Assembly (NCBI GenBank): GCA_014871385.1
Contig: CM026426.1
Coordinates: forward strand, 23,389,437 to 23,453,436
Length of the DNA stretch: 64,000 nucleotides
Direction: 5' to 3'
DNA from: Ceratodon purpureus
Taxonomy: Eukaryota > Streptophyta > Bryopsida > Pseudoditrichales > Ditrichaceae
In this document: piece after piece, positions 1-64,000 of the stretch
Layout: the number at the start of each line of letters is the position of its first letter
How positions within the stretch are numbered: the first letter of the stretch is position 1
The notes under the pieces: generated by a model
Seen by the model: only the letters and a program-made list of their open reading frames with translations
The model's database searches: none
Told to the model about the DNA's origin: nothing
Program-made: the position numbers and the translations under genes

Positions 1-1140
1 ATCCTTACCCATGTTAACTCTTCTCGTGGGCAGATGTCTCGATTGGCAAAGAATGCCATATGGTAGATATGCTCATCTCCGGAGTCCACTCGCGTAGGCA
101 TGTCCACGACGTTAGCTCCCTCACACCTGAAACAACGGCAATCACAATTTTCGTACTTAGGTTCACTACTGGACTTAGGCACTCTATTTGACTTTGCATA
201 AAACAAGTTGAGCTAGGACGGTCCATGCCTCTGATTTAAGAATCTTGCAACATTGCCATTGTGAGTGGCATCGATACAGAGACAGAGTTGTTGTCATTGG
301 CCATTACTTCAGATCGCCAACAAGCATCCAGTTGGAGAGTGTAGGTTTGACGATAACCAAGTAGCTTGTGTATGAGGTGGTTCCGCTCGATGAGTTCACC
401 ATTAGTCACAATCTCGTGCCTTTATGTGCTCAAACAGAAACTTACTTGCCTTTATGTGCTCCACTGTCTGGACACCCAAGCCGTGAGAAGGAGTCATAAA
501 AATCTGCAAGTGATAAATTACGTGTTAAATAATGTGAATATTAAAAAAAGACATCAATAACGAAAATCAAATCTCTCTAAAATAAAACAAGACTTACCTG
601 TACTTTCACTGTCATGCCATGTTGTGTAACGCGGTTCCCACACATTAAGTGGCAAGCAGCCATGGAGTTACATTCTGTAATAAAGGTCCCTGGTTGGTGA
701 CCACGACAAACAGCCTCGTCACCGCTACTACTATCTTCTGCAGGGAGACTTGCACAGAAACACCCGGTCCCTTTATTACAATATTCCAAAGAAAGTTTGT
801 CATCCAAATCCCTTATGATGTCAGCATGAAGGAGGCGAGCTGTATTGTATGCAAAATCCCCGGATTGAAGGGCGCACACGCAAGCAGAGTTTTCGGTAGT
901 CAGACAATCCGTCCCACATCTTTTACAATCTCCTTTTGGTCTGAAAGACTTTCTCACACTCCTCCACAAGTTGCCACCATTAGGCTCTTCAACAAGTACC
1001 ATACTCTCTTTAATGTACCCGAATTGTGGTGGATGAATAATGGATCCAATAGGATTGACCACTTGTACAAGATACCGCTCCAAACCTTACGAAAGATCTT
1101 CAACCAATATAGTACCTTGTTTTGACAAGGCAGGTGAAAT
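1..1140 (-). pseudogene. SUVR-like histone-lysine methyltransferase relic (pre-SET and SET)
   Basis: Three exons can be read on the minus strand. Exon 598-1089 holds a Cys-rich pre-SET domain ending in ECNSMAACHLMCGNRVTQHG. Exon 229-503 holds the first half of SET (GELIERN, then IDATHNGNVARFLNQR). Exon 9-126 gives CEGANVVDMP, HMAFFANRD and EELTW, followed by a GTAAGG donor at the window edge. The family methylates histone H3 lysine 9 in plant chromatin, and the NVARFLNQRC and EELTW motifs are its cofactor and catalytic signature. The frame is broken by a TAA at 1087-1089 just upstream of GLERYLVQVVN and by one-base shifts near 420 and 283. Introns are 504-597 (GT-AG) and 127-228 (apparently GC-AG). 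The gene continues past base 1. The family call is firm. The breaks could partly be sequencing indels, but three of them favour a pseudogene. Confidence 0.8.
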
Positions 1141-1475
1141 CAGCAATTTAAATGAGAGACTTGTGTGCGACCTCAGATGTTTTTTGCAAGTGATGGAATA
1201 CATACAAAAATGTATTCTCTAACAATACAATGCGATAGATCCAAAGGAGCCTACGTATGTACCTCTCACGATACAAAGTAGAGTGTGCAATTTTTCTTTG
1301 GCCACACTCTAAACTCCCTACACAATCCTATACAACCCTACAGAATCCTAGTACATCAGTTAGTCAGTTACACAAACACAACCTACACAAACTTCACCGG
1401 TTTTAGCTTCTTTCCACTAGGGCTGCCTTTGGGACTTGCAACATTGGGGCGGGTACGAATAGTAGGGGTCTCTTT

Positions 1476-1896
1476 TTACTTCCTTTTACTTGATTTCTTC
1501 TGCCCACCCTTCTCCACCGCACCATCCTTCTTGTGCTTCCTTGTCTTGGCCTTCCGCTGGGTTGCCAAATCCTCACCTTCTCCTCTGTGTAGGTCATCTC
1601 CAGCATCTGCTAGCCCGAGTCCTCTGAGCTGGCCCTTGCTCCGTACCTACTCCTCTAACCATGTTCTGACCTTCCAGCTCCTCCTTGAGCCTCCTTCCCT
1701 CCTCCGTCTTCCTCTTCCCCCTGAAATGTCTAACCTCAGTAGGTACCTCGACAGCTATGGCCTCAACATCTTCCCCAGGCAACTTTTTCTTCGGCTGTCC
1801 TTCAAGCCCTCCAGACTTATGCTGAGTCTCGGAAGTCAGCGGCTTCCCCTCTTTGGGGCAGTCCTTATCCTAGTCGACAGTCGTCTCCGTGGCCAT
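1476..1896 (-). pseudogene. Broken Lys-rich protein gene, unrecognised
   Basis: An ATG at 1894-1896 opens a frame (MATETTVD) that meets a TAG at 1870-1872 and then continues in the same frame through GLEGQPKKKLPGEDVEA and a charged stretch to about 1600. There the natural-looking continuation moves to another frame with a strongly basic tail, GGQKKSSKRK, ending in TAA at 1476-1478. Acidic and Lys-rich composition is the only character visible, and I recognise no domain. It reads away from a transposon-end fragment at 1951-2140 and could be cargo of that element. It has one nonsense codon and one frameshift. Confidence 0.4.
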
Positions 1897-1950
1897 GTTG
1901 GAGTGGACAAGCGCTGTTCAAAGGCGGGTGGCTTGTATGCGTGCCACGAG

Positions 1951-2140
1951 CCGAGATTTGGAGAGCAGAGAGCAGAAAATGAGGCCCTAAATCTAGAAAC
2001 AGTAGAGTTCTTACTAAAAATAAAAACTATTATTAGATTATTTGAATATTTTAGGAATATTCTAAGAGTATTCCTTGAATATTCGAATTTATAGTAATTA
2101 ATGATGGCCCTATGACCGTGGACTAAATTATAGTTTTTTT
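1951..2140. repeat. Truncated terminus related to element B
   Basis: GAGATTTGGAGAGCAGAGAGC at the left, the AT-rich stretch with TTACTAAAAATA and AATATTCGAAT, and GGCCCTATGACCGTGGACTA at the right match, in the same order, the reverse complement of the right end of element B (25190-25385). The outermost GTGAGCGG part is missing, so this is a truncated or diverged copy. No partner end was found. Confidence 0.6.
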
Positions 2141-2204
2141 AAAACAATTTACCAAGTTTCCTTGCCTTTTTTCTTAATATTCCTAAAGTACCACAGTTGT
2201 CACG

Positions 2205-2377
2205 GTCGTCCGGGACGCTCGGGACGTGGGGACGTCCGCGGACGTCCGCCAGCGCCACAGGACGTCTAGTGACTTAGAAAAAAAAAATCACCCACACAGG
2301 TTTCATCCCGGGGTGAAACCACACCTTGAACGCGGGGGAGGGGTTGTGGGGGAGGGTGCGGCCGTCGCCGCAGAGTA

Positions 2378-2408
<31 letters not shown>

Positions 2409-2640
2409 CGTCGGCTGCGTCGGGAAGGGGCCGTCCCCGGCGACAGCCCCTTGCCATCGCCGTGGTGGAGGGGGGGGCCGTCGCCACGGTGGGACACTGT
2501 CCCTGGCGACGGCCCCTTCCCGGCGCCGCAGAGGGGAGGGGTTGTCCCCGGCGACGGCCTCTTGCCGTCGCCGCGGTGGGGGGGGGCCGTCCCCGGCGAC
2601 GACCCCTTCGACGGCCGTGACAACCCATAATCCAACGGCC
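2205..2640. other. GC-rich low-complexity block with a 31-base G run
   Basis: CpG-rich tandem GACGTCC, CCGTCGCC and CCCCGGCGACGGCC motifs contain an uninterrupted G tract at 2378-2408. Long frames here encode only Gly, Pro or Arg runs and are composition artefacts. It lies directly upstream of the TATA box of the hAT gene and may be its CpG-rich promoter. A similar block sits at 11740-12330. Confidence 0.6.
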
Positions 2641-2717
2641 TCCCGCTTGACTTACGGTCTCGACGGCCGTCCTCCCTTGATTTTTAGGGCTTACCCCTTG
2701 GCATTTCATGGGATGAG

Positions 2718-2725
2718 TATAAAAG
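2718..2725 (+). promoter_or_regulatory. TATA box upstream of the hAT gene
   Basis: TATAAAAG lies about 205 bp before the preferred hAT start codon, at the downstream edge of the GC-rich block. Position and orientation fit a core promoter. Confidence 0.45.
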
Positions 2726-2929
2726 ACCCCTCCTGGAAGTTGGCATTACACTTCTGAATTGTACTCCATGTGCTACTAGTTGCGCTTATATACGTGTGTA
2801 TCTGTTGCCTGGTGAACGGCGGCGTTCAAAAGTTTGTTGAATTGGAGCTTCTTTGGAGGCTCTAGTTCTCTTGAGGACTTGTTACCCCGATTCTTTGAAG
2901 TTTTTCCGGGCGACCTATCAAGTGCAGCA

Positions 2930-5920
2930 ATGGCGTCTAGAAGTTACTCACCATGGTATACCGAAGTTCATATGATCGATGTGGAGAAGAAGAAGACTGA
3001 GATGGTTCAATGTACGCTATGCAAGAACACTTTCGCAAAGAGGATTGAGCGGATGCTCAGTCATTTGGGCTATGACAAAGTTCTAGGGGTACGGACTACT
3101 GGAGTAGGTCGTTGCACTAATTTGTCACCCGCTATACTGTCCTTGTTCAAGAAATGCCGTGGCAAATTCCCCAACGACTCCAGAATATTCATGTCGGAGC
3201 AGAGTACTTCCCCCGTGACTCGTGGCAATATATCCCCGAGAGTGAACACTCCCATGTTCATGGATGTGGACTCATGCGCTGGATCCCGGGTTTCTACTCT
3301 GAAGAATGAACCCGTTTTATTTGGTGAGGGTGTACCTTCCATTTCCACTCTTCCAGGGGAAGGTAGTGGACAGTTTCCTCCTTTGAACGCAAAGAGGCAA
3401 TCTACTCTTCAAGAGGGCTTCGAAGAGACTCAGAGGCGGGAATGCGACAAAGCATGGGCCACATGTTTTTACGAGAACAGTATCTCGTTTAACGTGGCTC
3501 GGAGTGCCTCTTTCAAGGACGCGGTGTTGAAGACGTCCAACATAAAGAGATCATACACACCTCCATCTTTCCACCATCTCCGAACAAATTTACTAACCCA
3601 AGCAAGGATTGATTTGGAGACTTCCTTGAATGATAGGATTTTTCCTAGTGTTAGGAAGTACGGGGGAACGTTGGCCCTCGATGGATGGACTTCTGTAAGC
3701 AGTCGCCCTCTAATAAATGCAATGCTGGTATCTCCTGCTGGTGAGTTATTCTTGGGAGCCGTTGACACGAGTGGGAAAGAGAAGGATGCCGTCTTCGTAG
3801 CGACCGTCATTGAGAAGTTTATCCAACAAGTTGGAGAACATAACATCATTCAAGTATGCTACGATAATGCTCCGGTGATGCTTAATGCCGGAAAGTTGGT
3901 CCAAGCACTCTATCCATCCATATTGGTCCAAGGATGTGCTGCCCATGCGATGGACCTTTTGCTGGAGGACTGGAGTAAGATGAAGTGGGTGAAGGAGCTC
4001 CTAGATCGGGCTAAGAACTTGGTTAAGTTCATAAAGATAAGGCAAATGCCACTCTCGGTATTTCGAAAGCACGAGGCAAAACTTAGCTTGCTGATGCCTG
4101 GTCAGACTAGGTTTGCATCGCACTACATTATGATTTCGCGTCTACTGAAGGTTTGAAGAGCATTGGAGCAGAGCGTTGTGGATCCTGACTGGAGAAACTA
4201 CGAAACGAAAAAAACCTTATCTGCCCATGACAAAGCGAAGATCTCACGCGATGTTAAGAGGGTCGTCTTGGATGACGTTTTCTGGGAGCAATGTGCAAAC
4301 TTCAAGTGGATGACGAGTCCCGTTGTATATGCCCTACTAGAGTTTGATGCAAAGGAATCGGCATTGGGTAAAGCCTACGTCGTTCTCCGCAACCTTGAGA
4401 AGCATGTTCGCTCCTTACGCCATGAGCCCTTCAAATTGGACTCTGACAATGCTGATTTGTGCGAGGACTCATTTTATGAGCGTAAAGCCATGGTCAAATC
4501 ACCCTTACAGTGTGCTGCTGCGCTTCTAAACCCTTATCTTATTGACGATGAGGACCTTCACAATGATACTGATGCGATGGCATCGGCGAAGGAGGTCTTG
4601 TTGTCGATGGCTCCTCCTACATTGAAGGAAGTGGTCATTGAAGAGTTCTTCGCATTTTGTGATGCTTATCCTCCATTTCGTGATTTACGTGACTCCTCTA
4701 AGTCACAATTGCCGCCTTCTGGTTGGTGGGATATATACGGATCCGCTCGTAAATTCATTTCCCCAATTGCAATAAGGATTTTAGCTCAGCCCCTGTCTTC
4801 TTCTTCATGCGAGCGGAATTGGAGTAGCTACTCCTTTGTCCACGACAGGAAGCGAAACCGTTTACTTCCGGAGAGGGCTAAGGACCTCGTGTTTGTGTAT
4901 ACAAATTCCAAGATAATTTCCCAGTCCAAGTTGAGTGCCTTCGGGAGGTTCTATGGGGAGTTGGAGGGGAAGGAGGATCCAAAGGCCGTGGAAACCGAGG
5001 ACGTTGACTACTCTAGTGAGTCTGATGTTGATGTACCCTTCGACGATCTATCAATTGACCCCCCCATTGACAACCCAGTCGACGACCTTGAACTTTCACC
5101 GAAAGGAAAATCCCGTTGTTCTCCTGCGCCAATGGAGCGTGCTTTCGAGTATGATGATGTCGAAGAAGAAGGTACCAACGAGGAGGATACGATTCCTCTT
5201 GCTTCTCTTCTGAATGGAGACGGTTTACTAAACAGTGATAAGATTCTGCGGGGAGGATCATCTCATACTACCGTGGGTTTGGTCATACCAAAGAAAGAAG
5301 AAGACCCCACCCTTGATACTTTGAAGGTTCTTTCTCCAGACTTCAACCGCCTAAAGGACGATATGGTTCCACCCACTACAAAGGAGGAGGTGCCCGTACC
5401 CGTACCCGGTGCGTCTCGGACATTGTTTGGAACCGCAAAGACTAGGGTCCAAGTTGGTGGGTTCGAATCGTCCACGAGGTTGGTTGAGTTGTCTAAAAAA
5501 ATGAAGGCAGATGCTAAGGCTGCTGAAGTAACGGAGAAATGTAGGAAGAGATTGGTCCGAACCCGTCAAGCGGACCGGGGCATCCTCTCTACTGATGATG
5601 GACTTCCAATTGGGCATCTCTTTGGGCCGAAGTTGGCTTTGGGAAAACCGGACATATTTCCTGAGAAACCCCCTGCTAGAGCCATGTCCAAGCAAAAGGC
5701 TGTAGACAAGACTTAGAAGGTGTTGGCTTTCAATCCTGGGAAGCCAAAAACTCCTTTGGATGACCCGAATGGCCCAAAGAAATTCATGAACCCATTCGAG
5801 TCAAAGAAGAAGACTAAGGGGAGGGTGAAGAAGGTACGCGAGAGCGATGGCGATGACGATGACGATTCTTCCGGCCCTAGTGGGGCCGAAGTGAAGGACG
5901 ACAGCGATTATGTGGCATGA
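2930..5920 (+). pseudogene. hAT-family transposase with two in-frame stops
   Basis: From the ATG at 2930 the product shows a BED-type zinc finger (WYTEV, then CTLCKNTF and a downstream His), a DUF659-type core (GGTLALDGWTSVSSRP; then NIIQVCYDNAPVMLNAG; then VQGCAAHAMDLLLEDWSK) and a C-terminal hAT dimerisation region (PLSSSSCERNWSSYSFVHD, then RNRLLPERAKDLVFVYTN). An acidic and basic tail follows. hAT transposases cut and paste DNA as dimers through an RNase H-like core. The frame is interrupted by TGA at 4154-4156 and TAG at 5714-5716, and stays open between and after them, so each is a single nonsense change. About 1,000 codons in all. I could not find matching 8-bp target duplications or terminal repeats, so the element limits are unknown. 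Confidence 0.85.
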
Positions 5921-6375
5921 TTGCGCACAATAGTTAGAAGGCAGCATTTCCAGTGCACCACCCTAGAATGCCACTCTTTTATGAATGTCCATTTCTAGAA
6001 ACCATGATCATATTATATACATTTAAGCGGTGGTGCTTGCCTCTTCAATATTGTCCTCCACGTTGTGTACTTATTTTTACTTTGATTGTACTTCACGCAA
6101 TTGTTTTCTCGTAATGAATGTACAAAATCTACATATGAAGTTCGATGCATCTAAGTACTAACAATTCTTTCAACACACATGCAACTCCGAGTAAACATAA
6201 ATGAAATTGTATTAAAACCAAAAGTAATTTTTGCAAGTACATATAGAGGTACAGTAAAGTCCATACATCCGGCTACGCAACCAATATATATACTGCTCCA
6301 AATACGACTATCACCTAATGTATTATCACATTAACAGCAGTAATGCGGGTACGATGTCCAACGTATATACCCTAC

Positions 6376-9226
6376 TCAACGTTCACTGTTTGCATTTGAC
6401 CTCCCAGTAACGCGTCGCTGGCTTGGTCGTGTAATCGTACCCCCCAATCGATATTCTTCCTGCACGACTACCACTTCTCGACATATATCTTCCCCCCATT
6501 TAAGGTCATCTTCATAAGGGCCGTCCCGATTGCGCTTCTTAGAGTTCTTCCCGTCCCACAACTCCTTTGTCTTCTCAATCTTGGCTACTGTTTCTTGCAC
6601 AATCTTCTCAATACTAGCGCGTGACCAACGAGAGGAATTACCCTCATCACGAAGTGCCCTTCTCCTGTCGCAAACTAATTTCTGAAGAGCATCGTCAGAC
6701 TTCTTAATGATCATCTAGTTGTCTAGGTCCGAATATTTGAAGGATTCCTCTGTAAAAGTGTGACGATGGCGAATGGCTTCTTCTAGTTTGGCCAATACAA
6801 GTGCCCTCCCGACCGAGGTCCTGTCGTACATCTTGTACTCATCAAGTAGCCCATAGTCTCGTTCTACTTCTCTTCTTTTACCGTCGGCATCTACCACAAC
6901 TTCCGGTTTTGGAAACCGGAAGAAGCGATTGCCATGTACACTCCAATGTCCACCGAAGTTCCTACAAAACAATTCTCGCTCCTTGGCATCCGGAATTTCA
7001 CGTGCCCTCATCTCCACCTCATAGTCGTGTGTCATCCATGAAAGATCGTCCAATTCGGCATTGCCCGCCGTAGATAGTTGGTGAGTCATTGTCTCCGGGT
7101 TCCAAGCAAGTGATTTGCCCCAATCATAATAATTCACCTCTTTCTTAGGTAGTTGGTCTAGTGGTAAATTCCACCGATCAAACTCATGCCCAGGCGGCAT
7201 TATGTGTTGTAGTCCCAGCATCTCGTAAAAACGTGAACTAATTGGGGAGCGGCACATAACACACTGTTTGTTGATTAAAGCAGCCTTCGCGATGCAGGTT
7301 ATGTGGAACTTGTGATTACAATTTCCCATCTCAAAGGCCCCTTCCGGCCCAAAATATTGTTGACAAATGGGACACGTCTCCTTTGAATATTCCTCCGACG
7401 GTTTACGAGTATGGATAACCACTCGTTTCGATTCATCCAAATGAGATGATAGTACACCGTACGGCATCCACCCCTCCTCAACCTCTAGCGCCCAGTCAAT
7501 GACCCCTTCTTTATTTTTTGAACTATGTAATGTGCGCTCCATCATTTCTCCTACATCGCGCCATATCGTGATTTTTGTAGCATCCTCGCCGCCCTTGGCT
7601 GCTGCCTCGTTATACTTCTGTAAAGATGATTGGATAGATTCTTCGACATCCATGGAAGTAATTGCACATTTCTTCATATCCTGTTGTGCTTTAGAGACTA
7701 TTGTCTCCTTATCTCGCAGTTTGTGGACCCAACCAAGCAACGATAATGCCTTTGTGGAACATGGTGTATCGTCTACCATCTGTATAGTGGTCTTCAGCTT
7801 CTCCAGTTCTGTACGGGCCTCGTCTCTTTCCCTTCTAGCCACCTCCAAATCTCGTAAAAGAATGTCTACTTCTTGGAAAATCATCCATTAGCCCCTTTCA
7901 TCTATCCTCGTGTCTTGGTGTTGCTTAGCTAGAGCCAATGTCCAATGGAACTCGACCAGATGTCCTTTTAGACTTCTGAGACGCCATCCCTTGTGTGACC
8001 CCATCTCCACTTTTATTTGAGAATTTAGAGAGGCCGAGGTCATCGGAATCCTCATCATCGCTCAGTACTTCAATGACACAATCCTTTTCTTCCACCTTCA
8101 CCGCTTCCTTCTTCACCCTAGGCCTCACTTCTTCTATTTTTCTTTTCTCCTTCTCTTTCGGGTGGTACTTCTCGCACTCATCCAATTGTACACTCCAACT
8201 CTTCTTCACATTGTCCAACCTTTCTGTCAGTTTCTCGATTATCTGCGTTGCCTCCATTAATTCCTTACTCAGCGCCACGTTCTCTTCGTCTAATTGCACA
8301 CGGTCTTCGAGAAGAGGCTTAATGGAAGATACCAAAGTCTCAAAGCCGAGGGCACCATGTATCATGCCCGAAGTGATACTTCCAAATGCATGAGCCATGT
8401 TTATGAGTTTTGGTGCCATAGCGCCTAATACGGAAGCCCCTTCTTTCAGGGTGTGTGCAATCTTCAACACATTATGAACTTGTTGCACTTCCTCCGTGGT
8501 TTTTCCTACATCGCCTCCCTCCATGGTATTCTCTAAGCCCCCACGCCGTTCATTAGAGCACACCTCCGTCCATTTGATGCTAAAATCTAGTAACTCCTTC
8601 AATGATTCGTTGTTCGGCATCGACTTCACCATCTCCATAATGTCGGAAATGGAATGAATTGCATCCTTTGTGCTATCCTCTTTGGTAGGCACTTGTACTA
8701 TTGCCAAGGAACTCAGACCATCGTCCACTAGACAAGGGTTGGAGCATCCAGCTTCCGCAGCCGTAAGATGTGTTGAACAGTCATTGTCCACCTCAACTTC
8801 CACCTCATCCACGGCTGCCTTGCCCTTTGTATCATTGGAAGATTTCACCGTGATTCCCAAGTCTGCTCTAGGAATAACAGGGACATTGGTTTCCGTGGCA
8901 GTAGGGAACATCGTTGCGATCACATTGGCAATGGCAATGGGCTTCCTGTCCTCAAGACGGTGTGGAGTTTCATTCTATAAATTCTTTACTTCATTCTTTG
9001 AGAAAATCATCAGAGGTGGCCAATGCCCCTTTCGGAACTCTGCTACGACCTTCTTCGCTTGCAAAGGATTGATCAGATATAAATCCGGAATGTCTCTAAC
9101 CATCCATCCAATTTGCAGTGGCCTGTCTTTTGTAGTGGGGTATGTACACCAACTAATCGACCGCTTCAATTTTAGCTCGGCATATACCATTACTTGGGAG
9201 CTTGTTGGTCCTAATGTATGTGTCAT
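6376..9226 (-). pseudogene. Broken coiled-coil plus RING-H2 protein gene
   Basis: Four frame segments follow one another on the minus strand. 8975-9226 and 7925-8923 share a frame and are split by a TAG at 8975-8977. 6715-7884 and 6376-6714 share another frame and are split by a TAG at 6715-6717. The 7925-8923 part is acidic with coiled coil (KELMEATQIIEKLTERLDNV). The 6715-7884 part starts with a coiled coil (RRERDEARTELEKLKTTIQ) and has a RING-H2 finger, CPICQQYF then CNHKFHITC then CVMC, as in ubiquitin E3 ligases. The one-frame step near 7900 may be an intron or an indel. It converges on the hAT gene with a 455-bp gap, so it may be an antisense gene of the same transposon. The substrate is unknown. 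Confidence 0.6.
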
Positions 9227-9229
9227 TTA

Positions 9230-10954
9230 TTGGAATCATTTGTTTCGTTATTTTTTTCCATATATTTCATACAGTCTACCATCCCACTTCAGAAGTTCTC
9301 TGCTAAAATTTAACCCACTTAAACCCGTTTTAGAATTTTGAATCTTAACAGTCCTCCATCTTTATATTCTCTGCATTGATTCGTTTTTTTTTTTAAAACA
9401 GAATTACTTCTACTTCTCTTGCACTATACCGCTTCATCTTCTCAATTTAATTTGGGATACCATGTCTTTATGTAATTTTAACGTTCCTCCCTCTATACAA
9501 TTTCCACTCTCGAACCCGTTTTTCATTTACTTGTTCTTTATATTCCTCTATGTTTTTTCCCCTCTATGTTATGCCCGTTTTTTATATGTGTAATTCATCG
9601 ACTCTACCACTGTATCCCTTGAAGTTCCTGAAATGTTAATGTTGAATTTCTTTCTTTTTTTTCATTTCAAACGTTCCTCTTTCAATTTATTTCCTCCATG
9701 ACCCATGTTAAATTATATTTTAGTGCTTCCAGCACTGTTCCACCATACCCGTTCTCCATGTACTTAAATTCCTTAGATCTTGATTATGTATTTATATTTG
9801 GTTCTTTCACATGCTCTTCCATCATTCGAGCTTGTTTTTTCTTGTTTCTCTTTCCTTCTATTACCCATTCCACTACTCTTTTATCTTGATTTTAATTTTT
9901 TTGAAGGTGATATTCATCCCCCTCGTTACGTTCATGGCCTTTCAAACATTTTATTATCATAATATTTAAATCCGGTCATTCTTTCATTGTAAATCTCGAC
10001 ATCTGCCACTCTTTCAATATACTCCTACAGTTACGTATAAAATTCTAACCCTCAAGCAACCACTCTTTAATTTGGTATTTCAACATTCCTTTACAATTTA
10101 TTGCACTCCTCCATTTCTTAAATTTTATACCTCCCATCGCAAAACTTTATTTCCCTACTCCTTTAGTTTTTATAGACACAACCCCGCCTCTTTCATATAT
10201 ATGTCTTAAACTTCCCATGTATCACTATGTCATGGCCGTCGTCTATTTATTTTAATAATTATAATTTCGCTAGTTTCCCTCTCTACCTCTACTTTTTTCT
10301 TATAATATTTTGATGGTTCACTCATTTGTTTACTTATGAATATACTTCTACTTCATAGTCTCCCCCATTGTAGTGAAATATAATTTTTTTAATATCACTC
10401 CCGTCGTCGTTATAGCTCTAATATTCATATCCATCCTCAACCTTCTTATTCTCTGTCTTGTTGATTAATTTATGTACTTATTATACTAAAACAATACCAC
10501 CTCACCAAACATTGTTCATCAGTATTCTTAGTATCCTAATAATAAATTTATTTCTAAAATTATGTTCCATCACTAAACGTTCTCGTGTAATAATTTTATT
10601 TCCATACCTGTAGTTCGAAGTATTTCACGCCGTACCTCTTTGATTTTTCCTTGGTACACTATATGTCTCTATGACTTCTCGTATTGTTTTAATTTTCTCA
10701 TTGTGTACTAGTATGTGATTACTCTTGTACGTATATACTATACAAGTTGGAATCCAATTTTATATTTCTACTTACCTTTGAGTGAATATGTAAAAACATA
10801 TATTCCAATAGTATATACTGTAAATGTCTTTTTTAAATTTTTATTTTTATTTCATATAACTCAACTCAGGGCGTGAGAAACTAGGATTGGTTACAAAAAC
10901 AATGATTTGAATTTTATTCGTTCCCAAATTTCCATTATGCGATGACAATTGAAT

Positions 10955-10993
<39 letters not shown>

Positions 10994-11690
10994 ATTATCC
11001 TCCTATCATCTCATAAACTAAACTACTGTTTCCGTTTTTTTAATACCATCAAAATACTAGGGTATGGGAGTTTGTAAAATAAAAGACATAAAAGTGCGAG
11101 AAAACATTCCATAAAAAATTAGAGTACAAGAATCTATTTAAATTTTTTAATTGTGTACCACTAATTGAGAAGAAACTCGAAATATTTTTGTAAGAGATTT
11201 ATGAAACCGGTAAAATATAAATGCAAATCTCTTAACTATGTAAACATAGTTTGCACCACAAAAAAAAACAAGTGTATACATGAATTTATGTTGTGAATTT
11301 TATTTAATGCATTATGACCGCGAGGTTCCTTTTATCATCTTGTTGTTGACATTTACTATTCCGATTAGTAATTATAAAATGTTAATTTACTACCATATGC
11401 TAAAACATGAGTAACTTGGTTTCTTTATAAGAAAATCGTTACAAAATGTTTTAGTATACCCACAATGTTTACGATACTTTCCATTCAATAGAATATATAT
11501 TCTTCTTCATAAACGTGTTCACATTATTTAAAAATCCTAAGGGGTTATCAACCCTCAAAGAACCAAAATATCACATAGTTCATTGGATTCCAATTTGAAA
11601 CATCGACCCCACCTCCCTGATCACTCGATCTTCACGACATTCCCGACAACATCCGAGATATGTCTGAATTTTCCATTTTGGGGCAAATAC
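9230..11690. other. AT-rich gene-free stretch with a 32-base T run
   Basis: I see no credible gene. Reading frames are short, hydrophobic and driven by T-rich composition. A T homopolymer occupies 10956-10987. No terminal repeats or tandem arrays were recognised. Confidence 0.6.
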
Positions 11691-11695
11691 CGTGT

Positions 11696-11723
11696 CCAAA
11701 CAATCCCAAGTGGGATTGTTTGG
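11696..11723. repeat. 28-bp near-perfect palindrome
   Basis: CCAAACAATCCCA and its reverse complement TGGGATTGTTTGG are separated by two bases. It marks the start of a purine-rich tract (GGAGG/GAGAGG) leading into the GC-rich block, so it may be the end of a repeat or an LTR-like unit. Confidence 0.6.
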
Positions 11724-11739
11724 GAAGGAAAGGAGGGGG

Positions 11740-12347
11740 GAGAGTAGGGGAGGAGAGGGAGGGAGGAGAGGAGAGAAAACACAAGGAGAGTAGACCCTCC
11801 CCCCCGCTCCCCACAGCCGACCCCGCGGTCGGGGGCCGTCGCCCACGGCCGTCAGATCTTCTCCGCCAAGAAGATCCTACAGCTGCGGGCGACCGCCCCC
11901 GACCGCGGGGTCGGCCGAGGACGTCCGCGTAGACGGCCAAAGCCAACCCCACGGTCGGGGGCCTCGCCGCGGGGTCGACGAGGGCCGTCCCGGCGCTTGG
12001 CCTTGGCCGTCGGCGTGGACGGCCGTGGCCGACCACACGGTCGTAGCCCCCCAATCGCGGGGTGGGCCACGGCCGTCCCCGGGGTCGGCCTTGGCCGACC
12101 ACGCGGTCAGGGGGTCCGTCCGCGTGGTCGGTCGTCCCGACAGCGGGGCGGCGGTTCACCGACAAACCCGCAGGGAGGAGTCGCGGCCGCAAGACTCGTC
12201 ACGACCGTGCTCCTCAACGGCCACAACCGGTCCCGCGTCGGACCACTTACGGCCGTTGGATTCTCCATCGGCAGAGATCCATCGGCCGTAGGGGGCCCGC
12301 CGTTTGAGTTAAGCGGCCGTCTAGGGGTTCGAGCAGGCATAAAAGGC
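11740..12347 (+). promoter_or_regulatory. GC-rich promoter-like block ending in a TATA-like box
   Basis: A CpG-rich tract with repeated CGGCCGT and GCGGGGTCGGC motifs ends in CATAAAAGG at 12339-12347, about 340 bp before the ATG of the next gene. The layout copies the one upstream of the hAT gene. It could instead be an LTR, since GTGTTATCAGCACC about 120 bp further on loosely resembles a primer-binding site. I saw no second LTR. Confidence 0.35.
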
Positions 12348-12483
12348 TGGCCCTGCATCCTTTTTTTTCACTTGGGTGCTCGTGCTACATTTGCTAGATA
12401 TACTTAAGCTCAGTTGCGTTCCTGCAAGCTTTTTCTACTTCCCCACGGGTTATCGTGGGATTGTGTTCAGTGTTATCAGCACC

Positions 12484-12512
12484 GTTTGTTGGTTATTATG
12501 AAACCAACAAAC
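12484..12512. repeat. 11-bp stem hairpin
   Basis: GTTTGTTGGTT and AACCAACAAAC are separated by seven bases. It lies in the leader between the TATA-like box and the first ATG of the next gene. Its role is unknown. Confidence 0.5.
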
Positions 12513-12688
12513 GAGTGCTTCATACCTATGGTTTCTAGGTAGGAGTTTGGGGTTTTGTTTTGGTCCTTATGCACTAGATATATACGAGATTAAATCAACT
12601 TTTATACAGTGGGGAGAAGTTACAGCCATTGTTACAAGGTTGGTTCGATACACGGTATTTATAGGTTCTCGCTTACCCAACTTTCGCC

Positions 12689-14180
12689 ATGCCTCAAAAC
12701 GACCGGGGAGGATCGTCAACTCCAAAAAGGAAACACCCCTTGGATCCATACGCTACGAATGATCCTGATTGCGTAGCGGAGTTTGGATGGGAGGAGGAAC
12801 CATCACCATGGAGGATGGTTACTTGCAAGGAATATGTGAAGATGAAGCACCTCCTGAAGTTGATCCCAGTACGTCTACGTACTGAGGCTGCGGAGAAACA
12901 GGCAAAACGGGTTGAGATCAGGGTCGACAATTGTGAAAGTAATTATTTTTCTATTCGATATAACAAGATATTTCAGGCAGCACAAATCTAGAACTCCCGA
13001 CCCCATATTATGTTGTATTCGAATATGGCAATGGTGTGGGCGGAGATAGTCTTACACAAGAGGGTCGACTGGCGCACAATCTCGGGCCTGAGGACAGATA
13101 GAATGAACAGAGAAAACATGGATCTTGACACAGCCTGGGTTGGACATAGCGATTGTCCTCCACTACTTATTTCAAACCGTCAAAGTCCACCAGCACAAGA
13201 TGCTGGAATACAAACTCTAGCCATCGAATATAATGTCGAAGAATAGGAGAGACGTTGTTCAAGCGATGATAATGATGACAACTATCGAGGACGTCGCTCA
13301 AACAAAAATTCTAGGAATCGCAGAGGGCATCGTGTAAGCGAGTCATCGCGTACCAACCATCAGGAGTATGGACAATGCTCTGCCCACGAGGGACACCGTT
13401 CGCGAGAACATCAAGATGTAGGACACCACGAACAAGGCCATGGCTACGGGGAACCCGAAGGAGCGCAATTATCCTTTGACTTCACGGATAATGCGTATGG
13501 CCCGTATGGGGGACGAACTTGGCCAGATTATGCAACGGGATCAAGATACTATACAGACGGCTGGTTGGAAATACTGAGTCCTTTAAGGAGTGCTAGTCCG
13601 CGCCATCGAACATTTGCGAGAGACGTACCTCACAATTATTCCCCATCGCGAAGAAGTTACAATAAGACTGGGACGTGATGATTACGCAACTCCCCCTCCA
13701 TACCGAGGATATGGTGGTCATGCTACCCCATTTGCCCTTTTTGCAGAAGATGATTACAGATCATCTTCGCAGACTCCGCCTGGAATATTTCCTCCACCTC
13801 TAGGTTATCACAACGACGATACTCATCACAATAGCGGAGAAAACCGCAACGTACTTCATCCCGATGACAGAGTACCACCTCCTCCTTTTGGATAACCTCC
13901 CGGTCGAGTTGTAAGAGATAGCTATTTTGAGGAAGAATTAGAGTTGGAGCGGACAAGGCAAAATTATGTACTACAGATGGAGAATCATGCGTTTCACCTT
14001 AGACGGGATAATCGAAGATTGATGGAGGAGAGAGAGAGACTTTTGAGAGCCTCGACAGATTCTACAGGGCACGGGTCACAAGAAACGTATGATCGAGGAG
14101 GTCCAAGCGAACTCCCCAATGATGGGAACTGTTATCATCCATATGACTACAATGGATTAGGGTGGAGGGGAGACTATTAG
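12689..14180 (+). pseudogene. Broken RS/RE-rich protein gene, unrecognised
   Basis: The first exon-like segment (MPQNDRGGSSTPKRKHPLDP) runs to about 12938 and is followed by a possible short intron ending in ATATTTCAG. A frame from 13010 reads through a TAG at 13244-13246 into an Arg/Ser/His-rich stretch (RNRRGHRVSESSRTNHQE) to about 13670. Another frame from about 13590 reads through a TAA at 13893-13895 into a coiled coil (ELERTRQNYVLQMENHAFHL, then RRLMEERERLL) and stops at 14180. So the gene has two nonsense codons and a frameshift. I recognise no family. Charged, low-complexity composition allows a gag-like or accessory transposon protein, but no zinc knuckle or enzyme motif is visible. 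Confidence 0.4.
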
Positions 14181-14748
14181 AATGGGGTGCATGGTAGTAC
14201 TTTCTACAGCATCGAAGCGTACGGAGCCTTTAATGTGAACATCACATATTACAGCCTATAGTTACAGATGCAAGCATAGTGTGTACCTACTTTGTAGTTT
14301 TGTAGGTGGAGGTTTAAGATGTACGGACTTAAGAAAATTGGCACGTGCCACATATTGCAAATGGAATAGATAGAATTAGTGGAATAGAGTGTAGTTGTGT
14401 TGTCTTCTATACTGTAGTTGTCTTGACATTTTAAATGAATTTGTCTTTTTAATCTTCTCTTGACGGTCTTCTAACTGCACATTGTTATCAATATCACTAT
14501 TTTTTAAATGACAACTTACCATTGACATGGGTTACGACCAGTTGAATATTATGAATCTCAAGACACGTATGCACAATAATTTTCAAATATTTTTTTTGCT
14601 AAATTAATAAGAATATCGTGAATGATCCTTATCCAGGGATGCATATTTATATATAAGCTATTTGTTTGTACAGGGGATTATGAGCAATCATGTTATCCGG
14701 CCCTTATGGTTTCGTCTATATAAAAAGAAGTTAGTATAGGTTTGCCAA
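14181..14748. other. Spacer before the CACTA end
   Basis: AT-rich, with no gene or clear repeat. It carries TATATAAAAAG at about 14718, shortly before the CACTA terminus. Confidence 0.5.
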
Positions 14749-14759
14749 CACTAGAGCAG

Positions 14760-15700
14760 AACAACATTCTGTCCTGCGTTAAACTGCGTCATCAGTGACG
14801 TAAATCTGGACTTATGGAAATTAGTGTGGAAATGTGATCCAAATAAAGATACTGCACGTTAAACGTTTTAACGTGCACGCGTCACTTTTGACGTTGTTTT
14901 AACGAATTCTGTCAAACAGTGTCAACTTGAATTTTGAAGTGACGGTTCAGCGTTAAAGATAACAATGGGAGACAGGGACGCGTCAACTTTGACAGAGCTC
15001 TGCTTTGTGGAAGGTAACTTTTTCGGGGAGTTTTTTACCTCACGGTAGTTCTTTAATGGATGAATTGAGTCACATCCCACGTCAGCACGTTTCTTTTAAC
15101 GTAGAGGGTGTTCAGGTTGACATGGGAAACGTTCAATTGCGTTATTAAAAACATAGGTCTAGGGTTTAGGTTCTGTTGACGTGGCGGCTAGGTTGTCTGT
15201 GAGCTACATCCTAGGGGGTGTCAACAGTGACGCCCGCGTCTTGGATGACATAAAAATGCGTCACACTGCGTTTCAAGAAACATATGGACGTAGTTGACGT
15301 GTCCCCTATGCATGTAAGCTACAGATGACGTGGTGGCTAGGTTTTCACGAGGTCTATGTTCTAGGGGGTGTCAATAGTGACGAGCGCGTTTTGAGTGACA
15401 TAAAAGCACGTCTAATTGACACGCGCGTTAACTTAAACATTGCTGAATGTTTTGATGTGAAAGTGTCACTACTGACGTAGTTTTAACGTGAACGCGACAG
15501 ATTGGACGCAGGTTTAACGTGATAGCGTCACGATTAACAAAGTGGTAACTATTACAGTAGTTTCAACGTTCACGTGTCATTGATAACGTTGCTTTAGCAT
15601 GCATTTCCTTGTGAACGTTACTAAAAACGACAACTGCTGTTCAGTAGACGTGGAATTGCATTACGTTAAACATCATTTAAAGTCATTTGACATCAAATCT
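14760..15700. repeat. CACTA subterminal motif region
   Basis: Dense short motifs in both orientations, such as TTAACGTG, TGACGTAG, GCGTCA and AACGTTCACGTGTCA, recur every 15 to 40 bp, with a longer duplicated block around CTAGGGGGTGTCAA (15210 and 15361). In En/Spm such subterminal repeats are the binding sites of the TNPA protein. The location just inside the terminus fits that role. Confidence 0.65.
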
Positions 15701-15708
15701 GTGAAGAT

Positions 15709-17938
15709 TCAATGCTCACTATCTGATGAATCGCCGAGGAGGTGGTCCGCTTCCTCATCCTCAGTGTCCGCTGCTAGGGGACCAACCATGTGCCTTTCTA
15801 CAAAGGATCCATTTACTATGAAGTCCTCCGAGTCTGAAGCTTTGGGTCTACTAGTGTCAATGTTATTGGCACATGATGAAACAGGGCCGGTAATCTGTGC
15901 ATCTGCGTCGTCCTCTTCTTCTGTGAATGCGCGACCTCCGCGGCTACCTCGAACATCAACCTTGCAGACAACCTTCCACGGCCCGTCGTCGGTCGCAAAA
16001 AACACTTGTTGTACATGAATGGGAAAAGCAAATGATTGGGGACCAAGAGGTGCTCTGTACTGATCTGCGAAGTTCACGGAAAGGAACCCGTGTTCATCCC
16101 GCTTCATTGTAGGAGCAGCACCTCCTATTCTTCCTTTAACCCAAGAACATACAAGAACTACGACGCGCGTACGCCTGTAGTCTAATTCCAGTATTTCTTC
16201 AACATGGCGTACATACTCCTCTGTCTCTGCCCCTCCATCATCTGTGAAGGATGCATGCACTCCACTGTCCATAGTGGTGTTTGAAGCTTCAACTGAGCGG
16301 CAACGAAAGTGCATGCCATAAGCCTTCATTGACCGATATGCGGTTGCATTAAATGACGGAGGCCTTGACAAATCAAACGTGGTTTGGTTGATGCGACTCG
16401 AGCCAGTGGCACGGTCGGTGGCAACCGCGGTCAGCCAATCTGGAAAGGGTGGCAAAGTCCGCAGCTCTGAAGGCATATCTGAGGGCCTCCGTCTCCTTCG
16501 AGAAGGTCTTCCACAATGGTGCTGGCGGCGTAGTCACGACCTAGACTCCTGTTCCACCTCGTACTCTCTAAAGTGCGCAATTATGAAGACATGTCAGAGC
16601 TGTTGCGTTAGATTTAAGGGAAACAGTGTTCGCAGTGACATGTTTTAATACGTTTGCAGCCATTTTAACGGGTGTTAACATGAATTCTGGTGACGTTAAC
16701 GTAAACTCATATTTCCAAAGACATTAAATCATGTTTACGGACGTTGACATATGAAGGGGGAAAAAAACAGGGAAGGGTCACAGCTACAGTTTAGGGTGGC
16801 ACCGTCTGTAGTGTTGAAGTGAGGCGGCGTTTGTGATTACAAAGTTGTGAATCTATTCACAAAGAGTGCGGGACATCAGTCGCCTTACTCCCTTGCCCTC
16901 CACCATTTCATCGTGCATTGCCTGCTCTTCATTTGCGTCCCACACTCTGCGGGATGTAGCGTCGTAACGTTCCATGTACTCTCAGCAGAATCCAAGTGTT
17001 TCTTCCATAGAGTATGCCTTTGCCATGCAACCCTCGGGCCGAGCGTACAAACGCACATAATCCTTGAGGGTCTTCATGTATCTCTCCATTGGATACATCC
17101 AACAACTCTGAACTGGGTTGCATAGAAATAGCTCCTCCATGAGATGCACAAGAAGGTGCGCCATGATGACCATTGAACCTAGAGGAAACTCGCGCTCAAT
17201 CATACAGAGTGTCTTGTTCGCATCTGCAACCCATTCTTGTTCTTTGGCCGGGTTGACTGTGCGACTGCACAAGCGCCTAAATACCCTGCTGACTCTCATG
17301 ATGCAGGTCCGGACTTCGCGATTCATATCGACATTCCTCAGTGACACAGGTAGAATCTGCAAATGCCAAAAAAACAGTTAAATAGAATGTTAGAAAGTAC
17401 GGAATTAATATTCTGTTTACATACTACAGAAAAGTACATGACGTCTCATTGTTCTCAAGAGACATGAAACTGGATACGTGCTATGTCGTTAACCTGGGGT
17501 TACCCCTTGTTTCCAGTAATGCGGAATTGTGTTTCATCAAGTTTAAAATAACAGGAAGCAACATCTTTTGACGTCAACATTACATTACTCATTGTTTCAA
17601 GTAACGTTACACTGCGTTTCCGAGGAATTTAGCATAACACGAAGGAACATGCTAAAGTATTAACTAAAACATTCCATTGACAGGAAGTAACACATTGCTT
17701 GTATCTCTATAGCTGACACACATTCCATACGTCAACTTAAACATAATAGCAACAAAGAATTGAAATTTGCTTACCTGTTGCATTAGGATGTGAAAGTCAT
17801 GGGATTTAAGAAATCTCAATCTTCCTTCAGACACCCTTTTGTGAATGGTGCCTGCATCATTCTGTGGCACCTTCGTCGATCCTATTACGGCTAGCATGTC
17901 AGTCTTCACTTGTGGTAGGAGAACATAAGGGGAAAGTT
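15709..17938 (-). pseudogene. CACTA TNP2 transposase, C-terminal part (DUF4218, DUF4216)
   Basis: Segment 17664-17938 reads VPQNDAG then RLRFLKSHDFHILMQQ, the usual start of the TNP2 C-terminal half. Segment 16982-17362 has a DUF4218 block (MVIMAHLLVHLMEEL, WMYPMERYMKTLK, RPEGCMAKAY). Segment 15709-16476 has a DUF4216 block (AYGMHFRC, ELDYRRTRVVVLVCSWVKG, FPIHVQQVFFATDDGPWKVV). Introns between them hold TGACGT-type motifs. A TGA at 16982-16984 interrupts a frame that continues as EYMERYDATSRRVW, so it is probably a nonsense change. The coding sequence is continuous with the part at 25407 onward once element B is taken out. The protein would cut and join the ends of the CACTA element in the nucleus. 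Confidence 0.8.
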
Positions 17939-17942
17939 CGTA
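17939..17942 (+). repeat. Target duplication of element B, left copy (CGTA)
   Basis: CGTA abuts TGTGAGCGG on the left and recurs at 25403-25406 after CCGCTCA on the right. Removing the element and one copy restores the TNP2 frame (GRSLYELSPYV). Confidence 0.7.
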
Positions 17943-18698
17943 TGTGAGCGGAGAGCGTAGAGCGGAGAGCGGAGAGCACAGAATGGAGAGCACAGAAATG
18001 ACAAGTAGCCAAATTTTCAAAAGCAAAGTAGACCCTATAACCGTGGAATAGTACTAAATTTAGGCTTAATTTTGACACTTTTATTAGGGTAAGATTATAT
18101 TACCGTGGAAATCAGGGTTATCTCTGGTAAGAATTTGTTACGTTTGTTCTCTAAGATACAAATTAGGGCTGATGTCATGATGACGTCATGTATATATTTT
18201 GTTAGATTTGTCATGGGTTTAGGCAAGATACAATGATCAGGCGTTAAGTTTTAGATCAAACAAATAATTCTTTCATAGAATTATATAAATGCACAAGGAA
18301 AAAAACAAATTTCACAGAACATAAAGGAGGCAAGGTTTGAAAACTTCCTGGAATATTTCAAAATTCGTGTATAATATCTTAAGTGCTGAAACCAAGATTT
18401 ACCTTGTTAGAGTCCTTGTCTTCATCGATGATTACTCTCTCTCCCTAGGCACCGAAGCTTCTTCATTTGAGTGATACAAGTAAGAGATTCTCATCATGAA
18501 ACAGCACTTGGTAAGCTGGGTTCCACAGAAGGAGGTCACTCTTGGTTTCTTGAGCTTGTTTCTAGGTGGCGTATTTGCATAGTGACACAGTCCTTGGCAT
18601 TCCTCTCTGTATGCAAAGGTAGCGTACGAGTTCGGGAGGGTCAATCTGCAAGCTTGCGTGGAACGTTTTAAGACTACAAGAATTTACTGTGTTGCGCG

Positions 18699-19085
18699 AT
18701 GTCGAAGGTGCGTAATGCGAGATCGAGGAGGACGAGAGCGGCTGTAGGTTTGGCCCGAAAGGCACCGGCGAGTTATCAGGAGCTGCGGCCCTGGCTGCTG
18801 GAGGTGGAGCGCGCCAGGGAACAAGGCATGGACCTGCCACCGTTTAGGCACATCGGAAGCCTCCATGCTGATGAAGGTGAATGGCGTTGGACAGTGCTTT
18901 GTACCAATGAGCTTCTCCGTATTATGGAGTTGTCCCTAATCTCGTATCCCTTGCCATCCACCGTCGATGAGAATCCAGTTGTTCAGCTGCCCAAAGTGAT
19001 CATATCGGATGGCGAAACCTGCTGGTTTGATATCAACAACAGTTGGACTGTATATCCCCCGAAGGATTATTTCTGTGAAGACTAG
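18699..19085 (+). CDS. Small ELRPW-motif protein of element B
   Basis: 128 codons, ATG at 18699, basic N-terminus (RNARSRRTRAAVG) then PASYQELRPWLLEVERARE, PPFRHIGSLH and a WRW with NELLRIMELS. The same order of motifs occurs in the gene at 45678 in element C (PANLEELRPWYRAVVARSR, FKYIPRL, WFW, IELLEI, then PL). Both lie just inside the left end of their element and read inward. The upstream region (18330-18440) is also duplicated at 19200-19330 before the next gene. I recognise no named family. The frame looks complete, and the lack of catalytic motifs suggests a binding or adaptor protein. Confidence 0.55.
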   Translation: MSKVRNARSRRTRAAVGLARKAPASYQELRPWLLEVERAREQGMDLPPFRHIGSLHADEGEWRWTVLCTNELLRIMELSLISYPLPSTVDENPVVQLPKVIISDGETCWFDINNSWTVYPPKDYFCED

Positions 19086-19431
19086 TGGGGTGTTCGAATA
19101 CATTCCTTTAGATTTGGTCCCTTATTGGATCTAGATACGAGTATTCCAGCATGATGTTTTTAGATAATATAGATAATTCTAGGAATAAGAGAACTCGAAA
19201 CCACCAAAAAGAAATGGTCTTAAAAGTTCGTGGAATATTTCAGAGTTCGTGTACGATAATGTAGTAGCAGAAACCAAGATGTACACCAAGTCAGACTGCT
19301 TGTCTTCGTCGAAGAATTCTCCGTCTTTAGATAAGACCATTCCTAGCTTAAGTGTCAAGTAACAATCTATATAAACCTTAGCAGACGTCCTTGAAGTTGT
19401 ATAAGCTCAATCATTTCTGTAGAACTTAAGC

Positions 19432-19854
19432 GTGTACTTGCTAGGGAGTTGTTTGAAGGTATGGGCCCAGGGCGATTCATTTGAGGTCGTTGCCTGTGAA
19501 ACGATTTTACAGGATTTGGTTAAGCGGATGGCGAATGGGCCTAACCCCTGGAATCATATAGGTAGTAGTGCAACGCAGGGTTGGACTCCTCTGACGGTAA
19601 TCACGTTTGAAGACGTCGAGAACGCTCGTGCTGTGTCGAAGAGTTGGAAGCGTGAGATTGACAGTAGTCCTGAGTACGCATGCCTTCGACTAGCGAGGTG
19701 GGATTACTTTTCGTACGAGGGTCGCCATTGGAGTCCGAAGGACGAATACGAAGTTAATCGGTTCAACATCAACTGGAGTGTATTTAGGAGTTCGTGGACA
19801 CTTGCAAATCCAATTAACAACGAGAGGTTGGACAACGTCCCTTGGACAACTTAG
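19432..19854 (+). CDS. Small F-box-like protein of element B
   Basis: About 140 codons. The central part, LTVITFEDVENARAVSKSWK then REIDSSPEYACLRLARWDY, resembles the second half of an F-box (the ARAVSKSW helix), the SKP1-binding module of SCF ubiquitin ligases. The rest is Trp-rich (YEGRHWSPKDEYEVNRFNI). The usual first F-box helix is weak, and the first codon at 19432 is GTG, so the true start may lie upstream or in an earlier exon. Its leader is a tandem duplicate of the leader of the gene at 18699. F-box is a moderate call only. Confidence 0.45.
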   Translation: MYLLGSCLKVWAQGDSFEVVACETILQDLVKRMANGPNPWNHIGSSATQGWTPLTVITFEDVENARAVSKSWKREIDSSPEYACLRLARWDYFSYEGRHWSPKDEYEVNRFNINWSVFRSSWTLANPINNERLDNVPWTT

Positions 19855-20209
19855 TTGCGTTGAGTTAGATCAGTTGAGGTCATTGCTATGGCCCAATGGG
19901 AATCAGGTCTTGGATGTGTCGGAAGGAGAGAAAATTTCTCCAAGAGATGGTATCTTGATCTCTCCCAAGAATAGGTAACATAGCTATGGAAATGTGGAAT
20001 TTTGTATGATTAAGATATAAATTACAGCGCAATATAAATTTTGAGCATTTCTTTTGTAACATTTCATTCTTCATATTAAATTTTGAGCATTACAGTTGTG
20101 ACATTTCATCCTTTACATACACGAAGACGAATTGGAAATGAGAATCATAACAAGGTTAGGTTGTTTGCAGTAGAGTAGACGAAGGATTACGCAATGAACT
20201 CCAATTAAA

Positions 20210-20446
20210 TCAAATCAAATCAAATGAAAACAATGAAAGACCGAAGCCTCCTTCAAACTCAGAACATGCTACAATCGCTACTTCCACTCTCAGAAGTAGA
20301 AGAGCCCTAGGATCAAAAGTAGTTGGCCGACAAGGAACATATGTAAGGGCTCCAGATTGAAACGCCTGTGCTAAGCCCTCTGCGTAGTCCGGAAGTATAA
20401 AAGGCTGAATCGGGCTGGAATGAAGACGCCACGATGGAGTGGACAC
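20210..20446 (-). CDS. Possible C-terminal exon, unrecognised
   Basis: A minus-strand frame reads ILPDYAEGLAQAFQSGALTY, then TFDPRALLLLRVEVAIVACS, and ends in TGA. It has no ATG. A splice acceptor-like CTTCTCTTCGCAG lies upstream near 20545, but the frame between is ambiguous. It lies downstream of the methyltransferase-like gene and could be a separate transcript. Confidence 0.25.
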   Translation of the reverse strand: MSTPSWRLHSSPIQPFILPDYAEGLAQAFQSGALTYVPCRPTTFDPRALLLLRVEVAIVACSEFEGGFGLSLFSFDLI

Positions 20447-20622
20447 TGCTGTTGGCCCACGTGGCTGTGTTGCCGAAACTACTCAACAATAGAAAACCGA
20501 TTGTGGTTAGATCGAGTACGTAGAGCTGCGAAGAGAAGCAATGCTTGGAGAATTTGAACAAAGAATAGAAGACTTACACCACTTATTAGGTCTTGGTCTC
20601 TTTGGAGGCGCTTCGTCTGTTG

Positions 20623-21124
20623 TTATGGCCTAGGATGTTTAGGAGGGCCCATGGCAGATGACGTAGCCATATACGGTTTGACAAGGGCGTTGAATATGGC
20701 TTCGTCCTCGTCACAAGCTATAATATGACGACCAATACTCTGGCAAGCCTTGAGGGAGGCACTTGAAAACACGTAGCACAGAAAAGTAGTGAGTCCCTGC
20801 GGAGAAAATCAGAGGATTGGAAATGCAGAAACTGTTAATGGAGGATTACCTGTTCCTACCGACCACTCGAAGACTATGTCACTAGGCTTGGTCATCTCCT
20901 CAATTATGCCCTGCATCATCTCAGTGGCTTTCTCCCTCGGGCCTCTCGACGGCACCTCCCCATTCATGTGCTGCGAGTCTGCAGCGGTGAAGTTGAGAAT
21001 GGCATCACTCTCGGTAATGTGGAGGTCGTTGTAAACGACATCGGATTTCTTCGTTTGAAAAGAAAACTTGGATGGGAGGTGACCACCACGAATGAAGACG
21101 CGCACCCAGAATCGAAGAGACTGC
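20623..21124 (-). pseudogene. DNA methyltransferase-like C-terminal exons in element B
   Basis: Exon about 20849-21124 begins after TCTCGCAG and contains GEVPSRGPREKATEMMQG, then MTKPSDIVFEWSVGTG. This matches the AdoMet-binding motif I region of N6/N4 DNA methyltransferases (usually TKPGDIVLDPFxGTG). Exon 20623-20796, after CTCCGCAG, has ACQSIGRHIIACDEDEAIFN, the next Rossmann strands of that fold, and ends at TAA. Joining the two at the GTAATC donor is off by one base, so either a splice site is misplaced or the gene is frameshifted. The catalytic DPPY or NPPY motif is not visible. Upstream exons should lie beyond the palindrome array, which would be in an intron. An active enzyme is unlikely. 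Confidence 0.5.
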
Positions 21125-21239
21125 GAGACACAAAAATATGTGAGTGTAATTAAAAAGAAAACTTAGTAGAATGCAAAGACAAGAAAATTTTATTATGTAC
21201 ATACCAAGGAGCCAGGCATCGTAGGGTGAGCCAAGCAAA

Positions 21240-22620
21240 ATTGATCCATTTTAAAAACCGTCCCACCTACTGTCGTCATAGACAGTAAGCTGGACGGCTC
21301 ATTAATTTTAAAAAAAATATCAATAACAAAAAGCCTTTGCAAGTAGAAAAGAGAATCGAAACACCAACACTTTGAGCCTCAATTCATTAAAAAATAAAAT
21401 TAAAAAAAAAAACCGAAAGGCCCTTAGCAAAGCAGCCCTTGCAAGTAGCAGTAGAGGAGGGACCCCAATTAACAACAATTGGTGATCAAGCAAAATCGAT
21501 CCATTTTAAAAACCGTCCCACCTACTGTTGTCACAGACAGTAGGCTGGACGGCTCTTAAAATAAAAAAACAAGAAATTATTACAAAGACTTCGTAAGCTG
21601 AAAACCGAATCGAAATAGCAACATTTAGAGCAACAATAAATTAAAAAATAATATTTTAAAAAAAAGCCGACAGGCCCTTGGCATAGCAGCATTAGAGGAG
21701 GGACCCCAATCAACAACAACTAATGGTCAAGCAAAAACGACCCAGTTAAAAAACCGATCTGCCTACTGTCGTCACAGACAGTAGGCTGGACGGCTTATAA
21801 ATTATAAAAAGAAATACATATTTCAAAGACTTCCCAAGCTATCAAGCAACAATTATCTAATAAAAGAAATTTAAAAAAAAGCTGGGTTTCCCCAAGCAAA
21901 GAAGCCCTTTCCAGCAGCAGTAGACGAGGGACCCCACTCAACAACAATATGTGATCAAGCAAAATCAATCCATTTTAAAAACCGTCCCACCTACTGTCGT
22001 CATAGACAGTAGGGTGGACGGCTCTTAAATTTAAAAAAAAACAATAAAAGAAATCCTTTGCAAGCACAAAAGAGAATCGAAACACCAATAGTTCGAGCCA
22101 CAAATAATTAAAAAATAAAATTAAAAAATAAAACCAAAAGGCCCTTAGCAAAGCAGCCCTTGCAAGCAGCAGTAGAGGAGGGACCCCAATCAACAACAAC
22201 TGGTGATCAAGCAAAAACGTTCCATTTTAAAAACCGTCCCACCTACTGTCGTCACAGACAGTAGGCTGGACGGCTCATTAATTTTAAAAAAAAAATCAAT
22301 AACAAAAAGCCTTTGCAAGCAGAAAAGTGAATCGAAACACCAATGCGATACAAGCGGAGCAGCCCCAAGCAGCAGCAGCAAAAAAGGGAATCCAAACACC
22401 AACATTCTGAGCCACAATTTATTTAAAAATAAAAATAAAAAAATGCCGAAAGGACCAAAGCAAAGCCGCCCCTACCAGCAGGAGCAGAGGAGGGAACCCT
22501 ATCACCAACAATGCGTGTGAGCAAAAACCGTCCCGCCTACTATCGCTGAGGGGTCTTAAAAAAAATTAAGACCGTGAGGGAGTCTCCGTGGCCTACTGTC
22601 GTCACAGACAGTAGGCATTA
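21240..22620. repeat. Tandem array of 240-bp units, each with a long palindrome
   Basis: Five or six units start with a nested inverted repeat: CCGTCC then CCTACTGTC, a GTCAC-type loop, then GACAGTAGG and GGACGG. Copies are at 21258-21297, 21513-21552, 21754-21793, 21982-22021 and 22234-22275, with a partial one near 22527 and the inner part alone at 22591-22618. The remainder of each unit is A-rich with AGAGGAGGGACCCCA near its end. It probably lies in an intron of the methyltransferase-like gene. This palindrome was not seen outside element B. Confidence 0.85.
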
Positions 22621-22699
22621 AGATTCATCTTCTCTTCATGGATGTGACCTTGGTAGTGGGTGTCTAGCCTATCCACATCAGATGTCCAGCCTGTCCGCA

Positions 22700-22775
22700 T
22701 TGGATGATATGTTGTACTTAGTACAGTGGGTTGTGGATCTGGAGGTCGGGAGTTTGAATCCCAATGATGACTTTT
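22700..22775 (+). repeat. tRNA-derived SINE-like promoter
   Basis: CTTAGTACAGTGG (A-box-like) is followed about 30 bp later by GGGAGTTTGAATCCCAATG (B-box-like), the spacing and order of an RNA polymerase III promoter of a tRNA. The flanks do not fold as a tRNA, so a SINE head is more likely than a functional tRNA gene. Confidence 0.4.
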
Positions 22776-22879
22776 GAAGACTGTCCGGATTTTTGGATGG
22801 TCTATTTGAGAGCATGGACCATTTGTTAGTTTGCAAAGTAAAACGTTTGCAAAAGATTTTTCTTTGCAAAGAAGAGGCT

Positions 22880-25190
22880 GAAGATATGGCTAAAGGCGAG
22901 TTTTAACGGTGGTTCAGTTGAGCGAGTTCAATGACATTGTCTTGTTCCAAATCCTTGGGGACCGATGAGAGCGCCACCTCTATGAGCTCGAAGATATAGC
23001 ATTGAATTTGACTTAAAATTCTCCAATCTCCCCCATATTCTACAAACCATCAAAAAAAATTGACAAGCCGTATACGGTATCCAATAGCAAGCATGCACTT
23101 CCATGCAGATTTTGCAAGTATATCACCTGTTGTTGCATCTCAAGAAGCTGACGTTCCAAAGTCCATCCTTTGGAATACATGACAAGCATAAAATGTGATG
23201 AAAATCTTTAGGCTAGTACCCAATTAACTCAGAGACAACGGTACTTGGATCTCCATAGCCGTGACCAACGCAAATACCGAGCATCTCATATGGATGCTTG
23301 CTTCTCGATAGATACTTTGAGTCTGTACATCAGATTAGTTCAAAGCTTAAAACGTGGATAACTTCCTTCTAAGATGTATCCTCTTAGTAGCTTACGTCTG
23401 TTTGCTGTGGATTCTGCAATTGTCTTTGAGGTCAACAGAGAACAAGAAACTGTAGCTGAATTAAATCTTTGTGATCTGCACGTCAAGCGTATATGCATAT
23501 ACAATCTCACCACATCATTTACTAACACCTTACATGTCATGTCTAAAATACTACTGCTAGAAGATATTCCTGTGAATGCCTCCGCATTTGTACATAATAT
23601 GAACTCTTGTGAATGGTAATCTTGAACGACAGTACACGAATCACATCTGCAATTGCTGAAGGTGCTTTTTGTAGAACTCTACTCCTTCAATATGCTTTGA
23701 CAGACTTGGCTCTGTAGCATATGAATGATTTCTGAAAAATCACTTCCTACATTTTTGTGCAACACTTTGAATTTGTAGCTCAGCTATTACGAAGTTCCAT
23801 CATATGAGCATTCAATTGTCTTCATACACCCACCTGCAGAGCCCCAGCAAACTAAGGTATGCTCGCTTTTTCCAAAAGGATTGAATATTAAATGAATTTG
23901 TGTTGTCTCTATTTACTAAAATTTTGATCTAAGTTGTGTGACCCGCTGATTATCAGACCATTCAGCAGCTGATAACATATAACATTTGAAAAGTAAAAAA
24001 AATAATTGAAGAGAATACTGCCTTCCATCCACGGATCTCTGCCTGAAAATCACTGTGGAGTATCATATTCGAGGGACTCAACATCTAGAATTAAACAATG
24101 GGGTACATAGTAATATTATTTTTTAACAGTAGCATTCACTCTTAATGACAGAAGGTTGGTTGTGGCCCCAACATATAAGATGATTGGCGGCAAATTCTGA
24201 CAAGCTTCAAGGTGGTTGGAGTATCACCAGCTTTTAAGGTAGCAGCACCTGAAACCATCTCAGCTTTCTGAGCCTTTTTGCTGGTTGAATGGCACAGTTG
24301 GTGTGGAAAAATACACAAAGGTTGGATAATCATAGAGAATATGGTTTTTAGAAATTTAATTTTTTGTGAATTTTACCAATCTAAAATCAAAAGTTCTAAT
24401 AAATGGTGATAGGAGGGTGCTAGAATTATTTCTAAGTGAACCAAGAACCAAGAAAGACTCTTGTTGATTAAAGCTACTTACATACATCCATTTGTTGCTT
24501 TAGGTTACTTCCATTTATTAGTGCAACTACGTCGACCAGTTGGTCCTTTTGGAATATTGGTACTCTTATCTAATGCACCATAACCACATCATTAGATAAG
24601 TCGTTATACTAGCTACCCTCCAAGAAAAATTTGACTTTTCTTTTTGGGAAATAAAAGGTTCACTCTTCAAAAACAAACTTGATTTTGAAACGATTGAATA
24701 TTTTCAAAATAAGTAGATCACTAAATTGAATGTCATTAATATGGGATCCACTCACCTAAGCAATGGCCTTCATTGATACACCAAACTGAAAATGATATGA
24801 AAGAAATGAAGAAAATAAAGTGAAAGTAATATGAAAGATAAAATTAAATGAAAGAACTCTTTCGACTCAATTAACAATTTAGATAGAATAAAGGAAGTTA
24901 ATAAAAAATACAAGATAATTATATAAAAAAAGAAAAAGAAAAGATGAAAGGCATGTAGACGAGAATAGATGAATTCTAGTAATGTTAAGAAAATGTTACG
25001 ATATTAAATGTTACTTGATCCCTCTTAAGAGCTTCAATACCAATACATTTTAAGTAGTAATTTGCATATAAATGTGAGGAGATAAGGGGAATTAATGTAT
25101 GCGTGAACCAGTTAGAAGGAGCTGGAGCATAGTAATTGGTGCACGTCAAAAAATTAATCACCAAGAAAAGAGAAAACGAACTACAAATTC
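22880..25190 (-). other. Decayed exon-like fragments in element B, then AT-rich DNA
   Basis: On the minus strand, short coherent stretches occur: SKYLSRSKHPYEMLGICVGH near 23300, GWTLERQLLEMQQQ near 23140, IFELIEVALSSVPKDLEQDN near 22975. They sit between splice-like signals and are upstream of, and on the same strand as, the methyltransferase-like exons, so they may be its N-terminal exons. I recognise no domain. From about 24350 to 25190 the DNA is AT-rich and I see no gene. Confidence 0.3.
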
Positions 25191-25402
25191 AATGAAAATA
25201 CTGTAATTAGTCCACGGTTATAGGGTCAATTAAATTACTAAAATAAGATTATTTCTAAAAATATACATAGAATATTCGAATCTTCTAATTTTATATTATA
25301 TTTTTAGTAAAAAAATTGCTATTTTTAGGTTCTGTCCCCCATTCTGTGCTCTCCGCTCTCCAAATCTCCGCTCACCGCTCTCCGCTCTGCGCTCTCCGCT
25401 CA

Positions 25403-25406
25403 CGTA
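25403..25406 (+). repeat. Target duplication of element B, right copy (CGTA)
   Basis: Directly follows the CCGCTCA end of element B and matches 17939-17942. Confidence 0.7.
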
Positions 25407-27905
25407 CAAGCTACGTCCAAGAACATAAGGTGCGTGTGGCATGAATAGCCGGCCGTCTCTGCCGTCGGTCTGTCCGAGCCATAAGTTAGACCTCACTCCC
25501 ATATCTTTGAAGTCCATGCGTCCTCGAGGAAAGTCAGCCTCCCCAAACAGAGTCTTTATTATATTTTCACAAAGGTTTTTCTCGCAATGCATGACGTCCA
25601 AGGTATGCCTGATGAGCAAGTCCTACACCACATTGACGGCCACGGTCAAAATTCTAAAATTCTATATATTTCTTTGGGATGACAAAAAGTGACGTTTTCA
25701 AGTGACATAGGTTGACAGGGTTTAACGGTGTTCAGTGTTTAAAGTGACGGTACTCTATGTCACAGGTTCATCATTTAAAGACATCGTGGTGACGCAGGAT
25801 AACAGAGTTTTAAGTTACGGTGCGTCTCCTGCACTTAAACGTAATGACGACTGGAGGAAAAATAAAAAGTAATAAGCGGCATGGCCCAAACCTTCCAATA
25901 TGGAAGGGAGAAAAGCGCGGAAATTCTCTTCACTCCGTGCCGCCTCACAGGATTGCCTGGACCGTCTCTCCTGCCACCAGAGGCAATGTACGCCTCCCTT
26001 TCTTGTGCAAATTGCAGGACATCATTGCCTGTCATCCTTGAACAGGAACAAACTCTCTCTTCAAGACCGTTGAAGCGCATATCGGTACGGAATGCATGGT
26101 CCTCCGGAAGACGCTGGCGTGCACCTACGTACACTATCTTCTGGCCGTTCGGGCCCCTCGCACTTCTGGAAACAATGTTCGGACCACAAACTGGGCAAGC
26201 TCTGTAGCCCTTGGTTTGTTGTCCAGAAATCAATCCATAAGCGGGAAAATCTGAAATTGTCCACAATAACAGGCCACGGAGGGTGAAGGACCTCTCGGCT
26301 GGATCTGCTGAAGCGTCCACAGTTGGTACGCCTCCCTAGAGGGCATGCAATTCTTCCAAAAGTGGCGCAATAAAAACATCTATGTTCTTGTCCGTTGGTG
26401 ACTCCTTGCCCAAAATTAAAATGCTCAGCATGATGAAAAAGCGTTTTGTGAGTAACCACGGCGGTAGATTGTAAATTATCAGGAGAACAGGCCACGTTGA
26501 ATGTGACGTACTCCGAACCGAAAAAGGGTTCAGGCCATCAAGTAACAATGCCATGCACACGTTTCGGTTTTCCGCTTGAAATGTGGGATCTATGACTCCA
26601 ATGTGTCTCCAAGCGGGACTGTCGATTACGGAGTCCATTACGAGCTTGTCATCCCCGTTCGTGGTCACCCCGCGCTCTGAATGCCATTTCAGAAGCTTTG
26701 CAATTGCAGGAGAGCCAAACATGCGCCTCAACCTTGGAATAAGGGGAAAGTGCCTTACAACCTTTGTCGGTGCTGTCTTCGTACCTTCATACAGATACAG
26801 AGAACAGTACATCACGTTACAGATGCCACAAATTGTGTGACACATGACACAAACAATGCGTCTAAGATGACATGAATGCATTCTTAATGGTGACATAAAG
26901 TGCGTTTCAAATGACATAGACTGAGTTATTCATGACATAAATTACGTCTCCAATGACATATACTGACTTACAGATGTAGAAAACTGAGTTGCAGATGACA
27001 TAAGGTGCGTTACGGATAACACACACTGAAATTCCTTATGACATACACTACGTTACAAATGACATAGAGTACCTTCTCTATATCTGCTTTTCCCGCAGCG
27101 GGGACATGATTCGCAGTCCGCGTGCTCACCACGAAATAGAATACAACATGCAGGACAAGCATGTATAACATTGTACACTAGTCCGAGTGCCTGCAGCATT
27201 ATCTTTGCCTTGTAGTGCTTTGCAGGCAAGACGTTTCCTTTTGGAAGAAGCTCCCCCGGCAGATAATGAAGCAGCTCAGTTACAAATGCGGTGCTCACCC
27301 CATGCGTCGTGCACACTGTCATGATGACAACCACTGCTGAAATTAGGCTTACAGGACTACCTGGATACACTGGATGTGAGGCCTCCAAATATAGTAACTC
27401 CAACGCCTCGACTGTGCTATCTGCAAAGTCTGCTTCATCAGTGTCGTCATTGGGCCTATTCTCGAAATCTTGCGCGATCTCCTGTAATTCTTCAGCGGTT
27501 CGCAGAGCGTCCTCAAATTGCTTATGAACATCGTGGTGGCCAGGCGGATCATCACCTGTGTGTTCGGGTTCAAGATGCTCAAAAACCTCTTCATTGCAGC
27601 CATCATTGTCTACCGTCCACTCCTCATCGCTGTGGTACCATGCTCCATCCTCCGGGTACCCCTCTGGAGGATCTCCTCCAATCATAGAGCGGTACAGAAA
27701 TGGGTCGCGTCCATACGATTTCAGATGCTTAGTTATTGCTCGCACAGGCAAGCATCGGCCTCCGTGACAGTACGTGCATGGGCATGACCACCTCGTTATA
27801 GGAACCTCCCTGCTTGCAGCGAATTGAAGTTCGTGATGGTGAATATTCTCCTCAGTCGATCTCCACTTGCATTTTCTACTGTGTGGAACGCCATTTCTGC
27901 ACAGG
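25407..27905 (-). pseudogene. CACTA TNP2 transposase, N-terminal part
   Basis: Exon about 27072-27905 has a Cys-rich start (WSCPCTYCHGGRCL) then YKAKIMLQALGLVYNVIHAC and CPRCGKSRYRE, typical of the TNP2 N-terminus. The next exon (to about 25880) gives KVVRHFPLIPRLRRMF, LLLDGLNPF, PPWLL, LLLWTISDFPAYG and CPVCGPN. A third exon (25407 to about 25625) gives RHTLDVMHCEKNLCENIIKT and LWLGQTDGRDG. A TAG at 26336-26338 replaces the conserved Trp of the LW-GV motif (TGG to TAG). Introns 25625-25880 and 26850-27070 are filled with ATGACATA and GCGTT motifs. Domain recognition is strong. With the nonsense codons and element B the gene is dead. Confidence 0.85.
26830..27065. repeat. Intronic array of TGACATA/GCGTT motifs in TNP2
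   Basis: ATGACATAAA, GTGCGTTTC, ATGACATAGACTGAG and similar alternate with a spacing of about 20-25 bp through the whole intron. The same motif types fill 25690-25830, 27950-28230, 28830-28960 and 61750-62060, so they are a hallmark of this CACTA element's non-coding DNA. Confidence 0.65.
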
Positions 27906-27949
27906 AGACCATCTGCTGGATTAGGACGCGGACTTCATGCAGCTAATGA

Positions 27950-28230
27950 TGTAATTTACGCATCTGTAGTTCAGCGTAAGCTTCGATTAAAGTGACAGTA
28001 GAACGCGTTTTAGAATGCGTTATATGTCGTTTCATGTGACATAAAACATAATGCGCAAAGACGGTACATAATCATATATCGCGTTTCATGCGACGTGACA
28101 TGACATCTTTGTAGATGTTACATTATGTCACAACACATTTTCTATGATGGAAGCTGCGTGCAGCGTGACACATATGACGTAGTCAAATCATATATCCAAA
28201 GCGATATTGCCATTTTCAGGGGCTCCGTAG
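27950..28230. repeat. CACTA motif array between the first TNP2 segments
   Basis: Repeated GCGTT, ATGTGACATAAA, CGCGTTTCATG and GACATGACATC motifs separate the segment at 28319-28753 from the Cys-rich TNP2 exon. It probably lies in an intron or leader. Confidence 0.5.
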
Positions 28231-28318
28231 ACGACGGTATGTCTGCTGCCGGTAATGCGTATCACACACTGCGGATTTGATAGCTCTCCTACCGCTCATG
28301 GATCCAGCACTGTTTGGA

Positions 28319-28753
28319 TCACTCAACAGAGTAGTCTAATTTGTCCCAGCCTTCGTGATCTTCAAGGGTGATTGCTATATCAGTCTCCTGTGTCGCTGAA
28401 GACGTAGGTATCGGTGAACGCTTGGGCAACTGCGACATGTACATCTTCCCGTCCCCAACGGCACCAACATATGGATTGGCCGTGCGTTTCATTGTCCTCA
28501 AAGCAATTGGTCTGATCATTTTCGGCTTCCAACTCGGGCTTGCGATCCTTGGAATGTTCCTCAAACTGCGAAGTTCACGATATGGGCCTAATCCCAACGG
28601 ATTCAAGGTACGCATGTTTTCCGCTTCACTGATCACAGCCCCTTCACTATCACTGGGGATCAAATACTCATCTAGATTTGAGAGGATAAGGATCACTTCA
28701 CGCTCTTCCGCACTCGGAATCCAAACTTCATGTTCCCTTTCTGCCATCCCCAT
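28319..28753 (-). CDS. Possible 5' exon or separate protein upstream of TNP2
   Basis: A 144-codon frame from an ATG at 28753 is acidic at first (WIPSAEEREVILILSNLDEY) and basic later (RNIPRIASPSWKPKMIRP) and ends in TAG. It lies on the TNP2 strand, about 410 bp before the first recognised TNP2 exon, between two motif arrays. It could be the 5' exon of TNP2 or an independent small protein. I recognise no domain. Confidence 0.35.
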   Translation of the reverse strand: MGMAEREHEVWIPSAEEREVILILSNLDEYLIPSDSEGAVISEAENMRTLNPLGLGPYRELRSLRNIPRIASPSWKPKMIRPIALRTMKRTANPYVGAVGDGKMYMSQLPKRSPIPTSSATQETDIAITLEDHEGWDKLDYSVE

Positions 28754-28829
28754 ATTGCTTGTATCTTACGCACATTTGAGGCATCTCTGTCTTTTTGGGT
28801 CGGCCATATCCTGAGGCTCATGTATTGTT

Positions 28830-28965
28830 CCAAGTGACGGCATATCACGTCTTAGTAGATTTTACGATACGTTAGAACGCCTTCCCAATGACGCAAAATG
28901 ATGACGCAGCTCACGTCACAGTTGACATTACATCACGTTACTGGATATCACATAGTCAGATCCAA
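28830..28965. repeat. CACTA motif array at the TNP2 5' side
   Basis: CACGTCACAGTTGACATTAC and ATCACGTTACTGG recur almost identically at 61790-61815, on the other side of the nested insertions. This is the main reason for treating both sides as parts of one element or of two sister elements. Confidence 0.55.
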
Positions 28966-29014
28966 TAGCGGCAGTGAATGCATCCATAAGATTGGTAACA
29001 ACGAGCATATCAAC

Positions 29015-29038
29015 GCAGCCTACGTCAACGTAGGCTGC
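29015..29038. repeat. CACTA palindrome copy 1
   Basis: GCAGCCTACGT, two-base centre CA, then ACGTAGGCTGC: a 24-bp near-perfect palindrome. Sister copies are at 43055, 43336, 43442, 60634, 61318 and 61583. Confidence 0.85.
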
Positions 29039-29159
29039 AGCCAAAAAAGCTCAACTTAACCCACCCACTCTCAAATCATATTATACAAATTGTGGAATTT
29101 AATAACCACCAATTTGCAGCATCCAAACAAAACTTTTAAGTGCCGACTAAAGCATTTCA

Positions 29160-29164
29160 ACGAG
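29160..29164 (+). repeat. Gypsy target duplication, left copy (ACGAG)
   Basis: ACGAG precedes TGTTAAAGG at 29165 and recurs at 43040-43044 right after CCTTTAACA. Confidence 0.95.
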
Positions 29165-29805
29165 TGTTAAAGGGTGATTTAGCTTCACCCTTCAAGAGCT
29201 ATTGTACTGTCTAGATCTAAAAAGAAACCCTCGAAATTTTTAGTACCCACCTAATCAATTCTGCTCAGCCCAATTCTGCCCCTTTGACAGTCCCAGATTC
29301 TAATCATTCTGCTCTAATTCACTACTCTATCAATTCTAGAACCCACAATGCAAGAACCCACAATGCAATTCTGCCTTAAGCCCTAGCATTCAATGTGCAT
29401 AATCCCCAATGATCCAAGATGGTTTTCTTATCATTACTCTCTTCATGTACAACCAGATCTGCTCTTAGATCCTGCTCCACAGCAGTAACATCCTCCTACC
29501 TCCTAACCTCCTCTACCATACTACCATACCTCTGAAAAACACTCACAAGACACAAGAGAGAGTGAGAGCCTCCATGCTCTCACTCCTCACTACCCCCAAA
29601 CCCTAGCCGTCGTCATTCACTGTCCGTTTTTCATCCGAGTCGATTTTCATCCAACTGTCAAAACTTCATCCAAACGCAGTAACTGAGAAATCTGCAGTAA
29701 CTAACTGTTTTACTGCTCCTAACTGTTTTTACTGCTCCTGGCAGTTTACTGTTTCTGCTCCTAAATTACTGCTCCTAGGTAAAAAGGCAAAAAATCCCTT
29801 TAACA
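29165..29805 (-). repeat. 3' LTR of the gypsy element
   Basis: 641 bp, identical to 42399-43039 except three substitutions (near 29270, 29327 and 29694). In element orientation it begins TGTTAAAGGGA and ends CCTTTAACA. Confidence 0.95.
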
Positions 29806-29819
29806 TTATCCCCCTTTTA
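29806..29819 (-). promoter_or_regulatory. Polypurine tract
   Basis: Reading leftward, CTAAAAGGGGGATAA directly abuts the start of the 3' LTR. A purine run here is the expected primer for plus-strand DNA synthesis. Confidence 0.8.
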
Positions 29820-29944
29820 GTCTGCATCTGCCCTCAGATGCTCCGGATTCTAGTTTTATGTAGTTAACCAAAAATAAAAAAGGGAATAAAATTTAAAAAG
29901 AGTCATACTACTGGTCCTACCAGTACTCTGAAAAAAAACAAGTC

Positions 29945-32872
29945 CTAGCCACTATTGGTTGGAGTCCTATTGGCTGCGACAGTAGTTCCTTCTATTAGTG
30001 CCAAGTCTGCTCCTGGTGTTCCAATTCCTAGGCCCGTTCCAGCCCCTCCTTCCGCAGACGTACCAACGTGCCCTAGGTTGTCAACAGGTTGGGATGATAT
30101 TGGTCTTGGCCCCCTTACTGGTGGTGAAGGGACCATCACTGGCCCTGCAACCGGCTCCAATGAAGCCACCAGTTTGTCGACAACGCCATGAACTTCCTCG
30201 AGTGCTGTAGGAGAAACTGGTTCCCCCTCTTGACCCTGCTGGGCCTGAATCTCCTCATCCTGGCCCTGTTCTTCGTCAGACCAGTATACGAAGGTTGGGT
30301 AGGCATCAACAAACCTTACCAGATACCTGTTGTGCCTTTCCTGGTCCTCGGTATACGCTCTGGTCTCCTCGCAGACCTGTTTCTTGGTTGTGGACAGTAG
30401 ATGACGAGCTAGACCTTTGTTGGCTGGTGAAACGCTGGTCTCTACTACCTGTAGTTGGCGACGAAGCTGCATGTTCTCCAATGCCAAGCGATCATAGTTC
30501 CGTAACCGCGCATTTGTCCTTAACTCCAAGTCTAGTCTCTGTCTTCTCCTCTCTTCTACCTGTTCGCCTTGAGCTGCCCATCTGATCCTCTCTTTGTTCT
30601 GCTCCTCTGAAAACATAATCAAGGTTCGCCGAGTCTCGGCACAAATGGTCTTCAAGTCCTCCAGCTCCTTCCTGGTGTTTTGTAGCTGAGCTATCACTTC
30701 TATGTTCCTCTGCTCCAGTTCTTGGTTGATTTCGACCAGATCTTCATATGCTGGCCTCCTCTCATCCTGCCGAGACTGTATAGCCTTCAACCGCTCGGTT
30801 TCCTCCACACAGTGGCGCATCTGGTCCATCAGCCTGTCCAATCCCACTGATACCTCTGATTTTTCTCCACGCACAGCCGAAAACATCCCTCCCAGGTTCT
30901 TTGGCAGTAATGGTTCTGTAGCAGGCGCGATCCCACCACTCGGCTCTGGTCCTGCCTGCCTCACTGGACATTCCTGGTCTTCCTGGGGTCCTTTGATCAG
31001 GGTATCCGGTTGGGTACTCTCACCTGCTGCCCGAGACATTCGCAGAGTGAGGAGCGCCCTTGAAGCTTCCCCTGGTGTCTCACCTGCTGTTTTTTCCAGC
31101 TTCCGCTTAGGTCTGCCCCTCGTTGCTACTAGTGTCTTCTTAGGGTCCGATGTAACAGCTCCCTTTTCAACATCCTCCGCCTCCTTGGGGTCCAGAGACC
31201 CTGTGCTGCTGTCCCTATACTTCGGCTTGTGCTCCTGTCTCCTCAGCCTCTTGAAAGTGACTCCCTGTTGCCCTTGAGTAGAGGGGGACGACTGATTCTT
31301 CTTCTTCCTTTTCTTCGTAATTTTCTCCTGACCACAAGATGATGACGAGTGGTGCTCGGCCTGTCCTGTAGGGTCTTCTCTACCTCTGGTCGATCTTCTT
31401 GGTCTGGTCCTCTTCGGACCCTCTCCACTAGTTACATCGGGTGGTAGCTCTCCCTCGGGTCGTACTGGTGTCAAGTCAGGTGGGAGTTCGCTGCCATCGT
31501 CTACCTCCTCAGATTCCTGGTCCGGCTCCGGGTCCACGTATTCCTCCTGGTCTGGAAACCAGCTCTTCAGTAGGGTGTCGATTAGTTCTGCTCCCTTTAT
31601 CTCTCTGGTGGGGCTAGTATGTATCCTGATCAGCATCCTTCTCAGGCTTGAGAGTATCAGGGGGGCCCAGTTATGTTCTCCTCGCTTCACTGCCTGGTAC
31701 ATGTTTTCCTGCAACTCGTTACTTGCGTAGTGGGATTTTTTCTTGACGCACATAATCTCCACCAATGCCTTGATCTTGTCCTGGTATACTTCTTCGAACC
31801 CGTTGATTCTGGTCCCGTCCGAAGTGTGATCTGCCCGGGTCAGTCCGAACATTCTCATGTACCTCGGGTCGAGCTCCCCACTGGCCTTCGGAATAGCCGC
31901 AGTCCTGTTCTCTTCAATCCCCAGAGCTTGTTGGATAGTCCAAGCTGTAATCTCAATCTGTATCCCCCTGACTGTCGCCCTTATCGGCGTTGTATAATCC
32001 GCCTTCTCTCCCTTGATATACTGGAATCCCTCCACAAAATCCATGACTAGTTCTGCCCTCGGTACTGGCCATGTATATTCGTAAAAGGATCCTAAGCTTA
32101 CCTTTTCTGCCCAGTGATCGTCCTTCAACTCCTTCCACTTGTTCCAGTGCTCCAGCGGCATGAATGATAGCTCTATGGCTCTCTTCTTTTTCCTGGCCAT
32201 GGTGATCTTCTTGGGAGCCCGAGCCATCATTTCCGTCTGCTTGCGTCTGGTCCCTGTAATAGCCCTCCTTGGCTCTGTCTCTGCCTCCTGTGTCTGCACC
32301 TGGCCTCCCTCTGATCCCCCTTGAGTTGGTTGGAGCGGTGCTCCTTCTTCGCCTCCGACCTCCATTTCTTCCATGCCTCCTGTCGTCCCTGGTCTTATCA
32401 TGTACTCATGTAGTGTCCCCTTGCCTACTGTCCTGGTCGTTGGTGTTGTTTCTCTTGTGTCTCCGTGTCCTCCTGCTCCTGCTGTCGTCATTCTGCTTGT
32501 TCTCCTCCTGTTTCCTTCTTCTACTGGTTTTTCTACTTCCTGTCCAACTGTTCTCTTTGGTGCCCAGTCCCTAAAGGTCAGCAATGGTCCCTGAGTTACA
32601 TCCTCTTCTTCTATTTCCTCTAACTTCACTTTAACTCCTCTATTCTGAGCTGCAACTGATCCCCACTGTCTACTTCTATTTCTAAATTTTCTAAGTCCTT
32701 CTCGGTCTCCCTCGTATCCCAGCTGCAATGATCTCCAAGACTTTGGAACCGATACGAATACCTGGGTGGGCTGCTGTCTCTCTCCTTGGGGTTGCTCCTG
32801 TGGTCCGCTTCTCCCTGGTCCTGAGTCTCCTTCCTCGAACCGTGAGTCTTCCCAAACTCTGCCCTGCTCCAC
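29945..32872 (-). CDS. Large extra protein of the gypsy element (env position)
   Basis: 975 codons between integrase and the 3' LTR. The N-terminal third is charged and proline-poor. Around residues 240-430 lies a folded region (ELVMDFVEGFQYIKGEKADY, TVRGIQIEITAWTIQQALGI) that resembles the putative plant transposon protein domain PF20167 found in Athila-type elements. A Lys/Arg-rich middle and a coiled coil (ERLKAIQSRQDERR, LEDLKTICAETRRTLIMFSE) follow. There is no signal peptide or membrane segment, so it is not an envelope protein. The frame is fully open. Its role in the element is unknown. The domain match is from memory of the motif pattern and is moderate. Confidence 0.65.
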   Translation of the reverse strand: MEQGRVWEDSRFEEGDSGPGRSGPQEQPQGERQQPTQVFVSVPKSWRSLQLGYEGDREGLRKFRNRSRQWGSVAAQNRGVKVKLEEIEEEDVTQGPLLTFRDWAPKRTVGQEVEKPVEEGNRRRTSRMTTAGAGGHGDTRETTPTTRTVGKGTLHEYMIRPGTTGGMEEMEVGGEEGAPLQPTQGGSEGGQVQTQEAETEPRRAITGTRRKQTEMMARAPKKITMARKKKRAIELSFMPLEHWNKWKELKDDHWAEKVSLGSFYEYTWPVPRAELVMDFVEGFQYIKGEKADYTTPIRATVRGIQIEITAWTIQQALGIEENRTAAIPKASGELDPRYMRMFGLTRADHTSDGTRINGFEEVYQDKIKALVEIMCVKKKSHYASNELQENMYQAVKRGEHNWAPLILSSLRRMLIRIHTSPTREIKGAELIDTLLKSWFPDQEEYVDPEPDQESEEVDDGSELPPDLTPVRPEGELPPDVTSGEGPKRTRPRRSTRGREDPTGQAEHHSSSSCGQEKITKKRKKKNQSSPSTQGQQGVTFKRLRRQEHKPKYRDSSTGSLDPKEAEDVEKGAVTSDPKKTLVATRGRPKRKLEKTAGETPGEASRALLTLRMSRAAGESTQPDTLIKGPQEDQECPVRQAGPEPSGGIAPATEPLLPKNLGGMFSAVRGEKSEVSVGLDRLMDQMRHCVEETERLKAIQSRQDERRPAYEDLVEINQELEQRNIEVIAQLQNTRKELEDLKTICAETRRTLIMFSEEQNKERIRWAAQGEQVEERRRQRLDLELRTNARLRNYDRLALENMQLRRQLQVVETSVSPANKGLARHLLSTTKKQVCEETRAYTEDQERHNRYLVRFVDAYPTFVYWSDEEQGQDEEIQAQQGQEGEPVSPTALEEVHGVVDKLVASLEPVAGPVMVPSPPVRGPRPISSQPVDNLGHVGTSAEGGAGTGLGIGTPGADLALIEGTTVAANRTPTNSG

Positions 32873-32980
32873 CGATCTTCCTCCGTCTTGATGCTGTTTC
32901 TTCTTCCTTCGATATGGTGGTTCGCCCTGGTCAACTTCTCTCCAACGACCCCTTCGTTTGTCGCTGCCTTGATTCCCGGG

Positions 32981-35860
32981 TCATCTACTCACGGGCCTGC
33001 TGCCGTCTAGGGTTTTACCCCCTCCGCTTGCTGCACCGCTGTTCCTTGCTGTACTGCTAAAGTACCGTCTCTGCTCCTCATCGATTTGTCTCCATTGTTG
33101 CTCCTCGATCTCCCGCCGTTGCTCCTCCTCAATCAGCCGGTGCTCCTCCTCGATTAATCGTTGCTGCTCTTCTTCGATCTGTTGTTGTTCTTCTAATCGC
33201 CGCCACTGCTCCTTGGTGAACCGCTGATGTTCTTCTTCGAACCACCGCCACTGCTCCTCGGTGAACTGCTGATGCTCCTCTTCGGACCACCGTCGCTGCT
33301 GTGGTTGAAGGTGTACCTCCGCTGTTTCTTGCCCCTGTGCCCTCAGTTCACTCTGCTGTTCCTTATCTCTCTCCGCTCTTATTCCTAACTCTTCCCACTC
33401 TCTTATGCCTTCGTTTCGCCACAACTCACTACTGGACCTGTTTTCTTGGCAGCTCCAGAATGTAAGGTCAGTACCCCGGTCTTGCTGGGATGTCGCAACC
33501 CTAAAAGTCCAATTTTTCCTGAAAAATTCATCCACTCTGGATGGAAACTCTGTCCTCATTTGTCGCTGTCCTTGGCGGATGGATGACTCCTCTTGTCCGG
33601 ATGAACGTTGTCCTTCTTCTCTCTTAATGGGCCGTAATGCTGGCTGTCCCATCCTCTTGTCCTTTATTACTGCTTCTACCACCCCGCACCCTATTATCTC
33701 CAATTCTTCCCTTTCATTTACTTTTTCTTTTTCTTTTTTCTGATTTTTCTCTTTCCCATTATTTTTTTCAGTCACCTCCTTCATATTTCTTTCCTTTGAC
33801 TGCTGCCCTTCTTCTTGCTCATTTTCATTTTTCTTTTGATTTTTAATTTTTCCCTCCATGTCTTTTTTACCCCTCTGCTGTTTTTCTGCTTCACTGTCTA
33901 CTTTTTCACAGCTTTTTTCATTTTCTATCCCTGTATTTTCTAACCCTGACTGGACACTATCCCCCTTTTGCTCGTTGACCAGTCCTCTGGTCAATTGTCC
34001 TGGTGTCCTGGTTTCCACTACCCTGTTTTCCTTCTCATAAAATCTATATGGTTTTAACTTATTAATGTTGACCAATACTGGGTCTGGTTCGAAATTTTTT
34101 ACCTGGACCAGCAGAGCAGTATTGTTGGGGAGCCTGTACTGGACCCTATAAGGTCCAAACCACCGACTTTTGAATTTCCCCACATGCTCCTTGTGGCCCT
34201 TGGGATACCAGAGCACATAATCGCCCACTTGAAAATCTTTTCTCTTGTAGTGTTGCTGGCTCCAAAGTGCCCTGTTCCACTGCTTGGCTCCCACTGCTTC
34301 CTGGGCCTCCAATCTGCAAGTGTCCATCTGCTCCAAATCCGCAATCCTGGCTGCCAACACCCTGGTTGGTGTATAGTCAATCTGTGAGCTAGTCTTCCTG
34401 GTTGGTACTATGTACTCTGTTGGCATTAACGGATGTAAGCCATAGACCAGTTGAAATGGTGTGTAACCTGTAGTAACCTTGTAAGCAGTCCTGTAGGAGA
34501 GCAGTACAGTATGAAGATGCTCATCCCAATCCGTTCGCCTATCATTGACCAGCTTGCTCAGTAGGTGACCAATCACCTTGTTTGTTGATTCAGCCTGCCC
34601 ATTACCCTGAGGGTAATAGGTTGTTGATGTGCGATGCTGGAGCAGAAAATGCTCCACCAGGTGTTCTATAGCCTCATTTATAAAATGACAACCCTGGTCA
34701 CTTACAAGTGTCAAGGGACACCCGTATCTTGAAAGGATCTGCTCATACAAAAACTTAGCAGTAACTGCTGCTGAATTAGTTTTGAGCGCCCTTGCCTCCA
34801 CCCACTTGGTAGCATAATCTGTAGCCACCAGTATGTACCTGTTCCCTGTTCTGGATGCTGTTGGTTTAATGGGCCCGATAAAATCCAGTCCCCATTTCAT
34901 AAATGGTTCTGCTGGCATACTGGCCACTAAGGTAGCTAAACCAGTATTTGCCATGCCTCCCACTCTCTGGCATCTGTCACACGCCTTGCAGTATTCTGAA
35001 ACATCCCGATGTATCGCTGGCCACCAGTATCCGGCGTCCAGTATCTTACTGCTGGTGATATCTTGCGAAAAATGACCACCTGCTACTCCATTGTGCATCT
35101 CCTTCATCACCACCTCTGCCTGCACTGGGTCCAGTACCCTTCTGACCACCAGATCATGGCCTCGCTTGTGTAGAACTCCCTGGACCAGTGTATAGGGCAG
35201 TGACTTCAGAATCAGCTTTCTCTGCTCCTCCTTAGACAAGTCCTGTCGTAGAACACCAGATTTCAGGTAAGAACGTACATCCTCTAACCATTCGGGTTTA
35301 ACATAAAACAAACTTGCATCCTTGGTCTGGTCCTCGACACCAGTTGCTGGTTCTCCGTTGGGCAGCCTTGACATCGCATCTGCCACACCATGATTTTTCC
35401 CTGGCTTATACACCACTGTAAAATCGTATTCTTGAAACAGCAGTAGCCACCTTGCTATCCTTCCTGACACCTGCGGCTTATTGACCAGATACACCAGTGC
35501 CATATGGTCAACATAGAAAACAAACTTATTGCCTAGCAGATAATGCCTATACTTGTTCAGAGCATAAACCATTGCCAAAGCTTCCCTTTCAGTAGTACTG
35601 TAGTTTCTTTCAGCAGAATTTAGCAGTCTACTAGCATAAGAAATGGGCTGGTCACACTTCCCTGTTGGATTCTGGGCCAGCATCACTCCTACTGCTATAT
35701 TCGAAGCATCTGTATGCACATGGAACTCCAGGTCCCATCTTGGTGCAATGAGAATTGGCGCATTCTGGTACTGCTCCTTGATTTTCTTCCATGCCTGCTC
35801 ACACTGGTCTGACCAGATGAACTCCTCGGCCTTCCTCATGAGCCTGGTGATTGGCTCCAT
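32981..35860 (-). CDS. Gypsy pol, RNase H and integrase part
   Basis: This 959-codon frame is the continuation of the RT frame after the TAG at 35897-35899. RNase [19 protein letters not shown], then [20 protein letters not shown] and [12 protein letters not shown]. Integrase: zinc-binding [11 protein letters not shown] and CKACDRC; core [18 protein letters not shown] and NGQAESTNK supplying the D, D and E residues; then a C-terminal region with [20 protein letters not shown]. The last 300 residues are Gln/Glu-rich with repeated EEQQ and EEHQRF units and match no enzyme domain. The products would process and insert the element's cDNA in the nucleus. Confidence 0.9.
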
Positions 35861-35896
35861 GATATGTGCATACGACTTAATGTAGCACCTGTTAAA

Positions 35897-37669
35897 CTAG
35901 GCAAAACCGTTAAAAACCTGAACATCTCCTGGCTTTTCTGGTCTAGGCATATTCTCTACTGCTTCAATTTTCTTAGGATCAGGAAATTTCCCTTCCTTAG
36001 ACACAATGTGGCCCAGTATAATACTAGAGAAGATTAGTAATAAACATTTTTCAGGATTTAGACTTATACCATACTCACGGCATTTCTCAAAACACTTTCT
36101 CAGCTTGACCAGATGACTAATAATGTCACTGTACACACTGAAATCATCTAAAAACAATTTCATAAAATCACCAATAAAATCACGAAAGGCTTTGTTTACT
36201 GCCCTCTGGTATGTGGGAGGTGCGTTTTTCAGCCCAAAGGGCATGACTATCCACACAAATGCTCCCCAGTCTGTTACAAAAGCAGTCTTGTGCCGGTCCT
36301 CTGGTGATATCTGAATCTGGTGGTACCCGGAGTACCCATCCAGAAACGAATACATCTCATGTCCTGCCACAGAATCCAACACTTCTTCAGTAAATGGCAA
36401 TGGATACAGGTCCTTTTTAGTGGCAGCATTAAGTTTACGAAAGTCAATACAAATTCTCAACTTCCCATTTTTCTTAGGAACAATAACAATAGGGGATAAC
36501 CAGGTAGCATCCTCTACTGGTGTAATGAATCCAGCCTGAAGCAATTTATCCAAGTCCTGCTTCACAATACTGGCATAATTTGGATTCATGCGATATCTGG
36601 CCTGATGGGATGGTGGGATATCCTTCTCCAACTCAATCCTGTGCTGTGCAATTGAGGGTGGGATACCCTTCAGGTCCTTATAGGTCCAGGCAAATACGTC
36701 CTTGAACTCCCTGAACAGAGCCTCTGCTTCAATAGCCTGTTCTAGACTAATGGCTGCATTAATCTTCAGATACTGGGGCTCCTCCTCTGTTCCAAGGTTA
36801 ATTTTTCTCAACTGCTCCAACTCTGGTAAGGTCCAAGATGCGATCTTTAGTTTCTTTACTTTCTCCCGGGCTGGAGTCTCATCCACTTCAATGTCGCCCT
36901 CCTCAAAGCTGTAAAAATGGTCTGGGTAGGCTCGCTCTGATCCCCCCTCTTGTCCCTGGTTCTGGTCCTGGTTCTTTGCGGGGCTCTTGATGTCGTGCTG
37001 GTCCTTGTTGTGGTCCTGGTCCTTGTTCTGCTCCATTCGAGGCAGAGTGACTGTTCCAACGGCCAGTAAGTCCTGCTCGCTAGCTAACCACAAGGCTTCC
37101 TCCTCATCTGTCAGTCCTTCAGTAAAATTATAGCAGACTAGGACTTCAGGTAACTTAGGCCTGGGCCCTTTTCTCTGACTGACTGATATCGTTTTCACAG
37201 TGCCATTACCTCTGATCGTAACCAGGTTATTACCCCAATTGTGATTTACCTTAGCATCAATTAACCAGGGTCTGCCTAGCAACATACTATAGGCTTCATT
37301 AACTTCTTTATTTTTAATAATAGTCAAGGTAATAAGGTAAGGAATACCGTGGATGTGAATTTTCACATTTCGAATCATCCCCACCGGGTCAACGACTGTC
37401 TGGTCTGCCATTCTTAATCTGAAAGGAGCAGGCTGTGAGTCCTTGAGGCCCAGTCTTTTTCGCTCCTCCTCAGTTATCAGGTTCACACCTGATCCTCCGT
37501 CCAGTAGGACATTCTCCAGAGTCCCATTGCCTATCTGCACAGTTAACACCGGCAGTTCTCTGTCAACATCAATAGCCAGACTGCCTATTAAATCAGTCTT
37601 ACCTGGTTGACTGGTTGTTGGCTTCTTGCTTGGTACTGGCTTTGGTTGAGTGGACTGGTCCTCTGCCAT
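35897..37669 (-). pseudogene. Gypsy pol, protease and reverse transcriptase part
   Basis: Protease: VLLDGGSGVNLITEEERKRL (D-G-G form common in plant elements). Reverse transcriptase: WLSPIVIVPKKNGKLRICID, FRKLNAATKKDLYPLPFTEE, FLDGYSGYHQI, MPFGLKNAPPTYQRAVNKAF and the active site LFLDDFSVYSD. The frame overlaps gag by about 80 bp in a different frame, which implies frameshifting or re-initiation; I see no classic slippery heptamer. It ends at a TAG at 35897-35899 within FNGFA[15 protein letters not shown], where the RT connection domain should continue. A CAG to TAG change explains it. Listed as broken because RT and integrase are separated. Confidence 0.9.
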
Positions 37670-39966
37670 TTCTGGGAATACGTGGCCTTCACAAATTCGG
37701 TCAAATTAGGGGCCATCTTCAGCAGCTGTCCTAGTGAGACTGTGATGGGACTGTCTAGTATTTTTCTTCCAACCACAGTTGCATAATGTTGCTCCTGGTT
37801 GTTCTCTGTACTGATCTCCCCTTCTGCCCCCAATTCCTGCTCGACGGTCTTAGAGCTGTAGGCTAGTGTATCTGAGTCTGGGAATCCCGCCCACTCATTA
37901 TCCAGCACTTCACCATCTCCTTCCTTCTCTGCTGTTTTTAAAGTTGCCCTGAGTCTCTCTGCTTCTGCCTTCTCCTGCTCTTCTTGAAGCTCAATTTCCT
38001 TCAAGGTTTCTAGCATCAAATTCCTGATTTTCTCTTCCTCCTGCCAGTCCTCCTTTGTTCTGGCCTTTCTTGGTTCAGGTTCCCTTGATTCATCCTGGAT
38101 AGGTAACAGTCCTGCCTTCAGCCTCTGGGCTCTGGTCATTGTAGCTACCCCCACTGACTCTTCAGGTTCTTCTATTAGCTCAATCTCCACATTACTGACA
38201 TGGTGATCCTGCTTCTTGTTGGTCTTCTCTTGGTCTGCCAAAAACTGGTCCCATTGTGCCTTCTTGGGGCAGTTCCAGCTTCTGTGATCTACGCCTCCAC
38301 ACAAGAAACAACTTGGTGGTTGATCACCATAACTCCTTTGTTGGCTGCTGCTTGCTCTGGGATTAGGTGGTCGTTGGTATCCTTGGTTGTAACTATAAGT
38401 TCCTGCTGGTTTAGAAGCAGAGACTTCATTGACACAAACATGTTCTTCTCCTTCCTTCTTCGCACCTGACCCCCTCTGGTTAGCTCGGTTGTACCAACAG
38501 TTCTTGTCATCATGGCCCAGCTTCTTACAAATACCACAGGCTTTCCTTGGAGCCTCCTGGTCTGGTTCCTTCCTGGTCACTGTGGCTGCCTTATTGCTGG
38601 TCTCCACTTTCTTCACCTCGATCTTAGTGGGTTTACCACTAGAATCAGTGCAGTTCTCCTCGCATCTCAAAGCTGCATCCACCAACTCTGTCAAACTCCT
38701 GACTGGTGCCACACTGGTAGTGATCTTGATATACTCCAGCAGTCCTGCTCGAAAGTTAGTGATTCTGAACCCTTCTCCTGGATCAGATTGTAGACATTTA
38801 ATTAATGTCATAAACCGATCATAGTAGTCCTGTACCTTCTCTCTGTCCCCCTGTTTGAAGGACTTCAATTCCTTGTATACTGCCTCTTCAGTAGTCTGGT
38901 CTCTGTACCTCCTCCTGAAAGCAGCTTTAACATCTTCCCATGAGCAGTAGACATGGTTCTCCAGGAAATTCTCATACCATGCACCAACTTTGTCCAGCAA
39001 AGTGGTACCCATCAGGTTGATTATCACCTGCTCATCAGTTTCTCCGTTGTGCCATAGGGTCCTCTCAAACTGCCGTATATGGGCATCTGGATTCGTCCCT
39101 TCCTTGTACTTCGTGTAGGTCAGCGGCTTCCTCTGTGCCACAAGGACTGGTCCTGTCACTGGTTGTACTCTGGGTCTAGCTGCTGGTGGGTAGACTGGTG
39201 GACCATGCCTCACTGGATAACTGCTGTCCGCTGTATCCCCTGGTACTCCTATTCCTGCAGGTGGCCTAGTGTCATATGGCATCCCTCTCATTATCTCCGC
39301 TGGTCTTCTGTATCCTGTTCCTGTGTCAGGAGCTCTTGTTCCGGCTTCTGCTCCTCCGCTTGGCCAGTATGCAGTTCTGTTGACTTCTGGTCTGTACTCA
39401 TCGCCTGTGAGGTGATCCACATAGGTAGAATGTGCTCCTCCTCCTCCTGTTGGGCTCACCCGAGTCCTCGAGGTTGGGAAATGGTCTGTCCCTGGCCTTC
39501 CTGGTATAGCAGATGTAGTGTAGGGTGCTCCCATCAATTCTGCTTCCCTCAGCTGACCTGGTCTGTCCCCCTGAACCACTGAATGGTCATATGCTGCCCA
39601 CAGATCCGCCCTTGGTTTGGCCTGGAGTTTCTGGCTCTCTTCCCTCAGTATCTCCTGCCATTTGTAAAGGGTTGCCTGCCGGGTAGCTTCTTTCATTTCT
39701 TCCTCCTTCTTCTTCTGGTCCTCCAATCTCTGTGCCTCTTGTAATAATCGTTGAGCCTCCTGTCTTAGCAAGTCCTGCTGCATTGCTTCTTTTCTCTCAG
39801 CTGCCTGCTTCATCTCCTCTCTCCTTTGAGTCTCCTGCCAGGTTCTGAGAGCCTCCTGTCTCTGCTTCTCCTGGTCCTGCTCTTCCAGTCTCTTTGTTTC
39901 CTGCCATAGCTTCATTGCTTCCTTCAGTTTGATCTCCTCCCGATTCTTCTCTTCCCAAGCCTCCAT
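37588..39966 (-). pseudogene. Gypsy gag, main part with two zinc knuckles
   Basis: 792 codons. N-terminal Glu/Arg-rich coiled coil; capsid-like block (YTKYKEGTNPDAHIRQFERT, WEDVKAAFRRRYRDQTTEEA, FKQGDREKVQDYYDRF); two CCHC knuckles, CGICKKLGHDDKNC and CFLCGGVDHRSWNC. Gag coats the element RNA in cytoplasmic particles. The reading frame extends upstream of the first ATG (LGQAARFRET) to the insertion at 39999-40396, beyond which the frame at 40397-41200 continues it. It is therefore split by that insertion. Confidence 0.85.
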
Positions 39967-39998
39967 GGTTTCTCTGAACCTGGCTGCCTGGCCTAGCC

Positions 39999-40396
39999 AT
40001 TAGGAGAAAAATGAGCTCAAAATAAGGCCGTGTAAGCCTGCCCTTTCTAGGTGAACTCCCTACTTTGGGCACCTCTGCCACTGGCAGCGGATGCCAGAGT
40101 TGCTGCCCGCACAGAACTGCGTGGCGCACTCACAACAAAGGTCCTCGGAATATTAGGTGAGACATGAATGCCTCGGCTCGGGCTTTGGTCCCAAGTGGGC
40201 AGGTTGTGTCAGCCCGACACTGTAGATGTGCCCTCCACACGCCTCGCTCGGAGGTCATTGGTTCGAGCCCCCGTGGCGGTTGCTGGCACCACGGTGGCAC
40301 AGCCAGTGCCATGTCAAAAAGTACGCGGGCAGCGCCCGTTTTTTTCTCTCACGTGCCGCTTACACGGCCTTTTTGTGACCTGATTTTTCTCCTAAT
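39999..40396. mobile_element. 398-bp inverted-repeat element with a tRNA-like B box, in gag
   Basis: The ends are 39-bp inverted repeats with four mismatches, starting ATTAGGAGAAAAAT and including GGCCGTGTAAGC. Inside, GGTTCGAGCCC at 40260-40270 is a perfect-looking pol III B box, and GGTCCCAAGTGGG about 60 bp upstream is a poor A box. No clear target duplication. It could be a MITE that captured a tRNA-like sequence or a SINE that inserted between inverted repeats. It separates two parts of gag. Confidence 0.65.
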
Positions 40397-41200
40397 GTCC
40401 TCCATCTGCCTCCTGTACAGATCCTCTGTTGCCTGCTGGTTCCTTCGTTCTCTCTCTGCTTGCCTTCTGGCCTGCTGTTGGGCCTTAAATTGCTCCAGTT
40501 GTCTTCTGTCCTCCTCATCTTCATCCAGCTCCATTCCTTGGAACTGCTCTTGTGCAAAATGTACCACTGGTCTCCTGGGATTCACCAGTGATGGCTTACC
40601 CGTTTTGTACATCCCTGACAGTGCTGCTGTTTCTGTCTGGATTCTGTCTCCAGTGTGAACTTCTTCCAATTTCTTCTTCAGCGTTTCCAAGGTCTCCACC
40701 AAATCACCTGGTGTCTTCTCCCCTGGTTTTGGTGTGTCTGGTCTGCTGCCTCCTTTCTTTTCCTCCTCCTGGTAATGGTCATATGCTGATGCCATTCTGG
40801 TCTGGGGGTTCCAGCAATGCTGTGTGTCTCCTTCACCTGGCCTTGGGAATTCTCTTCTGCTGGTCCTGGGTGATAGTGGATGTCCCTCATACTTCCGAAT
40901 TTCTTCCTCATCCTCCTGCCAATTCTTGAAGCTTGGGCCAGGTTCTCCTTTTGCTGACCCTGTCCTCCTGCTTATTCCAAGTATTGTCTCCTGGCTCGAA
41001 TTTTCTCCTACCAGGTCCATGTCAATCAGGTCCGTGGTTCTCCCTTTAGCTATACTTTCTTCTGAACTCAATTGTCCTCCCATTGGTTTTCCTACTTCTG
41101 CTGCTGCTCTTTGCTCTCTGAGTTCGTACCTTGCCAACCGTTCTGCTGCTTGTCTCCTGGCTATCTCCTCCTTGTCCCACCCTGGGTATTCTCTGTCCAT
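40397..41200 (-). pseudogene. Gypsy gag, N-terminal part
   Basis: From an ATG at 41200 (MDREYPGWDKEEIARRQ) the frame is charged and coiled coil, ending with FKAQQQARRQAERERRNQQA and DLYRRQMED at the edge of the 398-bp insertion; beyond that the translated residues belong to the insertion. Together with 37588-39966 it would make a gag protein of about 1,070 residues. No other domain is recognised. Confidence 0.65.
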
Positions 41201-42385
41201 TGCAGTACAGTTTGCTGCTCCTCCCTTGGTACTCTCTGGTCAGGTGCTCTTCTGGTTTGGCTGGTACTTCCAGTCACTGAGTCTGCTCCTTCAAAACTCC
41301 TGGGTAGGTGCTGTCGGTTCCCTGTCCTCAGCCCTCCTCTGGTCCGTTGGATGCTAGTCCTCCTGTTTCCTGGTTCCTGTCCAGTCCATCCCTTTTTTCA
41401 CCCTTCCACTTTGGTTCCTTTGGGACCTGTCAGTCTTTACTGTCCTACTGTAGACAGTTTTCTGCCCCTAGTTTCGCAAGTTCTAGCATAGTCTCAGTTT
41501 TTCAAGCTTCCATACATTACAGTTTTGCAAGCTTCTAACCACAGTTTGTCTCCTGGTTCTTTACTGTCCATTCATTTTTGTTTTTAACTTTTCAATTTTC
41601 CCCCTTTTTCCCATTTTCTGCTTAAGCCAATTACTGTTTTCTTATCTCATCTTTACTGTTCGCATTTTTACCCATAGTTTCCACTATTACCTTTTTCTGA
41701 CCCACTGTTTTTACTGACTGGTAATTTTTCAACTTTTTACCGCTAATTTTTACTGGCTAGTAAATTTTTAACTTTTTACCACTACTTTTTACTGCTCGAA
41801 TGTTTTTTACTGGCCAGTAACTTTTTGCTTTTTACTGCTACTTTTTACTGGTCATTTTTCACGCAAACTATTGTTCCTTTCCTGACTGTCTGAATTCAAC
41901 AGCGGTTTGGAACATACCTGATACCCGTGACTATCCTCCCTCTGCTTTGGAGCTGTCCTCAGCTCCTGTGCCGTTGACTGATTTGCATTGGCTCCTCTCC
42001 CACGAGATTCCGGAACTTGATACCTTCAGTTTCGAAATGCGCTCCAACTGCAGGATCTGTGGTCCTCCTGTAACGTTGACTGCTTGGACATTGGCTCCTG
42101 CTCACTGGATTCTGGAACCTGATCCCCCCAGCCTCGAACCGGCCTCCTGCTGCAGCATCAATGGTACTTCTGCTGCTGTACTGCTGGGACTATAAAGCAG
42201 TAACTGTAATCCAGTGACTGCAAATCTGTGACTATACTCCTATGACTGTAAAGCAGTGACTGTAATCCTGTGACTGCGAATCTGTGACTGTAATCTCTTC
42301 CTGGGCCACTGTGCCTGTCAATCTGTTCCAGAACTGTCCTGGACTGTCCAGATTCGCAGCAAAAGCCACCTGATCCGTTCTTAAT
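41201..42385 (-). other. Gypsy 5' leader
   Basis: About 1.2 kb between primer-binding site and gag start. The plus strand is rich in TTTTTACTG and CCTGGT motifs, with an imperfect repeat of TTTTTACTGG between 41690 and 41850 and of CTGTGACTGTAATCC between 42190 and 42290. No gene is supported. Confidence 0.6.
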
Positions 42386-42398
42386 GCATGGTCGCCAA
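42386..42398 (-). promoter_or_regulatory. Primer-binding site
   Basis: In element orientation TTGGCGACCATGC directly follows the 5' LTR. A TGG start pairs with the CCA end of a tRNA. The tRNA identity was not determined. Confidence 0.65.
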
Positions 42399-43039
42399 TG
42401 TTAAAGGGTGATTTAGCTTCACCCTTCAAGAGCTATTGTACTGTCTAGATCTAAAAAGAAACCCTCGAAATTTTTAGTACCCACCTAATCAATTCTGCTC
42501 AGCCCTATTCTGCCCCTTTGACAGTCCCAGATTCTAATCATTCTGCTCTAATTCACTGCTCTATCAATTCTAGAACCCACAATGCAAGAACCCACAATGC
42601 AATTCTGCCTTAAGCCCTAGCATTCAATGTGCATAATCCCCAATGATCCAAGATGGTTTTCTTATCATTACTCTCTTCATGTACAACCAGATCTGCTCTT
42701 AGATCCTGCTCCACAGCAGTAACATCCTCCTACCTCCTAACCTCCTCTACCATACTACCATACCTCTGAAAAACACTCACAAGACACAAGAGAGAGTGAG
42801 AGCCTCCATGCTCTCACTCCTCACTACCCCCAAACCCTAGCCGTCGTCATTCACTGTCCGTTTTTCATCCGAGTCGATTTTCATCCAACTGTCAAAACTT
42901 CATCCAAACGCAGTAACTGAGAAATTTGCAGTAACTAACTGTTTTACTGCTCCTAACTGTTTTTACTGCTCCTGGCAGTTTACTGTTTCTGCTCCTAAAT
43001 TACTGCTCCTAGGTAAAAAGGCAAAAAATCCCTTTAACA
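42399..43039 (-). repeat. 5' LTR of the gypsy element
   Basis: 641 bp, matches 29165-29805 with three differences. The plus strand ends CCTTTAACA, followed by the ACGAG duplication at 43040-43044. Confidence 0.95.
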
Positions 43040-43054
43040 ACGAGCAAAACAACA

Positions 43055-43076
43055 CAGCCTACGTCAACGTAGGCTG
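43055..43076. repeat. CACTA palindrome copy 2
   Basis: CAGCCTACGT-CA-ACGTAGGCTG, eleven bases after the gypsy target duplication. The flanks AACGAGCA and the downstream AATCATAAAATAT resemble those of copy 1, so it is a repeat-unit copy. Confidence 0.85.
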
Positions 43077-43335
43077 CAAGCAAAAATAAATAAAATGTAT
43101 ACTTATCCCACCCCCTCTAATCATAAAATATAAATTCTGAACCAATATTATAGCAATATCTATACAGAACTCAACTAAGCATATAAACGCAACATATCAA
43201 CGCAATCATTGAGCTAATATAGTATTTAAACCCTACTAAATCTCAAAATCTGCAGACTTCCAAGCTCAAAGAAGCATCATGCACGCAACCATATCAGCGA
43301 CGGACTAGCATAGCAACCAACATAACCATATCAAC

Positions 43336-43359
43336 GCAGCCTACGTTAACGTAGGCTGC
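43336..43359. repeat. CACTA palindrome copy 3
   Basis: GCAGCCTACGT-TA-ACGTAGGCTGC, preceded by CATATCAAC as in copy 1. Confidence 0.85.
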
Positions 43360-43365
43360 AACCAA

Positions 43366-43384
43366 CCCCCCCCCCCCAAAAAAG

Positions 43385-43417
<33 letters not shown>

Positions 43418-43470
43418 AGGAAAAGAAAAAGAAAAAACGCACCCTACGTTAACGTAGGCTGCAACCAGCC

Positions 43471-43514
<44 letters not shown>

Positions 43515-43515
43515 T
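43366..43515. repeat. C/A homopolymer tracts around palindrome copy 4
   Basis: A C run, then long A runs, surround an incomplete palindrome at 43442-43462 (CCCTACGT-TA-ACGTAGGCTG). Poly-Phe and poly-Lys frames here are artefacts. Confidence 0.7.
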
Positions 43516-43654
43516 CCTTATCCCTAAGGGTGGGTGGGGGGGACATCCCTTTACAGGGCAGGTTTTATCACCTTCCTCACCAAATTTCTTTCTAAATCAG
43601 CCCATTCTCAATTCAAACCAAATCAAGTCTATGCACTCTTTTGTAATTCCAAAT

Positions 43655-43845
43655 TACCAGTTTAGTCACATAGTGTTGTTCACTAGAAAATTCACAATCA
43701 ACACACTACTTACAATATAGTAGTGTATGACAAAACAATCTCAGGTAGTTCCAAAATAGTCACATAGTGCTTTACACCAAAGAATTCTCAATCAATTCAC
43801 TACTTACAAATAGTAGTGTATGATAAATCAATCCATATAGTAGAG
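43655..43845. repeat. Two tandem 95-bp units with CACTACT/AGTAGTG palindromes
   Basis: Each unit contains AGTCACATAGTG, an A-rich stretch with TTCTCAATCAA or TTCACAATCAA, and CACTACTTACAAATAGTAGTG or a close variant, then TATGA. The inner inverted repeat has a 7-8 bp stem. Confidence 0.65.
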
Positions 43846-43849
43846 AAAA

Positions 43850-44617
43850 GTTTGTCTTAAAACTGACAATATAAGATCACACACAAAATAGTTTGAGTTT
43901 CCAGAAATCTTCTCATCCCTTGAATGTTGGTGTAGTAAAGTAAGAAAAATCCAGAGGTAAAGGACCTCACCTGTCCCCATAAACACAACCAAAACCACAG
44001 TTAGGATTATGTTTGTAGACAAGGTGTCAACAACCCTTTACAGCTTGTTATTGTAGTCACAAGAAAAATCAAACCCTACACCAAACATATAAATCAAAGG
44101 GAGAGATGAAAGAGTCTAATTGCAAACACAAATTAGAGGACCTGACTAGTAGTTCCACCAGACTCAGCCATGTTGCACTTCAGCTCCACACCACCATAAA
44201 CCAAAACTTCACAAGCTCTTAAAATCTCTCACACACATGTAGCAAACTAGAATTACTTTCAAAGCAGACAAGTAAACAGATGCATATGGCAAAGAAACTC
44301 CCAAGGTTTTATACCCTCAAAGGAGTCTCTAGAGATTCACTTGTTCATTATATGGAGAGTCTGTGCAAATGAACAGCCTGTAATAATGAACAGCCTTGCA
44401 AGACCAATCATCTCTGACCCTTAGATGAAGGTTAAACTAGATCAAATGGTCATAGATTAGTGCCTCGCAAAGAGTAAAGTTCAAGCTTGTAGTAAGCCCC
44501 AAGTAAAGTAAGCTTCAAGTTTGGAGTAATTACCAGGAAGCCAGGTGTAAGGAAGGTGGGTGGGTTTCACTAATTTACACCTTAGTTAGCATATCATGCC
44601 ATAATAAAGTGACTATG
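43850..44617. other. Spacer between the palindrome cluster and element C
   Basis: AT-rich, with no long frame and no recognised motif. It is taken as CACTA internal DNA or an older unclassified insertion. Confidence 0.4.
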
Positions 44618-44621
44618 TAAT
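44618..44621 (+). repeat. Target duplication of element C, left copy (TAAT)
   Basis: TAAT abuts AAGGGGTATTTAAG at 44622 and recurs at 60441-60444 after AAATATCCCTT. Confidence 0.65.
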
Positions 44622-44650
44622 AAGGGGTATTTAAGTAATTATGGACAAAA
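44622..44650 (+). repeat. Left terminal inverted repeat of element C
   Basis: Starts AAGGGGTATTTAAG, ends TGGACAAAA. Pairs with 60412-60440 with three mismatches. Confidence 0.7.
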
Positions 44651-44859
44651 CGCTCAATTATGGACTACTTTGCATCATCAGTAGACGTCCAATTCATGTG
44701 TTATCCCTCAAATTTAAAGACAAAGATGTCAAATATTTATGAAAAAATGCATTCCGTTTACAAGGGATAAAATCATTTGAGTGAATTTATTATAATGTTG
44801 AATAGAGGACATCCCAGTCCCACTGTCATGGCCGAATCTCTCGGCGAGTGGCTGACTGA

Positions 44860-44916
44860 GAACCCTAAACCCTAGAAACCCTAAACCCTAGAAACCCTAA
44901 ACCCTAGAAACCCTAT
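44860..44916. repeat. Telomere-like repeats inside the left end of element C
   Basis: AACCCTAAACCCTAG, repeated three times with GAAA joins, contains perfect plant telomere units (CCCTAAA) alternating with CCCTAGAAA. It could be an interstitial telomere relic or telo-box promoter motifs. Confidence 0.75.
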
Positions 44917-45254
44917 CATTAGAAATCTATCTGTTCTAATAAAAGGAAATACTTGCTCTGCAAAATGTGGATCTGTGAAGTGAAGCGGGTGAAGGGAAGA
45001 TCGTCGGCGACCCGCTGAGTGGACACGACTGCCAGGCATCTCACATTGGGGTGTCCGTCTGTGAGGACTCCGGAGTCGTCGTTTAGAATGAACAGTATTC
45101 AAGGTCACAACGAATGGAAGTCCTTTGTAGTCGGCTGGCCGCCGACTAGGAGAGCCAACCTCTTCCTCACTCAACCGACCTTTGGAATTTGAAATACATA
45201 TAAAAATGATGAGGTAATAAGTCCTAGTCCTAGTGATAAAAATGATGAGTAAGC

Positions 45255-45500
45255 TAGTCCTAGTCGGCTACCAGCCGAGTAGGAGAGTAGGGGCTACTAG
45301 TCCTAATGATGAGTAAATAAGTCCTAGTCCTAATGATGCAAATGATGAGTAAGCTAGTCTTAGTCGGCTACCAGCCGAGTAGGAGAGTAGGGGCTACTAG
45401 TCCTAATGATGAGTAAATAAGTCCTAGTCTGAATGATGCAAATGATGAGTAAGCTAGTCCTAGTCGGCTACCAGCCGAGTAGGGGAGTAGGGGCTACTAG
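45255..45500. repeat. 100-bp minisatellite with hairpin variant
   Basis: Three units with a 100-bp period (hairpin variants at 45263, 45363 and 45463), each with GTCGGCTACCAGCCGAGTAG and CTACTAGTCCTAATGATGAG. Three shorter GTCGCATACTGTAGAAG copies follow at 45590-45655. Confidence 0.85.
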
Positions 45501-45677
45501 ACTAGGTCGACGTTGGCAATTAGTCGTCCAGAAAACCCTAGAGAAGTGGATTACTAGAACGTTTACCAGTTTACTAGACGAACTCGTCGGCTGTGTACTG
45601 TAGAAGAAGGTCGCATACTGTAGAAGCAGGTCGCATACTGTAGAAGTTAGTCGCATATTGTCCAATATTTTGTCGTT

Positions 45678-46199
45678 ATGGGGAGGCGGGGTAGCAATGT
45701 GGAGCGACCATTTGGTCGGGAGACACCGGCTAACCTCGAGGAGCTCCGGCCATGGTATAGGGCGGTGGTCGCCCGTTCTCGCAACACCGCCATTCCAGCT
45801 TTCAAATACATCCCACGCCTTCTGCAGCCAGGTGCGCGGTGGTTTTGGAGTATTGCTCACAGCATTGAGTTGTTGGAGATCTCTGACGCTTCCGGCATCG
45901 CCTTCCCACTGACGTTCGAGGAGTCCGAGGAGTCCGAGGATTCCGGGAGTGTTGGCAGTGTTCACTTCAGCCACACAGGGGAAATGTCAACGCAAACCAT
46001 GTCAACTGCAGGGTGGCTCCGCCTTGTTGACGAAGCTTACGACATCTCGGAGGGTGCTGGAAGTTGGTGCTCTGGCCAAGATCAGTGGTGCGGAGGGAAC
46101 GCAAGCCCGCACTCCACGTATTCGTCGTTTGGATCCGTGCATCCATCCGTCGATACTGGGTGTAGTGTTGTCCGAGCCAAGTCTACTGCGAAGGACTGA
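45678..46199 (+). CDS. Small ELRPW-motif protein of element C
   Basis: 173 codons, ATG at 45678. The N-terminal 75 residues (PANLEELRPWYRAVVARSR, FKYIPRL, WFWSIAHSIELLEISDASG) align with the gene at 18699 in element B at roughly 30 percent identity by eye, with ELRPW and ELL conserved. The rest is Ser/Glu-rich and low complexity (EESEESEDSGSVGSV). It starts about 1 kb inside the left end, after the minisatellite, and converges on the DUF7869-like gene. Function unknown; the shared position in two elements suggests a common accessory role. Confidence 0.55.
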   Translation: MGRRGSNVERPFGRETPANLEELRPWYRAVVARSRNTAIPAFKYIPRLLQPGARWFWSIAHSIELLEISDASGIAFPLTFEESEESEDSGSVGSVHFSHTGEMSTQTMSTAGWLRLVDEAYDISEGAGSWCSGQDQWCGGNASPHSTYSSFGSVHPSVDTGCSVVRAKSTAKD

Positions 46200-46849
46200 T
46201 CGCTTCATGGCGTTGGCGACCATATGCAGCTTTTTGGTTTTTTGGCTTTAGGGTGAATTAGTGTGTGTTAGAATTGTCCAGCTCGTTTTCAATAGAGCTG
46301 CTTCACACACTTGGATAGTTGTAGAATTCATGGTTAGCATTTGTTACTGAGGCTTTAGGAGTAGTGGCATCTCTGATGTATACACAATACAAAGTAACAT
46401 GTAAAGGGCGGAACACTACCGTTGTACTCCGATAAGAATATAATGAAATGGATAAATATTTTCTCCCACTTTCTCAAAGCGCATAGTGGTTCTACAAATG
46501 TTGTGGAAAGCGTCGGCGGGCAGCCGACTAGAGTAACAGTGTCCACCGTAAAAATCACAGTCCATACAATATAGACCAGCCTCACAAAGTCACCGTTCAT
46601 GATGCTTATCAATCATGGTTAGAGGCATCGGCGGACAGCCGACGACCACCGAAGAAGGAAAAGTAAGGCATCAGAACAACAAATAGAAGACAAACCGTAA
46701 TACATGACTAGTATTGGGTCTACGGTAGAATACAATTCTTATTCAAAGGAATCACAGTGTTTACAATATTCAACTATAACGTTTACAGAGGAAACCATCA
46801 CTAGCTACATCTTCTACAGCTAAGATCACAATCGTCGGCGGGCAGCCGA

Positions 46850-49800
46850 CTAGTCTTCCTCCTCGTCATTCCAGTTCATAGAGATTCCATGCGATTCGAA
46901 GTTTGCCATGGCAGCAATCACAACATCTTCGGGTATTAGATGGGACTTTGGGGGCCCCTCATGCGTAGTTTTCTTGGTCCTATGAGTGTATACAACGGAT
47001 TTACACTCCACCCACTCCGCAAGAGTCAACTCCCTTTCCCACCGTCTTGTCCAGCACTCTCTCGCAACCTTCTTCTTACCTTCCTTCTTGCCCTTCATCG
47101 GAGTCCACCATTCAACCTTGAACTTACCGTAATTAGGACCAGGCTCTGTTATAACAGGCTCTATCGCCCTACCCATCCAAATGGGTAGGTGGTCTTCCTT
47201 ACACGGACGACAGAAAACCCAATCGCCACGTAAAACGTCACGATATGGGTTAAACACAGACTTCGGCCTAGAGTTTTTCGGACCACAGAAAGGATAGGGC
47301 TCCACCTCATCCTCGTCACCGGGACGAATATCCGGATCCGGTATATATTCGTCCTCTGCATCGAATGTGGTGACGTGGTCCCGCTTCCAGTCTGAGATAG
47401 GCCAGAATCCTTCCTGTAAGGTGGCGGAATTGGGGGGCAGTGGCTCGTTGACCTCCTTTAAAATTCGCTCCCAATACAGTACATATGGTAACATGTCTTG
47501 TGCGTATTTCTTATCCCGAGCCATGCCAGTTCTCCAGTACTCAATGTACTTAGATAATCCACTTTTAATGAAATTTCTCTTCTCTGAACACTCTGCTGCC
47601 CTTGCCACCTCTTTATCCGCGTTCTTCTTGCCCTCATCGACTTCAACACTACCCCATTAGGGCTTATGAGGAACCGGTTTGGGATCACCAACGGGCAAAC
47701 GTGGTTTACCCTCTTTGTCTGCCCTCCACATTTTCACGGGTTTGCCAGGTGGAAGCCATGACGGATCAGTTGCACGCTTCTTGTACCTCATCACGGGCCA
47801 CCCTGCATCCTCCCCATCCTCCACTACATAGAACTTAAAAAGATGCATTTCACTGTGACCTTCTATCGCATTACCTCCGTCGTGATGAAAATCAGCAACA
47901 TAACTTTTGAAGTCTGCCACTTCCTGAACAACCTCTGGAATAAAGGCAACTGTCTTCTGAGAATACATGAATGCCTTCATAAGGTCGGCAAGGCAGTATG
48001 TGTTCTTTCGCTTAATGAGTTTCGACAGGTGACTGAAGTGGGCGTCGATGTCCTCATGTGTGTGTCCCACAATCAGGAAACCAACTGTAACTTCCTTGAA
48101 TATTCGCCTCGCCGTCAGCAACGAGCAGAATGCTAGAAGAAACCGGTTCTTATTGTCCTTCGCAGAATTGTCAAGCTGGAGATACAACTTCTTCGGCAAA
48201 GGAACAGCAGGCCTACCAGGCAGAGGTGGAGTGAGTGGCTCATCTCTAGAAGGTGGAATTGAGGGGATGCAACGTGACGATCCATGCATTAGCGCTGCAA
48301 AGAATTCATTCTGTGGCGGTGCCTCAAAGAGTGCTTTTGACTCCCGGACAGGTAGTCTCTCCAAGGCACGGAATACCCTGCACAACGAGGAGATTGTGAA
48401 ATTTGGGTCTCCTGGCCACAGGGCAGTTGCATAGTGTGCGTAGGCGCCATCTCCGTGACCGTGAGTCAGCATTCCAGTACAGGAAATCGGAATTTGACCA
48501 AGCCCTGCCGTAGCCTTCGTGATACGTTGCATGCGGGGGATCGCTGTTTTCGATGTGTCCATCTTATCATGTATGATGCATAGGAACTCAGTAGGACTCT
48601 GTATAGATTGGGTTGTCCATCCGTAATAAATGTTGCGACAAGCTCGCTGATAGTTCAAATGCCTGATCCTATCCTCTGTCAAGCTCTGCCACTCGTCCGA
48701 CCCTCTTGGATACTTGGCAATGAGTTCAACGAGGAAGTCACACTCAGTGCACTTGGAGAAATTACTTCCTACTGCCTTGACCTCAACGTTGCGGAAGTAC
48801 TCCTTCCTCATGCGACTAACGGAGGACTGCGAAATCAGGTTCGCGTTGCACTGCTCATTGACCTGAATAGCACAGAGTGAGGTCGATCAGTTGGGAAGTT
48901 CGTCATCCAGTCGGCGGGCAGCCGACGATAGTAATCACTATAATTCAGTAAACTATCCAAAGTGAAAGAAGATGAGGAGGAACTTACGGCGTTGGCCATT
49001 TCGCGCATGTGATTCCAGTTCATCGCAGACGGGAGTACTTTGAGCGCGGCCACTCTCTTCTTGCCAATCATCCGAAACTCATTGGGCATTTGGTCGGCAT
49101 TCTCATTAACGATAGTGGTCAACGTCGCGCGGGCCTGGATTGTGTGAATCTGGGGACGATGTACACCGGAATTTCCGTAACTCCCATTGACACGACCACT
49201 TCGGGCCGAAGCCTTGTAGCTGTAGTACGCGGATTTCGATACTCCGTGAATGATATACCACGCCACTTCACATACGTCAACGTTCGCAAGAGTAACATAG
49301 AGCTTCCGCTTGCCGGGTACAGTATGTAAGTGCCCTTGCACAGCAAAGGACATCTCTCGCCTCGCCTCGAATGTTGTTGCGTAAAATCTACGACGAATAC
49401 GCACAGTATCTTCCCATCTAAAAGTCTGGCAACATCGGTCCTTGCAACACCGCTTTGAGCTCACTAAGCGGCATTCAGCAGGGACAACCATTCGACGAAG
49501 CTTAGTGGAAGAGACGTCATCTTTTTCGCGAACTTTCCTCCGCACCGATCGATAGGCATTCTTCGGGACACCATCCAGACCATCGTCCGCGTCGGCGTCT
49601 GCTAAATTCTCGGAGCAGTAAGTAATTATATCAGAGAGAAGGTGACCCCCTTCTAACCGAGTGTGAGTCAGACGCCATCTGAGAGTTGTCATCTGCAGAT
49701 GATCGTCTTCAGAGACGAAGAGAACCCCAACCTCTGTATCCCCTAGGACTTCATCATCACATGCCTCGTCCGGTAAACATACTTGAATCATTGCTCTACC

Positions 49801-50913
49801 ACGGACTGATAGATCATCATTAAGAAGTTCGACATAGCGATTTCTCCAGAGGTGGCGGTCAGGATAAGAAGCATCTGGAGTGGAAGGAGTACCCGAGGTC
49901 CCGGAATCCGGACCCCAACAATGATCATCTATTTCTACGTCGGATTCCCCTTGTTTAGACACATCGTCGTCACTGCTGATATTCATTGGAGACCTAGTCC
50001 CCAGATCCTGCTCAGACAAAGCGGAGTTGCTTTCATCAATTTCTTCATTGTCGTTCCCCAAGTGAGGTTCCGTCGGCGGGCAGCCGACGGGACATGTGCC
50101 AGCCAACACGCCGTTCACAATTGGACATACCTTGTATCCACTCCAAAGTACCAATCGCCCCACAGCACACCCGATCGTTAACACATCCGGTAACTCGCAG
50201 AAAGCAGGTGTTTCAGAGAATTCTGGATTGACGGACGACACTCTCACTATTAGAAAGAAGCTGTGAGGAATCAAGAACCCCTCCCACGTTCCTTTAGGAG
50301 AGCACTCCATAATGACTCCAGCGGCTACACAACGCTTTGAGCCTCCGGATTCCTCGAGGAGCGCAACTTCCATCTGCTCTGCGAGGTCCAGGAATTCTTG
50401 AACGGGCTTGACATCTTCTTCAACATCCGTCGGCGGGCAGCCGACGGCCTTGATGTCATCGTCTTCCACCTCTCCGAAAGGCCTGAGGTCGGCCGCCTCC
50501 CACAATATCATGCGTCCTAAGCAGTTGCTCAAGGACTTCACACCCTCATCCGGAAATGGTATATTCATTTCCATGCTGTCTGAAACCTCAATCACTTTTA
50601 CCACCACCACTATAGGATCAAATTCTACAACACGTTGGATCACTGCCCTGCCTGCATAATAGAGCCCTGAATGAGTAAGGGCCACGACAACGCCCTTTTT
50701 AACCTTCCACCGCCCTGATCGGCCATTCCTTAGAAACGTCTGGATCGGCTCTACTTCCATTGGATAAAAGATGAAGACCTCGTCGGCGGACAGCCGACAG
50801 GGTCGACGAGATGTGTCCCCACTGACGGAGTAAAATGTATCCGCCGACAACGAAGACGACTCGGCGGGCAGCCGACGCGGATCGTACAACTCGGAGTGTG
50901 CACAGAATAGCAT
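46850..50913 (-). pseudogene. DUF7869-like putative DDE nuclease/transposase gene
   Basis: Exon 1 (50913 or, more likely, ATG 50760 to 48988) encodes a 640-residue N-terminal part with a Cys cluster (CRLVSSKRCCKDRCCQTF) and DVCEVAWYIIHGVSKSAYYS, as in DUF7869 proteins. A 125-bp intron (48863-48987, GTAAGT to TTCAG) contains one hairpin repeat. Exon 2 (48862-46850) has IIHDKMDTSKTAIPR, LYLQLDNSAKDNKNRFLLAF and VGHTHEDIDAHFSHL, the three acidic motifs of this domain, thought to be an RNase H fold. A TAA at 47657-47659 interrupts the frame, which continues as WGSVEVDEGKK to 46850 with a chromatin-like Trp/Lys-rich tail. About 1,300 residues in all. Transposase is inferred from the motifs and the terminal repeats. 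Confidence 0.7.
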
Positions 50914-51767
50914 CCGCCGACGATGACGGACACGTCCGCCGACAGAAATTGCAGGGGACCTTAGTTGAGAAGCAGTTTGATGTCCCTAACCTGTCCAATC
51001 AGAGACTCCCCTCAACCGTCCAATCAGAAACGATAGACAAAGACAACAGAAACGGCAACAGAAGGTGCGGGACAGTTAAGCACATGCGGGAATAATATCG
51101 GTCCTCTCAGGAAACGTGTGCGTGAGGAGCACTCTCAGAGGGAATTGAAAGTGCAATGACAGAAACAGAATGAAGCATGCGCATCTGACGGGGGGTTAGT
51201 TATGAATTCCCAGGAGTACAAATTGGCGCCACAATCGAATTCAATTTTGCGCGCCTTGGACAAATCAAGATCCCATCATGGCGGCGAGATACCCCGCCGT
51301 CACACAACAATGTTAGTTCATTATTACAAATTTGAACGTGGCGATTGGAGCAGCTGTCACATCACATGCCCACGCCATCATGACTTGGTGACGGATTGAA
51401 AAAAAGTCAAAAGACGTCCCATCATCATCCTACGTGGCGTGATGGGACGGATGTTAGGGATGACCATCCATGCATGGATGGTATGTACATAGCCATACGT
51501 CATGACCCATCGGGCGTGACGATTCAGTCTCGGGAAGTGGGGGTCTGCAGGGTATACACCCGCCACTCCCGACATTTCCTCCTCATTTCCAGCCTTCTCT
51601 TTTTCAGCTCTCTTTTGTCCTCTTCTCAGCGCTCCGCAGAGGTCGCGTCGGCTGCTAGGTTTTTCTGCGTCGGCTGCTAGGGTTGAGGGCGTCGGCTCCT
51701 TCACCCGCGCGCGTCGTCTGCTGTTCGAAGGTCATCCGCCGACGGTGAAAGGCCATCCGCCGACGCC
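50914..51767. promoter_or_regulatory. Divergent promoter region of element C
   Basis: This 0.85-kb spacer separates the leftward DUF7869-like gene from the rightward ParB-like gene. It holds half-hairpins (CCGCCGACG at 50924 and nearby, GTCGGCTGCTAGG twice at about 51640-51680) but no clear TATA box. Both transcripts probably start here. Confidence 0.45.
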
Positions 51768-54700
51768 ATGGCAGCCTCCGAGAGTGGGTAAGTTGTCCAG
51801 TCGGCTGTCCGCCGACGCTCCCCTTCTTGAGTCCTTCATGTTTCCGTTTTCTCGCATGGGTTTGTCCCTCCCGTCGGCTGTCCGCCGACGCCATTCCTTC
51901 TTTTGTCCTTCATGTTTCCGTTTTCTCGCATGGATTTGTTCCTCCCGTCGGCTGTCCGCCGACGCCACCCCTTCTTTTGTCCTTCATGTTTCCGTTTTCT
52001 CGCATGGGTTTGTCCTTCCCGTCGGCTGTCCGCCGACGCCACTCCTTCTTTTGTCCTTCATGTTTCTGTTTTCTCGCATGGGTTTGTCCCTCCCGTCGGC
52101 TGTCCGCCGACGCCACCCCTTCTTTTGCCCTTCATGTTTTGTGTTCTCTCGCATGGGGTTGTTCCTCCCGTCGGCTGACCGCCGACACCACCCCTTTCTA
52201 TTTTCTCACATGGGTTATTCCCCCCGTCGGCTGTCCGCCGATGGGGAGGGCGTGTCCATCCGCCCCGTCGGCTGTCCGCCGATGGAGTGCGAATCTCATG
52301 GTCTAATCTTGTGATTTTGATTTTGCAGGGCGATGGTCGACTCCACCGCAAAACCAAATGGGTTACGGTGGCTCTGTGACAAGGTTGTTGATTCTGAAGT
52401 ACAAATACGAGCACGGGGCTTGACACTGAGGGTGACATTCCTCGCTGATTCGAAGATAACGGAGTGGGGCATCACCTGGCCTGACACTCCCACGTCGCTG
52501 GGCTTCGTGACCAAAATAGGTCAGAAGCAAATGGCGGATGGACCAAGATTTGAGATTATTGGAGCCAGGGAATGCGAGGATAACGGCAACGTGTCCTTGG
52601 TGTTTGCATCGGTTCCTGTCGCGGAGGGCACACCAGTGGACTGCTTCGCGGTTGTAATTCCGGTTGAGAAGTGCATGGACGGCTTGTGCTCTAAAGAAGT
52701 ACAGGATGCGGCTACTTGGGGCAGGGGCAGGAACATAGCTGTTGAACAGATACTCGACGTGATTGATACGCTCGGGGACAAAGCGATGGAAGAGAAGACG
52801 AAGAACTCGGTTAAGCCTTTAGCAAAGAAAAGAGGCGGCCGCAAGTCTGCTGTAGAAGCGGGCACTGGTACAGTCACCCCCGAGACCGGAGAGACACATG
52901 CGACAGGGGAGTCACCGAGAAGGAAGAAGGGAAAGGCAGCGGCTGCTGAGGGCGAGGGTGGGAGACAGAAGAAAGGTGGGAAGAAGGAAGAGAAAAAGCA
53001 GACCGTGGCGGAAGCTCTCATGCACGCAAACAATCTCACTTCGAAAACAAAGGACACCGACGTCCTTGCTATGTACCAGACGTTGGAGGAGGGACTTGGG
53101 CACTGCTTCCCCAACGGGCAACGTGCCCTTCCTTGTCAGATTCCATATAACAGGATACACATAGCTCCTGACGAATTTAAGTACAGAGCGATATTTAGGA
53201 AGAGGCAGGATCAGATAAGTCTTTTCTACAAAGGACTTGGAGCAATCCGGAAGAATCCCGAGCTGTACTGCCTTCCTATGAGTGGTGACCCCAGAGTAAA
53301 GGATCCAGTGACGGGCGAGATTAAGCTTAAAGGCTTGGAAGGACTTCTTCGACCTATGCCAGCCCTAAATATCAAGTATTCACGTACATTGGATGACGGC
53401 ACAACGTCGCAGATACCTTGGTATGAAGATGAGCTCATCCATTGGTACATTATTGGGGGCCAGCACACGTTTGAGGCTTGTCGAGAACTGGGAGAGAAGG
53501 AACCACTGGACTCTCCTATGCGGCAGTATTACCTTAACCACGATATCATTCCTGTATATGCTGATGACAAGGATACCCTCAATAAGGTCTCTAACGCATT
53601 AAACATCGAGGTGAAGGATAAAGTCGCCGAAGTAAGTTTCAGGTCCCAGCTGGCGAAGATGCGCGCCAAATGGATCGAGCGGGGGAGGATCAACAAGAAA
53701 GATGACTTCAGCGCATGGAAGGTAATTCACATCTTCCTCTTTTCCTGTTGTTTACATGTAGTTGAAAGTCGTCGGCGGCCCGCCGATGCTCCAGTGGTTC
53801 TCCGTATTGTAGAAGTGGGATTTATTTATCAATGTCATTTTCTTCTTCCTTGCAGGAGTTCTGCAAGGAGTACCTCAGTCCGATTCTCGGAAAGTCCCCT
53901 ACGTCCCAAACCTTCAAGCTGCCCATAGTCTTTGTGTCTGACGAAACATACAACGAGTGGCAACTGGTGTTCAACGCCTGGGAGGAGGGGAGGATCATCG
54001 GGGAGGACGGTTTGAAACCAGGATTTCCCCCAAAGCCAGCCCGCTGGGACATAACACTCAACGACATGCAGTACGTGATCGGTCTTCGGGACCACGAATG
54101 CAAGAGGCTGGCCAAGGAAGTTCTCGACCTTAAAGTGTACCTCAAGGTCACTGGGAAAGAGGTGGTTCAACGGGACGGAATATCCTTGGACAATTGGTGT
54201 TTTCGTGTGAAGTACGAATATGTTGTCCGAAACGAGCTCATGTGTATTTACAGGGGCTTTGCACTGAAGAAACCAGGGACTGGGAAGCATATTGAGTGGA
54301 GCATGGATGACTGGAATTCCCTTGAAGTCGAGAAGGGGTTCAATGATACAATGATTAGTAATATTCGGGCTGACTTGGAAGATAGTCCTGAGGGGAAGGA
54401 GTGGCTTAAGGGACGGAATCATCCGCTCACGCCGTCGCACGGGCCAACACCAGAATTCTTCAAAGACATTATGCAAAAGTACTAGAAGTCGGATGTGGAC
54501 CAGTCTTCGCAGTCGTCTGTACAGTTCGATGCCCGGATTGCACAGGACCTAGGTGAAGTGTGCACAGCTCTTGACGTTCGCGGAGCATTCTCCTTGGACA
54601 AGGCGCAGTATGAGATGTTCGTAGTCTTTGGCTACGATCCAGCGGGAAAGGAGATGCCTAACATGCGACAACAACACGTTATAACTGTCGCTGACAGGAT

Positions 54701-56508
54701 TCACCGTGAGGTGGAGGAGGAGGTCATTCAGGTGGATGGGGAGGGAGAAACAATTAAGGTGAATAAGCTTGTCACCCCATCCTTGTGGCTACTCGATGCT
54801 GAGTCCAATCACATTCTTCAAGGCGTGTCAAGGCTGACGAGTAGTTCGTGGACGGTTCATACTATGCAATACTTCCCTAATAGTTCCGCCGGGTTTCAAA
54901 GGAGTTCTCTCATTGACTCTAGACCCAAGGTTCATGTGTCCGTTATGTATCCAAAAACAACGCCCGGGGATGCATGGAATACCTTCTCGGACTTCACTGG
55001 TTTGAAACGTCCGCTTCCTCCCTATGTGGACGAAGGAGAAGATCATCTTGGGGAGGATTGGTCAAATGGACACTGCCACGCTAGTTACTCTTTCCTCCAA
55101 TCTCTTCTGGAGAAAACGATGCAGCTTGAGGACGTTCGGGTGATCAATTGCTGGGGAGGGGGGAACGTCACGGCCCTCGCTCTGGTAAGTCACTGCTGTC
55201 TCTTCTGGTGCCTTCCCTGTTTGCTCACCGATCGTCGGCGGGTAGCCGACGCTCATTAAATCCTTCGTGTTTCTTGGGTAGAAGATTTCCTTAACCGTTT
55301 CGTCTTGTTCTGCTGCAGAAAAACCATTTGACTGTAATTGAGATCGTGCGTACCGAGGAAGAGAGATACGAAGCGCACTGTCGGGTTCGGAATATGACGT
55401 TCATTCCGGGCGTTTATAACGTGCCCGTCCAAGCTCCAGTTCAGACCACGCAGTCTGGGGCCGGGCCGTCTGTCCCCGCCTCTGCTAGAGGCAGGACAGC
55501 CACTCTCACGGCTGCCGACTTCGGTGTGAATGCGAAGGAGGCCCTTTTGGTCGGGAAGGGTGGATGTATGGGTTCGGGGAAGACTGCGGGGGTTCGCTCA
55601 CAGAGTTATCTGGACTCCGACGACGATGTCGACGAGGAGCCACCAGATGTACCCGACCCTGACGTTGAAGATGAAGCTGGAGATGCTGAGGAACAGCCAA
55701 GAAACGAGGACGACCAAGCTGAGGCTCGCATTCCAACTGGAGATGCAGAGGTAGAGGAGAGATACACGCAGGACATAGACTATGAACCAGAACCCGACGT
55801 GGTACCACTGGAAGAATCGAATCCTCGTTACGTGAACCCACCGCTGTCGCAAGTTCTACGGGAGACCGGAACTGACTCCCTCAGCTTCGGTATTATTTCT
55901 CCTACATTTCAAGAGCAGGATACTCCTCCCGCCGAGCCAGAACGTGATTTAGACCAGGCGGGGCGTCCAAAGAAGATGCAGGTTCCTCTAGCATCGAGGC
56001 CTGACGATGAAGTGGTTCTCCGTGTCCAGAAGCCAACCCAGGAGCCTGCAGTGAGCATTGAAGGGCATGTTCCTCCTGCTGCTGTCGGCGGGCAGCCGAC
56101 GGCAGACGAGCAAACCTCATCTAACCCCTCTGCCAAGACCAAGTTGACAGGGAAGTCAATCGCATTCGTCACTCAAGGTGTGAAGGGCGCAGCTCGGATG
56201 ATTGGCCCGGATGAAAACCCTCTGGTCAAGACACGATCAATGAAGAGAAGTAAGACCGATGGTACTGCGCAGGATTCCTCTCTTGTGGTAACTTATCCCG
56301 TGATTCCTCAGGGGTTCAGGAAGGGGAGGAGTCCTCTGGGAAGGGCAAACGGAAGGCTGCTTCGAAGAAGACTTCCTCCAAGAAGGGCACATCTGGGGAT
56401 CTGCTCATGAGTCCCAAAAATGTGGACGCTCCAGAGGACGTTCTGTCACCTCCGCGGGCATCCAAACGGGAGCCTAGGCCGAAGAAGCACAAAGGTGGAG
56501 GACAGTGA
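51768..56508 (+). pseudogene. Spliced ParB/DGQHR-like protein gene of element C
   Basis: Start ATG at 51768 (MAASESG), 20-bp first exon, intron 51788-52328 full of hairpin minisatellite, exon 52329-53721, intron 53722-53855, exon 53856-55184, intron 55185-55318, exon to TGA 56506-56508; all junctions GT-AG and in phase. Residues about 280-480 resemble a ParB/sulfiredoxin fold: YNRIHIAPDEFKYRAIF, then WYIIGGQHTFEACRELGEKE, like the GxHR/DGQHR motif. Before it is a Lys/Glu-rich linker. Near the third intron VINCWGGGNVTALAL, then LTVIEIVRTEEERYEAHCRV, recalls a degenerate AdoMet-methyltransferase fold. The tail is acidic then Lys-rich (SKKTSSKKG). A TAG at 54483-54485 breaks the frame, and a one-base shift is needed in the last exon near 56285. 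About 1,310 residues. Function inferred only by motif. Confidence 0.6.
51800..52290 (+). repeat. 73-bp hairpin minisatellite in intron 1 of the ParB-like gene
   Basis: Units of about 73 bp each carry the hairpin followed by CTTCTTTTGTCCTTCATGTT and CGTTTTCTCGCATGGGTTTG. Hairpins lie at 51800, 51873, 51947, 52021, 52095 and 52170, with two shortened units at 52226 and 52267. Confidence 0.9.
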
Positions 56509-56609
56509 ATTTGGCGGTGGCCCAGTCCATCTTTTAAATGCCTGCATTGATAATTTAGTGTAGTGATCGGGCGCTAGGATTGTGTTAGATGTTTGTACTG
56601 CCAAATATG

Positions 56610-56615
56610 AATAAA
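56610..56615 (+). terminator. Polyadenylation signal of the ParB-like gene
   Basis: AATAAA about 100 bp after the TGA. Confidence 0.5.
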
Positions 56616-56740
56616 TTTTCGGTAAATGCCAAGTTGTACGCTTTCCCTTTTTCCAAATAATGTTGCTTGCAAGTCGGCTGTCCGCCGACCGTCATCCTAA
56701 CCGTCACGTTTGTCCTCTGCTTCGTTTTCTGTCACTCCAG

Positions 56741-57510
56741 AGTCCGCGGACAAGGAAGTCCATGGAAAACTTCACGAAGATAGACCCAGTGCAATTCTGG
56801 AGCTAGGACTTCCACCTCTGAATTCACTTCACATAGCCCCCGAACAGGCTGGTACTCAGGTACACGATCCAGTGCTGAGGTACTTTCTGGTTCTGGATAT
56901 TAACGGCCTGCTATTAGTCCAGACGAAGCAGGGTACTAGGTGGAATACTAAACTTAGACCAGGTTTAGAGAAGTTCCTAGAGTTCTGCCTGGACAATTTC
57001 GAGGTGGTCTTCTGGAGCTGCGTTCAGGAAAAGAGGTTCGAGATTCTGTGGACAGTGTTGCAGCAGCGCTGTCCTCGTCTAGATGCCGAAGTGCGCTACA
57101 AGTTCGACCAGAGTTTCTGCGAGACTTGCGTACATAAGGCTAGTAGGGAGTTTTATTTGAAGAGACTCCAGACCCTCTTTGACCTCGATGACGGGCTGAA
57201 GGGGACGGGGGCGTCTTCAATTAACACTCTCTTGGTTGATGATTCCCCTTATAAGAATGTCGCAAACACTCCTTGGAACGCTGTGCACCCTACACCATAT
57301 ACCTTCGAGTCGAAGGAGTCGGAAAATAAGAGGAATTATCAGGTTGGAGAATTGATTCCTTGGCTTACCAGTTTGAAAGAATCTAAACTCCCCGTGCTCG
57401 AGTACTGCCAGAAACACTCCGAATTCGGTCAGCGTCGTCTGTTTCCGGGGGATGAAGCTTATAATCTCTTTTCTCCACACATTGATTGCCCTAAACGAAA
57501 GAGAACATAG
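56741..57510 (+). CDS. FCP1/SCP-like HAD phosphatase homologue, copy 1
   Basis: The exon follows a good acceptor (CTGTCACTCCAG); an upstream coding exon was not found. Product of about 255 residues: YFLVLDINGLLL (motif I), LRPGLEKFLEFCLDNFEVVF then WSCVQEKRF (motif II region), FYLKRLQTLF, and LLVDDSPYKNVANTPWNAVH (motif IV). FCP1/SCP enzymes remove phosphate from RNA polymerase II tail or other proteins, using the DxDx(T/V) nucleophile. Here the second Asp is Asn (D-I-N-G), so activity is doubtful; plant DxN homologues exist. It ends in a Lys/Arg tail (CPKRKRT) and TAG. A polyadenylation signal lies at 57599-57604. First of three tandem copies. Confidence 0.7.
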
Positions 57511-57765
57511 TAGATGTAGAAACTGTTTTAGAGAGCATGCACATGATTCAGTCGGCTGCCCGCCGATGGGATCTTCATGTATTTAGACTTTTTCAGTAAA
57601 TAAAGTTTTCCTCCTTTTAAATATATGAGAACGGAACTCAGTGTCGAGACTGTGTATTCTGTTGTGGGTGTCTTATTGTGTCTCCATTTGTACACTAGAG
57701 CAAGTATGAATTGTGAGCATGCGATTGATCACCCATGTTTTCTTGGAATTTGTCCTTCATTTTTC

Positions 57766-58865
57766 AGGAGTCACTGGAGGATGACGCTGAAATTGAAGTG
57801 CACCAGGGACCTTCCCTTCTTAGTATGCTCTTGGAGGAGTACCCAACATCTCCTGATGGTGATGCTCACAGAGAAGAGTCTCCGGGAGCGGAAGCCGAGA
57901 ATGAAAGTGATGGGGAGGACGAGTACGACTATCCAGTCGGCGGGCCGCCGACGCTGTCTGCTGCACATAGCTCTGGCCGGTGTGCGATGGCTTCCACCTC
58001 GTTCGTCGAGACCAACGTCGCGATCCCGCGCACCGGTTCCCCGCGCGATGATTCCGTCAGTGTCAGCACTGATATTATTGCGCGTAATATTGAGGTACCT
58101 CTCCAACGATACTACCTTGTTCTTGACATTAAGGGATTGCTCATCGCGGAGCACCACGGGTATATCAGTGATGATCTGAAGACAAAAATTCATATCCGGG
58201 CTAAACCAGGACTTCTTTCATTTCTAGAGTTCTGCACGGCGAATTTTGAGGTAGTCTTTTGGTCCACGGTTTCTGAAAAGAATCTCGATCGTCACTTCCA
58301 GAAGCTGTTAGCCATTCATCCTTTGCTCAGGAGCAATTACAGACGCCTTCCAGGATTCTGGTGTGATATCTCAACACGGACTAATCTGAATGGGAAACGG
58401 GAGTACTTGTTGAAGCGTCTGGATAGACTTTTTTGCGACACTAGGCTACTGGCTCAATCAGGTGCCACTGTCCAGAATACCCTACTGGTAGACGACCGGC
58501 CGTATAGGAATGTACTTAATCATCCATTTAGCGCTGTCCATCCTAATTCCTTTTTCTGGGACTCTGCAGAGTGCAAAGAACCTCAACCCACCCCCAATCC
58601 CTATTTAACTAGGGTAGTTACACCATTCCTTGCAGGACTTAAGCAGTCTGGATTGGATGTCCAGGAGTATTGTAGGAAGAAGTCTAGCGTGGGGAAGCCA
58701 CGTCTTTTTCCAGGATCTCGCGAATACCAGAAGTATAGGGAGGTTATTCCTTCTCATGCATGCGGGTTTGACGTCCCGGGTGATCCTGGATCTTGGTTTG
58801 TGAATTTACCTTGTCCTACGGAGGCCCCTGGTAGTTCCATCGTCGGCGGGCAGCCGACTGATTAG
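57766..58865 (+). CDS. FCP1/SCP-like HAD phosphatase homologue, copy 2
   Basis: The exon begins after TTCATTTTTCAG. An acidic N-terminal extension (ENESDGEDEYDY) runs into an in-frame hairpin repeat (VGGPPT at 57936). The FCP1-like domain follows: YYLVLDIKGLLIAEHHGYI, RAKPGLLSFLEFCTANFEVV, FWSTVSEKN, KREYLLKRLDRLF, NTLLVDDRPYRNVLNHPFSA. Motif I is D-I-K-G, so the general-acid Asp is replaced by Lys, and phosphatase activity is unlikely. The last codons come from another hairpin copy (IVGGQPTD then TAG, 58842-58865). It is clearly a paralogue of copy 1; the two share the C-terminal pattern EYCxKxSxxGxxRLFPG. Confidence 0.7.
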
Positions 58866-59199
58866 GGCCTATACCAGCGGCGCCACTTGTTTTAAAAATC
58901 ACATATGATACTCTACACTCTTTAGTTAAATACACTAAGACTGTTCCCTTTCTGAACTTCCCTGCACCACACATTTGTTTCCAGGTGCTGCAGTTCGGTA
59001 CTTCTTTTTGTAGATCCATGCATGAACATCTCCCTTGCTGCACATTTACCTTTGAGGTTTCTTCAATGCATCGTTTTGTCGGCGGGTCGCCGAGGACTTT
59101 GAATATAGTCCATTTCTTTCATATACTTCGTCCTGTTCCTTGATTTCCTTCACTGATTGCATTTCATATTCTTCAGGGTTCCTCGTTTTATTTCAAATG

Positions 59200-59960
59200 C
59201 CTTCACGGTCCACCTCATCATGTCAAGAAATGTATTGTCCTATGCGTCAATGGCCTTCTCTGCTATGTGGATCCCAGGACCGAGGCTTTGCCATGGGATA
59301 CGCATCGGAATGTAGTGAAGCGCCCAGGTTTGAAGAAGCTTTTCGACATGCTTTTCTTGCATTTCCATGTTGGTCTGTGGTCGAAGATGCCCTTGGGAGA
59401 ACTGAAGCCTTTACTCACACATATTCTGCCGGCCGGTGTGTAATGGAGAGGCTGTCCTTCGTGTATAGCAAAAGTGACCTTATCGACCGGGAGAATTTCC
59501 CCTGGAGTTATAAGACGTTAGGTCAAGTTTGCTCCAAGGTACAGTCTAGAACGTCTGCAAACTAGATCAGGTGCTATTTGTGGATGTTGACCCGAGGTCA
59601 TTGAGGAGGACACCAAACTGTATGTGCTACATTCCTTGCCTTTTCAGGGTCATCTAAACTTTCCGAACGATGACGGCGTATACCTAACATGCTACAGATA
59701 TCCTTCCTCTGGTTTATCCCTTGCACAAGTTCGGATCTGTACCGGAGTATATGGCGCAGGCGTGTAGGCCGGGGCAAGTGCACTGGGCAATTGAAGCTGC
59801 GAGAAAGTTTGGACGTGCACGAGTGGACTGGACTGAAGTTTGCTGGGACTGAGTTAGGCGGCTTTTTCGCCTCCAACTTGCACTTCTTCCCTCCTCCTGA
59901 CCAACAGAACACCTTCCATCGGCTGCCCGCCGACTTGGTCGACCCGTTTGTGCGGCCTTC
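59200..59960 (+). pseudogene. FCP1/SCP-like homologue, copy 3, decayed
   Basis: In one frame 59235 onward reads KKCIVLCVNGLLCYVDPRTE, then VVKRPGLKKLFDMLFLHFHV, GLWSKMPLGELKPLLTHILP, and stops. Another frame continues as CVMERLSFVYSKSDLIDREN and FPWSYKTLGQVCSK; a third gives DQVLFVDVDPRSLRRTP for motif IV, near 59575. The nucleophile Asp of motif I is Cys. Several frameshifts, or one intron plus frameshifts, separate the parts. A hairpin copy lies at 59918. Confidence 0.65.
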
Positions 59961-60395
59961 AAATATATGATTTACTCATTGACCTTACGGCTATGCTTTC
60001 AGGGAAATAGTTTTCCGAGTAGGTTATAATGTGATAGGATTTACGTCAACTTGGTACATAGTGTTGGGTGTAGACTTAATGTTGTAGGACTTCATGACTC
60101 AAAGTGCTACGAGACTAGTTAGTTTAGCGTGTTCTATTATCGGCGGGTCGCCGACTCTGTATGTACATTTCATTACTTGAATCAACATGATATTCTTTAA
60201 AGTATTCATTGTAACTCTTATTCTGCATCACATGTCGCAATCTTCGGGTTCATATATCATCACTGGCAAATTCCGCCCATGCACATCTCGATGTCCAGTT
60301 TTGCATTCTATATTCTGTGGTATTCATGTACAATGACACTGTTCATCTGTGGACTCCATCCATCGGCGGTCCGCTGAGTTCGCATTGGTCATTTT

Positions 60396-60425
60396 TGAAT
60401 TCTGGACTTTTTTTTGTCCAGAATT
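60396..60425. repeat. Hairpin at the right end of element C
   Basis: AATTCTGGAC, a T-rich loop, then GTCCAGAATT. Its right arm is part of the terminal inverted repeat, so the last 45 bp of the element can fold on themselves. Confidence 0.75.
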
Positions 60426-60440
60426 ACCTAAATATCCCTT
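60412..60440 (-). repeat. Right terminal inverted repeat of element C
   Basis: Complement of 44622-44650 with three mismatches. It ends AAATATCCCTT, followed by the TAAT duplication at 60441-60444. Confidence 0.7.
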
Positions 60441-60444
60441 TAAT
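60441..60444 (+). repeat. Target duplication of element C, right copy (TAAT)
   Basis: Matches 44618-44621. Confidence 0.65.
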
Positions 60445-60633
60445 TGCTTGCACACTTTTTCAAGTAATGTGCAAATTAATTTGCAAGCCTACATAACTGA
60501 AGAGTGCAACTTCTGTCTAAATCATTGTGATAGAAACCTTATTTATTAGCCAGAAATAAATTCTATCAAATACGGTATAAGAGCAACCCAATATTTAAAA
60601 AAGAAAAAAGGAAAAAAAAAGAAAAAAAACTTA

Positions 60634-61606
60634 GCCCACGTTAACGTAGGCTTGCAACCCTCTTGAAATGAAATTTAACTCTTTCTCTCAAATCATAAAA
60701 TAATGCGTAATCCATACATCCAAACACCATACCATATACTCCACCTAATCTACTCTCAATCACCACCTCTGCAGCAAGCATACTTGTGAATGCTGCATGA
60801 TGGATATGATGCATAATCCCAATGTCGAACCTGTCCTTTACAATAAGCTCTGTTCTACCTTAAGAATCAAACAACTCACAAGTATTGAAAACCCTCGAAA
60901 TCCAATCACGCACTCCCACAAGATTACACAAGTCTACACAACTTATCACAAGTTAAACGAGCGCTGCAGTAATCGATCAGCCAGAGACTGTACACAACAC
61001 AAAGCTTAGAACTATTCAAGGGGTATGAAAGAGCACACGAAGTAATACTAGACTGTACATAATTCTACACCCTTCTTCTTCCCCAGCTCCATTACACTTT
61101 CATATCTGATGATATGCTAACTCTAATAGATATCTGATGATTGTTCGCAATGACAATCTGAACCTAGCCGGCCTAGAATGGACTCTTATGTGCATTCACC
61201 GGCCACCTTCACTTTAGAACCGGCCTTACTAACAACCGAGCGCATAATTACAGAGATACCAATGATAATTAAAACTTACATAGACACCATATCTCCACGA
61301 CATAGACACCATATCACGCAGCCTACGTGAACGTAGGCTGCACCCAGAATGGAATTCGATGTACTCTCAGACCCCCTATTAAAACCTGCTAAGTTTCTGA
61401 TCACCAGTCGGTCACACATGTTTCACATAACAACATTCGTAAGGGAGCTCGTTTCCGAAGCCAAGCAATTGCATGTCAAATATTCCGACACTTCATGTAG
61501 AAAGTAGGTGGGACTATGGCTGACCAAAACATGCCCGCTGATACAAAAGTAAACAAGCTTTCATGTAAACAAGAATTTGACGGCAGCCTACGTCAACGTA
61601 GGCTGC
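60634..61606. repeat. CACTA palindrome cluster, copies 5 to 7
   Basis: An imperfect copy at 60634-60652 (GCCCACGT-TA-ACGTAGG), then 24-bp copies at 61318-61341 (centre GA) and 61583-61606 (centre CA). The first is followed by CTCTCAAATCATAAAAT, as after copies 1 and 2. No gene is supported between 60445 and 61740. Confidence 0.8.
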
Positions 61607-61749
61607 CTTCTCCATGACAAAAAAAAGAAAGTCCCCACCCCCCCCCTCAAATAAAAAAACACAATGCATTGTAATGTAGGCAGTAAGAGTATAGGCTATT
61701 AGCTTGACCTAGTCAATGAAATTTCCGGCCATTACCAGAGACCACAAAT

Positions 61750-62065
61750 GGTAAATAAACTGACAGTAGATCGCGTTACATCACGTCATTGTTGACATTA
61801 CATCACGTTACAGGTGACACTAATTACGTCACAAATGACATTTCATCCCGTCACCAATGACAGATGCGGTTGTCGCAAATGACATTAAATGACGTTTAAT
61901 TTGACATGACATTACGTCTATGTTGACATTAAATCACGCTACATATGACATTAGATTTGGTTGTATCACGTTAAAATGACAGATATAGAAATCATATCGC
62001 GTTAAAAAAGACGGTGCTCCTTGTTATAGATGACGCTATATTGTGTTAGAGACAACGTGTTAGCA
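61750..62065. repeat. CACTA motif array before the PF03004-like gene
   Basis: GCGTTACATCACGTCATTG, TTGACATTACATCACGTTAC, AATTACGTCACAAATGACAT and similar, spaced about 20-25 bp, mirror the array at 28830-28965. Confidence 0.65.
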
Positions 62066-62179
62066 TTCAAATCACAACACGGAAGTAAGGGACATGTACC
62101 TGATTACCGCCGGCTGGTTTGAATGGCGCACGCCTATAGGGTCACCTACTGAAGAGCACTTATGGCAGCCGGATTACCA

Positions 62180-62526
62180 TGCATCCTGTGGATCCGAACA
62201 CAGATATGGCGGCGGCTTTGTTAACTCCGTCCTACGAGCAATTGTGTGATGCGATTGTGGACGCAAACGGAGGGAGGTGGAGCTGCGATTGAAGGAGGCA
62301 GGTTTCGACCCCAACTTCGCATCGCGGTTGTGCCCCTCTCGTGCGGGTTCCTTGATGAGGTCCTCTGCTGCTCCAACAGAAGCACCAAGTTGGAGAAAAC
62401 GGCGTAGCTCATCCGTGGAGTCCGACTTCCAGCCCAGGCGGAGCTCGCGCCAACGTCTACGGGTGGCGTACCAGGAGGGAGCGGAGGAAGCGACGCCCCA
62501 AGCTAGCTTCAAGCCCCCGAACTGTA
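62180..62526 (+). CDS. Probable 5' exon(s) of the PF03004-like gene
   Basis: An ATG at 62180 gives a short frame (MHPVDPNTDMAAALLTPSYE). The better coding signal is in another frame from about 62250 (GRKRREVELRLKEAGFDPNF, then RKRRSSSVESDFQPRRSSRQ), ending at a GTAAGT donor near 62525. A frame change between the two needs an unseen intron or an indel. Basic, low-complexity character suits a DNA-binding protein. Telo-box-like AAACCCTAAACCC follows at 62531. Confidence 0.35.
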
Positions 62527-62727
62527 AGTAAACCCTAAACCCTATGCTATAATTTCTCCGCTCCTTAATTCCTCTTCGCAGCATCTCAATTTGATAGAGA
62601 AACACGTTTCATATTACAATTTTATACTGTATGTTAGGTTCCTTTCATTGGGCAGTGACTTCTGGGTGATGAGGGTACGATTCTAGGGAATAGTGTCAGG
62701 TTCAAACTTTAGAGTCTCTGCCGCCAT

Positions 62728-63333
62728 TTGTGGAAGTTAGGTGGCCGGCATTGTAAATTTAGGGTTGCAATTTGGTCTTCCTTGACAGAACCGGAAGAAG
62801 AGCCAAGAGGATTTTGCAGAGTGGAGGCAATGATCCCCAGGCCGAGCCTTACGAGAAATTACGTGTCGTGGAGGCAATTCGAGCAGCTGCATTCGGTTGA
62901 ACTCCGGGATTGGCGATGGAGGACGAGCAGGAGGAACCCAGACGGACGCCCAGGGTTGCAGCCGAGCAAGATCAGATTGCCGAGGCGGGTGGAGACAAAC
63001 TGGATGGAGCGCGAGGTGAGAAGATGCCCACCGAGATCAAGAGGAGGGTCCGCTGGCGGTGGGAGGGGATCTCCGGGGCCTGTTCGCAGGAAACCCGTAG
63101 GCGACCTGAAGAGAATTTGCTGCGTGGATACTGGACCATCGCAAGACGAGGAGGAAGACCTGACACCGCCAAGACGCTGGCGAGGTACCTCCGACGTCTC
63201 CTCTCCAGTAGGGCGCTCTTCCGGGTCCCGCACCCCTGTTGCAATGGGGAAGATACCCATGCGTAATTCACGGTCTGATTCGCAGAGTTCGCAGCAGCTG
63301 CAGTCAGGGGAGTTGCGTACGATGACGACATGA
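62728..63333 (+). CDS. Possible middle exon of the PF03004-like gene
   Basis: An open frame rich in Arg, Pro and Ser (VGDLKRICCVDTGPSQDEEE, then PPRRWRGTSDVSSPVGRSSG) precedes the conserved exon and ends in TGA at 63331-63333. Two other frames are also open here, so the true exon limits and frame are uncertain. No domain. Confidence 0.3.
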   Translation: MWKLGGRHCKFRVAIWSSLTEPEEEPRGFCRVEAMIPRPSLTRNYVSWRQFEQLHSVELRDWRWRTSRRNPDGRPGLQPSKIRLPRRVETNWMEREVRRCPPRSRGGSAGGGRGSPGPVRRKPVGDLKRICCVDTGPSQDEEEDLTPPRRWRGTSDVSSPVGRSSGSRTPVAMGKIPMRNSRSDSQSSQQLQSGELRTMTT

Positions 63334-63368
63334 GTTGTACAGTGATGAAGATATGAGGAGGAGAGGAT

Positions 63369-63860
63369 ATGGAGGGATACGAGGAGGAAGATGATGGGAA
63401 GCCGAAGGAGCCGATGCGCATCAAACTGAATCGCCATGGCATCCCTGTCGGCTCCCATGAACCCCTCCTGAATGCTTCCCTGCAGAAATTTGCACGCGCC
63501 CTAGATCCAACCGTGACACCGGGGTGGAAGGGACAGCTGAAGGAGGCAAAGGCAAAACTGATCGCACGAGTATGCTCTGAGTTCGATTTCTATGGCGAAA
63601 CCACAGAACTCAGTGAGAGATGGTTTCAATTCAAGGATGTCCAGGTGCGTGACTCGGGTGAAGTTCTTGATCACAAGCTCATCAGGCTTGGACAAGGGAA
63701 GCCTCCGGATATCGCCAAGCGCCATTGGGATAAGTTGGTGGAGATGCGGGAAGACCCAGCTGTACAAGAGAAGTCCCAGATTATGTCCAGCATCTCGCTT
63801 GGGAGGCCTTTGAAGTCTAGCACCGCGTGGAGCCAATCGATGGCTGCAGTGTCCGCGCTG
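63369..63860 (+). CDS. PF03004-like (Ptta/En/Spm) CACTA protein, partial
   Basis: 164 codons from ATG 63369 to a GTAAGT donor at 63861; the gene continues beyond the window. RIKLNRHGIPVGSHEPLLNA, SLQKFARALDPTVTPGWKGQ, ELSERWFQFKDVQV and RHWDKLVEMREDPAVQEKSQ, then STAWSQSMAAVSAL, follow the Ptta/En/Spm domain layout (N-x-x-G-x-P-x-G start, WK..., RW..FK, W..LV, final GS-S-like block). In En/Spm such proteins bind subterminal motifs and assist the TNP2-type transposase, which suits the motif array just upstream. It is divergent from TNP2. Probably at least partly intact. Confidence 0.65.
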
Positions 63861-64000
63861 GTAAGTCCTTTTATAGTACTTCATCTGTTGCGTTGTGGAC
63901 ATAAGACAAAGTGTTTGTATGTTGATATTGTTGGAGTGATGATTCTGTGTGCTTTGTGGTTTTGAGTTGGTTACTGTACATACTTTAATTCTGGATTTTG

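What the first reader, a model, noticed from the sequence alone, without database searches (positions are those of the whole stretch)
44622..60440. Candidate new class of TIR transposon built on a DUF7869-like nuclease
29-bp inverted ends (26 matches) with a TAAT duplication enclose a gene with the HDKMD, LDN-x-KDNKN and GHTHEDID motifs of DUF7869, a ParB/DGQHR-like gene transcribed divergently, three FCP1-like genes and a small ELRPW gene. I know of no described plant transposon with this set. The acidic motifs could supply a DDE triad, which would make this the transposase. The private hairpin repeat stops within about 510 and 62 bp of the two ends, independently supporting the limits.
Basis: partly seen in the sequence, partly recalled or inferred. 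Interest (0 to 1): 0.9.

Follow-up and report, generated by a model that had tools for sequence, protein, structure and literature searches.

The report
Giant Sola-like transposon in a moss
A 15.8-kb stretch of what appears to be a moss chromosome is a real cut-and-paste jumping gene present in dozens of copies; it resembles the known giant Sola-1 transposons of algae more than a wholly new class, but carries its own private set of palindromes beside a ParB-like gene.

Summary
Window 44622-60440 (15,819 bp) has 29-bp inverted ends (26/29 identical) and a TAAT duplication. Of 40 genomic copies found by the left end, the right end was located for 31; 29 of those 31 have perfect 4-bp duplications of varied sequence. 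One insertion lies in a 121-bp tandem array whose uninterrupted units give the empty site. So this is a mobile TIR transposon. The DUF7869 gene (1,261 codons; intact in 4 of 9 aligned copies, one stop here) is the best transposase candidate: three acids are conserved across 39 aligned sequences, and its domain is the most constrained region tested (dN/dS 0.13). A new class is not the best reading: published Sola transposons have DDD transposases, 4-bp duplications, sizes over 15 kb and occur in moss, and a 21.5-kb Sola-1 element of the alga Ectocarpus carries a ParB-like gene opposite its transposase, as here. No Sola protein was on hand to align and no fold could be predicted, so membership is inferred. 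New here: FCP1-like cargo, and a palindrome found 283 times in fetched copies but once in 150 kb outside them, in a short element with similar ends.

The parts
44622..60440 (.). whole transposon copy, 15,819 bp
   Evidence: paired ends and TAAT duplication; same limits in other copies
44622..44650 (+). left terminal inverted repeat, 29 bp
   Evidence: 40 genomic perfect matches of the left 101 bp
60412..60440 (-). right terminal inverted repeat, 29 bp, 26/29 identical to the left
44618..44621 (.). TAAT target-site duplication, left copy
60441..60444 (.). TAAT target-site duplication, right copy
48988..50760 (-). DUF7869 gene, exon 1 (N-terminal 591 codons; start codon assumed at 50760)
   Evidence: spliced frame intact in 4 of 9 aligned copies, one stop in 2, frameshifted in 3; dN/dS 0.41
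46850..48862 (-). DUF7869 gene, exon 2, with the putative catalytic domain; this copy has an in-frame stop at 47657-47659
   Evidence: Pfam PF25273 E=2.2e-44; dN/dS 0.13 for aa 592-992
48566..48568 (-). putative first catalytic Asp (HDKMD)
   Evidence: 33 of 35 ungapped rows
48170..48172 (-). putative second catalytic Asp (LQLDN)
   Evidence: 39 of 39 rows
48050..48055 (-). putative third catalytic acid, E-D of GHTHEDID (D in 39 of 39 rows; E in 37, D in 2)
   Evidence: spacing
51768..56508 (+). ParB-like gene, four exons (51768-51787, 52329-53721, 53856-55184, 55319-~56508); this copy has an in-frame stop and a later frame change
   Evidence: open for >1,300 codons in 6 of 9 aligned copies; GQHT invariant in 25 aligned sequences; core dN/dS 0.44
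55061..55400 (+). stretch resembling a degenerate N4/N6 DNA-methyltransferase SAM motif (VINCWGGGNVTALALKNHLTVIEI)
   Evidence: by eye only; no Pfam, PDB or phage support
45678..46199 (+). small ELRPW gene, 173 aa, unknown function
   Evidence: open in 8 of 9 aligned copies; dN/dS 0.54
56743..57510 (+). FCP1/NIF-like gene 1 (LDINGL; second Asp of DxDx(T/V) replaced)
   Evidence: Pfam NIF E=4.6e-13; open in 9 of 9 aligned copies
57729..58865 (+). FCP1/NIF-like gene 2 (LDIKGL)
   Evidence: Pfam NIF E=5.5e-8
59198..59845 (+). FCP1-like gene 3 (LCVNGL), broken in this copy; open 218 aa in 6 of 9 aligned copies
   Evidence: by resemblance only
45130..60155 (.). 30 dispersed copies of a private palindrome, consensus GTCGGC-GGRCA-GCCGAC
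   Evidence: 283 in fetched copies vs 1 outside

Best explanation
A giant (15.8 kb) TIR cut-and-paste DNA transposon of the Sola type, most like the giant Sola-1 elements of algae. SHOWN: it moves as a unit, makes 4-bp duplications, and exists in dozens of copies. INFERRED: the DUF7869 protein binds the ends (each end carries doubled AATT(A/C)TGGAC units), cuts and rejoins with an RNase-H-type D-D-D/E site, using staggered target cuts 4 bp apart. The divergent ParB-like gene is an accessory that may bind the element's own private palindromes. Defective copies such as this one would be moved in trans by copies with an open transposase gene. The FCP1-like and ELRPW genes are cargo.
For: Same two ends in 31 of 40 copies; perfect 4-bp duplication in 29 of 31, including four copies spanning 25-55 kb. 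Empty site with one AAAA in a tandem array. Eight other full copies are 95-98% identical to the window copy. DUF7869 domain dN/dS 0.13 (0.06-0.25), the lowest of the regions tested; gene intact in 4 of 9 aligned copies. Acids conserved in 39 aligned sequences, second-to-third spacing 38-39 in 87 of 90; a 27%-identical relative and a sea-urchin protein keep the motifs. Published Sola: DDD transposase, 4-bp duplications, some over 15 kb, Physcomitrella (PMC10741241; PMC9033089). Published 21.5-kb Sola1-1_Ec32 with a ParB-like gene on the strand opposite the transposase (PMC12477816). One public contig length (149,496) is shared by a DUF7869 and a ParB-like homologue.
Against: No Sola transposase sequence was on hand, so DUF7869 = Sola is not shown by alignment. 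No structure could be predicted (last try); a PDB profile search with DUF7869 had a best E of 0.23 and with the ParB-like family none. ParB-like and methyltransferase-like assignments are motif-level; Pfam and NCBIfam show neither. 2 of 31 copies lack a perfect duplication; the right end was not found for 9 of 40. The ParB-like protein as a whole has dN/dS 0.75, weak constraint for an essential part. DUF7869 loci elsewhere in the genome were not examined.
Confidence: 0.8

Rival explanations
1. A new superfamily of TIR transposons built on a DUF7869 DDD/E transposase that is not Sola.
For: No paper in the held library contains 'DUF7869'; no Sola sequence could be compared; Pfam has no transposase label for it.
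Against: The published Sola traits that could be checked (duplication length, TIR length range, size) are met, and a ParB-like gene opposite the transposase matches a giant Sola-1 element.
Confidence: 0.14
2. A member of Lanisha, the TIR superfamily proposed by Maumus, McDaniel and Carey in 2020 (host species of that report recalled as this moss).
For: Duplications of 2-5 bp in the wider group would fit.
Against: [quoted passage not shown] taking HEDID as the last acid, the 39 residues between have one Cys and no CxxC. Ends are AAGGG..CCCTT, not CA..TG.
Confidence: 0.02
3. DUF7869 is cargo and another gene of the element (ParB-like or unrecognised) is the transposase.
For: Catalysis was not tested and no fold was predicted.
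Against: DUF7869 is the most constrained gene tested, and its D-D-D/E pattern is conserved in distant homologues.
Confidence: 0.04

Closest known systems
Giant Sola-1 element Sola1-1_Ec32 of Ectocarpus (PMC12477816; passages seen)
   Same: giant DNA transposon; ParB-like DNA-binding gene transcribed opposite the transposase; UV-sex host with a long haploid phase
   Different: 21.5 kb vs 15.8 kb; its accessory protein (1104 aa) has a recognised methyltransferase domain, ours only a degenerate-looking stretch; FCP1-like genes and private palindromes are not mentioned in the passages seen
Sola superfamily (as summarised in PMC10741241; passages seen)
   Same: 4-bp duplication, DDD-type acids, TIR within 11-1124 bp, size over 15 kb allowed, present in moss
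   Different: sequence relationship not tested
Lanisha / CMCT transposons (PMC12730594; passages seen)
   Same: TIR element, short duplication
   Different: transposase zinc motifs and termini do not match
Bacterial ParB/parS partition (recalled)
   Same: a GGQH-type ParB-like protein together with many near-palindromic 17-bp sites
   Different: no partition role shown; homology rests on a motif

Membership tests
Sola superfamily | 4-bp target-site duplication | tested here: met
   29 of 31 copies with both ends, of 40 examined
Sola superfamily | DDD-type transposase | tested here: inconclusive
   three conserved acids, second-to-third spacing 38-39; fold and activity untested
Sola superfamily | TIR of 11-1124 bp; size mostly 2-9 kb, some over 15 kb | tested here: met
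   29-bp TIR; 15.5-15.95 kb apart from stretched copies (range)
Sola superfamily | sequence similarity to known Sola transposases | not testable with these tools
   original Sola paper not held; I had no Sola sequence to compare
Giant Sola-1 with ParB-like accessory | ParB-like gene on the strand opposite the transposase | tested here: inconclusive
   orientation met; ParB label by GGQHT motif only
Giant Sola-1 with ParB-like accessory | N4/N6 DNA methyltransferase domain in the same protein | tested here: inconclusive
   by-eye degenerate motif; no Pfam hit
Lanisha (CMCT) | C(2)C and H(3-4)H between second D and last E | tested here: not met
   sequence between the acids, if HEDID holds the last acid; definition
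Lanisha (CMCT) | 5'-CA..TG-3' termini in most cases | tested here: not met
   AAGGG..CCCTT

The most novel reading that the evidence does not exclude
The element carries a self-recognition system: its ParB-like protein binds the private palindrome GTCGGC-N5-GCCGAC, placed on average every 0.5 kb through genes and introns, in the manner of ParB on parS, coating or marking the element's own DNA to protect it, silence rivals, or bring its distant ends together.
Probability: 0.3. Interest if true: 0.82.

Novelty: new variant of a known kind. Interest (0 to 1): 0.55.

Why it matters
It ties an orphan Pfam family (DUF7869, with relatives as far as a sea urchin) to a mobile element with demonstrated ends, which gives that family a likely function. 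It would extend the giant Sola-1 plus ParB-like layout from brown algae to a land plant, in copies 95-98% identical, several with an open transposase gene. The private palindromes make the published suggestion that such elements recognise their own DNA directly testable.

Tried and rejected
Host gene cluster with chance inverted repeats: rejected by the copies, duplications and empty site. Lanisha: rejected on motifs. Prokaryotic or viral origin: the DUF7869 profile found nothing confirmed in viral contigs (0 of 117 pattern matches) and two Bacteroidetes-labelled MAG contigs in genome contigs (2 of 41) that look to me like eukaryotic contamination; the ParB-like profile found nothing in viral contigs (0 of 60). 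Inverted repeats in L029/L030 gave no convincing ends. Searches for ParB or methyltransferase in Pfam, NCBIfam, PDB and phage tblastn: no relevant hit (best PDB E 0.023, an unrelated protein). More short elements with these ends in 371,741 fetched bases: none with both ends. MSA-averaged Chou-Fasman (propensity values recalled) puts a strand before each acid, weak evidence only. Of 15 joined insertion sites compared with the fetched DNA alone, one gave a clear empty site, one (C6_70.77) only a 79% partial match. One search was a faulty script, redone. The empty-site test of this window's own insertion was prepared but not run, as the genome search was down.
Full report
HOST. The window is G000:C6:23389437-23453436; the assembly has 362,488,568 bp in 151 contigs and C6 has 110,524,308 bp. 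A review gives Ceratodon purpureus (fire moss) a 360-Mb genome with U and V sex chromosomes over 100 Mb each (PMC8000587, passages seen).

IT IS A TRANSPOSON. The left 101 bp has 40 perfect matches (299 candidates, 40 scored) and the right 101 bp has 40 matches of 99-100% (233 candidates, 40 scored); both are lower bounds. Twenty of the 40 left-end hits pair with an independently found right-end hit in the same orientation at 15.0-16.5 kb, and four more at 25, 34, 46 and 55 kb. I examined all 40 left-end copies for the right end: found in 8 of 11 including the window, 7 of 10, 5 of 10, 6 of 9, plus 5 of the remainder located later, that is 31 of 40. A perfect 4-bp duplication is present in 29 of 31; the exceptions are C6_70.77 (CCTT/CTTT) and C6_7.0 (TTCT/CTAT). 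The 29 duplications vary, are 76% A+T, with T commonest at position 2 (18 of 29) and A at position 3 (16 of 29). The chance of 24 of the first 26 was put at about 6e-52 under an assumed base composition. The four stretched copies keep perfect duplications, as expected if other sequence was inserted into them later.

EMPTY SITE. Copy C2_18.66 lies in a 121-bp tandem array. Its joined flanks with a single AAAA align, without a gap at the junction, to the uninterrupted array in five registers. This was the one clear case among 15 joined sites, which could be compared with the fetched DNA only.

GENES. Nine full-length copies were aligned (window plus eight; of eleven, C6_58.42 and C6_39.07 were left out as rearranged; C6_73.06 was cut at its last aligned base, its right end not having been found). 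The DUF7869 gene has two exons and 1,261 codons. It is intact in 4 of 9, has one stop in two (including this window) and is frameshifted in three. The ParB-like gene is open for more than 1,300 codons in 6 of 9. dN/dS: DUF7869 domain 0.13 (bootstrap 0.06-0.25), its N-terminal part 0.41, its C-terminal part 0.26; ParB-like core 0.44 (0.26-0.74), aa 501-700 0.66 (0.33-1.31), methyltransferase-like stretch 0.56 (0.32-1.02), the first 235 residues and the tail 1.28 and 1.27 with no constraint detectable. The ParB-like protein as a whole gives 0.75, the FCP1-like genes 0.46-0.54 and ELRPW 0.54. These figures pool all pairs of the nine copies, broken ones included, so they are rough.

TRANSPOSASE. 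Of 232 homologues found, 38 were aligned with the window. In these 39 sequences the Asp of LQLDN and the first Asp of HEDID are invariant, and the Asp of HD is kept in 33 of 35 ungapped rows. Of the 207 DUF7869 homologues fetched in two searches (the script's 236 proteins also held 29 ParB-like ones), 90 showed all three motifs, and 87 of those have 38 or 39 residues between second and third acid; the first-to-second distance varies from 77 to 259. A relative at 27% identity (L030) and a Lytechinus pictus protein (P0169) keep the pattern. This is the layout of RNase-H-fold DDE/D transposases (general knowledge); the fold could not be predicted.

WHICH FAMILY. Sola elements are described as encoding a DDD transposase, with 4-bp duplications, TIRs of 11-1124 bp, some over 15 kb, and found in Physcomitrella (PMC10741241, passages; Sola1 in Physcomitrella also in PMC9033089, table passage). 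[quoted passage not shown] Here the ParB-like gene also lies opposite the DUF7869 gene. A stretch in it (VINCWGGGNVTALALKNHLTVIEI) looks to me like a decayed methyltransferase SAM motif, without database support. One contig length (149,496) occurs in both homologue lists (P0045 among the 120 listed of 232, P0145 among 29), which suggests that the gene pair is conserved in another genome; the identity of the contig was not checked. Taken together this points to a giant Sola-1-type element; the direct alignment with Sola is missing.

PALINDROMES. The 17-bp near-palindrome GTCGGC-GGRCA-GCCGAC occurs 30 times in the element and nowhere else in the window (shuffle expectation 0.06). In the fetched G000 loci of at least 500 bp from L009 on, plus the window, there are 283 sites (up to 2 mismatches) in 185,230 bp of element copies and 1 in 150,109 bp outside. 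That one sits in a short element of about 376 visible bp on C1 with similar ends, beside which copy C1_9.83 is inserted. The repeat lies in introns, intergenic DNA and inside exons (for example 50072, 56084, 57936). A ParB-like protein beside many private palindromes is the most interesting feature; that the one binds the other is a guess.

NOVELTY SEARCHES. 'DUF7869' occurs in no held paper. Of 23 held papers with 'Lanisha', 20 were listed and only PMC12730594 is on transposons by its title. The original Sola paper and the Ceratodon genome paper are not held. I ran no paper search aimed at palindromes bound by ParB-like proteins of transposons, so no claim of absence is made for that.

Noticed in passing
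L089:1-376 (G000:C1:9832893-9833268): A short element (about 376 visible bp) with similar terminal repeats and one copy of the private palindrome, apparently a non-autonomous (MITE-like) relative; copy C1_9.83 seems to be inserted a few bases from its end.
   Followed up: partly
window 60633-60652, 61321-61338, 61586-61603: Outside the element, another palindrome (close to GCCTACGTNNACGTAGGC) recurs three times within 1.2 kb of the right end; seen by eye.
   Followed up: no
G000 C6 versus other contigs: 20 of 40 best left-end and 19 of 40 best right-end hits lie on C6, which is 30% of the assembly; only the best 40 were scored, so enrichment is only suggestive.
   Followed up: partly
window 56743-59845: The three FCP1-like genes have LDINGL, LDIKGL and LCVNGL where phosphatases have DxDx(T/V) (motif recalled): the second Asp is lost, so they may be inactive as phosphatases.
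   Followed up: no
window 44637-44665 and 60398-60425: Each end carries a doubled AATT(A/C)TGGAC unit, direct at the left and inverted at the right, possible transposase binding sites (seen).
   Followed up: no
window 51800-52283: The first intron of the ParB-like gene holds a tandem array of about 74-bp units, each with one palindrome; offset matches to the other copies suggest that its unit number varies.
   Followed up: partly
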